From Pedobacter glucosidilyticus DSM 23534 (GTDB lineage Bacteria; Bacteroidota; Bacteroidia; Sphingobacteriales; Sphingobacteriaceae), in contig NZ_AULF01000031.1 in assembly GCF_000425145.1 (NCBI RefSeq), positions 1-52,111 of the forward strand: DNA of 52,111 nt, written 5' to 3'. Shown here in pieces: positions 1 to 52,111 of this stretch (position 1 is its first letter; each line of letters opens with the position of its first letter). A program made the translations under genes and the position numbers. The notes under the pieces are model-generated. The model saw only the letters and a program-made list of their open reading frames with translations, was not told the origin of the DNA and searched no databases.

Positions 1-407
1 GCTATTTCCATCTTCTTTTTACTATTCAGATAATACGATAAAAACACTCCATCATTATCTGTTTTAATAATATTTAAATCACTTCCTAATGCAACTCCCG
101 ATTTTAAAACACAAGAAGCTGTAGCAATATCGATTTTAGATTCACCAGATGCAGGAATTATAACATCATTATCCTCGCTAAGTACTAATAAAGACTTTTG
201 CAAATTCGTCTTCGATTTTATCTCTTTAATAACTTCACCATAATATGTATAAAGCTCACCATATCTTATGCAATCGTTCATTCCATCTTCAGTAATATCA
301 CTTTTTGAAATACCTTTCCCTTTTGAAAATTTTGCAACCTCCCCCAACCTCTTAACCTCCCATGCCCCCTCAAAGCCAGGAAATCTTAAATTGGGAACCT
401 TTAATCC
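1..407 (-). pseudogene. hsdS: Silent, start-less hsdS (type I restriction specificity subunit) cassette, runs off the left edge
   Basis: The minus strand reads open from 407 to the window edge and gives 135 residues that begin KVPNLRFPGFEGAWEVKRLG after two leading residues. This is the hallmark opening of a type I S-subunit target recognition half. It continues with an IRYGELYTYYGEV segment and an IPASGES segment, both familiar from HsdS. A TAA lies directly upstream in frame (408-410), there is no start codon before it, and the first in-frame ATG (279-281) falls inside the recognition domain. It therefore cannot be expressed properly where it stands. It faces away from the recombinase and hsdR to its right. 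The family assignment is firm; the role as a donor cassette for recombination is inferred from the missing start and the adjacent recombinase. The expressed hsdS and hsdM would be expected off the left edge. Confidence 0.85.
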
Positions 408-437
408 TTAATTACATAAAGATTAGTAATCCTTAAT
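402..437. repeat. 11-bp direct repeat between the hsdS cassette and the recombinase
   Basis: TAATCCTTAAT occurs at 402-412 and again at 427-437, just where the hsdS reading frame is cut off and before the recombinase start. It could mark an old recombination edge or a binding site, but the region is AT-rich and it may be chance. Confidence 0.35.
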
Positions 438-480
438 CATCAATTACTTTTCTTCGTGATTTTAATCAATAAATAAAATC

Positions 481-1407
481 ATGAACAATCAAAAACAACT
501 CTCAGAAATTATTGAACTATGGAAAAAAGACAAAAAGCAGTACGTGAAAAAGTCGAGTTTTTCTGCTTATGTACTCCTTACAGAAAACCATTTATTGCCA
601 GTATTTGGTCATTATTACGAGTTAACTGAGGCAGATGTACAAAAATTTGTTTTTCAGAAACTTGAAAGAGGGCTTAGTCAAAAAACAATCAAAGACATTT
701 TAATTGTTTTGAAGATGATTCTCAAATTTGGTGCAAAAAATAAGTGGTTAGCATATACTCCTTTTGAAATACAGTTCCCTACCGAGCGTGAGAAGCGTAA
801 CATTGAAGTGCTAAACCGTAGCAATCAGAAAAAAATCATGAATTATATTCAAGATCATTTTACGTTTAAAAATTTAGGTGTTTATATCTGTTTAAGTGCG
901 GGTATGCGTATAGGAGAAGTTTGTGCATTAACCTGGGATGATATCGATATAGACAACGGAATCATTAATGTAAACAGAACCATACAACGCATCTATGTGA
1001 TAGAAAACGGACAAAGAAGAACTGAACTTATTCTGGATACACCTAAAACAAAAAATTCAATCAGAGAAATACCAATCAGCAAAGATTTATTGAGACTGCT
1101 AAAACCTTTTAAGAAAATAGTTAATCCGTCTTTTTTTGTTTTAACTAATGAGGCTAAGCCAACAGAACCTAGAACTTACCGTAGTTATTATAAAAACCTG
1201 ATGGAACTGTTAAATATGCCAGATTTAAAATTTCATGGCTTAAGGCATAGTTTTGCTACAAGATGTATAGAGAGTAACTGCGATTATAAAACCGTAAGTG
1301 TACTACTAGGGCATTCTAACATCAGTACAACTTTGAACCTTTATGTACATCCAAATTTGGAGCAAAAGAAAAAGGCTATTGAACAAATGTTTAAAGGATT
1401 AAAGTAA
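481..1407 (+). CDS. Tyrosine site-specific recombinase (phage integrase family), probable hsdS shuffling enzyme
   Basis: A 308-residue tyrosine recombinase. Residues 1 to about 100 form the SAM-like core-binding domain and 110-300 the catalytic domain. The catalytic set is visible: R143 in GMRIGE, a likely K189, H252-x-x-R255 in FHGLRH, H278 in LLGHSN and the nucleophile Y288 in LNLYVHP. It breaks and rejoins DNA through a 3'-phosphotyrosine. It sits between a start-less hsdS cassette on the opposite strand and hsdR. Recombinases of this class placed inside type I loci are known to swap S-subunit halves by inversion, and that is the most likely job here. There are no phage or conjugation genes around it, so a prophage integrase is less likely. 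The length is normal and nothing appears broken. Confidence 0.9.
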   Translation: MNNQKQLSEIIELWKKDKKQYVKKSSFSAYVLLTENHLLPVFGHYYELTEADVQKFVFQKLERGLSQKTIKDILIVLKMILKFGAKNKWLAYTPFEIQFPTEREKRNIEVLNRSNQKKIMNYIQDHFTFKNLGVYICLSAGMRIGEVCALTWDDIDIDNGIINVNRTIQRIYVIENGQRRTELILDTPKTKNSIREIPISKDLLRLLKPFKKIVNPSFFVLTNEAKPTEPRTYRSYYKNLMELLNMPDLKFHGLRHSFATRCIESNCDYKTVSVLLGHSNISTTLNLYVHPNLEQKKKAIEQMFKGLK

Positions 1408-1535
1408 TTATTTGATTTCGGTTTGTTTGAATATTTTGAACACAAAATACTTTGAATACAAATCTTGAAAGCAAAAAGGTTTGTCTTCTATTTTTACTTG
1501 ATTATGGAAAACAAATAAACTTATCTTCATTTTTG

Positions 1536-1597
1536 GAAAACAAAGCTCTTTGATTTCAGGAAAATTATTTTTTATGTAAACAAGGGGCTTTGTTTTC
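1536..1597. repeat. 11-bp perfect inverted repeat in the recombinase-hsdR gap
   Basis: GAAAACAAAGC at 1536-1546 and its exact complement GCTTTGTTTTC at 1587-1597, with 40 bp between them. A related GGAAAACAAA is at 1506-1515 and a degenerate partner GTTTGTCTTC at 1479-1488, so the 222-bp gap before hsdR holds a family of such arms. It could be an operator, an mRNA fold over the hsdR leader, or a recombination site. No other gene is seen in the gap. Confidence 0.4.
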
Positions 1598-1629
1598 TAT
1601 TTTTTGTAGTTTCGGAATGGCGAAAACTT

Positions 1630-4500
1630 ATGAGTAAACAATCAGAACAGATTTTAGAAGAACAGCTTATCATCCAATTACAAAAAATTGGTTATAAACT
1701 TGTCTCTATTGCTGATGAAAAAGCCTTGTTGGCTAATTTAAAGACACAGCTAGAGAAACATAATAAAATACAATTTACGGATACAGAGTTTGAGAAAGTG
1801 CTTAATATTTTAAGTAAAGGCTCAGTATTTGAAAAAGCGAAAACATTACGTGAAAGGCAGCATATTCTCAGAGATAATGGTGATAATCTGTACTTTGAAT
1901 TTTTAAATGTAGAGCATTGGTGTCAAAATGAATATCAGGTTACAAACCAGATAACACAAGAAGGTAAATACGAAAATAGATATGATGTTACTGTCTTAAT
2001 AAACGGTTTACCTCTAGTTCAAATAGAACTTAAAAGAAGAGGCTTGGAAATGAAAGAAGCCTTTAACCAAATTAACCGTTATCAAAAACATAGCTTTGGA
2101 GCAGGAAAAGGCTTATTTCATTTTGTTCAATTGTTCATCATCAGTAATGGTGTAAACACTAAATACTTCAGTAATTTTGGTTCGCATCCTCAAGAATATC
2201 TTCAAACTTTCCATTGGACAGATGAACAAAACAAACCTTTAAATAATATCCTTAACGGTTTTACTGATTCTTTTTTAGAGCCCTGCCATGTTAGTAAGAT
2301 GATATGTAAATATATTGTCTTAAATGAAACAGACAAGAAGCTCATGGTGCTTAGACCATATCAGTATTATGCTGTAGAAAGCATCATCAAAAAGGTAACA
2401 GAAAATGAGATTTTAAAGGGTTATAGTGTCCAAAAAAATGGTTATATCTGGCATACTACAGGTAGCGGTAAAACATTAACTAGTTTTAAGGCAAGTCAGA
2501 TTTTATCTAAAATTCCAGCTATAAAAAAAGTAGTATTTGTTGTTGATAGAAAAGATTTAGATTACCAAACCAACCAAGAGTATGATAAATTTAGCAAAGG
2601 ATGTGTGAGTGCCGCTGGTAGTACTGATGAATTGATTCAACAATTCAAAAATCCTAATATCCCAATTATTGTTACGACCATTCAAAAGTTAAATAACGCT
2701 ATTTCGGGTAAGAATTTGATTAAGATGAAAACTATTCAAGATGAAAGAATGGTTTTTATTTTTGATGAGTGCCATCGTTCTCAATTTGGTGATACCCATA
2801 AAAATATCATCAGCTATTTTACTAATGTTCAACTATTTGGTTTTACAGGTACACCTATCCTTGCAGAAAATGCTGATGGAGAAAAAACGACAGCAAGTTT
2901 ATTTGGTAAATGCCTACATAAATATGTAATCACTGATGCGATTAGAGATGAAAATGTCTTGAAATTTTCTGTTGAATATATCCAGACATTTAAAAAGAAA
3001 GACCATATTATTGATTTAAAAGTAGAAGAAATCAATGAGGCTGAGGTATTAGAAGCGCCAGAAAGAAAGGAGGCTATTGTAGATTATATAATTCAATACC
3101 ATGACCAAAAAACGCAAAATAGAAATTTTTGCGCTATGATGTGCGTTCAGGATATTGACTCGGTAATTCAATATTATGAGATTTTTAAGCGTAAAAGAAT
3201 TAATGGAGAACATGATTTAAAAATTGCTGCCATATTTAGCTATGCCCAAAATGAGGACGAGCTAAAAGATGATGTTTATCCACCAATAAGTATGGCAGCC
3301 GAGCCAGAGGCAAGTTATGGACATATAAAGCCGCACCGAAGAGAGTTATTAGAAGAGTATGTTAAGGACTTTAATGCCCAGTTTGGAACTGCTGAAAATA
3401 TTAAAGACACAGAAAGTTTTTATAATTACTATAATGCTATAGCAAAAAAATCTAAGCATCCTAAACATGAAACGGATATTCTTTTAGTTGCAAATATGTT
3501 TCTAACAGGCTTTGATAGTAAGAATCTAAATACTTTGTATGTTGATAAAAACCTTCAATATCATGGTTTAATACAAGCATTTAGTCGCACCAACCGTATT
3601 TTAGATAAGAATAAAACACAGGGCAATATCATTTGCTTTAGAAACTTAAAAGATAAGACAGACGAGGCTATTACCTTATTTAGTAATAAAGAAGCTATTG
3701 ATGAAATTATTGTCGAACCTTATGAATCGTATGTAAATCAATTTAACGAGGCTACAGAAAATCTGTTGAAAATTGTTCCTGTTGTAAAATCAGTAGACGA
3801 TTTATATTCTGAAGAAGATAAATTGAAATTTATTCTCGCTTTTAGAATGCTAATTAGGCTTCATAAGAAAATGAGTCATTATACAGAGTTTACTTGGAAT
3901 GATTTAGATATAGAAGAACAATTATTCACAGATTATACCAGTAAGTATTTAGATTTAAAAGAAAGAATTCCACCTCAAACAAAAGAAAAAACATCTATTT
4001 TAAAGGATATAGATTTTGAACTAGAATTAATTAGGCGTGATACCATAAATGTAACCTACATTCTTCAGCTATTAATGAAAGTTAAATCAAACCAAACTAC
4101 TCAAGAAAAAGAACGTTTACAAAAAGAGATTTTTAATTTGCTAAATACAGAGGTTTCTTTAAGAAGTAAAAGAGATTTAATAGAGAAATTTATTCAGGAA
4201 AACTTACCTCATATTAAAGATGCAGATGCCATTCCCGAAGAGTTTGAAAAGTTCTGGAGTGAAGAGCAGTTAATAGCCTTAAAACAATTGATACAAGAAG
4301 AAGATCTTTCGGAAGAAAAGACCGAAAAATTAATAGAAAATTATCTTTTTGCTGAAAGACAACCTTTAAGAAATGAGATATTAGATTTACGTAAAGAAGG
4401 CCGGCCTAGTGTTTTAAAGTCAAAAGAAATTGGAGATAGAATATTGAATAGAATTATAAGTTTTGTTGAAACATTCGCTAACGGGATTTCAGGGCGGTAG
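1630..4500 (+). CDS. hsdR: Type I restriction enzyme R (motor/nuclease) subunit
   Basis: A 956-residue HsdR. The N-terminal PD-(D/E)xK nuclease shows D119 in RYDVTV and E133-x-K135 in QIELKRR. The superfamily 2 translocase follows: Walker A GSGKT at 278-282, DECH at 379-382, GFTGTP at 404-409, and a motif VI-like QAFSRTNR in the second RecA lobe. The C-terminal third is helical, as expected for docking to HsdM. The subunit pumps DNA using ATP and cuts unmodified DNA at a distance once M and S bind the site. The frame is intact and the length normal. hsdM is not in the window. The order S cassette, recombinase, R suggests hsdM-hsdS lies to the left. The start is the first ATG of the frame, with only a weak A-rich leader. 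Confidence 0.95.
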   Translation: MSKQSEQILEEQLIIQLQKIGYKLVSIADEKALLANLKTQLEKHNKIQFTDTEFEKVLNILSKGSVFEKAKTLRERQHILRDNGDNLYFEFLNVEHWCQNEYQVTNQITQEGKYENRYDVTVLINGLPLVQIELKRRGLEMKEAFNQINRYQKHSFGAGKGLFHFVQLFIISNGVNTKYFSNFGSHPQEYLQTFHWTDEQNKPLNNILNGFTDSFLEPCHVSKMICKYIVLNETDKKLMVLRPYQYYAVESIIKKVTENEILKGYSVQKNGYIWHTTGSGKTLTSFKASQILSKIPAIKKVVFVVDRKDLDYQTNQEYDKFSKGCVSAAGSTDELIQQFKNPNIPIIVTTIQKLNNAISGKNLIKMKTIQDERMVFIFDECHRSQFGDTHKNIISYFTNVQLFGFTGTPILAENADGEKTTASLFGKCLHKYVITDAIRDENVLKFSVEYIQTFKKKDHIIDLKVEEINEAEVLEAPERKEAIVDYIIQYHDQKTQNRNFCAMMCVQDIDSVIQYYEIFKRKRINGEHDLKIAAIFSYAQNEDELKDDVYPPISMAAEPEASYGHIKPHRRELLEEYVKDFNAQFGTAENIKDTESFYNYYNAIAKKSKHPKHETDILLVANMFLTGFDSKNLNTLYVDKNLQYHGLIQAFSRTNRILDKNKTQGNIICFRNLKDKTDEAITLFSNKEAIDEIIVEPYESYVNQFNEATENLLKIVPVVKSVDDLYSEEDKLKFILAFRMLIRLHKKMSHYTEFTWNDLDIEEQLFTDYTSKYLDLKERIPPQTKEKTSILKDIDFELELIRRDTINVTYILQLLMKVKSNQTTQEKERLQKEIFNLLNTEVSLRSKRDLIEKFIQENLPHIKDADAIPEEFEKFWSEEQLIALKQLIQEEDLSEEKTEKLIENYLFAERQPLRNEILDLRKEGRPSVLKSKEIGDRILNRIISFVETFANGISGR

Positions 4501-4571
4501 GTTTTAATCTATTGATAATTTTATACCTTTCAAATAAGTTCAATTACTCTTGATGGTCATGAATGATATGC

Positions 4572-6359
4572 TTAGCTTTTTTCTATCCCGCTAGAATTAA
4601 ATTGTAGGTCATACAAGTTTTTATAATAACCGTTTAACCTGAGCAACTCTTGGTGTGTGCCCTTTTCTTTAATTTCACCATGGTCTAATACAATGATTCT
4701 ATCTGCATTTTGGATGGTAGATAAACGATGCGCAATAACTATGGAGGTTCTGCCTAGCATTAGTTTTTCTATAGCTTGTTGTATCAAAATTTCTGTTTCT
4801 GTGTCTACTGATGAAGTAGCTTCATCTAGAACTAAAATTTTAGGGTCGTAAACCAGCGCTCTGATAAAAGAGATTAATTGTGCTTGTCCAGCAGATAAAG
4901 TAGCACCTCTTTCTTGTACTTGATAATCATAACCATCGGGTAAACGCATAATAAAATCATGTGCGCCAACATCTTTAGCTGCTGCTATAATTTTTTGTCT
5001 GCTAATAGCTTGATTTTTGAGGGAGATGTTATTTGCAATGGTATCAGAAAATAAAAAAACATCCTGTAAAACCGTGGCTATTTGATTTCTTAAGTATGTA
5101 AGCTCAAAATCTTTGATGTTAATACCGTCTATTTTAACACTTCCCTTACTGATTTCATAAAATCTATTCAGGATATTGATGGTTGAGGATTTACCTGCAC
5201 CAGTAGCACCTACAAGCGCTAATGTTTCTCCTTCTTTAACTTCAAAAGAAATGTTTTTTAATATCCAATCTTCTTCAATTATAGGAGTTTGATTTTGCTG
5301 GTAAGAAAACCAAACATCTTTAAATACAATCTCGCCTTTTAAGTTTTGTGGTGCCAGTTTGCCTTCATTAATAGTTTGTTCCTGAGTATCTAAAACTTTA
5401 AAAATTCTATCAGCGCCTACCATACCCATTTGTAAGGTGTTAAACTTATCTGCTAATTCTCTAATAGGTCTAAATAACATGTTAACGTACATGATAAAGG
5501 CAACCACTACTCCGGCAGAAATTTCATTGTTAAGTATACTTTTAGAACCATACCAAACCAATAAGCCAATAGACAGAGCGGATATAATCTCTACAACAGG
5601 AAAAAATATAGAATAATACCAGTTTGAACGGATATGAGCATCGCGGTGAACCGCATTTATAGCTTTAAACTTTTTGTATTCTTGATCTTCTCTGGCAAAA
5701 TATCTGATGATACTGATGCCACTAATGTGTTCTTGTAAAAAAGTATTGAGTTGGGCAACCTGTGTTCTTACCTCTTGAAAAGCAGATTTTATGGCTTCTT
5801 TGAAAATGTAAGTTGCAAGCATCAATAATGGCATCGGAATTAAAACCACTAAAGTGAGCTTCCAATCGGTATACAACATGACCCCAATAATGGTTACCAA
5901 TTGTAATATATCGCCAATAATAACTATTAAACCTTCAGAAAATATATCGGCAATGGTTTCTAAATCAGATACGGTACGTGTTATGAGTTGTCCTAAAGGT
6001 GTTTTATCAAAATACTTTAATCTGAGTTGGGTTAGATGGTTAAAAACATCTTTTCTTAAATCTTTAATAACCGATTGCCCTAGTGTATTGGTTAGGAATG
6101 TGTGATAGTATTGGATAACGGTTTGAAGGATTAACAATATGATAAGGATAATAGTCATATTGATCAATCCGGATTTATTATCAAAAAGGATAAAATCATC
6201 AACCGTTTTTTGAATAAGCAGGGGTCTTAACGGAGCTACGATAGCTAAGCTAAGGGTTAAAAAAATAGCAAGATAAAAAAGTCTTTTATAAGGGTTGGTA
6301 TATTTAAAAAGTCTTTTTAATAAGCTCCAATCATAGGTTTTTCCAGTAACTTCTGCCAT
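4572..6359 (-). CDS. ABC exporter, fused permease and ATPase (MsbA/MdlB type)
   Basis: A 595-residue half-transporter. Six membrane spans occupy about residues 25-330, with the ATPase after them: Walker A GATGAGKS at 384-391, signature LSAGQ at 488-492, Walker B ILVLDE at 508-513 and the switch histidine in AHRLS (H544). It is expected to work as a homodimer or heterodimer that exports a lipid, drug or peptide; the substrate cannot be read from the sequence. Its ATG shares one base with the stop of truA (TAATG, minus strand, around 6359), so the two are translationally coupled. That coupling does not imply a shared function. The signature reads LSAGQ rather than the common LSGGQ, a tolerated variant. 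Confidence 0.9.
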   Translation of the reverse strand: MAEVTGKTYDWSLLKRLFKYTNPYKRLFYLAIFLTLSLAIVAPLRPLLIQKTVDDFILFDNKSGLINMTIILIILLILQTVIQYYHTFLTNTLGQSVIKDLRKDVFNHLTQLRLKYFDKTPLGQLITRTVSDLETIADIFSEGLIVIIGDILQLVTIIGVMLYTDWKLTLVVLIPMPLLMLATYIFKEAIKSAFQEVRTQVAQLNTFLQEHISGISIIRYFAREDQEYKKFKAINAVHRDAHIRSNWYYSIFFPVVEIISALSIGLLVWYGSKSILNNEISAGVVVAFIMYVNMLFRPIRELADKFNTLQMGMVGADRIFKVLDTQEQTINEGKLAPQNLKGEIVFKDVWFSYQQNQTPIIEEDWILKNISFEVKEGETLALVGATGAGKSSTINILNRFYEISKGSVKIDGINIKDFELTYLRNQIATVLQDVFLFSDTIANNISLKNQAISRQKIIAAAKDVGAHDFIMRLPDGYDYQVQERGATLSAGQAQLISFIRALVYDPKILVLDEATSSVDTETEILIQQAIEKLMLGRTSIVIAHRLSTIQNADRIIVLDHGEIKEKGTHQELLRLNGYYKNLYDLQFNSSGIEKS

Positions 6360-7138
6360 TATTTTTCTTCTTCTATTGCCCTCATGATATAAGGATAGTT
6401 AACTTCGGTTAAGAAAAGTCCACAAGCAGGTACAGAAGCACCAGCGTAAGATCTGTTTTTACTTTCTATCACTTCTCTCATATAGTCTGGTGAAAATTTC
6501 CCTCTTCCAATATCCGTTAAAGTGCCCACAATTGCCCTTACCATATTTCTCAAAAACCTGTTAGCGGTGATATGGAAGATAATTCCATCGGAAGCTACTT
6601 CCCATTCTGCTCTGGAAACTAAACAGTTATTCGTAAAATTATCGGCATTAGCCTTACAGAAAGCACTAAAATCTTCATATTCTAATAGATATGTTGCTGC
6701 AATATTCATGGCGTTCATATCCAGATTTTCTTTTATAAGCCAGCTGGTATGGGTTTTAAAAGGGTTTTTATGAAAATGAATATGGTATTGATAAGACCTA
6801 AAAGTGGCATCAAAACGGGCATGCGCATCTGGCACTACTGGGTAAATATGATGTATAGCGATATCATGAGGTAGAAGCGCATTTAAACTTCTCAGGAATT
6901 TAAGTTCTTGGTTTTCTAAATTCGCGATAGGGCAATCAAAATGTGCAAAAAACTGAGTGGCGTGTACGCCAGTATCTGTTCTGCCACAGCCTAAAGTTTC
7001 TATTTTATCTTTAAAATAGATGCTTAAAGCTTCGTCAATTTTTTGTTGAACAGTAATAGCGTTAGGTTGATATTGCCAGCCATGGTAATTTATTCCATGA
7101 TAGCTTAATTCTAGAAAATATCTGTTAACGTGATGCAC
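6359..7138 (-). CDS. truA: tRNA pseudouridine(38-40) synthase TruA
   Basis: A 259-residue TruA, which isomerises uridines 38, 39 and 40 in the anticodon arm of tRNAs. The family motif GCGRTDTGVHA is present with catalytic D55. FRSYQYHI and NRFLRNMVRAIVGTL in the C-terminal half match the second repeat and the RNA-binding region. The length is normal. It is the first gene of a minus-strand pair with the ABC exporter and diverges from the DUF4293 gene, with about 130 bp of shared upstream DNA. Confidence 0.96.
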   Translation of the reverse strand: MHHVNRYFLELSYHGINYHGWQYQPNAITVQQKIDEALSIYFKDKIETLGCGRTDTGVHATQFFAHFDCPIANLENQELKFLRSLNALLPHDIAIHHIYPVVPDAHARFDATFRSYQYHIHFHKNPFKTHTSWLIKENLDMNAMNIAATYLLEYEDFSAFCKANADNFTNNCLVSRAEWEVASDGIIFHITANRFLRNMVRAIVGTLTDIGRGKFSPDYMREVIESKNRSYAGASVPACGLFLTEVNYPYIMRAIEEEK

Positions 7139-7213
7139 CCTACAAATTTAATCTAAATAGGCTTACCATTTTAGTTCAATAGGCAACATTTATGTAATTT
7201 CTTTTATAAACAA

Positions 7214-7243
7214 TTTTAATAAGACCAGATGTTTTTACATTTG
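7214..7243 (+). promoter_or_regulatory. Promoter candidate for the DUF4293 gene
   Basis: TACATTTG at 7236-7243 fits the Bacteroidetes -7 box TAnnTTTG, with a T-rich TTTT at 7214-7217 in place of the -33 TTTG. Transcription would begin near 7248. This rules out the upstream ATG at 7229 and supports the start at 7271. Confidence 0.5.
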
Positions 7244-7270
7244 CTTAATTGTTTATATTTAAAAAAGATT

Positions 7271-7732
7271 ATGATACAAAGAATACAAACTGTTTATTTT
7301 TTCTTAGCTTCTTTAGCACTTGCAGCTTTGTTTATGTTTCCTATTGCCACAGTTTTTGAAACCGATGGAGCAAAAAAAATAAGCGTTACCGGTGTAACCC
7401 AAACCCTTGATGGAAATGTAGTACAAACAGAAAGTTTTTTATTATTAACCATTATTACGGCATTGTTAGCTTTAAACTCGTTGGTATTGATATTTCTTTA
7501 CAAGAATAGAAAGCAGCAAATGATGTTTACCTATGTACATATCGTTGTTATTATTGCTTACAGTTTTTGGTTATCGCAAACTGTAAAAAATGCTACTACT
7601 ACTCTATTAGAGATAGGAGATTATGGTATTGGTGCCGGACTATCATCTATAGCGGTTTTATTTTTGGTGCTAGCAGTTAAGGGGATTAAAAGAGATGATA
7701 AATTGATAAAATCTGCGGATAGATTGAGGTAA
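7271..7732 (+). CDS. DUF4293 family membrane protein
   Basis: 153 residues from MIQRIQTVYFF, the usual opening of DUF4293, a small Bacteroidetes membrane protein family of unknown function. Four hydrophobic spans can be seen: near the N-terminus, at about 65-85, at about 92-112, and near the C-terminus before a basic tail. An in-frame ATG at 7229 would add 14 residues, but it lies before the predicted transcription start and is outside the family pattern, so 7271 was chosen. An A-rich stretch precedes this start. It stands alone, divergent from truA, and is followed by a repeat-rich spacer. Confidence 0.8.
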   Translation: MIQRIQTVYFFLASLALAALFMFPIATVFETDGAKKISVTGVTQTLDGNVVQTESFLLLTIITALLALNSLVLIFLYKNRKQQMMFTYVHIVVIIAYSFWLSQTVKNATTTLLEIGDYGIGAGLSSIAVLFLVLAVKGIKRDDKLIKSADRLR

Positions 7733-8175
7733 TGCTTTAGATAATCGAAGTGTAGCAAGAGGCTGTCAAAAATCATATTTGCCACATTGAGCGGACCTTT
7801 GTTGTCATCCTGAGGGTTAATATATTTCATATAAATCAATATGTAATGACGTGTTTAAGTATTTCGATAGTCCTGCCCAAGCATTAACAGCCGTTTACGC
7901 CCAATTCCGCCTTGGCGGTTGCGGCTTCTACAGGATTAGCCTTAGTAGAACCTTTAGAAGCAAGCGGCGCAGCGGAGAGTTTTTGGGTACTTTTTGCGGA
8001 AAAAAGTACCTTGACATGGCCGGTCAAGAGGCCGGAAAGCCAGTGGGTGAATGCTTAATTTTTAAACATTTATAAATAGCGTCAATGGTAGCGAAGTCGA
8101 AGGATAAGAAAAGGCTTCGACTCCGCTCCTTTAGCCTGACACAAAGTGGTGATTTGAGATAACTTCTTTTTTTGT
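7733..8175. repeat. 443-bp gene-free spacer made of Bacteroidetes-type intergenic repeats
   Basis: No credible gene. The spacer is richer in G+C than its surroundings and carries several self-complementary pieces. GTCATCCTGAGGG (about 7803-7815) is a form of a repeat common in this phylum. CCGCCTTGGCGG lies at 7917-7928. A 25-bp hairpin sits at 7986-8010 (GGTACTTTTT and AAAAAAGTACC around GCGG). AGCGAAGTCGAAG at 8090-8102 pairs with CTTCGACTCCGCT at 8115-8127, one mismatch. The 74-residue frame across 7851-8075 is a by-product of the repeats. The copy number in the genome cannot be seen from here. Confidence 0.7.
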
Positions 8176-8490
8176 TTAAATATTTCCTACAACCAAAATA
8201 GGTTCAGGGCCTTTGGGTTCTTGTTCTAGTTTTTCTGAAATGGCGCAATAGCCAGAGACCCCTCTGTTAAGTAAAGTATAGCCTAAGGTCAATTCTGTTG
8301 CCGCGATAAGAGGATGAGAAAATATGTTTTTTAATCCTTTAAGGGCGATATAAGTTCCTCCGGCTATAGAAAGTATCCTTTCTGTTTTACTTAAATTGGT
8401 ATTGATGTTTTCTTTTAATAAAGAATCTTCTAAAGTATTCTTTAATTGTTCTACGGTATTTATCATAAGAAATGTTTTTTTTGAGAGCAA
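8176..8490 (-). CDS. Small membrane protein, DUF2892 (YgaP transmembrane) like
   Basis: 104 residues as given, or 96 from the second ATG at 8466 (MINTVEQL), which may be the true start. The centre NLSKTERILSIAGGTYIALKG resembles the opening of DUF2892 proteins: a short amphipathic stretch, a hydrophobic span, then a second hydrophobic stretch ending in a SGYCAI region. The function is unknown. Two more DUF2892-like genes lie at 13014 and 13226. It stands alone on the minus strand between the repeat spacer and the secreted protein gene. Confidence 0.6.
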   Translation of the reverse strand: MLSKKTFLMINTVEQLKNTLEDSLLKENINTNLSKTERILSIAGGTYIALKGLKNIFSHPLIAATELTLGYTLLNRGVSGYCAISEKLEQEPKGPEPILVVGNI

Positions 8491-8708
8491 TAATTCAATA
8501 ATGATGCCTAATTATTGTTTTAAGGATTTTAAATTGTGGTATAAAAAAGGGATAAAACAATAATGATTTTTTAGAGTTTATAACTTTGTGGTGTTTTTGT
8601 ATTGACAAAACGAAATATTTATCAATTATTTTTTGAAAATTTCACATAAATTTAATCTATTCTCTTTATATTTAGCAGAAACTACTTAAAAAATTAAATT
8701 CGATACAC

Positions 8709-9971
8709 ATGAAAAAATTTTTACTCTTTTTATTGGGCTTGTCTAATTCTGTTTTTGCACAGACAACTATATTCTCTCAAGATTTTAGCTCTTCTGCTGT
8801 TGTTGCAGACTATGTAAGTGGAACGCCTGGTATTGGGCAGTTTACCGCTATAAACAATGCAACCAACAATCCTACATCTATAAATAGCGGGACTTTAAGA
8901 TTCGCTAAATCAGGAGGAAGTACAGGTTATTTTTCAAGAATTACACCTTTTACTGGCGCACCCGAGTTACTGGAAGTAAAATTTGATTTTGAAATAAGTA
9001 ATAATTTAGCAGCAGCTGCAATAACACAAGCTACATTTTATGTAGGTTCAAATTTTGAAAATAGTGCCTCAGCCCCAGCAACTGTAGATTTTCACAGTAG
9101 AATAACTTTTAATTTTGAGACAACAGGAAGTTTTAGTCTAAGAAATATCGGACCAAATACAAATGGGAACATCTATACTGGTAAAAGAACTATAACTCTT
9201 GTCATTAATAATACCAGCTCTTCTCAAGATTATTTGGCTCCTAGTGGAGTTTTGGAATCAGTTGGAATAGATGCTTATGATATTTGGGTAGGTAACGTAA
9301 AAGAGTTTAATGATATACCAGCAACTACGCCAACTGTGGGATTAAACAATATGAAATTTATTTATCCTAGTAGTTCATCAAATGCAAATTTAGACTTTGA
9401 TAATTTTGTTATTAAAAATCTTTTGGGAGTACTTCCCATCCAACTATCCTCTTTCGCAGCTCAAGCTATTGATAAAACCATCTTATTAAACTGGGAAACT
9501 TTATCAGAAACTGAAAATGCAAGTTTTGAAATAGAAAGATCAGTAGATGGAATAAGCTTTACTAAAATTGGCTCAAAAGAAGGTTCAGGAACTACCATAG
9601 CTTTAACAAAATATCGTTTTGTAGATGAAAATCCTCTGCCTGGAACCAATTATTATAGATTAAAGCAACTAGATATTGATGGTAAAAGCGAAATTTTAGC
9701 AGTTAGATCAGCCATATCAAATATATCTTTTGCTACTTTAAGTGTTTTACAAAATAGTAATACGGTTACGGCTCAAATTTTATCTCCCGTAAAAGAAAAA
9801 GCAAAACTAAGCTTGTTTGATATAGGGGGTAAAGTCTTGGCTCAACAAGATATTTTATTAGAAAACGGCTTAAATAGGTTTGATTTTTCTCAGAACCTGG
9901 TTAGTGGCGTTTATTTCTTCAAGCTAACAAGTGCATCAAATCAAATTAATACAAAATTTATAAAGCTGTAA
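8709..9971 (+). CDS. Secreted protein with a type IX secretion C-terminal sorting domain
   Basis: 420 residues. The signal peptide is MKKFLLFLLGLSNSVFAQ, cleaved near residue 18. Residues 20-240 are Ser/Thr/Asn-rich and look like a beta-sandwich ectodomain; I do not recognise its fold or ligand. From LPIQLSSFAAQ on there is the linker-like domain often found in these proteins (LNWETLSETENASFEIERS, then YYRLKQLDIDG). The last 75 residues are a type A sorting domain (SLFDIGGKVL, then FDFSQNLVSGVYFFKL) that directs export by the type IX system and surface attachment or release. It is transcribed alone and followed by a clear terminator. Confidence 0.8.
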   Translation: MKKFLLFLLGLSNSVFAQTTIFSQDFSSSAVVADYVSGTPGIGQFTAINNATNNPTSINSGTLRFAKSGGSTGYFSRITPFTGAPELLEVKFDFEISNNLAAAAITQATFYVGSNFENSASAPATVDFHSRITFNFETTGSFSLRNIGPNTNGNIYTGKRTITLVINNTSSSQDYLAPSGVLESVGIDAYDIWVGNVKEFNDIPATTPTVGLNNMKFIYPSSSSNANLDFDNFVIKNLLGVLPIQLSSFAAQAIDKTILLNWETLSETENASFEIERSVDGISFTKIGSKEGSGTTIALTKYRFVDENPLPGTNYYRLKQLDIDGKSEILAVRSAISNISFATLSVLQNSNTVTAQILSPVKEKAKLSLFDIGGKVLAQQDILLENGLNRFDFSQNLVSGVYFFKLTSASNQINTKFIKL

Positions 9972-9982
9972 AAGCTGTATTA

Positions 9983-10018
9983 CTGTCTGGTATAAAAAAC
10001 TATATCAGACAGATTTTG
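9983..10018 (+). terminator. Intrinsic terminator after the T9SS-sorted protein gene
   Basis: CTGTCTGGTATA (9983-9994) pairs with TATATCAGACAG (10001-10012) in a 12-bp stem with one G-T pair and a 6-nt loop, followed by ATTTTG. The T-run doubles as the -33 box of the next promoter. Confidence 0.75.
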
Positions 10019-10045
10019 CATTTCAGGTATATAATTGTATCTTTG
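10015..10045 (+). promoter_or_regulatory. Consensus Bacteroidetes promoter for the DEAD-box helicase
   Basis: TTTG at 10015-10018, a 19-bp spacer, then TATCTTTG at 10038-10045: an exact match to TTTG-N19-TAnnTTTG. Transcription should start near 10050, leaving a short leader before the ATG at 10085. Confidence 0.8.
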
Positions 10046-10084
10046 CGCCCTATTTGGCAATGTTGCCATATTTTATAAATTATC

Positions 10085-11932
10085 ATGAACCCATTCAATG
10101 AATTGGGGATACGACATGATATTGTTAATGCGATAACTGAGTTAGGTTTTACTAACCCTACTCCAATCCAGGAAAGTGCCATTCCAGTTTTGTTATCAGG
10201 CAGCAACGATTTTGTCGGATTAGCCCAAACAGGAACAGGAAAGACAGCCGCATTTGGCCTTCCATTATTAGAACTGATCGACTACAGTAAAAATCACCCA
10301 CAAGCACTTATTCTTTGCCCAACACGTGAACTTTGCTTACAAATCAGTAACGATTTAAAAAATTATTCTAAAAACCTTCCTAATGTTAATGTAGTTGCAG
10401 TATACGGTGGTGCAAACATCGTAAACCAATTAAGAGACATTAAAAGAGGCGTACAAATTGTGGTGGCAACACCTGGTCGTATGCTAGACATCCTTAACAG
10501 AAAAGCTATAGATTTCTCTCAAGTGAAATATGTGGTTTTAGACGAGGCTGATGAGATGTTAAACATGGGTTTTCAGGATGATATTAACGATATCCTTTCT
10601 ACAACCCCAGACACTAAGAAAACTTGGTTGTTTTCTGCTACCATGCCTAAAGAGGTAAGAGCCATTGCCAACAATTACATGACCAACCCACATGAGTTAA
10701 CCATGGGGACAAAAAACACAGGTAATGTTAATATTGAGCATGAGTATTACATCGTTAAAGCTAGAGACAAATACGCAGCTTTTAAACGTATTGTAGATTT
10801 TAATCCAGAAATTTTTGGTATTGTATTTTGTCGTACTAAAATAGAAACTCAAGAAATTGCAGAATCTTTAGTAAAAGATGGTTACAATGCCGATTCTTTA
10901 CACGGAGATTTATCTCAACAACAACGTGATAAAGTGATGAAGCGTTACCGCGATAGAAGTTTGCAATTGTTAATTGCTACTGATGTTGCAGCCCGTGGTA
11001 TTGATGTTAGCGATGTTACCCACGTTATCAATTATTCTTTACCAGATGAGATAGAAAACTACACGCATAGAAGTGGTAGAACAGGAAGAGCTGGTAAAAC
11101 AGGTATTTCTATAGCTATCATCAACTCTAAAGAATTATACAAAATACGCCAAATAGAAAAAGTAATTGGTAAGCAATTTACAAAAGCAGAAATTCCAACT
11201 GGTTTTGATGTTGTAGAGAAACAATTATTTGGTTTGGTACATAAAGTTCATAATGTAGAGGTTAATGATTCTCAGATAGAACAGTATCTTCCTAGGATTA
11301 TGGACGAGTTTAAGGATTTAACTAAAGAAGATGTTATCAAACGTTTTGCATCTTTAGAGTTTAACAGATTCTTAGATTATTACAAAAATGCCCCGGATTT
11401 AAATACTGCTACAGATGAGCGTGGCGGTAGAGAAAGAGATGGCGGCAGAGCAGGACAAAGTGGATTTACGCGTTTGTTTATCAACTTGGGTTCTGTTGAT
11501 GATTTTACAAGAGGAGATCTTTTAGGTTATATCTGTAACAATGCAGGTATAAGTGGTAAATCTGTTGGTAAGATTGATATGAAAGGTGTTTTCTCTTTCT
11601 TTGAAGTGGAGAATGAAGTTGCAGAAAAAGTGATTGAAGGCTTCAAGAAAGTAGATTTCCATGGTAGAGATGTAAGAATTGAAGTTTCTGGAGAAGGAAG
11701 AAGTGAGCGAAGAGGTGGTGGAGGCCCTAATCGTGGTGGAGACAGAGAGCGAAGAAGCTATGGTGGCGGCGGCAGTAGAAGCAGTGGCGGCGAGCGAAGA
11801 GAAAGAAGTGATAGAGGAGGAGAAAGAAGTAGCGGTGGCGGATTCAGAGATTTTTCTGGTAAAAGAAAAGAGGGTGGAAATAGTGGTGGTGGAGAAAGAA
11901 AATCTGGTGGAGAAAGAAAAAGAAGATATTAA
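10085..11932 (+). CDS. DEAD-box RNA helicase with DbpA-type RNA-binding domain and RGG tail
   Basis: 615 residues. The helicase core spans about 1-370: Q motif TNPTPIQ, Walker A AQTGTGKT at 47-54, PTREL, DEAD at 153-156, SAT at 184-186 and HRSGRTGRAG in the second lobe. Residues near 455-540 (TRLFINLGSVDDF, then FSFFEVENEVAEKVIEGF) form the RRM-like domain of the DbpA/CsdA group. The last 75 residues are a low-complexity Arg/Gly/Ser tail expected to bind RNA. It is probably a cold-shock, ribosome-assembly or mRNA-decay helicase of the DeaD/CsdA type. It has its own promoter and terminator. A second frame open across the tail is an artefact of the codon repeats. Confidence 0.93.
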   Translation: MNPFNELGIRHDIVNAITELGFTNPTPIQESAIPVLLSGSNDFVGLAQTGTGKTAAFGLPLLELIDYSKNHPQALILCPTRELCLQISNDLKNYSKNLPNVNVVAVYGGANIVNQLRDIKRGVQIVVATPGRMLDILNRKAIDFSQVKYVVLDEADEMLNMGFQDDINDILSTTPDTKKTWLFSATMPKEVRAIANNYMTNPHELTMGTKNTGNVNIEHEYYIVKARDKYAAFKRIVDFNPEIFGIVFCRTKIETQEIAESLVKDGYNADSLHGDLSQQQRDKVMKRYRDRSLQLLIATDVAARGIDVSDVTHVINYSLPDEIENYTHRSGRTGRAGKTGISIAIINSKELYKIRQIEKVIGKQFTKAEIPTGFDVVEKQLFGLVHKVHNVEVNDSQIEQYLPRIMDEFKDLTKEDVIKRFASLEFNRFLDYYKNAPDLNTATDERGGRERDGGRAGQSGFTRLFINLGSVDDFTRGDLLGYICNNAGISGKSVGKIDMKGVFSFFEVENEVAEKVIEGFKKVDFHGRDVRIEVSGEGRSERRGGGGPNRGGDRERRSYGGGGSRSSGGERRERSDRGGERSSGGGFRDFSGKRKEGGNSGGGERKSGGERKRRY

Positions 11933-11964
11933 AATTAATATCTACACATAAATTCTAAAAAACT

Positions 11965-12006
11965 AAAAGCAGAGGTATTCTTATATAAGAATGCCTTTTG
12001 CTTTTT
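11965..12006 (+). terminator. Intrinsic terminator after the DEAD-box helicase
   Basis: AAAAGC (11965-11970) and GGTATTC pair across TTATATAA with GAATGCC and GCTTTT, giving an interrupted stem that ends in CTTTTTATAA. One G-T pair lies in the inner stem. Confidence 0.7.
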
Positions 12007-12070
12007 ATAAGGGCTTGTATGCTTATCAAAAAAAAATGATAATTTCACGTCTTTATCTTAATCAAATAAA

Positions 12071-12814
12071 ATGAAGTTATTACAAGGGAAAACCGCATTA
12101 ATTACTGGTGCATCTAAAGGAATAGGAAAAAGAATTGCAGAAAAATTTGCAGAACAAGGTGCAAATGTTGCATTTACCTATTTATCATCAGTGGAAAAAG
12201 GCGAAGCTTTAGAGAAAGAATTGCAACAATATGGTACGCAAATAAAAGGTTACCGTTCTGATGCTTCTAAGTTTGGAGAGGCTGAGCAACTGATTAATGC
12301 TATTGTTACTGATTTTGGTACCATAGATATTGTTGTGAACAATGCTGGTATTACTAAAGATGGTTTATTAATGCGTATGTCTGAAGAAAATTGGGACGAT
12401 GTATTGGAAGTAAACTTAAAATCAATTTTTAATACCACAAAAGCAGCGTCAAAAATCATGATGAAAAACCGTCATGGTGTGTTTATTAATATGAGCTCTG
12501 TAGTTGGTGTACAAGGAAATGCTGGACAATCTAATTATGCAGCATCTAAAGCTGGGATTATAGGTTTTTCTAAATCAATAGCTAAAGAATTAGGTTCAAG
12601 AAATATCAGAACCAATGTGGTAGCTCCAGGTTTTATCAGAACAGAAATGACAGCTGTTTTAGATCCAAAAGTTGTAGAGGGATGGGAAAAAGATATTCCT
12701 TTAAAAAGAGCGGGAGAAACAGATGATGTAGCCAATGTTTGTGTTTTCTTAGCATCAGATATGAGTGCTTACGTAAACGGACAGGTAATTTCTGTTTGTG
12801 GCGGCATGCTGTAG
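12071..12814 (+). CDS. fabG: 3-oxoacyl-[acyl-carrier-protein] reductase FabG
   Basis: A 247-residue short-chain dehydrogenase. It has the nucleotide-binding TGASKGIG at 12-19, NNAG at 90-93, catalytic S143, Y156 and K160 (SNYAASKAG), and the FabG-like C-terminus ending in YVNGQVISVCGGML. It reduces 3-oxoacyl-ACP with NADPH in the elongation cycle of fatty acid synthesis. No acyl carrier or other fab genes are adjacent, so a different short-chain dehydrogenase role is possible, but length and motifs fit FabG well. It is followed by simple repeats and a terminator. Confidence 0.88.
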   Translation: MKLLQGKTALITGASKGIGKRIAEKFAEQGANVAFTYLSSVEKGEALEKELQQYGTQIKGYRSDASKFGEAEQLINAIVTDFGTIDIVVNNAGITKDGLLMRMSEENWDDVLEVNLKSIFNTTKAASKIMMKNRHGVFINMSSVVGVQGNAGQSNYAASKAGIIGFSKSIAKELGSRNIRTNVVAPGFIRTEMTAVLDPKVVEGWEKDIPLKRAGETDDVANVCVFLASDMSAYVNGQVISVCGGML

Positions 12815-12872
12815 AAAGTTAGAAAGTATAGAGTACAAAGTATAGAGTAGAAAGTACAGAGTACAAAGTATT
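12815..12872. repeat. Degenerate short tandem repeat after fabG
   Basis: Four to five imperfect copies of a 14-15-bp unit of the type AAAGTAtAGAGTAc, starting immediately after the fabG stop. Low-complexity repeats of this sort recur in the spacers of this window. Confidence 0.7.
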
Positions 12873-12895
12873 AAGCCGTTATAAGCTTTCAGAAA

Positions 12896-12925
12896 AATCT
12901 CTAACAAATTGTTAGGGATTTTTTT
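12896..12925 (+). terminator. Intrinsic terminator after fabG
   Basis: AATCTCTAAC (12896-12905) pairs with GTTAGGGATT (12911-12920), 10 bp with one G-T pair and a 5-nt loop, followed by TTTTT. Confidence 0.8.
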
Positions 12926-12946
12926 ATTTAAAAATTTTGGGCTAAA

Positions 12947-12990
12947 GTGACTTATGTCACCTAAATCCCAATGCTATTATTTCATATTTG
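12947..12990 (+). promoter_or_regulatory. Crp/Fnr-family operator and associated -7 box
   Basis: GTGACTTATGTCAC at 12947-12960 contains GTGA-N6-TCAC, the classical Crp half-site pair. A -7-like CATATTTG lies at 12983-12990 with no TTTG at the -33 position. With a start near 12996 the operator centre would lie about 42 bp upstream, the class II activator position. The likely target is the operon starting at 13014. The regulator is not in the window. Confidence 0.55.
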
Positions 12991-13013
12991 TTATAAGAAT
13001 TAAAGAAGAGTTT

Positions 13014-13214
13014 ATGAGAAGTCTGTTGCTAAATAATTGGAATATTATCCGAATCATAAAAACCCTAGCGGGTATTTATATCGCTTATGAAGCTATTGCT
13101 CGTGAGGAAGTGATGATAGCTGTTTTAGCTGCAATTTTACTTTATCAAGGACTTTTTAATGTTTCTGCTTGTGGTATTGGCGGGTGTAATGTATCAAATA
13201 GATATAACCATTAA
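13014..13214 (+). CDS. Small DUF2892-like membrane protein
   Basis: 66 residues from MRSLLLNNWNIIR, a start preceded five bases upstream by AAAGAAGAG; the ATG at 12954 lies inside the operator and is rejected. One or two hydrophobic segments (IIKTLAGIYIAYEAI and MIAVLAAILLYQGLF) are followed by a C-terminal CGIGGC motif with two cysteines. It resembles DUF2892 proteins, which are often found beside rhodanese and thioredoxin genes. It is the first gene of a likely three-gene operon with another DUF2892 protein and a TlpA-like thioredoxin. The cysteine pair could take part in redox chemistry, an inference only. Confidence 0.65.
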   Translation: MRSLLLNNWNIIRIIKTLAGIYIAYEAIAREEVMIAVLAAILLYQGLFNVSACGIGGCNVSNRYNH

Positions 13215-13225
13215 AATTTTGAAAT

Positions 13226-13429
13226 ATGAAAAAGAATATGGGAAGCTTAGATAGAAGCCTAAGAGTAATTATAGCCTTGGTAATTACTTTATTGTACTAT
13301 AATGAAATGATAAAGGGCGCTTTAGGTATGGTATTATTAGTGCTAGCTATTGTATTTGTTCTAACAAGTTTAGTGAGTTTTTGCCCCTTGTACGCACTTT
13401 TTAAACTGAATACTTGTAAGCGGGATTAA
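13226..13429 (+). CDS. DUF2892 family membrane protein
   Basis: 67 residues. MKKNMGSLDRSLRVIIALVI is the standard DUF2892 opening (a short start, then D-R-x-x-R before the first span). Two hydrophobic spans are followed by FCPLYALFKLNTC, whose SFCPLY block is typical of the family. The function is unknown; homologues fused to or next to rhodanese domains suggest a link to sulfur or redox metabolism. It lies 11 bp after the preceding small gene and 8 bp before the thioredoxin gene, so all three are probably co-transcribed. Confidence 0.8.
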   Translation: MKKNMGSLDRSLRVIIALVITLLYYNEMIKGALGMVLLVLAIVFVLTSLVSFCPLYALFKLNTCKRD

Positions 13430-13437
13430 ATCAGAAA

Positions 13438-14046
13438 ATGATGGTGGAGAAAGAGAAAAATGATAAGAAGTTGTTCAGTTGGTCTAATATTTCAACTGTG
13501 TTATTAGTTGTTTTTGCTTTAGCAATGCTATTTAGTCCGCAAGTTAAAGGAAAAGTAATTGAAGGCTTAATGATGGTAGGCTTATTTCAGCCTGATTTAC
13601 CTCAAGATCAAGAAATCAAAGCAGCTTCAATTTCAGAGGAAGAGGTTGTTTTTAAAGATGAAACAGGTAAAGAAGTAAGATTATCTAGTTTAAAAGGTAA
13701 AGTTGTGTTCATTAATTTTTGGGCTACTTGGTGTCCGCCTTGTATTGCAGAAATGCCGTCTATCCATCAACTGGCTAAGCAATTTAAGGGAAATAATAAG
13801 CTTATTGTTTTAACTGTGGATGTTGATCAGGATTTGCGGAAATCATTAAAATTTATGCAAAAAAGGAATTTGGATTTGCCATTATATGTGCTTGCTAGTG
13901 CAGTGCCCAGTGCGTATCTGGGGAATAGTATTCCAACTACTATTGTTTTAAATAAAAAAGGTAAATTGGTATTTAAGCATGAGGGTGGTGCTGATTATAC
14001 CAATAAAGAATTTATCGACTTTATAATAAAGTTGAGTCAAGAGTAA
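13438..14046 (+). CDS. TlpA/ResA-like membrane-anchored thioredoxin
   Basis: 202 residues. A short cytoplasmic head of Lys/Glu residues, one membrane span at about 18-35, then a periplasmic thioredoxin fold with the active site W98-C-P-P-C102 in FWATWCPPCIAEMPS and the cis-proline loop near SIPTT. WCPPC in a membrane-tethered thioredoxin usually means a disulfide reductase acting in the periplasm on cytochrome c or other cysteine proteins. It closes the Crp-preceded operon with two DUF2892-like proteins. A second ATG immediately follows the first (MM), and either may be used. Confidence 0.85.
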   Translation: MMVEKEKNDKKLFSWSNISTVLLVVFALAMLFSPQVKGKVIEGLMMVGLFQPDLPQDQEIKAASISEEEVVFKDETGKEVRLSSLKGKVVFINFWATWCPPCIAEMPSIHQLAKQFKGNNKLIVLTVDVDQDLRKSLKFMQKRNLDLPLYVLASAVPSAYLGNSIPTTIVLNKKGKLVFKHEGGADYTNKEFIDFIIKLSQE

Positions 14047-14203
14047 TGTTGTACTGATATGGGAATAATATTTTAAAGATTTTTCTGGAAAAGATGTTAT
14101 TTTAATGTAATTATCGCTTATTTAATGTGAAACATGTATCTTTTTTGCAATAGCTCTTTAAAACATATTTTTAGTTTTACATTTACAATTAAAAAAAAGA
14201 GAA

Positions 14204-14872
14204 ATGAAAAATAAGTTATTACTACTTGCCATGTTGTTGGCAACAAACAGCCTTTTTGCACAGTTTACGCAAAAACCTTTGCCTTATGATTATAAGGCGC
14301 TTGAGCCTTATATTGATGCTCAAACTATGGAGATTCATTATTCTAAGCACCATGCTGGTTATATTAAAAACTTGAATGATGCATTAAAAGCTAAGGGTGT
14401 AGAAAATCAATCTATTGAGGCTATTTTGGCAAATATGTCAAAATATGACACTGGAATAAAAAATAATGCTGGAGGGCATTATAACCATGAATTGTTTTGG
14501 TCTATTCTTTCCCCTAAAAAAAGTAATCCGTCGGCAGAACTTAGCGCAGCCATTAATGCATCTTTTAAAAGTTTAGATGGTTTGAAGAATAAATTAAACG
14601 ATGCTGCCGTAAAAAGATTTGGTTCTGGTTGGGCATGGCTGATTGTTGATGAGAGTGGTAATTTAGTGGTTTCTTCTACTGCAAATCAAGACAATCCCTT
14701 AATGGAAGGAGCTGCTAAAAAGGGTATACCTATTTTAGGGATAGATGTATGGGAACATGCTTATTATTTAAAATATCAGAATAAAAGAGCTGATTATCTT
14801 TCTGCTATCTGGAATGTGATTAATTGGGACGAAGTGAGTAAAAGATATAACGAAGCAAAGAAAGCTAAGTAA
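14204..14872 (+). CDS. Exported Fe/Mn superoxide dismutase
   Basis: 222 residues with a signal peptide, MKNKLLLLAMLLATNSLFAQ, ahead of a complete Fe/Mn dismutase. Metal ligands by alignment are H45 (MEIHYSKHH), H95 (HYNHELFW), D181 and H185 (DVWEHAYY). It converts superoxide to peroxide and oxygen; the leader places it in the periplasm or outside, whereas most bacterial enzymes of this family are cytoplasmic. Iron versus manganese cannot be decided by eye. It lies about 160 bp after the thioredoxin operon and ends in a strong terminator. Confidence 0.9.
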   Translation: MKNKLLLLAMLLATNSLFAQFTQKPLPYDYKALEPYIDAQTMEIHYSKHHAGYIKNLNDALKAKGVENQSIEAILANMSKYDTGIKNNAGGHYNHELFWSILSPKKSNPSAELSAAINASFKSLDGLKNKLNDAAVKRFGSGWAWLIVDESGNLVVSSTANQDNPLMEGAAKKGIPILGIDVWEHAYYLKYQNKRADYLSAIWNVINWDEVSKRYNEAKKAK

Positions 14873-14885
14873 TAGTTAAGATATC

Positions 14886-14923
14886 ATCAGGAAACAGATT
14901 GAGTATTTGTTTCCTGATTTTAA
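14886..14923 (+). terminator. Intrinsic terminator after superoxide dismutase
   Basis: ATCAGGAAACA (14886-14896) pairs perfectly with TGTTTCCTGAT (14908-14918) over 11 bp, followed by TTTTAAT. Confidence 0.8.
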
Positions 14924-14957
14924 TAGTAAGATAGTTGATGATTTTAGATGACGATTA

Positions 14958-15839
14958 TTAATTTTTTAATGTTTTAATAACCTCTATAATTTGCGCTTTT
15001 GTTTGAGCGCTAACAGGAACAAGAGGTAATCTTACATAATCATCACAAATGTCTAATTGTTTCATTGCAGCTTTAATCCCGGCAGGGTTACCTTCTACAA
15101 AACATAATCTTGTAAAAGCTAAAAAGTCAAAATGACTTTTTCTTGCACCTTTAAAATCATTGTTTAAGCAGGTGCGTACCATTTCAGAAAATTTTAAAGG
15201 GAAAGCATTTGCAACAACTGATATTACCCCTATAGCACCTAAAGCAATCATAGGTAACGTTATGGGGTCATCTCCAGAAATTAAGTCAAAACCTTCTGGT
15301 TTATGAGCTGCTATCTCATTAAACTGATCAAAATTACCTGAAGCTTCTTTAATTCCGATGATATTTTTAACTTCTTTGGCTAACCTTAAAGTAGTTTCGG
15401 CACTCATGTTGGCACCTGTTCTACCTGGTACGTTGTATAAGATGATAGGTAATTTGGATGCTTCGGCAATAGCCTTATAGTGTTGATAAAAACCTTCTTG
15501 TGTGGGTTTATTATAATAAGGTGCTACAGAAAGTATAGCTTCATATCCTTTTATAGAAAAACTACTTACTTCAGCCACTATTTCAGCGGTATTATTACCA
15601 CCAATTCCGGCAATTAAGGGAATTCGTCCGTTTACTTTCTCGGTAACAAATTCAAAAACTTTTTTCTTTTCTTCTTTTGTTAATGTAGCAGATTCTGCGG
15701 TTGTACCTAAAACCACTATATACTCAATTTTGCCATCTATTAAATGGTTAATGGTTTTTTCTAAGGCATTAAAATCAATTGTGTAATCAGCATGAAAAGG
15801 TGTAATTAAGGCAACACCAGTCCCCAAAAATCTACTCAT
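14958..15839 (-). CDS. dapA: 4-hydroxy-tetrahydrodipicolinate synthase
   Basis: A 293-residue DapA. It condenses pyruvate with aspartate semialdehyde, the committed step of the diaminopimelate/lysine pathway. It has GTTAES at 46-51, where the family usually has GTTGE, and the catalytic Y135 in YNVPGRTG with R140. The Schiff-base lysine is K164 in GIKEASG. The length and fold are normal. The start overlaps the stop of the upstream gene by 4 bp, so it is translationally coupled to it and probably co-transcribed from ligA. Confidence 0.95.
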   Translation of the reverse strand: MSRFLGTGVALITPFHADYTIDFNALEKTINHLIDGKIEYIVVLGTTAESATLTKEEKKKVFEFVTEKVNGRIPLIAGIGGNNTAEIVAEVSSFSIKGYEAILSVAPYYNKPTQEGFYQHYKAIAEASKLPIILYNVPGRTGANMSAETTLRLAKEVKNIIGIKEASGNFDQFNEIAAHKPEGFDLISGDDPITLPMIALGAIGVISVVANAFPLKFSEMVRTCLNNDFKGARKSHFDFLAFTRLCFVEGNPAGIKAAMKQLDICDDYVRLPLVPVSAQTKAQIIEVIKTLKN

Positions 15840-16372
15840 TTTATTTTCTCTAAATAATATCTCAACTCTGTAGAAAAGCCAACTATGCTTTCCTGTTGTG
15901 TTTCTAACATAAAATCAAAAAAAGGTGCTTGCTTAGGATTATAAGCCGCAACTTTAAAAACCGATTTTGATACCGCAGCTACATAAACCAGTGGGAAGCA
16001 TAAATCAGTACAAAGGTTTATTAAAATGTCAAATTCATGATTAATGAAATTGCTTATTTTGTCTTTTTTAGGAATATAATTCCAATCTATATCCTCTAAA
16101 GAAATAAGTTCAATATTGGTTTTTGATTTCAGTTTTAAACCTTTGTCTAGCACAAAACCCAACAATTTTACCTTTTTATTATCATTTTGCAAAGTTTTTG
16201 CAAAATGTTCTGCCTCTATCATCTGTTCTGCATCTTTAATGGGTACTAAAATACCTATATTTTGTGCATCTTGTAAGGATATAGAATGATTATGACGTTT
16301 AAGTTTCTTGAGTTCATGCTTCAACTTTGCAAAGCCATACTTAATCCTTAAACTATTGAAGAATTGCTTCAT
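15836..16372 (-). CDS. Conserved Bacteroidetes protein of unknown function (DUF6913-like)
   Basis: 178 residues. No signal peptide, no membrane span and no catalytic motif I can name. The N-terminus is strongly basic (KLKHELKKLKRHNH). The middle has an alpha/beta alternation (IGILVPIKDAEQMIEAEHFAK, VKLLGFVLDKG, FDILINLCTDLCFPLVYVAA) like a Rossmann-type or Toprim-like fold. I recall similar proteins lying between ligA and dapA in related genomes, labelled DUF6913. It lies 17 bp downstream of ligA and overlaps dapA by 4 bp. Confidence 0.7.
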   Translation of the reverse strand: MKQFFNSLRIKYGFAKLKHELKKLKRHNHSISLQDAQNIGILVPIKDAEQMIEAEHFAKTLQNDNKKVKLLGFVLDKGLKLKSKTNIELISLEDIDWNYIPKKDKISNFINHEFDILINLCTDLCFPLVYVAAVSKSVFKVAAYNPKQAPFFDFMLETQQESIVGFSTELRYYLEKIK

Positions 16373-16389
16373 CTCTTTTCCTTTTTTTA

Positions 16390-18414
<2,025 letters not shown>

Positions 18415-18440
18415 CTATTTTAGAGAAATATTAATACAGG

Positions 18441-18464
18441 CTTCTTTTTACATAACAAAAGAAG
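18441..18464. repeat. Stem-loop between the response regulator gene and ligA
   Basis: CTTCTTTT at 18441-18448 pairs with AAAAGAAG at 18457-18464. Its T-run lies on the plus-strand side, so it is not an obvious terminator for the minus-strand response regulator gene upstream of it. Confidence 0.4.
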
Positions 18465-18475
18465 TTTTTTAAAAA

Positions 18476-19207
18476 TTACATCCCTAATGCAGCTCTTAAT
18501 TTGGGATAACCGTTTTTACTTACAGGTAGTTTTTCGCCATTTCTAAGTAAGACAATGTGACTGTCTTTTTCGTAGTTTTCTATTTTAGTGATTTGATCTA
18601 GCTTTACGATGTACGAGCGATGAATCCTGATGAATTCTTTCTCAGATAGGTTTTTCTCAAAAAAGCTCATGGTTTTGTTTTTCAGAAAAGCACCTTCTGC
18701 GGTATGTATATTTACATAATCATCATCAGCTTCTAGATAGAGAATGTCATAAACAGGGATAATTTTAATTTTATTGCCCGTTTTAACCACAACACGTTCA
18801 TTTTGAGCCTGGGTTAAAGAAGCTTCTTCTAAAACTGTTTTAAAATTTTGTATGCTTTGCTTTGCCAGGCATTTAGCAATAGCTTTATTAAAACGCTGTT
18901 GATCAAAAGGTTTTAATAAATAATCTATGGCGTTTGCTTCAAAAGCTTTGATGGCATATTCTTCAAAAGCAGTGGTAAATATAACCTGAGGTTTTTGGTC
19001 TAAAAGTTCAAGCATTTCAAAACCAGTTATTTTAGGCATTTGGATATCTAGGAAGATCAAATCAGGTTCGTGTTCTTTGATAGCTTTTAGACCCTCAAAA
19101 CCATTGTTGCATTCTTCTAAAACAGTAATGTTTGGATGCGCTGTTAAATATTCTAGAATAACACTTCTAGCTAGTGGTTCATCATCAATAATTAATGCCT
19201 TTTTCAT
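18476..19207 (-). CDS. LytTR-family response regulator
   Basis: 243 residues. The receiver domain (1-120) has the acidic pocket D8/D9, phosphate acceptor D54 (FLDIQMP) and the conserved Lys in YLLKPFD. A LytTR DNA-binding domain covers about 140-243 (VVVKTGNKIKIIPVYDI, FIRIHRSYIVKLDQI). It regulates transcription when phosphorylated by the partner kinase. Its ATG overlaps the kinase stop by 4 bp. It is the last gene of a four-gene minus-strand operon. The targets are unknown and no pair of LytTR-type direct repeats was identified nearby. Confidence 0.93.
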   Translation of the reverse strand: MKKALIIDDEPLARSVILEYLTAHPNITVLEECNNGFEGLKAIKEHEPDLIFLDIQMPKITGFEMLELLDQKPQVIFTTAFEEYAIKAFEANAIDYLLKPFDQQRFNKAIAKCLAKQSIQNFKTVLEEASLTQAQNERVVVKTGNKIKIIPVYDILYLEADDDYVNIHTAEGAFLKNKTMSFFEKNLSEKEFIRIHRSYIVKLDQITKIENYEKDSHIVLLRNGEKLPVSKNGYPKLRAALGM

Positions 19208-20238
19208 GTTTGTGGAATCGTGAGTGTAGTTGTGAATTCATGGTTTACGGCGGTTACCTCTAACAAATCTTTTCTGTTATAAATAATAGAGAGTCTTCTT
19301 TTAATACTAGCCAAGCCAAAGCCTGTTCCTTTATGCGGGTAAGCCGTATTAGGGTCAAACGGGTTGTGGATACTAATATAGAGCGTGTTTTCCTCCGAAC
19401 TGCAATTTATCGTGATGGTTACATATTCTAAAGTATCATATAAACCAAATTTTATAGCGTTTTCTAGTAAAGGCTGTAATATCATCGGAGGAACTTTTAG
19501 CTCTTTATTCTCTGTATCACAGTTTATGATGGTGTTAAGCCGGTGTCCAAACCTAACTTTTTCTATGTCTAAATAAAGCTTTAGGTGTGATATTTCTGCT
19601 TCTAGTGTAGTTAACTCATCATCTCTTTTGATAGTGCCTCGTAAAAAATCAGAAAGTTGCTGTATCATTTTTCTTGCTTCCTGAGGTTTTGAAAAAGTGA
19701 GTGCACTTATAGAGTTAAGGCTGTTAAACAGAAAATGAGGCTGTAGTTTTTCTCTCAAAGTAGAAAGCTCTGCTTCTTTGCTCAACCTGTCTGCTTCTTG
19801 TCGTCTTTGTTCTAGTTCTTCTTTTTCTTGTTGGTTGTACCAAAGTACGCCAATCATGGCCATCCATCCAATAAGTAAAAAGGAAAACCCAAAGCGTATA
19901 GGGATAGAAGAATGTAAAAAATTATGATATTCTTCGGTATCTGATACTAGTTGAGGTAGCACAAACAACAACACCGTGGTAGACAAAAAAGCCAATACTA
20001 AGCACCAAACAATTATAAAAATGTATTTATTTTCTTTTGGTTGATAGTAGGCTAAGTTGTTGGCAATTAACCAACAAAATAAGGCTATAATGACTAAAGA
20101 GCAGAAGCTGTCTTTAATGGCTACCATCAAGTTAAGACCTAAAGAGTACAAGGTATATGTACTTAAGACAAACCAAATGGTCCATAAAATAAAGAATGCT
20201 TTTCTGAAACTTCTGTTAGAAAAAGGTAAAACAGCCAA
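19204..20238 (-). CDS. LytS/His_kinase-type sensor histidine kinase
   Basis: 344 residues. Four membrane spans in the first 135 residues are followed by a short coiled-coil linker (QQEKEELEQRRQEADRL), the His_kinase domain with H168 in LQPHFLFNSLNS, and a HATPase domain (PPMILQPLLENAIKFGL, then GTGFGLASIKRRL). There is almost no periplasmic domain, so it probably senses the membrane or a partner protein. The gene upstream begins its stop one base before this ATG. A LiaF-like membrane protein heads the operon and is a candidate partner. Confidence 0.92.
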   Translation of the reverse strand: MAVLPFSNRSFRKAFFILWTIWFVLSTYTLYSLGLNLMVAIKDSFCSLVIIALFCWLIANNLAYYQPKENKYIFIIVWCLVLAFLSTTVLLFVLPQLVSDTEEYHNFLHSSIPIRFGFSFLLIGWMAMIGVLWYNQQEKEELEQRRQEADRLSKEAELSTLREKLQPHFLFNSLNSISALTFSKPQEARKMIQQLSDFLRGTIKRDDELTTLEAEISHLKLYLDIEKVRFGHRLNTIINCDTENKELKVPPMILQPLLENAIKFGLYDTLEYVTITINCSSEENTLYISIHNPFDPNTAYPHKGTGFGLASIKRRLSIIYNRKDLLEVTAVNHEFTTTLTIPQT

Positions 20239-20239
20239 A

Positions 20240-20593
20240 CTAAAAATGAATTAAATTTTCTTGTGTTATCTTTTTTAAATTTAGTGCTTTTTCTTCTACT
20301 CTTTTTAAGTAAAGCTCAACATTATCCGGCTCTTCAATATGATAATGTATTTCTTTGCCCTGTTCTATCTCGCCAACATATTCAGATTCTGTTACGGCAA
20401 TAAACTTCCAATTTAAAGTATGCCCGTTTTGGCTGATGATATTTTCTTGAGCCATCATACCAACCTGATGAGCCATCTCCAAAGCATGTTCTTTACTTAA
20501 TGCTTGAATAAGTCTTAGTTGTTCATCAAATTGAAAATGCTTGTTATTATCATTCACAATTTGAAAAATTAGTTTTACAGCAAACCATTTCAT
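20240..20593 (-). CDS. DUF4288 family protein
   Basis: 117 residues, soluble. MKWFAVKLIFQI is the typical DUF4288 opening, with FDEQLRLI and a C-terminal NWKFIAVTESE-like beta segment. The function is unknown. It lies between the LiaF-like gene (11 bp upstream) and the histidine kinase gene (1 bp gap), so it is firmly inside the sensory operon and may tune the kinase; that role is inferred from position only. Confidence 0.75.
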   Translation of the reverse strand: MKWFAVKLIFQIVNDNNKHFQFDEQLRLIQALSKEHALEMAHQVGMMAQENIISQNGHTLNWKFIAVTESEYVGEIEQGKEIHYHIEEPDNVELYLKRVEEKALNLKKITQENLIHF

Positions 20594-20604
20594 AAGTAAA
20601 ATAT

Positions 20605-21384
20605 TTAAAAGCTTTTAATTTCTATTCCTCCAAATACCGATGTTCCTTTAATTACAAGTACCTTACTTTTATCAGTTACTTGATTTTGGAATACTCTTTT
20701 GTCATCTATTCCGGCAAAAATTGCTGCCATCTCTGTACTCACTTCCCAGCCATGTGGGATGATGATTTTTGTGCCTCCAAAAATTTGTACTACCTCTAGT
20801 ACGGCAACACCTTGTATATCAGCATGGGTAAGATTAATTTCTGTACCACCCATAATGGTTACAATCTCGCCACCTTTAAAATTTTTAGAAAGTACGTGTT
20901 TTTTTGCGCCTCCAAATACTGCAACGGAGTCTATCACATCATCACCTGTATTTAAATTTTCTTTATGACTGAAGTTGGCTTTCGCTTCATTTTCGTCAGT
21001 TAAAGGCTGATGCTCTTTTTTTTTAAATCCACCTTTAAACTCATGCATCTCGCATTTTTTATGCCTGCCAAAAATGAACCATAAGCCTAAGCCAATTAAT
21101 ATAACTGGCCAAGTAAATTCAGTTACAATTAAATCGGGATTAATTCTTTCTGCTAAAAAAACACCTCCTACTAAAATCATAAATAACCAGCCAGAGTTTC
21201 TGAAGTTGTTTTTGATACCACTGGCAAGGCCAATGACAATCAGTAGCATAGGCCAGCTTACTAACCATGATGGTAAATCTGCGCCCATTTGTTTAGCTAA
21301 CAAAACTGAGCCTATAACCAAAAAGGCGCCTCCAACGACTTGTTTGTTGTAATTTCTTTTATTTTTTATTTCTTGGGTTTCCAT
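20605..21384 (-). CDS. LiaF/LiaI-like membrane protein
   Basis: 259 residues. The N-terminal half has four hydrophobic spans (residues about 13-110: VVGGAFLVIGSVLLAKQMG, then WPMLLIVIGLASGIK, GWLFMILVGGVFLAERI, WPVILIGLGLWFIFG). After a charged linker there is a beta-helical C-terminal domain with SVAVFGGAKKHV, TIMGGTEINL, QIFGGTKIIIPHGW and VFGGIEIKSF, the repeated FGG-type pattern of LiaF and cell-wall-active antibiotic response proteins. In Firmicutes LiaF inhibits the LiaS kinase. Here it heads an operon with a LytS-type kinase, which suggests a parallel arrangement. Confidence 0.8.
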   Translation of the reverse strand: METQEIKNKRNYNKQVVGGAFLVIGSVLLAKQMGADLPSWLVSWPMLLIVIGLASGIKNNFRNSGWLFMILVGGVFLAERINPDLIVTEFTWPVILIGLGLWFIFGRHKKCEMHEFKGGFKKKEHQPLTDENEAKANFSHKENLNTGDDVIDSVAVFGGAKKHVLSKNFKGGEIVTIMGGTEINLTHADIQGVAVLEVVQIFGGTKIIIPHGWEVSTEMAAIFAGIDDKRVFQNQVTDKSKVLVIKGTSVFGGIEIKSF

Positions 21385-21495
21385 ATTCTTTGTATTGATA
21401 GTTCAAATATGCGATAGCAATTACAGATTCTTTATAGTAACAGGGAGAAATGAGGGGATTTCTCGGTAAAATGCCATAAAAAATCGGTGAAAATA

Positions 21496-22692
21496 TTAGG
21501 CTTGATATTTTTTTGCTTGCCTTTGACCGATATAAACCAAAGAAAAACTACAAATAATACAGAAAGCCATTACGCTTGTCATAGGTAAAGCTGTACCATC
21601 GTGTAGAAAACTAACTGCAAATGATGCTAAAGCACTAAACAACATTTGGAAACACCCTAATAAGGCTGATGCTATCCCTGCTTTTTTATCAAATGGTGCC
21701 ATTGATAATGCTGAAGTATTGGGAGAAAAGAAACCTAAAGCCGACATAAATATCCATATCAAAACTAGAGTACTGTAAACATTTAATAGTTGTGTAACTG
21801 ATAAAATAGCAAGCAATAAGGCTGTGACGAGTTGTACCCGACTTGAGTTTTTTATAATCATCCCAATGGGATATTTTTTGAGCAATTTACTGTTTAGTTG
21901 GCTAGCACTTATTAAACCAATGGCATTTAATGCGAATAACCAACCATATTGTTTTTCGGTAAAGCCAAATAGTTCTATAAAGACAAATGTTGAGCCTGCT
22001 ATATAAGCAAACATAGCTGCTGAGGCTATACCTCCGGCAAGAGCATAATAAATAAAGCGTGGTTCAGTAAAAGCAAACCAAAAATCTTGTAATACTGCTT
22101 TAGGTTTTAACGACATGGTTTTATCTGCAGGTTTACTTTCTGGCAAATATTTATAGCACATGTAAATGGTGAAAACAGCTAATACAATTAAAAAAATAAA
22201 GATAGAGCGCCAACCTAAACCGCTACTCATGTATCCACCTAATGTTGGAGCCAGAATAGGCGATACCCCAATAACTAACATCAATAGAGAAAAGATTCTG
22301 GCATTTTCACTCACCGGGAAAATATCTCTCACCATGGCTCTGGAAATAACCATGCCTGCACAACTTCCCAAAGCCTGAAAAAATCGCATCACTATAAGGG
22401 TATCAGCAGTATTTGCAAATGCACAAGCAATACAAGTAAGCAGATATATAAATAATCCTGTAAAGAGTGGGATTAACCTACCAAACCTATCTATTAAAGG
22501 GCCATAGATAAGTTGTCCTAAAGAAATGCCGATAAAATAGCTACTTAACGAGAGTTGTATATGGGGTACCGTAGTATTTAAATTTTCAGCCATCACTGGG
22601 AAAGCAGGTAAATACATATCAATACTAAAAGGACCTACAGCAGATAAAACGCCAAGCGATAAGATCATGTAGAATCTGTTTTTTTCTGCCAT
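21496..22692 (-). CDS. MFS drug-resistance transporter, Bcr/CflA family
   Basis: 398 residues with 12 hydrophobic spans. FSIDMYLPAFPVMAENL near the N-terminus, GQLIYGPLIDRFGRLIPL in loop 2-3 and RAMVRDIFPVSENARIFSLL in the middle of the N-terminal half are hallmarks of the Bcr/CflA group, proton-coupled exporters of antibiotics, sulfonamides or dipeptides. The substrate is not predictable. It is monocistronic on the minus strand. Confidence 0.9.
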   Translation of the reverse strand: MAEKNRFYMILSLGVLSAVGPFSIDMYLPAFPVMAENLNTTVPHIQLSLSSYFIGISLGQLIYGPLIDRFGRLIPLFTGLFIYLLTCIACAFANTADTLIVMRFFQALGSCAGMVISRAMVRDIFPVSENARIFSLLMLVIGVSPILAPTLGGYMSSGLGWRSIFIFLIVLAVFTIYMCYKYLPESKPADKTMSLKPKAVLQDFWFAFTEPRFIYYALAGGIASAAMFAYIAGSTFVFIELFGFTEKQYGWLFALNAIGLISASQLNSKLLKKYPIGMIIKNSSRVQLVTALLLAILSVTQLLNVYSTLVLIWIFMSALGFFSPNTSALSMAPFDKKAGIASALLGCFQMLFSALASFAVSFLHDGTALPMTSVMAFCIICSFSLVYIGQRQAKKYQA

Positions 22693-22752
22693 ATTACAAA
22701 AATAACAGAATCAGGCTTAAGCCCGAGTATTATTTCTGCAATAAATACCCTA

Positions 22753-23529
22753 CTATATAATTTTTACAGTATGGTAAAACCAAGGTTGTTTAGTAAATGC
22801 TGCTAGCAAACCTTCATTTTGTATATTGTCTTTAAGTATTTTTTTGAAAGTGATTTTTATCTCAAAAGGTTTTTCAAATAAACGACTATTAAATTTGATG
22901 ATGTGTTTATCTTGATAATTAGCTGTTACCCTTTGTTCTCCATTATCATGAAAAAATTCTGAGTTATTGAAACCATCTTTAAAAAGTGGATGCTCGTTCT
23001 TTTTGTCTACGCCAGGGTTATTCATACAAGCATATAATGATAAGTCATCACAAAGTTGTAAGATTTTAAGTTGGTAATTTAAAAAAGTAGATGTTTGAAT
23101 TCTTAAACGCTGCATTAAATGTTTCTGTCTTAGCGTTTCTCTTTCATAGAAAGATTTTCCATACTCGGTTTCAGAATGGGCAAAAAAGCTACTGTAGTGC
23201 ATACTACAAAGTAAAGCAGCGTAAGAGTTAGCCTGGTCTACTTGCTCAATGCCAAGCTTATAAAAGTGTAATTTAATATTTTCAGGATATGCTATAAAAT
23301 CATAAGGCTTTTGAAGCTTATCATTCCAAATGGGCTCAGAGTCTGGTATTATCCAAGCTCTGTCATGTTGATAGATAGCAAATTTCAATGATTCAAAATG
23401 TTCTGTAGGTATAAACTCTTTCTTTAAGTTTACAAAAAATTCCCCAGAAATAGTAGCATGTTCATGCTGCGTTATAAAAATAAATGAATCCTTTGTTTCC
23501 CGCGTAATCATAGATGTAATAAAGCCCAA
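22753..23529 (-). CDS. DUF3891 family protein
   Basis: 258 residues, soluble, no signal peptide. The motifs FIFITQHEHATISGEF near the N-terminus and YQHDRAWI with several histidines and aspartates suggest a metal-binding helical domain; SLYACMNNPG lies in the middle. This pattern matches DUF3891, a family of unknown biochemical role. It is transcribed alone, divergent from ald. Confidence 0.75.
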   Translation of the reverse strand: MGFITSMITRETKDSFIFITQHEHATISGEFFVNLKKEFIPTEHFESLKFAIYQHDRAWIIPDSEPIWNDKLQKPYDFIAYPENIKLHFYKLGIEQVDQANSYAALLCSMHYSSFFAHSETEYGKSFYERETLRQKHLMQRLRIQTSTFLNYQLKILQLCDDLSLYACMNNPGVDKKNEHPLFKDGFNNSEFFHDNGEQRVTANYQDKHIIKFNSRLFEKPFEIKITFKKILKDNIQNEGLLAAFTKQPWFYHTVKII

Positions 23530-23674
23530 AATTACACTTTCTTTAAAATTTAAAAAATTATAATTTGTATAATATTGATGTATTTTAAAAAAATTACAAT
23601 CAGATAAAAAAAAGTTTAAATAATTGGTTGTTTTGTTGATGATTTTTTATTTATTTGTTTAAAACTTTGACAAA

Positions 23675-24805
23675 ATGATTATAGGAGTACCTCGCGAAAT
23701 AAAAAATAATGAAAATAGAGTTGGTCTTACGCCTGCCGGAGTGCATGAATTGGTAAAAAGGGGGCATAAAGTTTTAATAGAAACGCATTCTGGAGCAGCT
23801 AGTGGTTTTAGAAATGACGATTATGAAGATGCCGGAGCTCAAATTATTTTAACTGGTGATGAGGTTTGGGGTAGGGCAGATATGATTGTTAAAGTTAAAG
23901 AACCCGAAGAACGTGAGTATAAATTAGCCAGAAAAGATCAATTGATATTTTGTTTTTTTCATTTCTCATCACACCGTAAGCTTACTTACGCCATGATGGA
24001 TAGCGGTGCTGTGTGTTTAGCGTATGAAACTGTTGAGTGTACTGATAAATCTTTGCCTATTTTGGTACCTATGTCTGAAGTTGCTGGTAGAATGGCCATA
24101 CAACAAGGCGCTAGGTATTTAGAGAAGCCGGTTATGGGCAGAGGCGTACTGTTAGGTGGTGTGCCGGGTGTAACACCAGGTAAAGTTTTAATTATTGGTG
24201 CTGGTGTAGTTGGTGTGCAAGCTGCTAAAATGGCCTCTGGCTTAGGTGCCCATGTTACCATAGTTGATACTAATATAGAACGACTAAGATATGTAAATGA
24301 TATTCTTCCGCCTCATGTGGTTACCATGTTCAGTAGCGAGTATAACATCAGAAAGTTAATCACAAATCATGATTTAATCGTTGGTGCAGTTTTAGTTCCA
24401 GGTGCAAAATGCCCCACCGTTATTACCAGAGATATGCTAAAGCTGATGAGGCCAGGTACTGTTATTGTGGATGTATCTGTAGACCAAGGCGGATGTATTG
24501 AAACTTGTAAGCCTACAACACATGAAAATCCAACTTATATTGTTGATGGTATTTTACATTATTGTGTAACCAATATGCCTGGGGCGGTACCTTATACTTC
24601 TACCATTGCACTTACAAATAGCACATTCCCTTACATATTGCAACTTGCAGATAAAGGATGGAAAAAAGCTTGTTTAGATAATTATGAACTCCTTAAAGGC
24701 TTAAATATCATTAGCGGAGAAGTAGTTTATCGTGAAGTTGCAGCCACTTTTGATTTACATTATAAACCTGTACATCAGTTTCTAGATACCAAGGAAGAGT
24801 ATTGA
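23675..24805 (+). CDS. ald: Alanine dehydrogenase
   Basis: 376 residues, normal length. MIIGVPREIKNNENRVGLTP opens the family. Catalytic K75 and H96 are in place, and the nucleotide-binding loop is LIIGAGVVGVQAAKMA. It interconverts alanine with pyruvate plus ammonia using NAD. The AT-rich 145-bp upstream region has no exact promoter match that I can defend. It is followed by a separate ArsC-like gene after about 70 bp. Confidence 0.95.
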   Translation: MIIGVPREIKNNENRVGLTPAGVHELVKRGHKVLIETHSGAASGFRNDDYEDAGAQIILTGDEVWGRADMIVKVKEPEEREYKLARKDQLIFCFFHFSSHRKLTYAMMDSGAVCLAYETVECTDKSLPILVPMSEVAGRMAIQQGARYLEKPVMGRGVLLGGVPGVTPGKVLIIGAGVVGVQAAKMASGLGAHVTIVDTNIERLRYVNDILPPHVVTMFSSEYNIRKLITNHDLIVGAVLVPGAKCPTVITRDMLKLMRPGTVIVDVSVDQGGCIETCKPTTHENPTYIVDGILHYCVTNMPGAVPYTSTIALTNSTFPYILQLADKGWKKACLDNYELLKGLNIISGEVVYREVAATFDLHYKPVHQFLDTKEEY

Positions 24806-24878
24806 TTAACCTAGTTGAATAACAAATTTTAATATCAATTGTTAAATATTTAGCTTCGTAGGTTAAGTTAATTATAAT

Positions 24879-25229
24879 ATGAGCATTAAAGTATTTGGTA
24901 TACCCAACTGTGGGTCGGTAAAAAAAGCAAGAACCTGGTTAGAAGAAAATAACATTGATGTGCATTTCCATGATTTTAAAAAGCTTGGTATAGATGAAGA
25001 ACATCTAAATAAATGGTGTAATACCTTAGGTTGGGAAAAAGTAGTTAATAAAAAAGGTTTAACTTGGCGTGGATTAGACGATAAAGTTAAAGAAACTGTA
25101 AAAGACCAACAGTCTGCAATACAGCTTATGTTAAATCATACAAGTGTTATTAAAAGACCAGTAATAGAGACTCCTAAAGGTATAATAATAGGTTATGACG
25201 AAACAGAGCTAAATAAATTGTTCTCTTAA
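24879..25229 (+). CDS. ArsC/Spx-family (YffB-like) reductase
   Basis: 116 residues with a thioredoxin-like ArsC fold. A single active-site cysteine, C11, sits in IPNCGSVKKAR, and the C-terminal IKRPVIETPKG segment matches ArsC and YffB. It has C-x-x-V rather than the C-x-x-C of Spx. The most likely role is a glutathione- or thiol-dependent reductase of the YffB subgroup rather than a true arsenate reductase, as no ars genes are nearby. Confidence 0.85.
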   Translation: MSIKVFGIPNCGSVKKARTWLEENNIDVHFHDFKKLGIDEEHLNKWCNTLGWEKVVNKKGLTWRGLDDKVKETVKDQQSAIQLMLNHTSVIKRPVIETPKGIIIGYDETELNKLFS

Positions 25230-25339
25230 TGAAGCGTTAAATAATGTTAATAAGTTGTTTTCTAAGGTTTATTAACAGATTTTTGACATTGTATGATACA
25301 AAATGGTTGTTAATTTGTTAATACAATTAAACATAATTT

Positions 25340-26062
25340 ATGAAAGGCTTCTGGTTATTGCTGTTTCTTTTAGCACCTGGTTTTTTATGCGCACAAAGCA
25401 TATTAACGGGTACCGCTTATGATGCTGATACAAGAAGTAAATTAAAATTGGTATTTGTTAACAATCTTACCCAAAGAGAAGTAGACCATACCGGACAAAA
25501 AGGTGATTTTAAAGTTAAAGCCGAAATTGGAGATTTAGTTGTTTTTTCTTGTCCGGGTTATCAAAGCGATACCTTAATTATTGAAAGTTTAGACCCTCGA
25601 ATTGTTTTGTTAAGAACAAGAATGATTGTTTTGAACGAAGTAATCGTATCTGCCCAAGCCAATAAAACCGATGCGCAAATTAAAGCTGCTTACTCATCGG
25701 CTTATTCTGCTGCTAATACCACCATTTTAACTAAAGATGGCGGTTTAAGCTTGTATAATGCTTTTAGTAAGCAATCTCAACAAAAGAGAGAATTTCAAAA
25801 ATTTATGGATACCGAGCTTAATGAACGTTTAATTGATAGACGTTTTAATAGAGAATTGGTAACCGAGCTCACCAAAGTGCGGGGACAGCTTCTGGAAGAT
25901 TTTATGTCTTATTACAGACCAACCTATTCGCAAATAAAAGATATGAGTGATGTAGAATTAAGAACCTATATCATTAAATCTTATAATGAATATATCAAGT
26001 TGCCAGCAGAAATGAGAATTTATCCCCCTTTACCTAAAACATCATTCGGGGGCGGCATGTAA
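25340..26062 (+). CDS. Exported protein with a carboxypeptidase-like regulatory domain
   Basis: 240 residues. The signal peptide MKGFWLLLFLLAPGFLCAQS is followed by a beta-sandwich domain of the CarboxypepD-regulatory type (about 20-110: ILTGTAYDADTRSKL, GDLVVFSCPGYQSDTLII, IVLNEVIVSA), as found at the front of TonB-dependent receptors. The rest is helical and charged with no barrel, so this is a stand-alone periplasmic or outer-membrane protein. The function is unknown. Confidence 0.75.
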   Translation: MKGFWLLLFLLAPGFLCAQSILTGTAYDADTRSKLKLVFVNNLTQREVDHTGQKGDFKVKAEIGDLVVFSCPGYQSDTLIIESLDPRIVLLRTRMIVLNEVIVSAQANKTDAQIKAAYSSAYSAANTTILTKDGGLSLYNAFSKQSQQKREFQKFMDTELNERLIDRRFNRELVTELTKVRGQLLEDFMSYYRPTYSQIKDMSDVELRTYIIKSYNEYIKLPAEMRIYPPLPKTSFGGGM

Positions 26063-26091
26063 TTTAAAGATTTATTAAAATCCTTAGCCTT

Positions 26092-26952
26092 ATGATTTAT
26101 TGTTTTGGAGAAATATTGTGGGATGTTTTACCACAAGAAGCCTTACCAGGTGGTGCTTTGATGAATGTATGTATCCATTTGCACAAATTAGGCTCGCAAA
26201 CAAAATTGATAAGTGCTATTGGTAATGATGAAGATGGTGCTGATTTAAAAGAATATCTATATCAACAACTTAATGATGTATCGCTTATTCAAACTAAAAA
26301 TCATTTAGTTACGGGTAAGGTTTTGGTAAATTTAAATGATCCCATAAATGCCAAATATGATATTTTACAGCCTGTTGCGTATGATGAAATAGATAGCCCT
26401 GAAATAGCATTAAAGAATGATGATATTCTTGTTTTTGGCAGTTTAGCATCCAGAGGGGCATACACTAAAAATACTTTATTAAAACTTCTAGAAAAACCTT
26501 GTTTGAAAGTTTTTGATATCAATTTAAGAGCGCCACATTACACAGAAGCATCATTAAAACAATTTTTGAAACTAGCAGATTGGGTTAAGCTTAATGACGA
26601 TGAATTTGAATTGGTTTGTTCTTGGTATTATTTAGACCCTCAAGACGAATCAATTTTTAAAAAGTTAGCTGCTTTATGGCATGTTAAATTGATTTGTTTG
26701 ACCAGGGGAGGTAAAGGTGCTACCTTGTTTATCGATAATCAGATTTATCAGCACCCAGGTTTTAAAGTAGAAGTTGCAGATACTGTTGGTGCAGGGGATG
26801 CCTTCTTAGCAGCACTCATCCATTCTTATCAAATGGGCTTTACTCCAGATGTTGTGCTAAACAATGCATGCGCTTTAGGTGCATTTGTTGCAGGTAAAAG
26901 CGGGGCTAATCCCGATTATCATATTCAGGATATTAAGTTTTTTAAGGCTTAG
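26092..26952 (+). CDS. PfkB-family sugar kinase (fructokinase-like)
   Basis: 286 residues, ribokinase fold. FGEILWDVLPQEALPGGALMN is the substrate-binding opening. DTVGAGDAF at 230-238 carries the catalytic base D236 and the anion hole. It transfers phosphate from ATP to a sugar or nucleoside; the FGEILWD start is common in fructokinases, but the exact substrate is uncertain. It starts about 30 bp after the previous gene, so co-transcription is possible. Confidence 0.88.
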   Translation: MIYCFGEILWDVLPQEALPGGALMNVCIHLHKLGSQTKLISAIGNDEDGADLKEYLYQQLNDVSLIQTKNHLVTGKVLVNLNDPINAKYDILQPVAYDEIDSPEIALKNDDILVFGSLASRGAYTKNTLLKLLEKPCLKVFDINLRAPHYTEASLKQFLKLADWVKLNDDEFELVCSWYYLDPQDESIFKKLAALWHVKLICLTRGGKGATLFIDNQIYQHPGFKVEVADTVGAGDAFLAALIHSYQMGFTPDVVLNNACALGAFVAGKSGANPDYHIQDIKFFKA

Positions 26953-27055
26953 CTCTGAAAACTTAATCCAAAGTACTAACAGACTTTATAAAGGATGATT
27001 GCATAAATATGTCTTGAGGAAATATTCTTATATCTTCGCATCTTTAATTTAATTG

Positions 27056-27397
27056 ATGAGCAATAACAATAACTGTCCACAATGTGGATCTGAATTTACC
27101 TATCCAGAACAAGATTACTTAGTTTGTTCCCAGTGTTTCTACGAATGGAATCCAGAAACCGAAGAAACTGAGGTAAACGTTACGGATAAAGTATTAGATG
27201 CAAACGGTAATGAACTCATAGATGGAGACACTGTTATTTTAATAAAAGATTTACCTGTAAAAGGCTCGCCTAAGCCTATTAAAATTGGAACTAAAGTAAA
27301 AAATATTCGTCTTACCTCTGGTGATCATAATATTTCTTGCAAGGTAGAAGGCTTTGGAGCTATGTATTTAAAATCGGAATTTGTAAAGAAGGTTTAA
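27056..27397 (+). CDS. yjdM: YjdM/PhnA-like zinc-ribbon protein
   Basis: 113 residues. An N-terminal zinc ribbon with CPQCG and CSQC is followed by a YjdM/PhnA beta domain ([25 protein letters not shown]). The name comes from linkage to phosphonate genes in E. coli, but the molecular function is not established and no phosphonate genes are near. A TTG lies directly before the ATG; the ATG at 27056 is taken as the start. A TATCTTCG -7-like box is at 27031-27038. It is followed by a strong two-way terminator. Confidence 0.9.
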
Positions 27398-27398
27398 A

Positions 27399-27448
27399 TA
27401 ATGATAAACAAGGTTTGGCTTTTTTCTGAGCCAAACCTTATTATCATT
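27399..27448. terminator. Bidirectional intrinsic terminator after yjdM
   Basis: AAGGTTTGGCT (27410-27420) pairs perfectly with AGCCAAACCTT (27429-27439). Flanking AATGATAA and TTATCATT arms extend it. A T-run lies in the loop and AT-rich flanks on both sides, so it can stop transcription in either direction. Confidence 0.8.
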
Positions 27449-27804
27449 ACTGTCGTTTTTTTCTTTTTAGAGCTGCCCAATTCTTTTGTAGCTTCACTTT
27501 TCTGTGTTTTATTTGTTTTTGGGTCTTTTAACTCTTAAGAAGCCTGGCTCTTAGAGTTGTTTCTTAATGTAGTCATGTTTTTCAATTTAAAATAAACATA
27601 AGTAAGACTTTACAACAAGTTTTGCCAAAAGAATAAGATATAGTGTTTGCCTTTCATGATTTTAGAACACTCTTGTAAAAGCCTCTACTCATCCTTTGAT
27701 TAATTGCAAACTCGCTTAAATATCTTGAGTAAAGCTTTTTATTTAGGTTTTATCCAAACAATTCTTAAACATTTTTATTATCAGTTTTAAAAACCAATTT
27801 TTTA
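27449..27804. other. 356-bp gap with a possible decayed small minus-strand gene
   Basis: No intact gene. On the minus strand from the ATG at 27574-27576 there is a coding-like frame rich in Lys, Ser and Thr (MTTLRNNSKSQAS) that meets a TAA at 27535-27537 and then stays open in the same frame toward the terminator. A neighbouring minus frame ends LQKNWAALKRKKRQ at a stop at 27447-27449. Either may be a relic of a small gene. The remaining 200 bp before the next gene is AT-rich, with nothing recognisable. Confidence 0.3.
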
Positions 27805-28761
27805 ATGGCATTAGATTTAGATAAGTTTAGACAAGTAGGAGACCCTCTGGCAGATGATTTTATAGCAAATTATTTTTCTAATGCTGATAATAAAAAGAAA
27901 TTAGATTTGGCATTATCCAAATTAAAAACCAATGCCAATTGGGTAGATTTTTTAGCTGAAATACCCGAAGCCATATTTTTTGATGAAGAATTGAAAAGAA
28001 TAGGACTTGTTGATTTAAAGATAAAAAACACTGCTTTAGAGTTTTATAGTAAGAAATCAACATACATACTCCAGCTTTTAGGCCTATTATCTTTACCTTA
28101 TTGTTATGCTGCTGCCGATGGTGCTATGGTTCTTTATCAAACAGAAAGAATGTATAAAGATGTAGCCAAGAGATTAGAAGAAACAGGAATGTTTGTAGCT
28201 TCTATGATGAACCCAAAGGGGTTTGATGAAACTGGTGATGCTAAAGTTCAGCTTTTTAAGGTAAGACTTATGCATGCTGCCGGTAGATATTACATTTTAA
28301 AAGGGAATTGGGATGATAATTTAGGGTTGCCAGTTAATCAAGAAGATTTAGCCGGAACCAACCTTTCTTTTTCTTTGATAGTCATTAGGGGATTAAGAAA
28401 AATAGGTTTTACTATTTCTTATCAAGAGCAAATGGCTTATATCAATTATTGGAGTTGGATTGGAGCTGCCTTAGGGCTAACTCCGGAGTTACTACCCCAA
28501 AATGGAAAACAAGCTTTAGATTTAGAAAAGGCAATTAGTGGTAGGCATTTTAAACCATCACTTGCTGGAAAACAACTGATCAAATCTTTACTACAGTGTT
28601 TTTATAATTTAAATGATAGAAAACAAATCAAAAATGTAGAGATAGCGGGTTTTATGAGGTTTTTACTGGGTGATAAGATCTCAGATATGTTAGATGTTCC
28701 TAAAGAGAAATTTCCTGTTTCTAAACAGTTATTGTTAAAATTGAAAGCAACGGTTTCTTAA
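27805..28761 (+). CDS. Oxygenase MpaB-like protein (DUF2236)
   Basis: 318 residues, all-helical, no signal peptide. KVRLMHAAGRYYI carries the histidine and arginine typical of the MpaB/latex-clearing-protein family, and NQEDLAGTNLSFSLIVIRGL with YWSWIGAALGL match its second half. Members such as Lcp bind heme b and oxidise polyisoprene or other substrates; MpaB acts in mycophenolic acid synthesis. The substrate here is unknown. It stands alone, convergent with the TonB-domain gene. Confidence 0.82.
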   Translation: MALDLDKFRQVGDPLADDFIANYFSNADNKKKLDLALSKLKTNANWVDFLAEIPEAIFFDEELKRIGLVDLKIKNTALEFYSKKSTYILQLLGLLSLPYCYAAADGAMVLYQTERMYKDVAKRLEETGMFVASMMNPKGFDETGDAKVQLFKVRLMHAAGRYYILKGNWDDNLGLPVNQEDLAGTNLSFSLIVIRGLRKIGFTISYQEQMAYINYWSWIGAALGLTPELLPQNGKQALDLEKAISGRHFKPSLAGKQLIKSLLQCFYNLNDRKQIKNVEIAGFMRFLLGDKISDMLDVPKEKFPVSKQLLLKLKATVS

Positions 28762-28800
28762 GCATACCCTCATCGATTGTCTTTTTAACAACCTGTTCTA

Positions 28801-29691
28801 TTACTTGGATGTTAATCTAAATATTATAGGCATAGTATATCTAAACCTCACTTTCTTGTTAAAATTTTCTCCTGGAATCCATTTAGGCATTAAGTTTATC
28901 AACCTTAGTGATTCATTTCCTAAATTTTTTGATTTATCAGGAACTCTTAGGATTCTAGGATTATTAATAGTCCCATCTTTTTCAACTATAAAATCAACTA
29001 TAACCCTACCTTCAATTTTTTGATTTTTTTCCCATTTTGGGTATACTAAGTTTGCTTCAATAAATTCATAAAGTTTATCAATTCCACCTCTATACATAGG
29101 TAAAATAGCAATATTAGTATGAATAAAATTAGTATCTAAATTGTTGTAGTTTTGAGAAATAACCTCATCAAAAGGCATATTTACAGATGTTTTAATAGTC
29201 GGACTTATTTGCAAACCTCCTTTTGTTGATTTTATTCCTTTATCTAAGTCTGCTTGATAATTGGTATTTGATTTATCTTTTTTTATTTTATTGGTTTCAG
29301 TTTTACAGTGTAAAGAATCTTCTTTTTCTTTTATTAAGGGTTGTTTATCTAATAAGACTGATTTAGGTATAGAGTTAGTATTATTGCAACTTATAAAAGA
29401 AAGTGTAGCTACTAATAACAAATAAAAGCCATAATTGGTCTTTTTGTTTTTCATTAGTTCCTTGTCTATTACAGCAATAATCTCTTCATGAGAAAAGTTC
29501 ATTATGCCATTCTTTACTCTACCACAAACATCTTTATCTTTATTTTGAAGAATAAAACGAATAATTGAATTGTTATCCATTTCTGCAAAATTCATTACGT
29601 TTTTTGAGCAAAAGTTACAATATCGGGCATTATCATTAATAATCATTTCGTCCCAATTCACAGTACAAGGGCTTATAATCTCAATCTTCAT
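28801..29691 (-). CDS. Membrane protein with N-terminal Cys motif and TonB C-terminal domain
   Basis: 296 residues. Residues 1-70 hold a motif seen at the front of many Bacteroidetes membrane proteins: CTVNWDEM, YCNFCSKNV and VCGRV, with four or five cysteines that may bind metal. One membrane span at about 86-101 (GFYLLLVATLSFIS) is followed by a charged linker rich in Lys and Asn. A TonB C-terminal domain follows (about 215-296: EGRVIVDFIVEKDGTI, then MPKWIPGENFNKKVRFRYTMPI). It probably passes energy to an outer-membrane transporter or is a TonB-like structural protein. No ExbB/D or receptor is adjacent. Confidence 0.8.
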   Translation of the reverse strand: MKIEIISPCTVNWDEMIINDNARYCNFCSKNVMNFAEMDNNSIIRFILQNKDKDVCGRVKNGIMNFSHEEIIAVIDKELMKNKKTNYGFYLLLVATLSFISCNNTNSIPKSVLLDKQPLIKEKEDSLHCKTETNKIKKDKSNTNYQADLDKGIKSTKGGLQISPTIKTSVNMPFDEVISQNYNNLDTNFIHTNIAILPMYRGGIDKLYEFIEANLVYPKWEKNQKIEGRVIVDFIVEKDGTINNPRILRVPDKSKNLGNESLRLINLMPKWIPGENFNKKVRFRYTMPIIFRLTSK

Positions 29692-29796
29692 TTTTAGATG
29701 TTGTATGAATAAAGATAATAATTCTTAAGTCTGTTTTTAGATTGAATTATAAATTTTAGACTAAATAATCATAATTGTTTAAGATACTTAATTTTA

Positions 29797-29990
29797 TAGT
29801 TTTACCGGTACAAGCTTAGATCACCTAAATCCGATTGAAGCATTTGTTTGAGCTCTTTAGCAATTGTGATAAATTGCTAAAAGCGAGTGCAGAAAGCGTA
29901 ACTACCTTTATATGCTTTCTAATTACTAATACATCCTCGGCGTTTAAATCAGACTTCTGACATCGGTCATCGGTCATTTAAACTTTTTTC
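29797..29990 (+). ncRNA. Candidate structured small RNA upstream of rpsL
   Basis: The 420-bp gap 29692-30111 has no gene, but 29840-29990 carries three stem-loops in a row. The first has TTTAGCAATT (29856-29865) paired with AATTGCTAAA (29872-29881), extended by GCATTT and GAGTGC. The second is AGAAAGC with GCTTTCT (29891-29897, 29914-29920). The third is GTTTAAAT with ATTTAAAC (29942-29949, 29976-29983) followed directly by TTTTTT, a terminator shape. The loop of the third contains a 7-bp CATCGGT tandem repeat at 29961-29974. A weak promoter, ATTG-N19-TAGTTTTA (29774-29804), precedes them. I cannot assign it to a known RNA family. Confidence 0.35.
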
Positions 29991-29999
29991 ACACAAACT

Positions 30000-30031
30000 A
30001 TTGAATATCAAAAAATAAAAACCTACTTTTG
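30000..30031 (+). promoter_or_regulatory. Promoter of the str operon (rpsL)
   Basis: ATTG at 30000-30003, a 20-bp spacer and TACTTTTG at 30024-30031, followed by GCAGTCC, a start context that recurs at other ribosomal promoters in this window. The leader to rpsL is about 75 nt and holds only short hairpins. Confidence 0.75.
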
Positions 30032-30111
30032 CAGTCCTTTTAAATGGGCATGGTATGCCGTGTTCAAATTTGAGGGTAGTTAAAAGAAATTTTTAAACAT
30101 AAATTCATTAA

Positions 30112-30525
30112 ATGCCAACCATTCAACAATTAGTTAGGAAAGGTAGAGTAGCTCTGGAGGATAAGAGTAAATCCCCAGCGTTGGACAGCTGTCCACAGCG
30201 AAGAGGAGTATGTACCCGTGTATATACAACTACCCCTAAAAAACCAAACTCTGCAATGCGTAAAGTTGCCCGTGTACGTTTAACCAATGGTAAAGAGGTT
30301 AACGCTTACATCCCGGGTGAAGGTCACAACTTACAAGAGCACTCTATCGTGTTAGTAAGAGGTGGAAGAGTAAAAGATTTACCAGGTGTTCGTTATCACA
30401 TCGTTCGTGGTGCTTTAGATACTGCAGGTGTTGCAGGTCGTAATCAGCGTCGTTCTAAATATGGTACTAAGAGACCAAAACCAGGACAAGCAGCAGCAGC
30501 TCCAGCAAAAGGTAAAAAGAAATAA
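30112..30525 (+). CDS. rpsL: 30S ribosomal protein S12
   Basis: 137 residues. S12 sits at the decoding centre. The [11 protein letters not shown] loop with K43 and the GGRVKDLPG loop with K88 are the residues whose mutation gives streptomycin resistance elsewhere; both are lysine here, the sensitive wild-type form. The C-terminus carries an extra tail of Lys, Ala and Pro. It is the first gene of rpsL-rpsG-fusA-rpsJ. Confidence 0.98.
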
Positions 30526-30544
30526 TTAAACGGAGGAAAAGAAC

Positions 30545-31012
30545 ATGAGAAAGTCGAAACCAAAAAAGAGAATTATTCTTCCTGATCCAAAGTTTAACGA
30601 CGTTATGGTTACCAGGTTTGTGAATAATATGATGTACGATGGAAAAAAATCTATCGCTTACGATATATTTTATAAAGCTATTGATTTAGTTGAGTCTAAA
30701 ACTAGTGAAAACGGTTTAGAGCAATGGAAAAAAGCTTTAAATAATGTAATGCCAGGAGTAGAGGTTAAATCACGCCGTGTGGGTGGTGCTAACTTCCAGG
30801 TACCTACAGAAGTTCGTCCAGAGCGTAAAATTGCTTTAGGTATGAAATGGTTAATTAGCTATTCAAGAAAGCGTGGTGAAAAAACCATGATGGAAAAATT
30901 AGCTGGTGAAATTATTTCTGCTGCTAAAGGCGAGGGTGCTGCAGTGAAGAAAAAAGAAGATACACATAAAATGGCAGAGGCTAACAAAGCTTTCTCTCAT
31001 TTCAGATTCTAA
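30545..31012 (+). CDS. rpsG: 30S ribosomal protein S7
   Basis: 155 residues, normal length. It binds the head of 16S rRNA and starts assembly of that domain. [20 protein letters not shown] and the [12 protein letters not shown] loop are family signatures. It follows rpsL by 19 bp with a GGAGG-like AACGGAGGAAAAG before the ATG, an unusually good Shine-Dalgarno sequence for this phylum. Confidence 0.98.
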
Positions 31013-31032
31013 ATTTTAAATGATAGAATGAG

Positions 31033-31079
31033 GGATTGATTGAGTGGAGGAATATATTATTCAATCATTCATTCAATCC
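31033..31079. repeat. Self-complementary low-complexity repeat between rpsG and fusA
   Basis: GGATTGATTGAG (31033-31044) faces TCATTCATTCAATCC-type repeats (31060-31079) that can pair with it imperfectly. The unit ATTCAATC recurs on to 31090. It may fold in the str mRNA. Confidence 0.55.
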
Positions 31080-31100
31080 TTCAATCATTAATAACATAAG

Positions 31101-33209
31101 ATGTCAAGAGATTTAAAATTCACAAGAAACATTGGAATTGCTGCTCACATTGATGCTGGTAAAACTACCACAACAGAGCGTATTCTATATTATGCAGGTG
31201 TGAACCACAAGATTGGTGAGGTACACGATGGTGCTTCTACTATGGACTGGATGGTTCAAGAGGCTGAAAGAGGTATAACCATCACTTCTGCTGCAACAAC
31301 TGTAAACTGGAAATACAGAGGAGATAACTATCATATCAATATTATTGATACTCCAGGTCACGTTGATTTTACTGTAGAGGTAAACCGTTCTTTACGTGTT
31401 TTGGATGGTTTAGTTTTCTTATTTTCTGCGGTTGATGGTGTTGAGCCTCAATCTGAAACCAACTGGCGTTTAGCTAACAACTACAATGTATCACGTATCG
31501 GTTTTGTTAATAAAATGGATAGAGCCGGTGCTGACTTCTTAAAAGTTGTTAAGCAAGTAAAAGAAATGTTAGGTTCTAATGCTATTCCTTTACAAATTCC
31601 TATTGGTGCAGAAGATTCTTTCAAAGGTGTTGTTGATTTAATTAACTGGAGAGGTATCGTTTGGAATGAAGCCGATAAAGGGATGACTTTTACAGAGGTT
31701 CCAATTCCTGATGATTTAGTTGAGGAAGCAACCGAGTGGAGAGAGAAATTATTAGAAGCAGTTGCTGAGTATGATGAGTCATTAATGGAGAAATTCTTTG
31801 ATGATCCTTCTAGCATTACAGAGCGTGAAATCTTAGACGCTTTACGTCAAGCTGTATTGGATGCTAAAATTGTTCCTATGGTTTGTGGTTCATCTTTCAA
31901 AAACAAAGGTGTACAAACCATGCTTGATTACGTGATGGAATTATTGCCTTCACCATTAGATCAGGAAGGTATTAATGGAACTAATCCTAATACCGGCGAA
32001 GAGGTAATTCGTAGACCAGATATTAAAGAGCCTTTTTCTGCCTTAGCATTTAAAATTGCTACCGATCCTTTCGTTGGTCGTTTATGCTTTATCCGTGTTT
32101 ATTCGGGTAACTTAGAGGCTGGTTCTTACGTTTACAATGCCCGTTCAGAAAATAAAGAACGTATTTCTCGTATTTTCCAAATGCATGCAAACAAGCAAAA
32201 CCCTATTCCTAATGTTGGAGCTGGTGATATTGCTGCCGTTGTAGGTTTCAAGGATATTAAAACTGGAGATACGCTTTGTGATGAGAAAAATCCTATCGTT
32301 CTAGAATCAATGAATTTCCCTGATCCAGTTATTGGGTTAGCTATTGAGCCAAAAACTCAAGCTGATGTTGATAAATTGGGTATGGCTTTAGGTAAATTAG
32401 CTGAGGAAGATCCAACTTTCCGTGTTCATACTGATGAAGATTCAGGACAAACTATCATTCAAGGTATGGGTGAGCTTCACTTAGACATCTTAATGGACCG
32501 TTTAAAACGTGAGTTTAAAGTTGAGGTTAACCAAGGTGCGCCACAAGTAGCATACAAAGAAGCTATTACTGGTACTGTTCAACACCGTGAAACTTACAAA
32601 AAACAAACTGGTGGTCGTGGTAAATTTGCTGATATCCAAGTTGTTATTTCTCCTGCTGATGATGAGACTAAAGTTGGTCTTCAGTTTGAGAACGAAATAT
32701 CTGGTGGTTCTATCCCTCGTGAGTTTATTCCATCAGTACAAAAAGGATTTGAGGCTTCATTACCAAACGGTGTGTTAGCAGGTTTCCCTGTAACTTCAAT
32801 GAAAGTTCGTTTAATTGATGGTTCTTTCCACCCAGTGGATTCAGATGCATTATCATTCGAATTAGCTGCTCGTAACGCTTTCCGTGAGGCACTTCCAAAA
32901 TGTAAACCAGTATTAATGGAGCCAATCATGAAAATTGAGGTATTAACTCCAGAAGAGAACATGGGTGATGTAATGGGAGACTTAAACCGTCGTCGTGGTC
33001 AGTTACAAGGTATGGATACAAGAGCTGGTGCTCAAGTTATCAAAGCCTTAGTGCCACTTTCTGAGATGTTTGGATATGTTACTCAACTACGTACAATTAC
33101 TTCTGGTAGAGCAACTTCTACTATGGAGTTTGACCATTATGAGCCAGCTCCAAGAAACGTACAAGAAGAAGTAGTAGCTAAAGCTAAAGGTGCTAAAGCA
33201 AACGCATAA
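31101..33209 (+). CDS. fusA: Elongation factor G
   Basis: 702 residues, full length. The GTPase domain has AHIDAGKT at 15-22, DTPGHVDF and NKMDRAGAD, followed by domains II-V. It drives translocation of tRNA and mRNA on the ribosome with GTP. Its place after rpsG is the standard str operon position, which argues for the housekeeping copy rather than a paralogue. Confidence 0.98.
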
Positions 33210-33224
33210 TTGATATAAAAGAAT

Positions 33225-33273
33225 AAAGAGCAAAGATAAAAAGACTAAATATTGTCCTTAATCTTTGTTCTTT
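33225..33273. repeat. Stem-loop between fusA and rpsJ
   Basis: AAAGAGCAAAGAT (33225-33237) pairs with ATCTTTGTTCTTT (33261-33273) with one G-T pair. It has no T-run after it, so mRNA processing or a dispersed repeat is more likely than termination. Confidence 0.5.
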
Positions 33274-33347
33274 AATCCTTATTCATAAAGAAAAATCCGG
33301 TCTCTGTTACTAATAGCTCTAACAGAAGATCATAACTTAAAACAACA

Positions 33348-33653
33348 ATGAGCCAAAGAATTAGAATTAAATTAAAATCTTACGATTACAATTTGGTAGA
33401 TAAATCTGCTGAGAAAATCGTTAAAACTGTTAAACCTACTGGTGCAGTAGTTAGTGGTCCAATTCCTCTTCCAACCGAGAAGAAAATTTACACAGTATTA
33501 CGTTCTCCACACGTTAACAAAAAAGCAAGAGAGCAGTTTCAATTATGCTCTTACAAAAGATTACTTGACATCTATAGTGCTTCTGCAAAAACTGTAGATG
33601 CTTTAATGAAACTTGAATTACCATCAGGTGTTGAAGTAGAAATTAAAGTCTGA
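33348..33653 (+). CDS. rpsJ: 30S ribosomal protein S10
   Basis: 101 residues. The signature [31 protein letters not shown] is split only by expected substitutions. S10 is a 30S head protein and also the NusE antitermination factor. In most bacteria it starts the S10 operon directly before rplC. Here it ends the str operon, with a strong terminator 24 bp downstream. Confidence 0.98.
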
Positions 33654-33676
33654 TTTTAGCTTTTAATAAATTTATG

Positions 33677-33714
33677 AGCCCTTTCCTGAAAATTGGAAAG
33701 GGCTTTTTGTTTTT
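33677..33714 (+). terminator. Strong intrinsic terminator after rpsJ
   Basis: AGCCCTTTCC (33677-33686) pairs perfectly with GGAAAGGGCT (33695-33704) over 10 bp with a GC-rich base, followed by TTTTTGTTTTT. It separates rpsJ from the genes to the right. Confidence 0.92.
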
Positions 33715-33719
33715 AGAAT

Positions 33720-33771
33720 TTTGTTAACACAATTATTGTGACTATATTTGTCATGACTAAAAATGTCATGA
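33720..33771 (+). promoter_or_regulatory. Promoter and operator-like repeats of the XRE-Fic gene
   Basis: TTTG at 33720-33723, a 19-bp spacer and TATATTTG at 33743-33750 form an exact consensus promoter. TGTCATGA occurs at 33749-33756 and again at 33764-33771, 15 bp apart, covering the expected transcription start and the bases just before the ATG at 33773. The sites are well placed for repression by the XRE domain of the gene itself. Confidence 0.75.
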
Positions 33772-33772
33772 T

Positions 33773-34819
33773 ATGATTTCAAAAATAAAAACAGCTAGAA
33801 TTAAGAAGGGGCTAAAGGTTAGAGAGCTTGCACAATTACTTATGGTTGATTCTTCATTGGTCAGTAAATTTGAATCGGGAGTTAGAAAGCCTAGTAGAGA
33901 TCAAATTATACAAATTGCGCAAATATTAAACATAGATGCACATGAATTATTAATAGATTGGTTAAGCGAGCAAGTTGTTGAGCAAGTAGGTTATGGTAAT
34001 TTTGCTCTAGAAGTTCTTTCTGTTGCTGAAGAAAAGATTAAGTATTATAAGAAAAGCGAACTGCTAATTATTAATAAGGTAAATGATGTTTTAGCAGAGA
34101 TAGATAAGTTAAAGGAAAAGTTAACACAGCATAGAGCTTTAGATAGTTTCAAGATTATAGAGGCTCTAGAGTTAGAATACACTTTTGAAAGCAATAGGAT
34201 AGAAGGGAATACGCTCACACTTAAAGAAACAGACTTAGTAATTAATGAGGGTATTACCATCTCTGGTAAAAGTATGAGAGAGCACTTAGAAGCTATAAAC
34301 CATAAAGAGGCCTTAGATTTTTTAAAAGAATTAATAAGAAAGGATGCTGATTTTTCTGAGAGAGATTTATTATTGTTGCATGCCCTTATCCTTAAAGGGA
34401 TAGATTCTAAATATGCAGGTATTTATAGAGATGTACAAGTTATGATTAGCGGTAGCAGGCATTTACCTCCACAGCCATATTTGGTAAAAAAGCAAATGGA
34501 GGATTTGTTTTTTTGGTATCAGGCCTATAAAAAGGATTTACATCCGGTGGTTTTAGCTGCAGAACTTTCTGAAAGATTAGTTACTATTCATCCTTTTTTA
34601 GATGGAAATGGTAGAACATCTAGGCTTATCATGAATCTTATTTTATTAAAAAATGGTTATGTAATTGCAAATATTAAGGGCGATGCCGAAAACCGTATGA
34701 AATATTATGAAGCCTTAGAAAATGCTCAAGTGGATAATCAAAAAGAAGGTTTTTATCTTTTTGTAGCCCAGGTGGAGTTAGAGGCTTTGAAAAGATATTG
34801 CTCAATTTTAGGGATTTAA
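33773..34819 (+). CDS. Fic protein with N-terminal XRE DNA-binding domain
   Basis: 348 residues. An XRE helix-turn-helix occupies residues 1-62 (IKKGLKVRELAQLLMVDSSLVSKFE). A helical linker leads to the Fic domain with the active motif H273-PFLDGNGR281. The inhibitory motif S140-NRI-E144-G145 lies N-terminal to it, which marks a class II, self-inhibited Fic enzyme. Such enzymes usually transfer AMP from ATP to target proteins. The XRE domain and the repeats at its start suggest autoregulation. It lies between rpsJ and a TYR1-like gene that begins 29 bp after its stop, so the two may share a transcript. Confidence 0.9.
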   Translation: MISKIKTARIKKGLKVRELAQLLMVDSSLVSKFESGVRKPSRDQIIQIAQILNIDAHELLIDWLSEQVVEQVGYGNFALEVLSVAEEKIKYYKKSELLIINKVNDVLAEIDKLKEKLTQHRALDSFKIIEALELEYTFESNRIEGNTLTLKETDLVINEGITISGKSMREHLEAINHKEALDFLKELIRKDADFSERDLLLLHALILKGIDSKYAGIYRDVQVMISGSRHLPPQPYLVKKQMEDLFFWYQAYKKDLHPVVLAAELSERLVTIHPFLDGNGRTSRLIMNLILLKNGYVIANIKGDAENRMKYYEALENAQVDNQKEGFYLFVAQVELEALKRYCSILGI

Positions 34820-34848
34820 AATCTATATCTTTTAATATCTTAGCAACG

Positions 34849-36111
34849 ATGAATATAGGATTAATAGGTCTAGGAGATATGGGTAAGCTGTATGCAAAGA
34901 AATTTGCAGCAGCAGGGCTTTCTGTTTTTGGATGTGATTTGCCTGATCGTACGCTAGAACTTCAAGAAGAATTAGGTCCTTTAGGTATCATAATTCTGAA
35001 TAATGGTTTGGAAGTATCTGCAAAATGCGATTTTATTTTTTACGCTGTAGAAGCAGAGAAGATTAAAGAAGTTGTAGCTGCTTGTGCTTTTTCTACAAAA
35101 AAGGGAGCTATGGTAACAGGCATGACATCGGTTAAAACTCCAGAAGTAGAAGCATTTGAGCGTTATTTATCAAAAGATATAGAATTAATCTTAACCCATT
35201 CTTTGCATGGTCCAGGTTTTAGTACTAAAGGTCAAAAGTTAATTGTTGCGCCACATCGGATATCTGCTGCATCTTATGCTAAGGCTATGCAAGTTTTACA
35301 ACTTCTAGAATCTGAAATTATTGAGCTTAATGATTATCATCAGCATGATCAAATCATGGCAGATACACAAGCGGTAACGCACATGGGTTTTGAAAGTATG
35401 GGTACTGCTTGGAAAAATGCAGGAACTTATCCTTGGGAGAGTGGTGCTTATGTTTCTGGGATAGATAATGTTAAGATTCTTACAACTTTAAGAATTTTTA
35501 GTTACAAAGCACATATTTATGCCGGTTTGGCTATTCTAAATCCTTATGCAACGGCTCAGATTATTGCTTACGCTCAGTCAGAATCCATTTTATTTAAAAT
35601 GATGATTCAAGAGGATGAAGCTAATTTTAGAGAAAGAATTTATAAAGCAAGGGATTTTGTTTTTCATGAACAAACCAATCTTATTTTGTTTGATGACGAT
35701 ATTATGCAAGAATTTAGCATAGGCGATAATCAGGAGTTAGCTAAGCATAATTCTCATCTTAGCTTACTTGCTATGGTTGATGCGTGGCACCAATTAGGCA
35801 TCAATCCTTATGATAACATGATATGCCAAACGCCTCCTTTTAAACTCAGATTAGGAATTGTAGAGTACCTCTTTAAGAATGAAGATTTATTAGAAGATAC
35901 TATTCAAACTGCTTTATACGATAAAAGTATTAGAGGAGATGATTTAGAGTTTCATACAGCAGTAAGAGAGTGGGCTTCTATTATCAGATATAAAGATATG
36001 GAGGGTTACAAAACTCATTTTAAAGAAGCAAAGGATTTTTTTGAACCTCTGCTAGAAAAAGGGCGTGTTCAAAGTGCTGAATTAATTAAACGTTTATCAA
36101 CGCCTAAATAA
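34849..36111 (+). CDS. Prephenate dehydrogenase, fungal TYR1-like
   Basis: 420 residues from MNIGLIGLGDMGKLY; the ATG at 34798 overlaps the fic gene and is rejected. A Rossmann domain has GLGDMG at 7-12. HSLHGP at 117-122 corresponds to the catalytic histidine region of TyrA enzymes. DTQAVTH at 172-178, NSHLSLLAMVDAWHQLGINP at 301-320 and DDLEF with REW near 365-375 follow. From memory, yeast Tyr1 has the same blocks in the same order (GLGDMGLLYA, HSLHGP, ADTQAVTH, NSHLSLLAIVDSW, DPYDHMIC). It would make 4-hydroxyphenylpyruvate from prephenate for tyrosine synthesis. The ordinary short bacterial TyrA looks different. It is likely co-transcribed with fic and overlaps the convergent next gene by 15 bp. 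Confidence 0.85.
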   Translation: MNIGLIGLGDMGKLYAKKFAAAGLSVFGCDLPDRTLELQEELGPLGIIILNNGLEVSAKCDFIFYAVEAEKIKEVVAACAFSTKKGAMVTGMTSVKTPEVEAFERYLSKDIELILTHSLHGPGFSTKGQKLIVAPHRISAASYAKAMQVLQLLESEIIELNDYHQHDQIMADTQAVTHMGFESMGTAWKNAGTYPWESGAYVSGIDNVKILTTLRIFSYKAHIYAGLAILNPYATAQIIAYAQSESILFKMMIQEDEANFRERIYKARDFVFHEQTNLILFDDDIMQEFSIGDNQELAKHNSHLSLLAMVDAWHQLGINPYDNMICQTPPFKLRLGIVEYLFKNEDLLEDTIQTALYDKSIRGDDLEFHTAVREWASIIRYKDMEGYKTHFKEAKDFFEPLLEKGRVQSAELIKRLSTPK

Positions 36112-36687
36112 TTCGTCTAATTTGTTTCTTTCATCTTGTAGAGCCCTGGCAAGTTTTTTCTCATTGTCATTAGCTTTTATTTTATAATTCTTAAACTCGT
36201 CATTTAAATCGTTGAAAAGTTTTATCCTGTAAAGAGCTTCTTTTCTAAAGCTTTTGGTCCTAAATATTAAGAAAGTAGCTAAACCGAGCAAAAAAATAAT
36301 TAGACCCCACATGGTAGTTTGATAGGCAGCTTTAGAAAGCGGAACAAAACTTAAGAGTAATATTTCATCTTTGGCATTTAAAGCTTTAGATAAGAGATTG
36401 TTTTTTTCTGATAAAAGCTTTTTAAGTTGGTTAATTTCTAATTGTTGTGTATTAATTTGACTTTGAGCTTTATCTAATTTAGCTTGATTACTCTTTAAAG
36501 AATCAGTTGTGTTTTTCCAGAGACTTTTTATCTGATTCTGGTTAATCACCTTATATTCCTGATAATTATTGGCTTTTTCCACAATATTTTCATATTGAGC
36601 ATTTAAGCTTGTTTGTGCTTTAGAAAAATTTATTATTCCAGCAAATATTAGTATTATGCCGGTAAACAGATAGCATTTATTTTTCAT
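36097..36687 (-). CDS. Membrane-anchored coiled-coil protein of unknown function
   Basis: 196 residues. A signal peptide (MKNKCYLFTGIILIFAGIINFSKAQT) precedes a periplasmic coiled coil (about 55-105, many Gln, Asn, Leu), one membrane span at about 122-145 (MWGLIIFLLGLATFLIF) and a cytoplasmic coiled coil ending in RNKLDELFRR. The topology resembles envelope-spanning adapters. I recall Bacteroidetes homologues carrying misleading methyltransferase names; there is no methyltransferase motif here. It is convergent with, and overlaps, the TYR1-like gene by 15 bp. Confidence 0.75.
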   Translation of the reverse strand: MKNKCYLFTGIILIFAGIINFSKAQTSLNAQYENIVEKANNYQEYKVINQNQIKSLWKNTTDSLKSNQAKLDKAQSQINTQQLEINQLKKLLSEKNNLLSKALNAKDEILLLSFVPLSKAAYQTTMWGLIIFLLGLATFLIFRTKSFRKEALYRIKLFNDLNDEFKNYKIKANDNEKKLARALQDERNKLDELFRR

Positions 36688-36990
36688 TTATGTAAAAGAG
36701 TTTATACTGAATAAACAGTAAAAAGATTAGAATATTGTAGATTTATATAGAATGAAAACTTAAAATATTGATTTAGAAGTATTAAACCAACGAATTTTCT
36801 TATAAAGCAATCCTTTCTGTTTTTATAAGTCTCTTATTTTTCTTACTAAAAGTGTATACCCAGTTTTAATGGTGACCAGAAGATAGTTTGTCTTTATCAA
36901 TAACAACAATTTAAGATAAATAAATCTTAGTATGATAGATTAAATTTTAGGTTATTCTAGTGTTAAGAAAAAATATAAAAAATAAACTTA
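36688..36990. other. Gene-free AT-rich spacer left of the rplC promoter
   Basis: About 300 bp between the coiled-coil gene, which is transcribed leftwards, and the rplC promoter. No reading frame, hairpin with a T-run, or repeat that I can support. Confidence 0.7.
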
Positions 36991-36996
36991 TAACTG

Positions 36997-37027
36997 TTTG
37001 ATTATTAATAACTGTTTCTTATCTTTG
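36997..37027 (+). promoter_or_regulatory. Consensus promoter of the S10-spc-alpha series (rplC)
   Basis: TTTG at 36997-37000, a 19-bp spacer and TATCTTTG at 37020-37027, followed by GCCGTCCC. An exact match to the Bacteroidetes consensus. Transcription should begin near 37032, giving a leader of about 72 nt. Confidence 0.88.
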
Positions 37028-37030
37028 CCG

Positions 37031-37086
37031 TCCCTTTTGGGAATATTGTATCCACCTTGAACGAAGCCCTACTGCTTCGATGGGTG
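37031..37086 (+). promoter_or_regulatory. rplC leader hairpins, candidate autoregulatory element
   Basis: TCCC-TTTT-GGGA (37031-37042) at the predicted mRNA start is followed by a larger stem-loop. In it CACC (37053-37056) pairs with GGTG (37083-37086) and CGAAGC (37062-37067) pairs with GCTTCG (37074-37079). It ends 17 nt before the rplC start. E. coli regulates the corresponding operon through L4 binding its leader; whether this hairpin does the same is unknown. Confidence 0.5.
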
Positions 37087-37103
37087 TTAATTTAATTTAA
37101 GAA

Positions 37104-37721
37104 ATGTCAGGAATTATTGGAAAAAAAGTAGGAATGACCAGCATTTTCGACGCAGAGGGTAAAAACATACCTTGTACTGTTATCGAAGCTGGACCTTGTG
37201 TGGTAACACAAGTTAGAACCGTCGAGAAAGATGGCTATGCTGCTGTTCAGTTAGCTTACGACGAGAAGAAAGAAAAAAACACCACTGCTTCATTAAAAGG
37301 TCATTTTGAGAAAGCTGGAACTACACCTAAGCGTAAGCTTGTTGAGTTTAAGTATTTTACAGAAGAAAAATCTTTAGGTGATGTTGTTGATGTTAATCTT
37401 TTCTTAGAAGGTGATTACGTAGATGTAGTTGGTACTTCTAAAGGTAAAGGTTTTCAAGGTGTTGTAAAACGCCATGGTTTTAGTGGTGTGGGTATGCAAA
37501 CTCACGGACAGCACAACCGTTTAAGAGCTCCAGGTTCATTAGGTGCATCTTCATTTCCTTCAAGAGTATTTAAAGGAATGAGAATGGCCGGAAGAACAGG
37601 TGGTTCTAGGGTGAAAATTCAAAACCTTCAAATCGTTAAAGTTTTTGCTGAGCAAAATTTATTAGTTGTTAGTGGTTCTATACCAGGAGCAAAGGGTTCG
37701 TACGTATTAATCGAGAAGTAA
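37104..37721 (+). CDS. rplC: 50S ribosomal protein L3
   Basis: 205 residues. A two-domain L3 with the extended loop [20 protein letters not shown] that reaches toward the peptidyl transferase centre and carries the glutamine methylated by PrmB in other bacteria. Normal length. It is the first gene after the promoter at 37027 and is followed by rplD with a 1-bp gap. Confidence 0.98.
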
Positions 37722-37722
37722 G

Positions 37723-38352
37723 ATGGAAGTTAAAGTATTAAACATCTCAGGTAAAGAAACAGGTGCCAAGGTGCAACTTCCTGAGGGAATCTTCGGTATT
37801 GAGCCTAATGACCATGCGATTTATTTAGACGTAAAACAGTATTTGGCAAATCAACGTCAAGGTACTCACAAGTCTAAACAACGTAATGAAATTGCTGGAT
37901 CAACTAGAAAATTGTACAAGCAAAAAGGCACAGGTGGTGCTAGAGCCGGAAGTATTAAATCTCCATTATTTAATGGTGGTGGTAGAATCTTTGGTCCTCA
38001 ACCACGTGATTACAGCTTTAAATTGAACAAAAAGTTAAAAGAAGTTGCTCGTAGATCTGCGCTTTCTTACAAAGCTCAGGATAACAGTGTTTTAGTATTA
38101 GAAGACTTTACTTTTGATTCTCCGAAAACTAAAAACTTTATCAGCTTATTAAATGCTTTAAATTTTGCAAACGAGAAAACATTAGTTGTTTTAGCAGAAG
38201 CAAATCAAAACGTTTATTTAGCAAGCAGAAATCTTCAAAAAGCTAAAGTTATTACAGCAGATCAGTTAAATACATACGATGTATTAAATGCAGGAAAATT
38301 AGTATTAACTACCGGTTCGGTAAAAACATTAGAGGAGGCATTAGCTAAGTAA
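37723..38352 (+). CDS. rplD: 50S ribosomal protein L4
   Basis: 209 residues. The loop [20 protein letters not shown] projects into the exit tunnel and is a site of macrolide-resistance mutations in other species; no unusual insertion or deletion is evident. In E. coli L4 represses its own operon, which makes it the first candidate partner for the leader hairpin before rplC. Confidence 0.98.
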
Positions 38353-38353
38353 T

Positions 38354-38644
38354 ATGGAAATTTTAAAAAAACCCGTTCTTACAGAAAAAGCCGCTGTGTT
38401 AACTGAGAAATTGAACCGTTATATTTTCCAGTGTGATCACAGAGCTAACAAATTGCAAATTAAATCTGCAATTGAGGCCATGTATGGTGTTACTGTAGAT
38501 GCAGTAAATACGATGGTTGTAGTAGGTAAAAACAAAACCAGATCTACTAAGACTGGTATCGTACAAGGTAGAATAGCTAAATATAAAAAAGCTATTATTA
38601 CTTTAAAAGAAGGTGAAACTATTGACTTTTATAGCAATATATAA
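38354..38644 (+). CDS. rplW: 50S ribosomal protein L23
   Basis: 96 residues. MEILKKPVLTEKA is the family opening (the I-x-x-P-x-x-T-E-K pattern). L23 sits at the tunnel exit and docks trigger factor and the signal recognition particle. It follows rplD with a 1-bp gap. Confidence 0.97.
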   Translation: MEILKKPVLTEKAAVLTEKLNRYIFQCDHRANKLQIKSAIEAMYGVTVDAVNTMVVVGKNKTRSTKTGIVQGRIAKYKKAIITLKEGETIDFYSNI

Positions 38645-38651
38645 TTAAAAA

Positions 38652-39476
38652 ATGGGCTTAAGAAAATTTAAACCAGTAACCCCAGGAACACGTTTCAGAG
38701 TTGGCGCTGATTTCACTGAAATCACTACAAGAACTCCTGAGAAGTCTCTTGTTGTAAAAAGCAAGAAATCTGGTGGTCGTAATAATACTGGTAAAATGAC
38801 TATGCGTTATCTCGGTGGGGGTCACAAGCAATTGTACCGATTGATAGATTTTAAACGCGATAAAAAAGATATCCCCGCAACTGTAGCAACAATCGAGTAC
38901 GATCCAAATCGTACTGCCCGTATCGCCCTGTTACACTATGCTGATGGAGAGAAAAGATATATCATCGCTCCTGAAGGTTTACAGGTTGGACAGAAAGTTG
39001 TTTCTGGTGAAAATGTAGCTCCTGAAATAGGAAACACTACAACATTAGCAAATATCCCTCTGGGTTCTATCATTCATAATATAGAAATTAACCCAGGAAG
39101 AGGAGCTCAAATTGCAAGAAGTGCTGGTTCTTACGCTCAATTAGCAGCAAGAGACGGTAAATATGCAACTATCAAAATGCCTTCTGGTGAAACTCGTCTG
39201 ATTTTAGTTACCTGTACAGCAACTATTGGTACTGTATCTAATTCAGAACATTCAAATGAAGTTTTAGGTAAAGCCGGTAGAAAACGTTGGTTAGGCCGTC
39301 GTCCAAGAGTTAGAGGTGTTGCAATGAACCCTGTTGATCACCCAATGGGTGGTGGTGAAGGTAGATCTTCTGGAGGTCACCCACGTTCAAGAAAAGGTTT
39401 ATTGGCGAAAGGTTTCAAAACTCGCGACAAAAAGAAATATTCAGATCGTTTCATCATTGAGAGGAGGAAAAAATAA
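38652..39476 (+). CDS. rplB: 50S ribosomal protein L2
   Basis: 274 residues. The C-terminal block [18 protein letters not shown] contains the conserved histidine near the peptidyl transferase centre. It joins the subunits and stabilises domain IV of 23S rRNA. Its stop overlaps the rpsS start by one base (TAATG). Confidence 0.98.
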
Positions 39477-39742
39477 TGGCTCGTTCAATTAAAAAAGGAC
39501 CATATATAGACCATAATGTAGAAAGAAAAGTTTCTACGATGAATGATTCAGGTAAGAAAACTGTAATCAAAACTTGGTCAAGAAGATCAATGATATCTCC
39601 GGATTTCGTAGGTCATACATTCGCAGTACACAACGGAAATAAATTCATTCCGGTTTATGTAACCGAGAACATGGTTGGTCATAAGCTTGGAGAGTTTGCT
39701 CCAACCAGAACATTTAGAGGTCACTCTGAAAAGAAAAGATAA
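39476..39742 (+). CDS. rpsS: 30S ribosomal protein S19
   Basis: 88 residues. [19 protein letters not shown] and [17 protein letters not shown] are family blocks. It pairs with S13 in the 30S head. It is translationally coupled to rplB through the one-base overlap. Confidence 0.98.
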
Positions 39743-39748
39743 TAAGAA

Positions 39749-40108
39749 ATGGAAGCAATAGCAAAATTAAATAATTGCCCTACTTCTCCTCGTAAAATGA
39801 GACTGGTTGTTGATTTAATCAGAGGTGAACGCGTAGAAAAGGCACTTTATATCCTAAAATATACCAATAAAGAAGCAGCTATAAGGGTTGAGAAACTATT
39901 ATTATCTGCCATTAAAAATTGGGAGTTAAAAAATGAGGGTCAACGTCCTGAAGATGCTCAACTATTTGTGAAAACAATTATGGTTGATGGTGGTCGTCAG
40001 TTGAAACGTTTAAGACCTGCACCTCAGGGTCGTGGTTATAGAATACGTAAGCGTTCTAACCATGTAACTTTGGTAGTAGATAGCAAAAATGTAGAACCTC
40101 AAAACTAA
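39749..40108 (+). CDS. rplV: 50S ribosomal protein L22
   Basis: 119 residues. The [15 protein letters not shown] opening and the beta-hairpin [20 protein letters not shown] lining the exit tunnel are present, with no insertion in the macrolide-sensitive loop. Normal length. Confidence 0.97.
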
Positions 40109-40118
40109 TTAAGAAGAA

Positions 40119-40907
40119 ATGGGACAAAAGGCTAATCCAATAGGAAACAGATTAGGAATCATCAGAGGATGGGATTCTAACTGGTATGGTGGTAATAACT
40201 ATTCTGATAAATTAGTTGAGGATGAAAAGATTCGTAAATACCTTTCAGTGCGTATAGCAAAAGGTGGCGTATCTAAAGTTGTTATCGAAAGAACGTTAAA
40301 ACGTATTACTGTTACTATTCACACTGCTCGTCCGGGTATTGTAATTGGTAAAGGTGGTTCTGAAGTTGATAAGATCAAAGAAGAGTTAAAGAAATTAACT
40401 AAGAAAGATGTTCAAATCAACATTTTTGAAATCAAAAGACCTGAGCTTGATGCAAAATTGGTAGCAGATGGTGTTGCGAAACAATTAGAGGCTCGTATCT
40501 CTTTCAGAAGAGCTATGAAAACTTCTATCGCATCAACGATGAGAATGGGAGCAGAAGGAATTAAAATTATGTGCTCTGGCCGTTTAGGTGGTGCAGAGAT
40601 GGCTCGTTCTGAACAATATAAAGACGGTAGAATTCCTCTACACACTTTCAGAGCTGATATTGATTATGCTTTAGGTGAAGCATTAACTACTTATGGTAAA
40701 ATCGGTATCAAAGTATGGATTTGTAAAGGTGAAGTTTACGGTAAGAGAGATTTATCTCCAAATATCGGAGCTAGCGCAGGTAAAGGTGGAAAAACTGAAG
40801 GTTCTTCAAACTTTGCTCCAAGAGGTGGTGAGCGTGGTGATAGAAAAGGTGGTAACAACCGTGGTGGAAATCGTGGTGGTGCCGGAGCTAATAGAGGTAA
40901 AAGATAA
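40119..40907 (+). CDS. rpsC: 30S ribosomal protein S3 with Gly/Arg-rich tail
   Basis: 262 residues. The N-terminal domain and KH domain ([17 protein letters not shown]) are followed by the C-terminal domain with RISFRRAMK. It lines the mRNA entry channel. About 35 residues of a Gly, Arg and Asn-rich tail extend the C-terminus beyond the usual end, similar in type to the tail of the DEAD-box helicase at 10085. A 41-bp gap with a small ATCGT/ACGAT hairpin precedes rplP. Confidence 0.97.
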
Positions 40908-40948
40908 TTCAGTTAGAAACTATCGTTTAACGATTAAAGAATAAAGTA

Positions 40949-41371
40949 ATGTTACAGCCAAAAAGAACGAAGTTCAGAAAAATGCAGAAGGGCAGAATGA
41001 AAGGCCTAGCCACTCGTGGTGCTGAGCTTGCATTCGGTTCATTCGGAATAAAATCACTGGAAGAGTGCTGGATTACCAGCCGCCAGATAGAAGCAGCCCG
41101 TATCGCGGTAACACGTTTTATGAAACGTGAAGGCCAAGTATGGATTCGTATTTTCCCAGACAAACCAGTTACCAAAAAACCTGCTGAAGTACGTATGGGT
41201 AAAGGTAAAGGTGCGCCTGAGTATTGGGTTGCAGTTGTAAGACCAGGTAGAATCCTTTTCGAAGCAGAAGGTGTACCTTTTGAAGTTGCTAAAGAAGCTA
41301 TGCGTCTTGCAGCTCAGAAATTACCGGTTCAAACTAAGTTTGTAGTGCGTAGAGATTACGTAGAAGCATAA
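40949..41371 (+). CDS. rplP: 50S ribosomal protein L16
   Basis: 140 residues. [19 protein letters not shown] and the [20 protein letters not shown] block are diagnostic. It organises the A-site side of the 50S subunit. The 75-bp gap after it holds a short stem-loop (TTGTTGG and CCTAACAA, 41391-41411). Confidence 0.98.
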
Positions 41372-41446
41372 AATCAGTTTTTAGTTTTTTTTGTTGGCCG
41401 TTACCTAACAAAGACAGCTTAAACTAAACTAATTACTAATAGTAAA

Positions 41447-41665
41447 ATGAAATACGCAGAAATTAAAGCGCTGGCTACAGACGAAATTGTTGCCAGAATT
41501 CAGGAAGAAAAAGCGACTATTACCAAGTTGAAATTTGCTCATGCAGTTTCATCAATAGAAAATCCTACTAGAATTTATAAATCTAGAAAGACTATTGCTC
41601 GCTTAAGTACAGAATTAACTCAGCGCCAAGCGCAAGCTAAGGCAGCTTCTGAAAGTAACTCATAA
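41447..41665 (+). CDS. rpmC: 50S ribosomal protein L29
   Basis: 72 residues. A helical hairpin, [18 protein letters not shown] then [14 protein letters not shown] and [11 protein letters not shown]. It lies near the tunnel exit beside L23. It has a few extra C-terminal residues of Gln, Ala and Ser. Confidence 0.96.
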
Positions 41666-41679
41666 TTTTTAGAGTCGAA

Positions 41680-41934
41680 ATGGAAAGAAAATTAAGAAAA
41701 ACAAGAATTGGGTTAGTGGTGAGCAATAAGATGGATAAATCTATTGTAGTGAGTGTGGAGAGAAAAGTAAAGCACCCAATTTATGGTAAGTTCGTAAAGA
41801 CGACTACCAAATTTATGGCTCATGACGAGAAAAATGATTGCGGTGTTGGAGATACCGTTTTGATCATGGAGACACGTCCTCTGAGTAAGAACAAAAACTG
41901 GAGATTAGTTGAAATTTTAGAAAGGGCTAAGTAA
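41680..41934 (+). CDS. rpsQ: 30S ribosomal protein S17
   Basis: 84 residues, OB fold. [21 protein letters not shown] and the [27 protein letters not shown] block are typical. A primary binder of 16S rRNA early in assembly. A 1-bp gap to rplN. Confidence 0.97.
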
Positions 41935-41935
41935 G

Positions 41936-42304
41936 ATGGTACAACAGGAATCACGATTAAACGTAGCCGACAATTCTGGAGCTAAAGAAGTTTTAGTTAT
42001 CAGAGTGTTAGGTGGTACCGGTAAAAGATATGCTTCTATTGGTGATAAAGTGGTAGTAACTGTGAAAGCAGCACTTCCATCAGGAAACATCAAAAAAGGA
42101 ACAGTATCTAAAGCTGTAGTAGTTAGAACGAAGAAAGAAATCAGAAGAAAAGATGGTTCTTATATCCGTTTTGACGATAACGCGGCAGTATTATTAAATA
42201 ACCAGGACGAACCAAGAGGTACTCGTATCTTTGGCCCGGTTGCAAGAGAACTGCGTGAAAAACAATTCATGAAAATTGTATCATTAGCACCGGAGGTTTT
42301 GTAA
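41936..42304 (+). CDS. rplN: 50S ribosomal protein L14
   Basis: 122 residues, the canonical length. [18 protein letters not shown] and the C-terminal [23 protein letters not shown] identify it. It forms an intersubunit bridge and docks the silencing factor RsfS. A 1-bp gap to rplX. Confidence 0.98.
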
Positions 42305-42305
42305 A

Positions 42306-42647
42306 ATGGAAAATAAGAAAAAATCACAACCTAAATTAAATATCCGTAAAGGAGATTTAGTAACGGTTATCGCCGGAGACTCTAAAGGTCAACAAGGTAA
42401 AGTAGTTGAAGTAAGAATTAAAGAAAACAGAGCTATCGTAGAAGGTGCTAATATGGTTTCTAAACATTCTAAACCAAGTGCTACAAATCCTAATGGTGGT
42501 ATAAGTAAAAAAGAAGCTCCTATTCATATCTCTAACTTAGCATTAGTTGATCCTAAAACGGGTAAGGCTACAAGAGTTTCAAGAAAGAGAACAGAAGACG
42601 GAAAAGTTGTTAGAATAGCTAAAAAATCTGGGGAGGAAATTAACTAA
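42306..42647 (+). CDS. rplX: 50S ribosomal protein L24
   Basis: 113 residues with a KOW motif ([21 protein letters not shown]). It starts assembly of the 50S subunit. The last base of its stop codon is the first base of the rplE start. Confidence 0.97.
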
Positions 42648-43216
42648 TGGCTTACGTACCAAGATTAAAAGACAAATATAAGGCAGAAATTGTTGATGCT
42701 CTTAAGGATAAATTCCAGTATAAGAGTGTTATGCAAGTGCCTAAGTTAAAGAAAATCGCTATCAACCAAGGTGTTGGTGCGGGCGTAACTGATAAAAAGG
42801 TAGTTGAAGCAGCAATTGTAGAGTTAACTACCATCACCGGACAACAAGCTGTTGCAGCAAAGTCTAAAAAAGATATCTCTAATTTTAAATTACGTAAAGG
42901 TATGCCAGTAGGTGTACGTGTAACTTTACGTGATAATAAGATGTACGAGTTTTTAGATCGTTTAATCGCAGTTGCTTTACCTCGTATCCGTGATTTCAAA
43001 GGTATCAACGATAAAGGCTTTGATGGAAATGGAAACTATACTTTAGGTGTATCAGAGCAAATTATCTTCCCTGAGATTAATATTGATAAAATCAATAAAA
43101 TACAAGGTATGGATATCACTTTTGTAACTAGTGCCGGAACAGATGTAGAAGCGTTAGAGTTACTTAAACAATTCGGGTTACCATTTAAAAATCAAAATAA
43201 AGTTAACAATGGCTAA
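42647..43216 (+). CDS. rplE: 50S ribosomal protein L5
   Basis: 189 residues. The blocks [19 protein letters not shown] and [20 protein letters not shown] are those of L5, which carries 5S rRNA into the central protuberance. It overlaps rpsN by 8 bp. Confidence 0.98.
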
Positions 43217-43478
43217 AGAAGGTGTAAAAGCTCGCGAAATTAAGCGTCAAAAATTAGTAGCAAAGTTTGCTGCTAAAAGAGAAGAATTAAAAGCTGCTGG
43301 AGATTTTGCGGGATTAGATAAATTACCAAAAAACTCTTCACCTGTTCGTTTACACAATCGTTGTAAATTAACTGGTCGTCCAAGAGGTTATATGCGTCAG
43401 TTCGGTATTTCAAGGGTTACATTCCGTGAAATGGCACTTGCAGGTAAGATTCCGGGGGTTAGAAAAGCAAGCTGGTAA
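43209..43478 (+). CDS. rpsN: 30S ribosomal protein S14, zinc-independent long form
   Basis: 89 residues, the long form without the CxxC zinc ribbon; only one cysteine is left, in [27 protein letters not shown] is the helical insert absent from the short zinc form. It is the last gene before a 75-bp gap that contains an internal promoter. Confidence 0.97.
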
Positions 43479-43493
43479 TTAAATTAAAAGAAT

Positions 43494-43534
43494 AAAGAAT
43501 TTTTTTGTACTTTTGCGGTCCAAAAAAATTCTTT
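43494..43534 (+). promoter_or_regulatory. Internal promoter before rpsH framed by a perfect 14-bp inverted repeat
   Basis: TACTTTTG at 43508-43515, followed by GCGGTCC, repeats the start context of the rpsL and rplC promoters. It lies in the loop of an exact inverted repeat: AAAGAATTTTTTTG at 43494-43507 and CAAAAAAATTCTTT at 43521-43534. No TTTG -33 box is at the right distance. Read-through RNA from rpsN could fold the same hairpin. Confidence 0.6.
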
Positions 43535-43553
43535 TTATTTATATAACAATAAA

Positions 43554-43952
43554 ATGTATACAGATCCAATAGCAGATTATCTTACAAGAGTAAGGAATGC
43601 CATCAAGGCCAACCACAGGGTTGTTGAAATTCCTGCATCGAACCTGAAAAAAGAAATTACAAAAGTTCTTTTTGATAAAGGTTATATCACGAACTATAAG
43701 TTTGAGGATAACGATGCACAAGGCACAATTAAAGTTGCATTAAAGTATCATCCAATTACTAAAGTTCCTGCTATTCGCACCATAACAAGAGCGAGTAAAC
43801 CAGGTTTGAGAAAGTATGCAGGTGTTAGTACTATGCCACGAGTATTAAACGGTTTAGGCGTTGCTATCATGTCAACTTCAAAAGGAGTAATGACTGATAA
43901 AGAAGCTAGACAGTTAAATGTAGGTGGTGAAGTTTTATGTTACGTTTATTAA
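43554..43952 (+). CDS. rpsH: 30S ribosomal protein S8
   Basis: 132 residues. MYTDPIADYLTRVRNA and the C-terminal MSTSKGVMTDKEARQLNVGGEVLCYVY are diagnostic. In E. coli S8 represses the spc operon by binding its mRNA at the L5 gene; no matching site was sought beyond the upstream hairpin. It may be read from its own promoter. Confidence 0.98.
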   Translation: MYTDPIADYLTRVRNAIKANHRVVEIPASNLKKEITKVLFDKGYITNYKFEDNDAQGTIKVALKYHPITKVPAIRTITRASKPGLRKYAGVSTMPRVLNGLGVAIMSTSKGVMTDKEARQLNVGGEVLCYVY

Positions 43953-43965
43953 TTAGGAGAAAGAG

Positions 43966-44523
43966 ATGTCAAGAATAGGAAAAGCCCCGATTTCAATCCC
44001 TAGTGGAGTAACGGTTACAGTTTCTTCAAGCAATTTAGTTTCTGTAAAAGGACCTAAAGGAGAATTGAGTCAACAAGTTGATGCTGATATCATCGTTGAG
44101 CAAGAAAATAATACTTTATTAGTAAAACGTCCTTCAGATCAAAAACGTCATAAAGCTTTACATGGCTTATACAGAGCCTTACTTAACAACATGGTTGTTG
44201 GTGTAACAGAAGGTTACAAATTAGAGCAAGAATTGGTAGGTGTTGGTTATAAAGCGTCTAATCAAGGAAATACATTAGATTTAGTTCTAGGATATTCTCA
44301 CCATATCGTTTTTGCTTTACCTCAAGAAATTAAAGTTTCAACAACTTCTGAAAAAGGTAAAAACCCAACCATCATTTTAGAATCTATAGATAAGCAATTG
44401 CTTGGTCAAGTTGCAGCTAAGATTCGTTCATTCAGAACTCCAGAGCCTTACAAAGGTAAAGGTATTAAGTTCGTAGGTGAGCAGTTAAGAAGAAAAGCAG
44501 GTAAGTCAGCAGCTAAAAAATAA
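43966..44523 (+). CDS. rplF: 50S ribosomal protein L6
   Basis: 185 residues. Two tandem L6 domains; [17 protein letters not shown] and [23 protein letters not shown] are the ends of the family. It sits near the factor-binding site. Normal length. Confidence 0.98.
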
Positions 44524-44528
44524 TTGTT

Positions 44529-44885
44529 ATGGCAGGAAAAGTAAAATTATCCCGTAGGGAAAGAATAAAAAAAGGTATCAGAAAAAGAGTTTCTGGTTCT
44601 ACAGAGCGCCCTCGTTTATCTGTTTTCAGAAGTAACAAAGGTATTTATGCTCAAATTATTGATGATATAGCTGGTAAAACTATTGTTTCAGCTTCATCAG
44701 TAGAGAAGGATTTCAGTGCAAATGGTAATAAAGTAGATCAATCTAAAGAGGTTGGTAAAAAAGTTGCAGAGAAGGCTATTGCTGCTGGAATTAAACAAGT
44801 AGTTTTTGATAGAAACGGTTACTTATACCACGGACGTATTAAGTCTTTGGCAGAAGGTGCCCGTGAAGCAGGTTTAATATTTTAA
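44529..44885 (+). CDS. rplR: 50S ribosomal protein L18
   Basis: 118 residues. The basic N-terminus [19 protein letters not shown] is followed by [17 protein letters not shown] and the C-terminal [26 protein letters not shown]. It binds 5S rRNA with L5. Confidence 0.98.
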
Positions 44886-44897
44886 TTTCAGAAGCAG

Positions 44898-45416
44898 ATG
44901 TCAACTATCAATATAAAAAGAGTAAAAGCAAACGAGATTGAATTAAAAGATCGTTTGGTTAGCATCCAACGTGTTGCTAAAGTTACCAAAGGTGGTCGTA
45001 CTTTCAGTTTTTCAGCTATCGTAGTTGTTGGTGATGAAAACGGCGTTGTAGGTTATGGTTTAGGAAAAGCAAAAGAGGTTACTGAGGCAATTGCTAAAGG
45101 AATTGATGATGCGAAAAAGAACTTAGTTAAAGTCCCTATCATTAATGCTACTATACCTCATGAGCAAATCGGTAAATTTTCTGGAGGTTTCGTTTTCTTG
45201 AAACCTGCATCAAATGGTACCGGTGTTATTGCTGGTGGTGCGATGAGAGCAGTATTAGAATCTGCAGGAATCCATAACGTACTTGCAAAATCAAAAGGTT
45301 CTTCAAATCCACATAACGTGGTTAAAGCTACTATCTCAGCATTATCTCAACTAAGAGATGCTCATACTGTAGCTCATAACAGAGGTGTTTCATTAAGTAA
45401 AGTATTTAACGGTTAA
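44898..45416 (+). CDS. rpsE: 30S ribosomal protein S5
   Basis: 172 residues. [30 protein letters not shown] is the N-terminal dsRNA-binding domain; [23 protein letters not shown] is in the C-terminal domain. It helps decoding fidelity. A 4-bp gap to rpmD. Confidence 0.98.
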
Positions 45417-45420
45417 TACG

Positions 45421-45600
45421 ATGGCTAAGATCAAAATAACTCAAATTAAGAGCGTGATCGATAGAAGTGAACGCCAAAAAAGAACTATCCAAGCTTTAGG
45501 ATTAACTAAAATTAACCAAAGCGTAGAGGTAGAAGCTACTCCGTCAATTATCGGAATGGTAAAAGCAGTAAATCATTTGGTAGCAATCGAAAAAGTTTAA
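45421..45600 (+). CDS. rpmD: 50S ribosomal protein L30
   Basis: 59 residues, a short gene in the gap between rpsE and rplO. It opens with MAKIKITQIKSVIDRSERQK, followed by RTIQALGLTKINQSVEV and IIGMVKAVNHLVAIEKV, the L30 pattern. It lies 4 bp after rpsE and 5 bp before rplO, in its usual place. Confidence 0.97.
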   Translation: MAKIKITQIKSVIDRSERQKRTIQALGLTKINQSVEVEATPSIIGMVKAVNHLVAIEKV

Positions 45601-45605
45601 TTACC

Positions 45606-46052
45606 ATGAATTTAAGTAATTTAAAACCTGCAGAAGGTTCAGTAAAAAATAGAAAAAGAATTGGTCGTGGTACCGGTTCTGGACGTGGAGGAACATCTAC
45701 ACGTGGTCATAAAGGAGCTGGTTCACGTTCTGGCTATTCTTCAAAAGTTGGTTTTGAAGGTGGGCAAATGCCTTTACAACGTCGTGTTCCTAAGGTTGGA
45801 TTTAAAAATCCTAACCGTGTTGAGTTTGTAGGTGTCAATCTAGATGTTCTACAAGGTTTAACTGAGAAATTTAATCTTTCTCTTATAGACTTTGATGTAA
45901 TGAAAGAGCATGGATTAGTATCTAAAAATGATTTGGTGAAGATTTTGGGTAGGGGCGAATTAAATGCTAAATTAGAAGTAAAAGCACATGCATTTACAGC
46001 TGCCGCATCAAAAGCAATCGAAGCTGCCGGTGGTTCTGTTGTTAAATTATAA
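45606..46052 (+). CDS. rplO: 50S ribosomal protein L15
   Basis: 148 residues. MNLSNLKPAEGSVKNRKRIG, the Gly-rich RGTGSGRGGTSTRGHKGAGSRSG arm and EGGQMPLQRRVPK are family blocks. A late-assembly 50S protein, directly followed by secY (3-bp gap). Confidence 0.98.
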   Translation: MNLSNLKPAEGSVKNRKRIGRGTGSGRGGTSTRGHKGAGSRSGYSSKVGFEGGQMPLQRRVPKVGFKNPNRVEFVGVNLDVLQGLTEKFNLSLIDFDVMKEHGLVSKNDLVKILGRGELNAKLEVKAHAFTAAASKAIEAAGGSVVKL

Positions 46053-46055
46053 TTA

Positions 46056-47390
46056 ATGAAGAAGCTGTTCACAACTTTATCCAATATTTGGAAAATTGAA
46101 GAATTAAGAGTGCGTATTTTATACACACTCTTAATTCTTTTAGTTTATAGAATTGGTTCATTTATCGTATTGCCAGGTGTTGATCCTGCGTCTTTAGATA
46201 CTGGTGAGGCCAAAGAAGGTTTATTAGGTTTACTTAATATGTTTGCAGGAGGTTCTTTCTCAAGAGCTTCTATTTTTGCATTAGGGGTAATGCCTTATAT
46301 TTCTGCATCTATCGTCATTCAATTATTAGGAATTGCGGTTCCTTATTTTCAGAAATTGCAAAAGGAAGGTGAAAGTGGAAGAAAGAAGATTAATCAAATC
46401 ACTCGTTATTTAACAATTATAATCACTGCTTTACAAGCTATAGGGTATGTTAAATCTCAAATAACACCTGATGCAAGATTAATTGCAGAGCCACTTTTTA
46501 GCATTACCTCAATGGTAGTACTAACAGCTGGAACTATGTTTGTGATGTGGATGGGTGAAAAAATTACTGATAAGGGTATTGGTAATGGTATTTCATTATT
46601 AATCATGGTAGGGATTATTGCTCAGCTTCCTTATGGTATTTCAGCGGAGTTCTTAAGTAGACAAAATGGTCAAGGAGGTTTAATTGCTTTCTTTATCGAA
46701 TTTGTTGCTTTATTTGCGGTTGTGATGTTTACGGTTTTGATTATTCAAGGAACCAGAAAAGTACCTGTACAATATGCTAAAAAGATTGTTGGAAATAAAC
46801 AATATGGAGGTGTTAGACAGTACATTCCTTTGAAGCTTAATGCCGCTGGTGTAATGCCGATTATCTTCGCTCAAGCAATTATGTTTATTCCTTCTACTAT
46901 CGGTCAGTTTTTTCCGGAAGCTCAATCTTCTTTATTAACATCCTTTAGTGATTATACATCTTTAGCTTACAACTTAACTTTTGCTATTTTAATTATCCTG
47001 TTTACTTTCTTTTATACAGCCATTACGATTAATCCTAATCAAATGTCTGATGATATGAAAAAGAATGGTGGTTTTGTTCCAGGAGTAAAGCCAGGTAAAA
47101 CAACAGCTGATTATATAGATGGAGTTATTTCTAAGATTACTTTACCTGGTTCTATATTTTTAGCTATTATAGCAATTTTACCTTCTATAGCCATTATTGC
47201 TGGTGTTAACTCGCAGTTTGCACATTTCTTTGGAGGCACATCACTATTAATCTTAGTAGCTGTAGTATTGGATACTTTACAACAAGTAGAAAGTCATTTA
47301 TTAATGCGTCATTATGATGGATTAATGAAAACAGGTAGGATTAAAGGACGTAATCCAGTTGGAGCAGCAACTTCCGGTTCAGCAATTTAA
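46056..47390 (+). CDS. secY: Preprotein translocase subunit SecY
   Basis: 444 residues with ten predicted membrane spans. FAGGSFSRASIFALGVMPYISASIV is the plug and second helix region, and GIGNGISLLIMVGI is the family signature. With SecE and SecG it forms the export channel. In its standard spc position after rplO. Confidence 0.97.
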   Translation: MKKLFTTLSNIWKIEELRVRILYTLLILLVYRIGSFIVLPGVDPASLDTGEAKEGLLGLLNMFAGGSFSRASIFALGVMPYISASIVIQLLGIAVPYFQKLQKEGESGRKKINQITRYLTIIITALQAIGYVKSQITPDARLIAEPLFSITSMVVLTAGTMFVMWMGEKITDKGIGNGISLLIMVGIIAQLPYGISAEFLSRQNGQGGLIAFFIEFVALFAVVMFTVLIIQGTRKVPVQYAKKIVGNKQYGGVRQYIPLKLNAAGVMPIIFAQAIMFIPSTIGQFFPEAQSSLLTSFSDYTSLAYNLTFAILIILFTFFYTAITINPNQMSDDMKKNGGFVPGVKPGKTTADYIDGVISKITLPGSIFLAIIAILPSIAIIAGVNSQFAHFFGGTSLLILVAVVLDTLQQVESHLLMRHYDGLMKTGRIKGRNPVGAATSGSAI

Positions 47391-47398
47391 TTTGATCC

Positions 47399-48184
47399 AT
47401 GCCAAGAGTTATTTTAAAGACAGCAGAAGAGATAGAGCTGATTAGGGAAAGTTCTTTACTAGTAGCTAAAACACATGGTGAAATTGCAAAGGTTATAGCT
47501 CCCGGAGTTACTACACAAAAATTGAATGATTTAGCGGAAGAGTTTATTAGAGATCATGGTGGAATACCTGCTTTTTTAAATTATAATGGATTTCCTTATT
47601 CGCTATGTATTTCATTAAATGATCAAGTAGTTCATGGCTTTCCAAGTAAGTACACACTTAAAGAAGGAGATATTGTTTCAGTAGATTGTGGTGTAGTTAA
47701 GAATAGTTTTTATGGCGATTCTGCTTATACTTTCGCAATAGGTGAAATAGATGAAGAGACCAAGAAATTATTAAAGGTAACTAAAGAGTGTCTTCTCAAA
47801 GGAATAGAAAAAGCTGTAGCAGGAAATAGAATAGGTGATTTAGCTTATGCCATACAAGAACATGCAGAAAGTAATGGTTTTGGTGTTGTAAGAGAATTGG
47901 TAGGACATGGCGTTGGTCATAAACTACACGAAAAGCCAGAAGTTCCTAATTACGGTAAGCGAGGAGTAGGAATAAAGTTAGAAGAAGGTATGGTTCTGGC
48001 AATAGAGCCCATGATAAATGCAGGAAGAGCTGGAGTGAAATTTTGGGATGATGGATGGACAGTATCAACTATAGATAAGAAACCATCCGCTCATTTTGAG
48101 CATACAGTAGCCGTTAAAAAGGGCAAAGCAGATGTATTATCGTCCTTTACGTACATTGAAGAAGTTTTAAATAATAAAATTTAA
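47399..48184 (+). CDS. map: Methionine aminopeptidase, type I
   Basis: 261 residues. The dinuclear metal ligands are visible in VSVDCGVV, GDSAYTFAIG, GHGVGHKLHE, AIEPMI and FEHTVAV. It removes the N-terminal methionine from new proteins. It follows secY by 8 bp, a common arrangement. Confidence 0.97.
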   Translation: MPRVILKTAEEIELIRESSLLVAKTHGEIAKVIAPGVTTQKLNDLAEEFIRDHGGIPAFLNYNGFPYSLCISLNDQVVHGFPSKYTLKEGDIVSVDCGVVKNSFYGDSAYTFAIGEIDEETKKLLKVTKECLLKGIEKAVAGNRIGDLAYAIQEHAESNGFGVVRELVGHGVGHKLHEKPEVPNYGKRGVGIKLEEGMVLAIEPMINAGRAGVKFWDDGWTVSTIDKKPSAHFEHTVAVKKGKADVLSSFTYIEEVLNNKI

Positions 48185-48202
48185 ATATTAAAAAATTTTA
48201 TT

Positions 48203-48227
48203 TAATTTTGCAGCCCGCTTTAGTGGG
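48203..48227 (+). promoter_or_regulatory. Probable promoter and leader hairpin before infA
   Basis: TAATTTTG at 48203-48210, followed by GCAGCCC, fits the -7 box; there is no clear TTTG -33. At the expected mRNA start CCCGC (48214-48218) pairs with GTGGG (48223-48227). The 70-bp map-infA gap otherwise shows only AT-rich sequence. Confidence 0.5.
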
Positions 48228-48254
48228 TAGAATTAAATAAATAATAATTATTAT

Positions 48255-48473
48255 ATGGCTAAACAATCCTCTATTGAGCAAGACGGAGTAATTAAAGAAG
48301 CATTATCAAATGCGATGTTTCGTGTTGAATTAGAGAACGGTCATGAGATCATAGCACATATTTCTGGTAAAATGAGGATGCACTACATCAAAATTTTGCC
48401 TGGAGATAGAGTGAAATTGGAGATGTCTCCTTATGATCTTACTAAGGGTAGAATTACTTATAGATATAAATAA
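48255..48473 (+). CDS. infA: Translation initiation factor IF-1
   Basis: 72 residues, the canonical length. OB fold with [20 protein letters not shown] and [21 protein letters not shown]. It blocks the A site during initiation. Followed by rpmJ after 4 bp. Confidence 0.98.
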
Positions 48474-48477
48474 GAAA

Positions 48478-48594
48478 ATGAAAGTTAGAGCATCCATTAA
48501 GAAGCGCAGCGCTGATTGTAAGGTGATCCGTAGAAAAGGAAAATTATACGTGATCAACAAAAAGAATCCTAAGTACAAACAGCGTCAAGGTTAA
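48478..48594 (+). CDS. rpmJ: 50S ribosomal protein L36, zinc-free form
   Basis: 38 residues, a short gene. It starts [20 protein letters not shown] and ends [11 protein letters not shown]. The zinc-ribbon positions are mostly lost: only one cysteine (C14) remains, the others being Ser, Asn and Tyr, so this is a metal-free version. It lies between infA and rpsM, its usual place. Confidence 0.96.
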
Positions 48595-48625
48595 TCGAAA
48601 TTTTTAAACTATCAACAAATAATAA

Positions 48626-49003
48626 ATGGCAAGGATAGCAGGTATAGATTTACCAAAAAACAAAAGAGGAGAGATCGGCCTTACTTATATTTTTGGAATC
48701 GGTAGAAGTACAGCACAGTCAATTTTGACTCAGGCTGGAATCGATTTCAATAAAAAAGTTCAAGATTGGACCGATGAAGAATTAACAGCCATCCGTAACA
48801 TCATCTCAGAATCAATTAAAGTTGAAGGACAACTACGTTCTGAAGTACAATTAAACATTAAGCGTTTAATGGATATTGGATGTTACAGAGGATTACGCCA
48901 CAGAAAAGGCTTACCATTACGCGGACAGAGAACTAAAAACAATTCTCGTACTCGTAAAGGAAAGAGAAAAACTGTTGCTAATAAGAAAAAGGCTACTAAA
49001 TAA
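48626..49003 (+). CDS. rpsM: 30S ribosomal protein S13
   Basis: 125 residues. [26 protein letters not shown] and [27 protein letters not shown] are diagnostic. It bridges the subunits and contacts P-site tRNA through its basic tail. Confidence 0.98.
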
Positions 49004-49019
49004 TAATTGATAGTAAAAA

Positions 49020-49409
49020 ATGGCTAAGTCAAAAAAAGTTACTAAAAAACGTGTTGTTGTTATTGAGCCAGTTGGTCAAGCACATATCAACGCTACCTTT
49101 AATAACATAATCATTACTCTTACCAATAATCAAGGACAAACTATTTCTTGGTCTTCAGCAGGTAAGCAAGGTTTTAAAGGTTCTAAAAAGAATACACCTT
49201 ACGCAGCATCACAAGCAGCAATTGATTGTGGAAAAGCAGCACACGATTTAGGTTTACGTAAAGTTGAGGTTTTTGTAAAAGGTCCAGGTTCAGGTCGTGA
49301 GTCTGCAATCCGTACATTACAAAATTCAGGTTTGGAAGTTACAACTATAAAAGATATAACTCCACTACCTCACAATGGATGTCGTCCTCCTAAAAGAAGA
49401 AGAGTTTAA
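49020..49409 (+). CDS. rpsK: 30S ribosomal protein S11
   Basis: 129 residues. [27 protein letters not shown] and [16 protein letters not shown] mark S11, a protein of the 30S platform that lines the E site. Normal length. Confidence 0.98.
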
Positions 49410-49414
49410 TAAAT

Positions 49415-49461
49415 TTTAAAGCTAAGATTCTCCTAGCACTTGGTTAGGATGATACTTTAAA
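49415..49461 (+). promoter_or_regulatory. Stem-loop before rpsD, candidate S4 leader
   Basis: Outer stem TTTAAAG (49415-49421) with CTTTAAA (49455-49461) and inner stem TCCTA (49431-49435) with TAGGA (49445-49449) fill the 61-bp rpsK-rpsD gap and end 9 nt before the rpsD start. S4 is the autoregulator of the alpha operon in E. coli, and leaders ahead of rpsD have been proposed in Bacteroidetes. Confidence 0.5.
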
Positions 49462-49470
49462 CACAATAAA

Positions 49471-50079
49471 ATGGCAAGATATACCGGACCAAAGTCCAAA
49501 ATCGCTCGTAAATTCAGAGAGCCAATTTTTGGCCCTGATAAAGCATTAGAAAGAAAAAATTATCCTCCTGGGCAACATGGCGCTTCAAAAAGAAGAGGAA
49601 AGCAATCAGAATATGCGGTTCAGTTAATGGAGAAACAAAAAGTAAAATACACTTATGGTGTGTTAGAAAAGCAATTCTCTAACTTATTCAAAAAAGCATC
49701 TTCAAGAGAAGGTATTACAGGTACAAACTTATTACAGCTTTTAGAAGCTCGTTTAGATAATACTGTATACCGTTTAGGCATCGCTCCAACAAGATCAGGT
49801 GCTCGTCAATTAGTTTCTCACAGACACATCATGGTTAATGGTGAAGTTGTTAATATCCCATCTTATACTTTAAGAGCAGGTGATGTTATTGAAGTTCGTG
49901 AGAAGTCAAAATCACTAGAAGCAATTAGTAACTCGGTTGCTGGCCGTACTATTAATAAACACAACTGGTTAGAGTGGGATGCAAAAACCTTAACTGGTAA
50001 ATTATTACAGTATCCAGATCGTGATAGTATTCCTGAAAATATTAAGGAAAACTTAATCGTCGAGTTGTACTCTAAATAA
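49471..50079 (+). CDS. rpsD: 30S ribosomal protein S4
   Basis: 202 residues. [21 protein letters not shown], then [22 protein letters not shown] and the S4 RNA-binding domain [30 protein letters not shown]. The N-terminus has no zinc-binding cysteines. It nucleates 30S assembly. Confidence 0.98.
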
Positions 50080-50090
50080 TGATAAAATGA

Positions 50091-50124
50091 TTAATTGCCA
50101 ATTTCTAACGAAGTTGGCAATTAG
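50091..50124 (+). terminator. Strong hairpin between rpsD and rpoA, attenuator-like
   Basis: AATTGCCAATTTC (50093-50105) pairs with GAAGTTGGCAATT (50110-50122) over 13 bp with one G-T pair and a TAAC tetraloop, extendable by two pairs. GTTGTTTAT follows, T-rich but broken, so it may be a weak terminator that lets part of the transcripts reach rpoA. Confidence 0.6.
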
Positions 50125-50165
50125 TTGTTTATCTAAGAATTAACGATAAAACATAAGGCAAATAA

Positions 50166-51158
50166 ATGGCAATTTTAGCATTTCAGAAACCTGACAAGGT
50201 AATTATGCAGAAATCTACAGATTTTGATGGTACGTTTGAATTTCGTCCATTAGAACCTGGTTTTGGTGTTACTATAGGTAACGCTTTAAGAAGAATCCTG
50301 TTATCTTCATTAGAAGGTTACGCAATTACCTCAGTTCGTTTTTCAGGTGTATCACATGAGTTTTCTACCATCAAAGGTGTGGCAGAAGATGTTGTAGATA
50401 TCATCTTAAATTTAAAACAAGTTCGTTTTAAGAAAACAGGCGAGTCTGGTGATTCAGAAAAAATCTTTGTAATCATCAACGGTCAGGAAAGTTTCAAAGC
50501 TGGAGATATTTCTAAGTTCTCTAATAATTTTGAGGTTTTAAACCCTGATTTTGTTATTTGCAACATGGAAGACTCTGTTACCTTAGAGATTGAATTAACA
50601 ATCAATAAAGGAAGAGGTTACGTTTCTGCAGAGGAGAATAAAAATGCTGACGCTGTAGTAGGTGTTATCGCAATTGATTCAATTTATACTCCTATCAAGA
50701 ACGTTAAATACACTATAGAAAACTATCGTGTAGAGCAAAAGACTGACTACGAGAAATTACTTTTGGATATTTCTACTGATGGTTCTATCCATCCTGAAGA
50801 AGCACTTAAAGAGGCTGCTAAAATTTTAATTCAGCACTTTATGTTATTCTCTGATGAGAATTTAGTATTAGAGTCTCAAGCAAAAGAAGAAACTAAAGAA
50901 GTTGATGAGGAAGTTTTACACATGCGTAAAATCTTAAAAACTGAATTGGTTGATTTAGATCTTTCTGTTAGAGCCTTAAATTGCTTAAAAGCAGCTGATA
51001 TTCGTTCGTTAGCAGAATTGGTTTCTTATGATGTTGCTGATATGTTAAAATTCAGAAACTTTGGTAAGAAATCATTAACAGAGATTCAAGAATTAGTAAA
51101 ATCAAAAGGTTTATCTTTTGGTATGAACTTGTCTAAATTTAAATTAGACGAAGAATAA
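50166..51158 (+). CDS. rpoA: RNA polymerase alpha subunit
   Basis: 330 residues, full length. The N-terminal domain has the dimerisation block [19 protein letters not shown]. The C-terminal domain (about 255-330) has [26 protein letters not shown] with the arginine corresponding to the one that contacts UP-element DNA in E. coli. In its normal place between rpsD and rplQ. Confidence 0.98.
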
Positions 51159-51188
51159 TCTTTTAAAGATTATATAAAAGCGAAAATC

Positions 51189-51236
51189 TCGCATAATTCC
51201 CGGCTCGCCATAGGGGCTTGAGCTGACGGTATGCGA
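51189..51236 (+). promoter_or_regulatory. GC-rich stem-loop between rpoA and rplQ
   Basis: TCGCATA (51189-51195) pairs perfectly with TATGCGA (51230-51236). Inside, CC can pair with GG next to a bulge, and GCTC (51203-51206) with GAGC (51220-51223). The stretch is clearly richer in G+C than the genes around it and ends 14 nt before the rplQ start. It could be an L17 leader or a dispersed repeat. Confidence 0.5.
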
Positions 51237-51250
51237 AAATTAATATAGTA

Positions 51251-51778
51251 ATGAGACACGGAAAAAAAATTAATCATTTAGGTCGTACAGATAGTCACCG
51301 TAAGGCGATGTTATCTAACATGGCATCTTCGCTTATTTTACACAAGCGTATTACTACAACCTTAGCAAAAGCTAAAGCTTTACGTACTTATGTAGAGCCT
51401 ATCTTAACTAAGTCTAAAAATGATACTACTCACTCTCGTCGTACAGTATTTCAATTGCTACAAAACAAAGAAGTTGTTACAACTTTATTCCGCGAGGTAG
51501 CTGAGAAAATTGCATCAAGACCAGGTGGTTACACTCGTATCATTAAATTGGGTAATCGTTTGGGTGATAACGCTTCAATGGCTATTGTAGAATTGGTAGA
51601 CTTTAATGAGGTTTACGGTGCAGAAGCTAAAGTTGAGAAAAAATCAACTCGTAGAAGAGGTTCTGGTAGTAAAGCTAAAAAAGCGACTCCTACTGCGGAA
51701 GCAGCGACAGAGGAAGTTGTTGAAGCTCCAGCACAAGAAGAAACTTCTAGCGAATCTTCAGAAGAAGAAAAAGCATAA
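51251..51778 (+). CDS. rplQ: 50S ribosomal protein L17 with acidic tail
   Basis: 175 residues. The L17 core, [20 protein letters not shown] to about 120, is followed by a tail of about 50 residues: first basic ([15 protein letters not shown]), then Ala/Glu-rich and acidic. The core matches the family; the tail makes it longer than the E. coli protein and is of unknown role. Last gene of the series. Confidence 0.97.
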
Positions 51779-51802
51779 TTATCTTAACGAGATAAATAGA
51801 GA

Positions 51803-51834
51803 AGAGGCTGTCTCAAAGAGGCAGTCTCTTTTTG
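51803..51834 (+). terminator. Terminator after rplQ
   Basis: AGAGGCTGTCTC (51803-51814) pairs with GAGGCAGTCTCT (51818-51829) over 12 bp with two G-T pairs and an AAA loop, followed by TTTTTG. The sequence also resembles the outer end of an insertion element, see the next entry. Confidence 0.85.
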
Positions 51835-51931
51835 TTTGATAATAATGAGTTAATTTAGTAGATAAATTTCATATTTTTTTTGGTATAAATACTTGATTTA
51901 CTTATATTTAAGTGTAAATCAATAAGATGTA

Positions 51932-52111
51932 ATGCCAAATAAAGTACCTGTTTTCAAGCCCTATAATCAGCATCAAATCATGATGCTTCCTCCATCCTTA
52001 GAGGAGCTTATACCTGAAAGTCATACAGTTAGAGTAGTCAATGAGGTTATCAATCGCATCAATGTAGAACCTTTATTATCAGCTTATCAGACTAAAGGCA
52101 CATCATCCTAT
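51932..52111 (+). CDS. IS1182-family transposase, N-terminal 60 residues only
   Basis: The ATG at 51932 opens a frame to the window end: MPNKVPVFKPYNQHQIMMLP, then PSLEELIPESHTVRVVNEVI and a region ending in TKGTSSY. The LPPSLEELIPESH, VRVVNEVI and GTSSY blocks are the well-known start of IS1182/DUF772-type DDE transposases. The catalytic residues are off the edge, so integrity cannot be judged. Confidence 0.85.
   Translation, partial: MPNKVPVFKPYNQHQIMMLPPSLEELIPESHTVRVVNEVINRINVEPLLSAYQTKGTSSY

What the first reader, a model, noticed from the sequence alone, without database searches (positions are those of the whole stretch)
34849..36111. Fungal TYR1-type prephenate dehydrogenase encoded in a bacterial ribosomal locus
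The 420-residue protein shares with yeast Tyr1, as I remember that sequence, long colinear blocks: GLGDMG-x-LYA, HSLHGP, ADTQAVTH, NSHLSLLAMVDAW (yeast NSHLSLLAIVDSW), INPYDNMIC (yeast IDPYDHMIC) and DDLEF with REW. The common bacterial TyrA is shorter and lacks these blocks. This suggests transfer between bacteria and fungi, or a bacterial root of the fungal enzyme. Its likely co-transcription with a Fic gene is odd.
Basis: partly seen in the sequence, partly recalled or inferred. Interest (0 to 1): 0.8.

Follow-up and report, generated by a model that had tools for sequence, protein, structure and literature searches.

The report
Fungal-type tyrosine enzyme in soil bacteria
A group of soil bacteria (Pedobacter, Mucilaginibacter and kin) appears to make tyrosine with an enzyme that resembles the one in yeast instead of the usual bacterial enzyme, probably after an ancient gene transfer across kingdoms.

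Summary
The ORF is real: 420 aa, intact, at 34849-36111, between rpsJ and rplC. It is a TyrA-superfamily dehydrogenase but not ordinary bacterial TyrA. The catalytic Ser/His and the His-Asp pair align with known enzymes and are invariant in 24 of 24 aligned rows.

The window's genome has no other PDH_N match and no phenylalanine hydroxylase match, but has chorismate mutase and prephenate dehydratase. Of 301 family genomes, 174 have this gene, 99 have canonical tyrA, none both, 28 neither. The aminotransferase paired with canonical tyrA was found in 6 of 7 canonical and 0 of 14 TYR1-type genomes.

Best reading: a eukaryotic, probably fungal, prephenate dehydrogenase was acquired, displaced native aminotransferase-tyrA, and was itself replaced in some lineages. 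Donor, direction and activity are inferred; no database copy of a fungal sequence was available. The Fic neighbour is incidental (6 of 80 loci).

The parts
34849..36111 (+). TYR1-type prephenate dehydrogenase gene, 420 aa
   Evidence: Intact ORF; TyrA-superfamily matches; 46% to recalled yeast Tyr1
34867..34884 (+). Codons 7-12, GLGDMG nucleotide-binding loop
   Evidence: Block at residue 7; invariant residues G7, G9, G12 in 24 rows; the role is general knowledge
35128..35130 (+). Codon 94, Ser opposite catalytic Ser101 of soybean PDH1
   Evidence: Alignment; role of Ser101 from PMC5681985, Discussion
35197..35199 (+). Codon 117, His opposite catalytic E. coli His197 and soybean His124
   Evidence: role from PMC2954222, passages
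35344..35349 (+). Codons 166-167, His-Asp opposite E. coli His245-Asp246
   Evidence: hydrogen-bond network in the H. influenzae enzyme, PMC2954222 passages
35380..35382 (+). Codon 178, His opposite E. coli His257 (tyrosine inhibition)
   Evidence: role from PMC2954222 passages
35656..36108 (+). Codons 270-420, C-terminal third shared with recalled yeast Tyr1
   Evidence: 46% to yeast over these residues; no Pfam match up to E 10 for codons 269-420
33348..33653 (+). rpsJ, left border of the interval
   Evidence: ORF; homologue left of the gene in relatives; name is general knowledge
37104..37721 (+). rplC, right border of the interval
   Evidence: ORF; conserved in relatives; name is general knowledge
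36097..36687 (-). 196-aa ORF, recurrent neighbour; overlaps the last 15 bases of the gene
   Evidence: homologue in 57 of 80 named loci
33773..34819 (+). HTH-Fic gene; neighbour in this species, not part of the conserved unit
   Evidence: Pfam Fic and HTH_3; in 6 of 80 named loci

Best explanation
The gene encodes a prephenate dehydrogenase of the fungal TYR1 type that serves as the cell's tyrosine-branch dehydrogenase. It oxidatively decarboxylates prephenate to 4-hydroxyphenylpyruvate with NAD(P)+, with His117 and Ser94 acting at the ring hydroxyl; another aminotransferase then makes tyrosine. An ancestor of part of the Sphingobacteriaceae (Pedobacter, Mucilaginibacter and kin) acquired it from a TYR1-bearing eukaryote, most likely a fungus. 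It settled between rpsJ and rplC, and the native aminotransferase-tyrA pair was lost. At least two lineages later carry an aminotransferase-tyrA pair again, outside the native TyrA clade, and lack the TYR1-type gene. Shown by computation: gene, superfamily, active-site residues, mutual exclusion, synteny. Inferred: activity, substrate, cofactor, donor, direction, number of gains.
For: Profile match to soybean prephenate dehydrogenase E 1.2e-13 over residues 1-254. Catalytic residues align and are invariant in 24 of 24 rows. Recalled yeast Tyr1: 46% over 423 aa, clade support 100/100. One PDH_N match in the genome, this gene; no phenylalanine hydroxylase match; chorismate mutase and prephenate dehydratase present. 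301 family genomes: 174 TYR1-type, 99 canonical, 0 both. Paired aminotransferase in 6 of 7 canonical and 0 of 14 TYR1-type genomes. G573, G663, G687: no TYR1-type gene, rpsJ next to the 196-aa ORF, and an aminotransferase-tyrA pair elsewhere. Native TyrA clade of ten family members (100/99).
Against: The only fungal sequence is recalled, and whether yeast lies outside the bacterial set is unresolved (44/58). No activity data. PDH_N score barely over its cut-off and below it in some relatives. The residue opposite soybean 222 is Phe217 or, one step off, Ile216, not the Gln/Asn usual in clade II. Song et al. doubt the old yeast assignment and their model predicts arogenate for it. 28 of 301 genomes have neither gene, so tyrosine auxotrophy or another route occurs. 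Phenylalanine hydroxylase matches occur in 7 of 15 TYR1-type genomes tested. One search's cut-off recovered 9 of 14 control genomes, so divergent TyrA may be missed. The foreign origin of the later tyrA pairs has only moderate support (92/85 and 94/90).
Confidence: 0.72

Rival explanations
1. Bacteria-to-fungi direction: the TYR1-type enzyme arose in bacteria and an ancestor of fungi took it from them.
For: Yeast is not resolved outside the bacterial set (44/58). The gene is old enough within the family to follow broad lineages.
Against: Strong matches in 9 of 395 Bacteroidota genomes, all of this family; the family has a native TyrA clade; bacterial members are at least 59% identical to each other against 44-49% to yeast, so they look younger than the split from yeast.
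Confidence: 0.1
2. Third-party origin: fungi and these bacteria each got the gene from an unsampled prokaryote or another eukaryote.
For: Only one eukaryotic sequence could be compared. Of 258 relatives found in the GTDB scan only 80 were shown, so other phyla are not excluded.
Against: The 80 best are titled Pedobacter, Mucilaginibacter, Pelobium, Pseudopedobacter, Daejeonella or unnamed Bacteroidetes/Sphingobacteriales bins. No relative in viral contigs by two pattern scans or phages, and one 25% partial match in plasmids.
Confidence: 0.15
3. An arogenate dehydrogenase of the same family: tyrosine is made through arogenate and not 4-hydroxyphenylpyruvate.
For: Song et al. 2005 report that their model puts yeast TyrA with the arogenate type and question the old assay (PMC1173090, passages).
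Against: Non-acidic residue at the specificity position in either register; Schenck et al. 2017 list fungi among enzymes preferring prephenate (PMC5681985, Discussion).
Confidence: 0.2
4. A dehydrogenase of other function (3-hydroxyisobutyrate or 6-phosphogluconate type) that merely shares a Rossmann domain.
For: Pfam's best match is NAD_binding_2 (E 7e-9).
Against: The best solved match is a prephenate dehydrogenase reaching residue 254; catalytic residues align; no genome of 301 has both this gene and canonical tyrA.
Confidence: 0.03

Closest known systems
Saccharomyces cerevisiae Tyr1 (prephenate dehydrogenase; sequence recalled)
   Same: 46% identity over 423 aa, even along the length, including the C-terminal third
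   Different: In a bacterium; lacks the short N-terminal extension and C-terminal tail of the recalled sequence; Leu31 where yeast has Arg44 next to the conserved Asp, so cofactor preference may differ
Soybean PDH1 (5t9e) and H. influenzae TyrA (2pv7)
   Same: Closest solved prephenate dehydrogenases by profile, E 1.2e-13 and 2.5e-5; catalytic Ser and His align
   Different: Soybean match ends at residue 254 and H. influenzae at 279 of 420; the rest has no counterpart there
Canonical Bacteroidota TyrA (PDH_N plus PDH_C), with its paired aminotransferase
   Same: Same superfamily and presumably same pathway step; never in the same genome in 301
   Different: About 280 aa, PDH_N and PDH_C at about 1e-28 and 1e-25, no significant BLASTP match to this protein
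PRK08655-type prephenate dehydrogenases (NCBIfam)
   Same: Best NCBIfam matches of both this protein and recalled yeast Tyr1
   Different: Best score 83.6 bits against a cut-off of 464

Membership tests
TyrA superfamily | Nucleotide-binding domain recognised as PDH_N | tested here: met
   27.4 bits, cut-off 26.5; E up to 0.01 in 24 of 24 members
TyrA superfamily | Catalytic Ser and His and the His-Asp pair | tested here: met
   S94, H117, H166, D167 align and are invariant in 24 rows
TyrA superfamily | PDH_C dimerization domain | tested here: inconclusive
   14.5 bits, under its cut-off of 22; E up to 0.01 in 5 of 24 members
Fungal TYR1 family | Full-length sequence kinship with fungal Tyr1 | tested here: inconclusive
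   46% over 423 aa and clade support 100/100, but the fungal sequence was recalled
Fungal TYR1 family | C-terminal third present | tested here: inconclusive
   46% to recalled yeast over residues 270-420; same recalled reference
Fungal TYR1 family | Prephenate dehydrogenase activity with NADP+ (EC 1.3.1.13, recalled) | not testable with these tools
   Needs an enzyme assay
Canonical bacterial TyrA | Groups with canonical TyrA in a tree | tested here: not met
   Canonical rows form their own clade (100/100) apart from this set

The most novel reading that the evidence does not exclude
A fungus-to-bacterium transfer displaced a core amino-acid biosynthesis gene and its partner aminotransferase across much of a bacterial family, became fixed inside the ribosomal-protein region, and was later reversed in some lineages by foreign bacterial aminotransferase-tyrA pairs, probably changing the route from prephenate to tyrosine each time.
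Probability: 0.55. Interest if true: 0.75.

Novelty: new member of a known kind. Interest (0 to 1): 0.62.

Why it matters
Gene flow from eukaryotes into bacteria is reported far less often than the reverse (general knowledge), so the displacement of a core biosynthetic gene in 174 of 301 genomes of a family would be a strong case. The mutual exclusion with tyrA, the lost aminotransferase and the lineages that carry tyrA again make it a natural experiment on whether tyrosine-branch dehydrogenases are interchangeable. It also bears on annotation: the only PDH_N match in this genome is barely over the cut-off and some relatives score below it, so pathway tools may report a false gap (inference).

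Tried and rejected
Fic as a functional partner: rejected (6 of 80 loci). Fungal contamination of the assembly: rejected; the gene is flanked by bacterial ribosomal genes and recurs in 174 of 301 genomes. A hidden normal tyrA in this genome: no match at E 0.001 other than this gene. In the other TYR1-type genomes, second PDH_N matches occur in nine or ten, all below the curated cut-off. Tyrosine through phenylalanine hydroxylase: no match in G000 or in the other five TYR1-type genomes of its genus that were tested, but matches in 14 of 25 genomes searched (7 of 15 TYR1-type, 7 of 10 canonical), so elsewhere it may be a second route. Viral or plasmid carriage: searches found no relative, one 25% partial match. 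Bacteroidota promoter pattern: 5 in the window, 5.09 expected; one lies just upstream of the Fic gene, which is no evidence by itself. Sigma-70-like sites: 17, with 16.7 expected. In the first superfamily tree two rows picked by weak BLAST, BAC_L146 and BAC_L147, had very long branches (5.1 and 7.5) and were dropped. Literature: searches listed no title or abstract start describing a fungal-type prephenate dehydrogenase in Bacteroidota; the library lacks most subscription journals, and the review asked for is not held.

Full report
What is there. Window 34849-36111 (+) is one intact ORF of 420 codons. It lies between rpsJ (33348-33653) and rplC (37104-37721), with an HTH-Fic gene just upstream and a convergent 196-aa ORF overlapping its end. 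The window is contig C25 of a 4.02 Mb genome rated 99.9% complete. Genome G010, whose copy is 99.8% identical, has it on a contig of 125412 bases, the length of a record titled Pedobacter glucosidilyticus. So the organism is probably that species or a near relative, and family code f1 is taken to be Sphingobacteriaceae (inference from lengths and titles).

What family. Pfam gives NAD_binding_2, F420_oxidored and PDH_N, the last just over its cut-off. NCBIfam's best are prephenate dehydrogenase models, at 83.6 bits against a cut-off of 464 for the first. A profile of 24 rows finds soybean prephenate dehydrogenase as the best solved structure, E 1.2e-13 over residues 1-254. Profile comparison with five canonical-type TyrA rows and E. 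coli TyrA (probability 98.8, residues 1-180) puts His117 on E. coli His197, His166-Asp167 on His245-Asp246 and His178 on His257. The soybean alignment puts Ser94 on Ser101 and His117 on His124. These are residues that the literature names for catalysis, a His-His-Asp network and tyrosine inhibition (PMC2954222, passages; PMC5681985, Discussion). All five are invariant in the 24 rows. The C-terminal third has no Pfam match up to E 10.

Kinship with yeast Tyr1. Over 45 bacterial members identity to it runs from 44 to 49%, highest to a Pedobacter relative and not to the window's copy, as expected of a separate sequence rather than a distorted memory of the window protein. In a tree of 27 rows the bacterial set plus yeast has support 100/100, apart from canonical TyrA (100/100) and E. 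coli TyrA; yeast outside the bacterial set has only 44/58, and the program warned of long branches meeting elsewhere in the tree. Two rows were dropped before that tree. The best proteins from other families that BLASTP listed are 23-30% identical over part of the length.

The only candidate in this genome. With PDH_N at E 0.001 the genome has one match, this gene. It has no match to phenylalanine hydroxylase, an alternative tyrosine route reported for Echinicola of the same phylum (PMC7311316, passages). It has genes for chorismate synthase, EPSP synthase, a DAHP synthase-chorismate mutase fusion and prephenate dehydratase side by side.

Mutual exclusion. Of the same 301 family genomes, 174 carry the TYR1-type gene (E 1e-50 or better) and 99 a canonical PDH_N match (E 1e-15 or better); none carries both and 28 carry neither. 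The hypergeometric figure for zero overlap (3e-54) treats genomes as independent and overstates the case. At one search's cut-off 9 of 14 control genomes were recovered, so some divergent TyrA could be missed. At the looser cut-off second matches in TYR1-type genomes were all below the curated score.

The partner aminotransferase goes too. Canonical tyrA of the family mostly follows a class I aminotransferase gene; an aminotransferase-tyrA association is described for Bacteroides and Cytophaga (PMC1173090, passages). At E 1e-60 this aminotransferase was found in 6 of 7 canonical and 0 of 14 TYR1-type genomes. The exception, G021, has a tyrA without it.

Where it sits. Of 80 named loci, 29 hold both rpsJ and rplC, and in all 29 the gene lies between them, in 28 on the rpsJ strand; 12 have rpsJ upstream only, 13 rplC downstream only, 1 has it outside, and 25 show neither border (12 of these are short stretches; the other 13 may have longer intervals or a moved gene). 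The interval is 2.4-11.5 kb. The Fic gene is in 6 of 80 and the 196-aa ORF in 57 of 80. In L054 and L055 rpsJ and the TYR1-type gene are about 130 bp apart without Fic. In the window 29 bases separate Fic and this gene, so they may share a transcript here (inference). A terminator-like hairpin follows rpsJ, but one such site is no more than expected by chance (1.9).

History. On a tree of seven ribosomal proteins for 49 genomes, midpoint-rooted and with open deep forks, the TYR1-type label needs 6 changes, 3 of them forced by well supported branches (shuffled mean 15.9), so a single uninterrupted gain does not fit. Of 19 canonical TyrA proteins of the family, ten form a clade (100/99) that includes lineages from both sides of the drawn root: I take these as native. 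Seven others, from two groups nested among TYR1-type genomes (G004, G006, G015, G016; G573, G663, G687), fall outside it together with a protein of another family of the class (94/90, and 92/85 for the pairing of that protein with the second group), which suggests but does not prove foreign origin. G021 and G025 are divergent. G573, G663 and G687 still have rpsJ next to the 196-aa ORF, no TYR1-type gene or remnant detectable by tblastn in the fetched 9.5-9.9 kb, and an aminotransferase-tyrA pair. My account: native aminotransferase-tyrA, gain of the TYR1-type gene with loss of the pair, then at least two reversals. More than one gain is not excluded.

Range. Among 395 Bacteroidota genomes 9 had strong matches (E below 1e-200), all in this family; the other matches were E 3e-18 or weaker. 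In the scan of named GTDB genomes 258 stretches encoded a relative; the 80 shown were titled Pedobacter, Mucilaginibacter, Pelobium, Pseudopedobacter, Daejeonella or unnamed Bacteroidetes/Sphingobacteriales bins. The other 178 were not seen.

Reading. I commit to a prephenate dehydrogenase that replaced native TyrA after transfer from a TYR1-bearing eukaryote, probably a fungus. Prephenate is favoured over arogenate by a non-acidic residue opposite soybean position 222 (Phe217, or Ile216 one step off), by the report that fungi prefer prephenate, and weakly by loss of the aminotransferase. Against this, Song et al. 2005 question the old yeast assignment and their model predicts arogenate (PMC1173090, passages), and the residue is not the Gln or Asn usual in clade II. 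The cofactor is open.

Noticed in passing
33773-34819 (+): A 348-aa protein with an N-terminal HTH_3 domain and a C-terminal Fic domain; the sequence shows HPFLDGNGR, a Fic active-site motif as I recall it.
   Followed up: partly
Relatives: interval between rpsJ and rplC in 29 named loci: The interval runs from 2.4 to 11.5 kb, so this break in the ribosomal-protein cluster seems to gather other genes.
   Followed up: partly
36097-36687 (-): A 196-aa ORF without a Pfam match over its cut-off has homologues in 57 of 80 named loci beside the TYR1-type gene and stays in three genomes that lack that gene. Function unknown.
   Followed up: partly
L183, L185, L186, L187, L188: In several canonical-tyrA relatives no rpsJ match lies within the roughly 8 kb fetched upstream of rplC, so the cluster is broken there too; G024 and G027 keep the two genes close.
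   Followed up: no
28801-29691 (-): A TonB C-terminal domain protein lies upstream of the rpsL-rpsG-fusA-rpsJ cluster.
   Followed up: no
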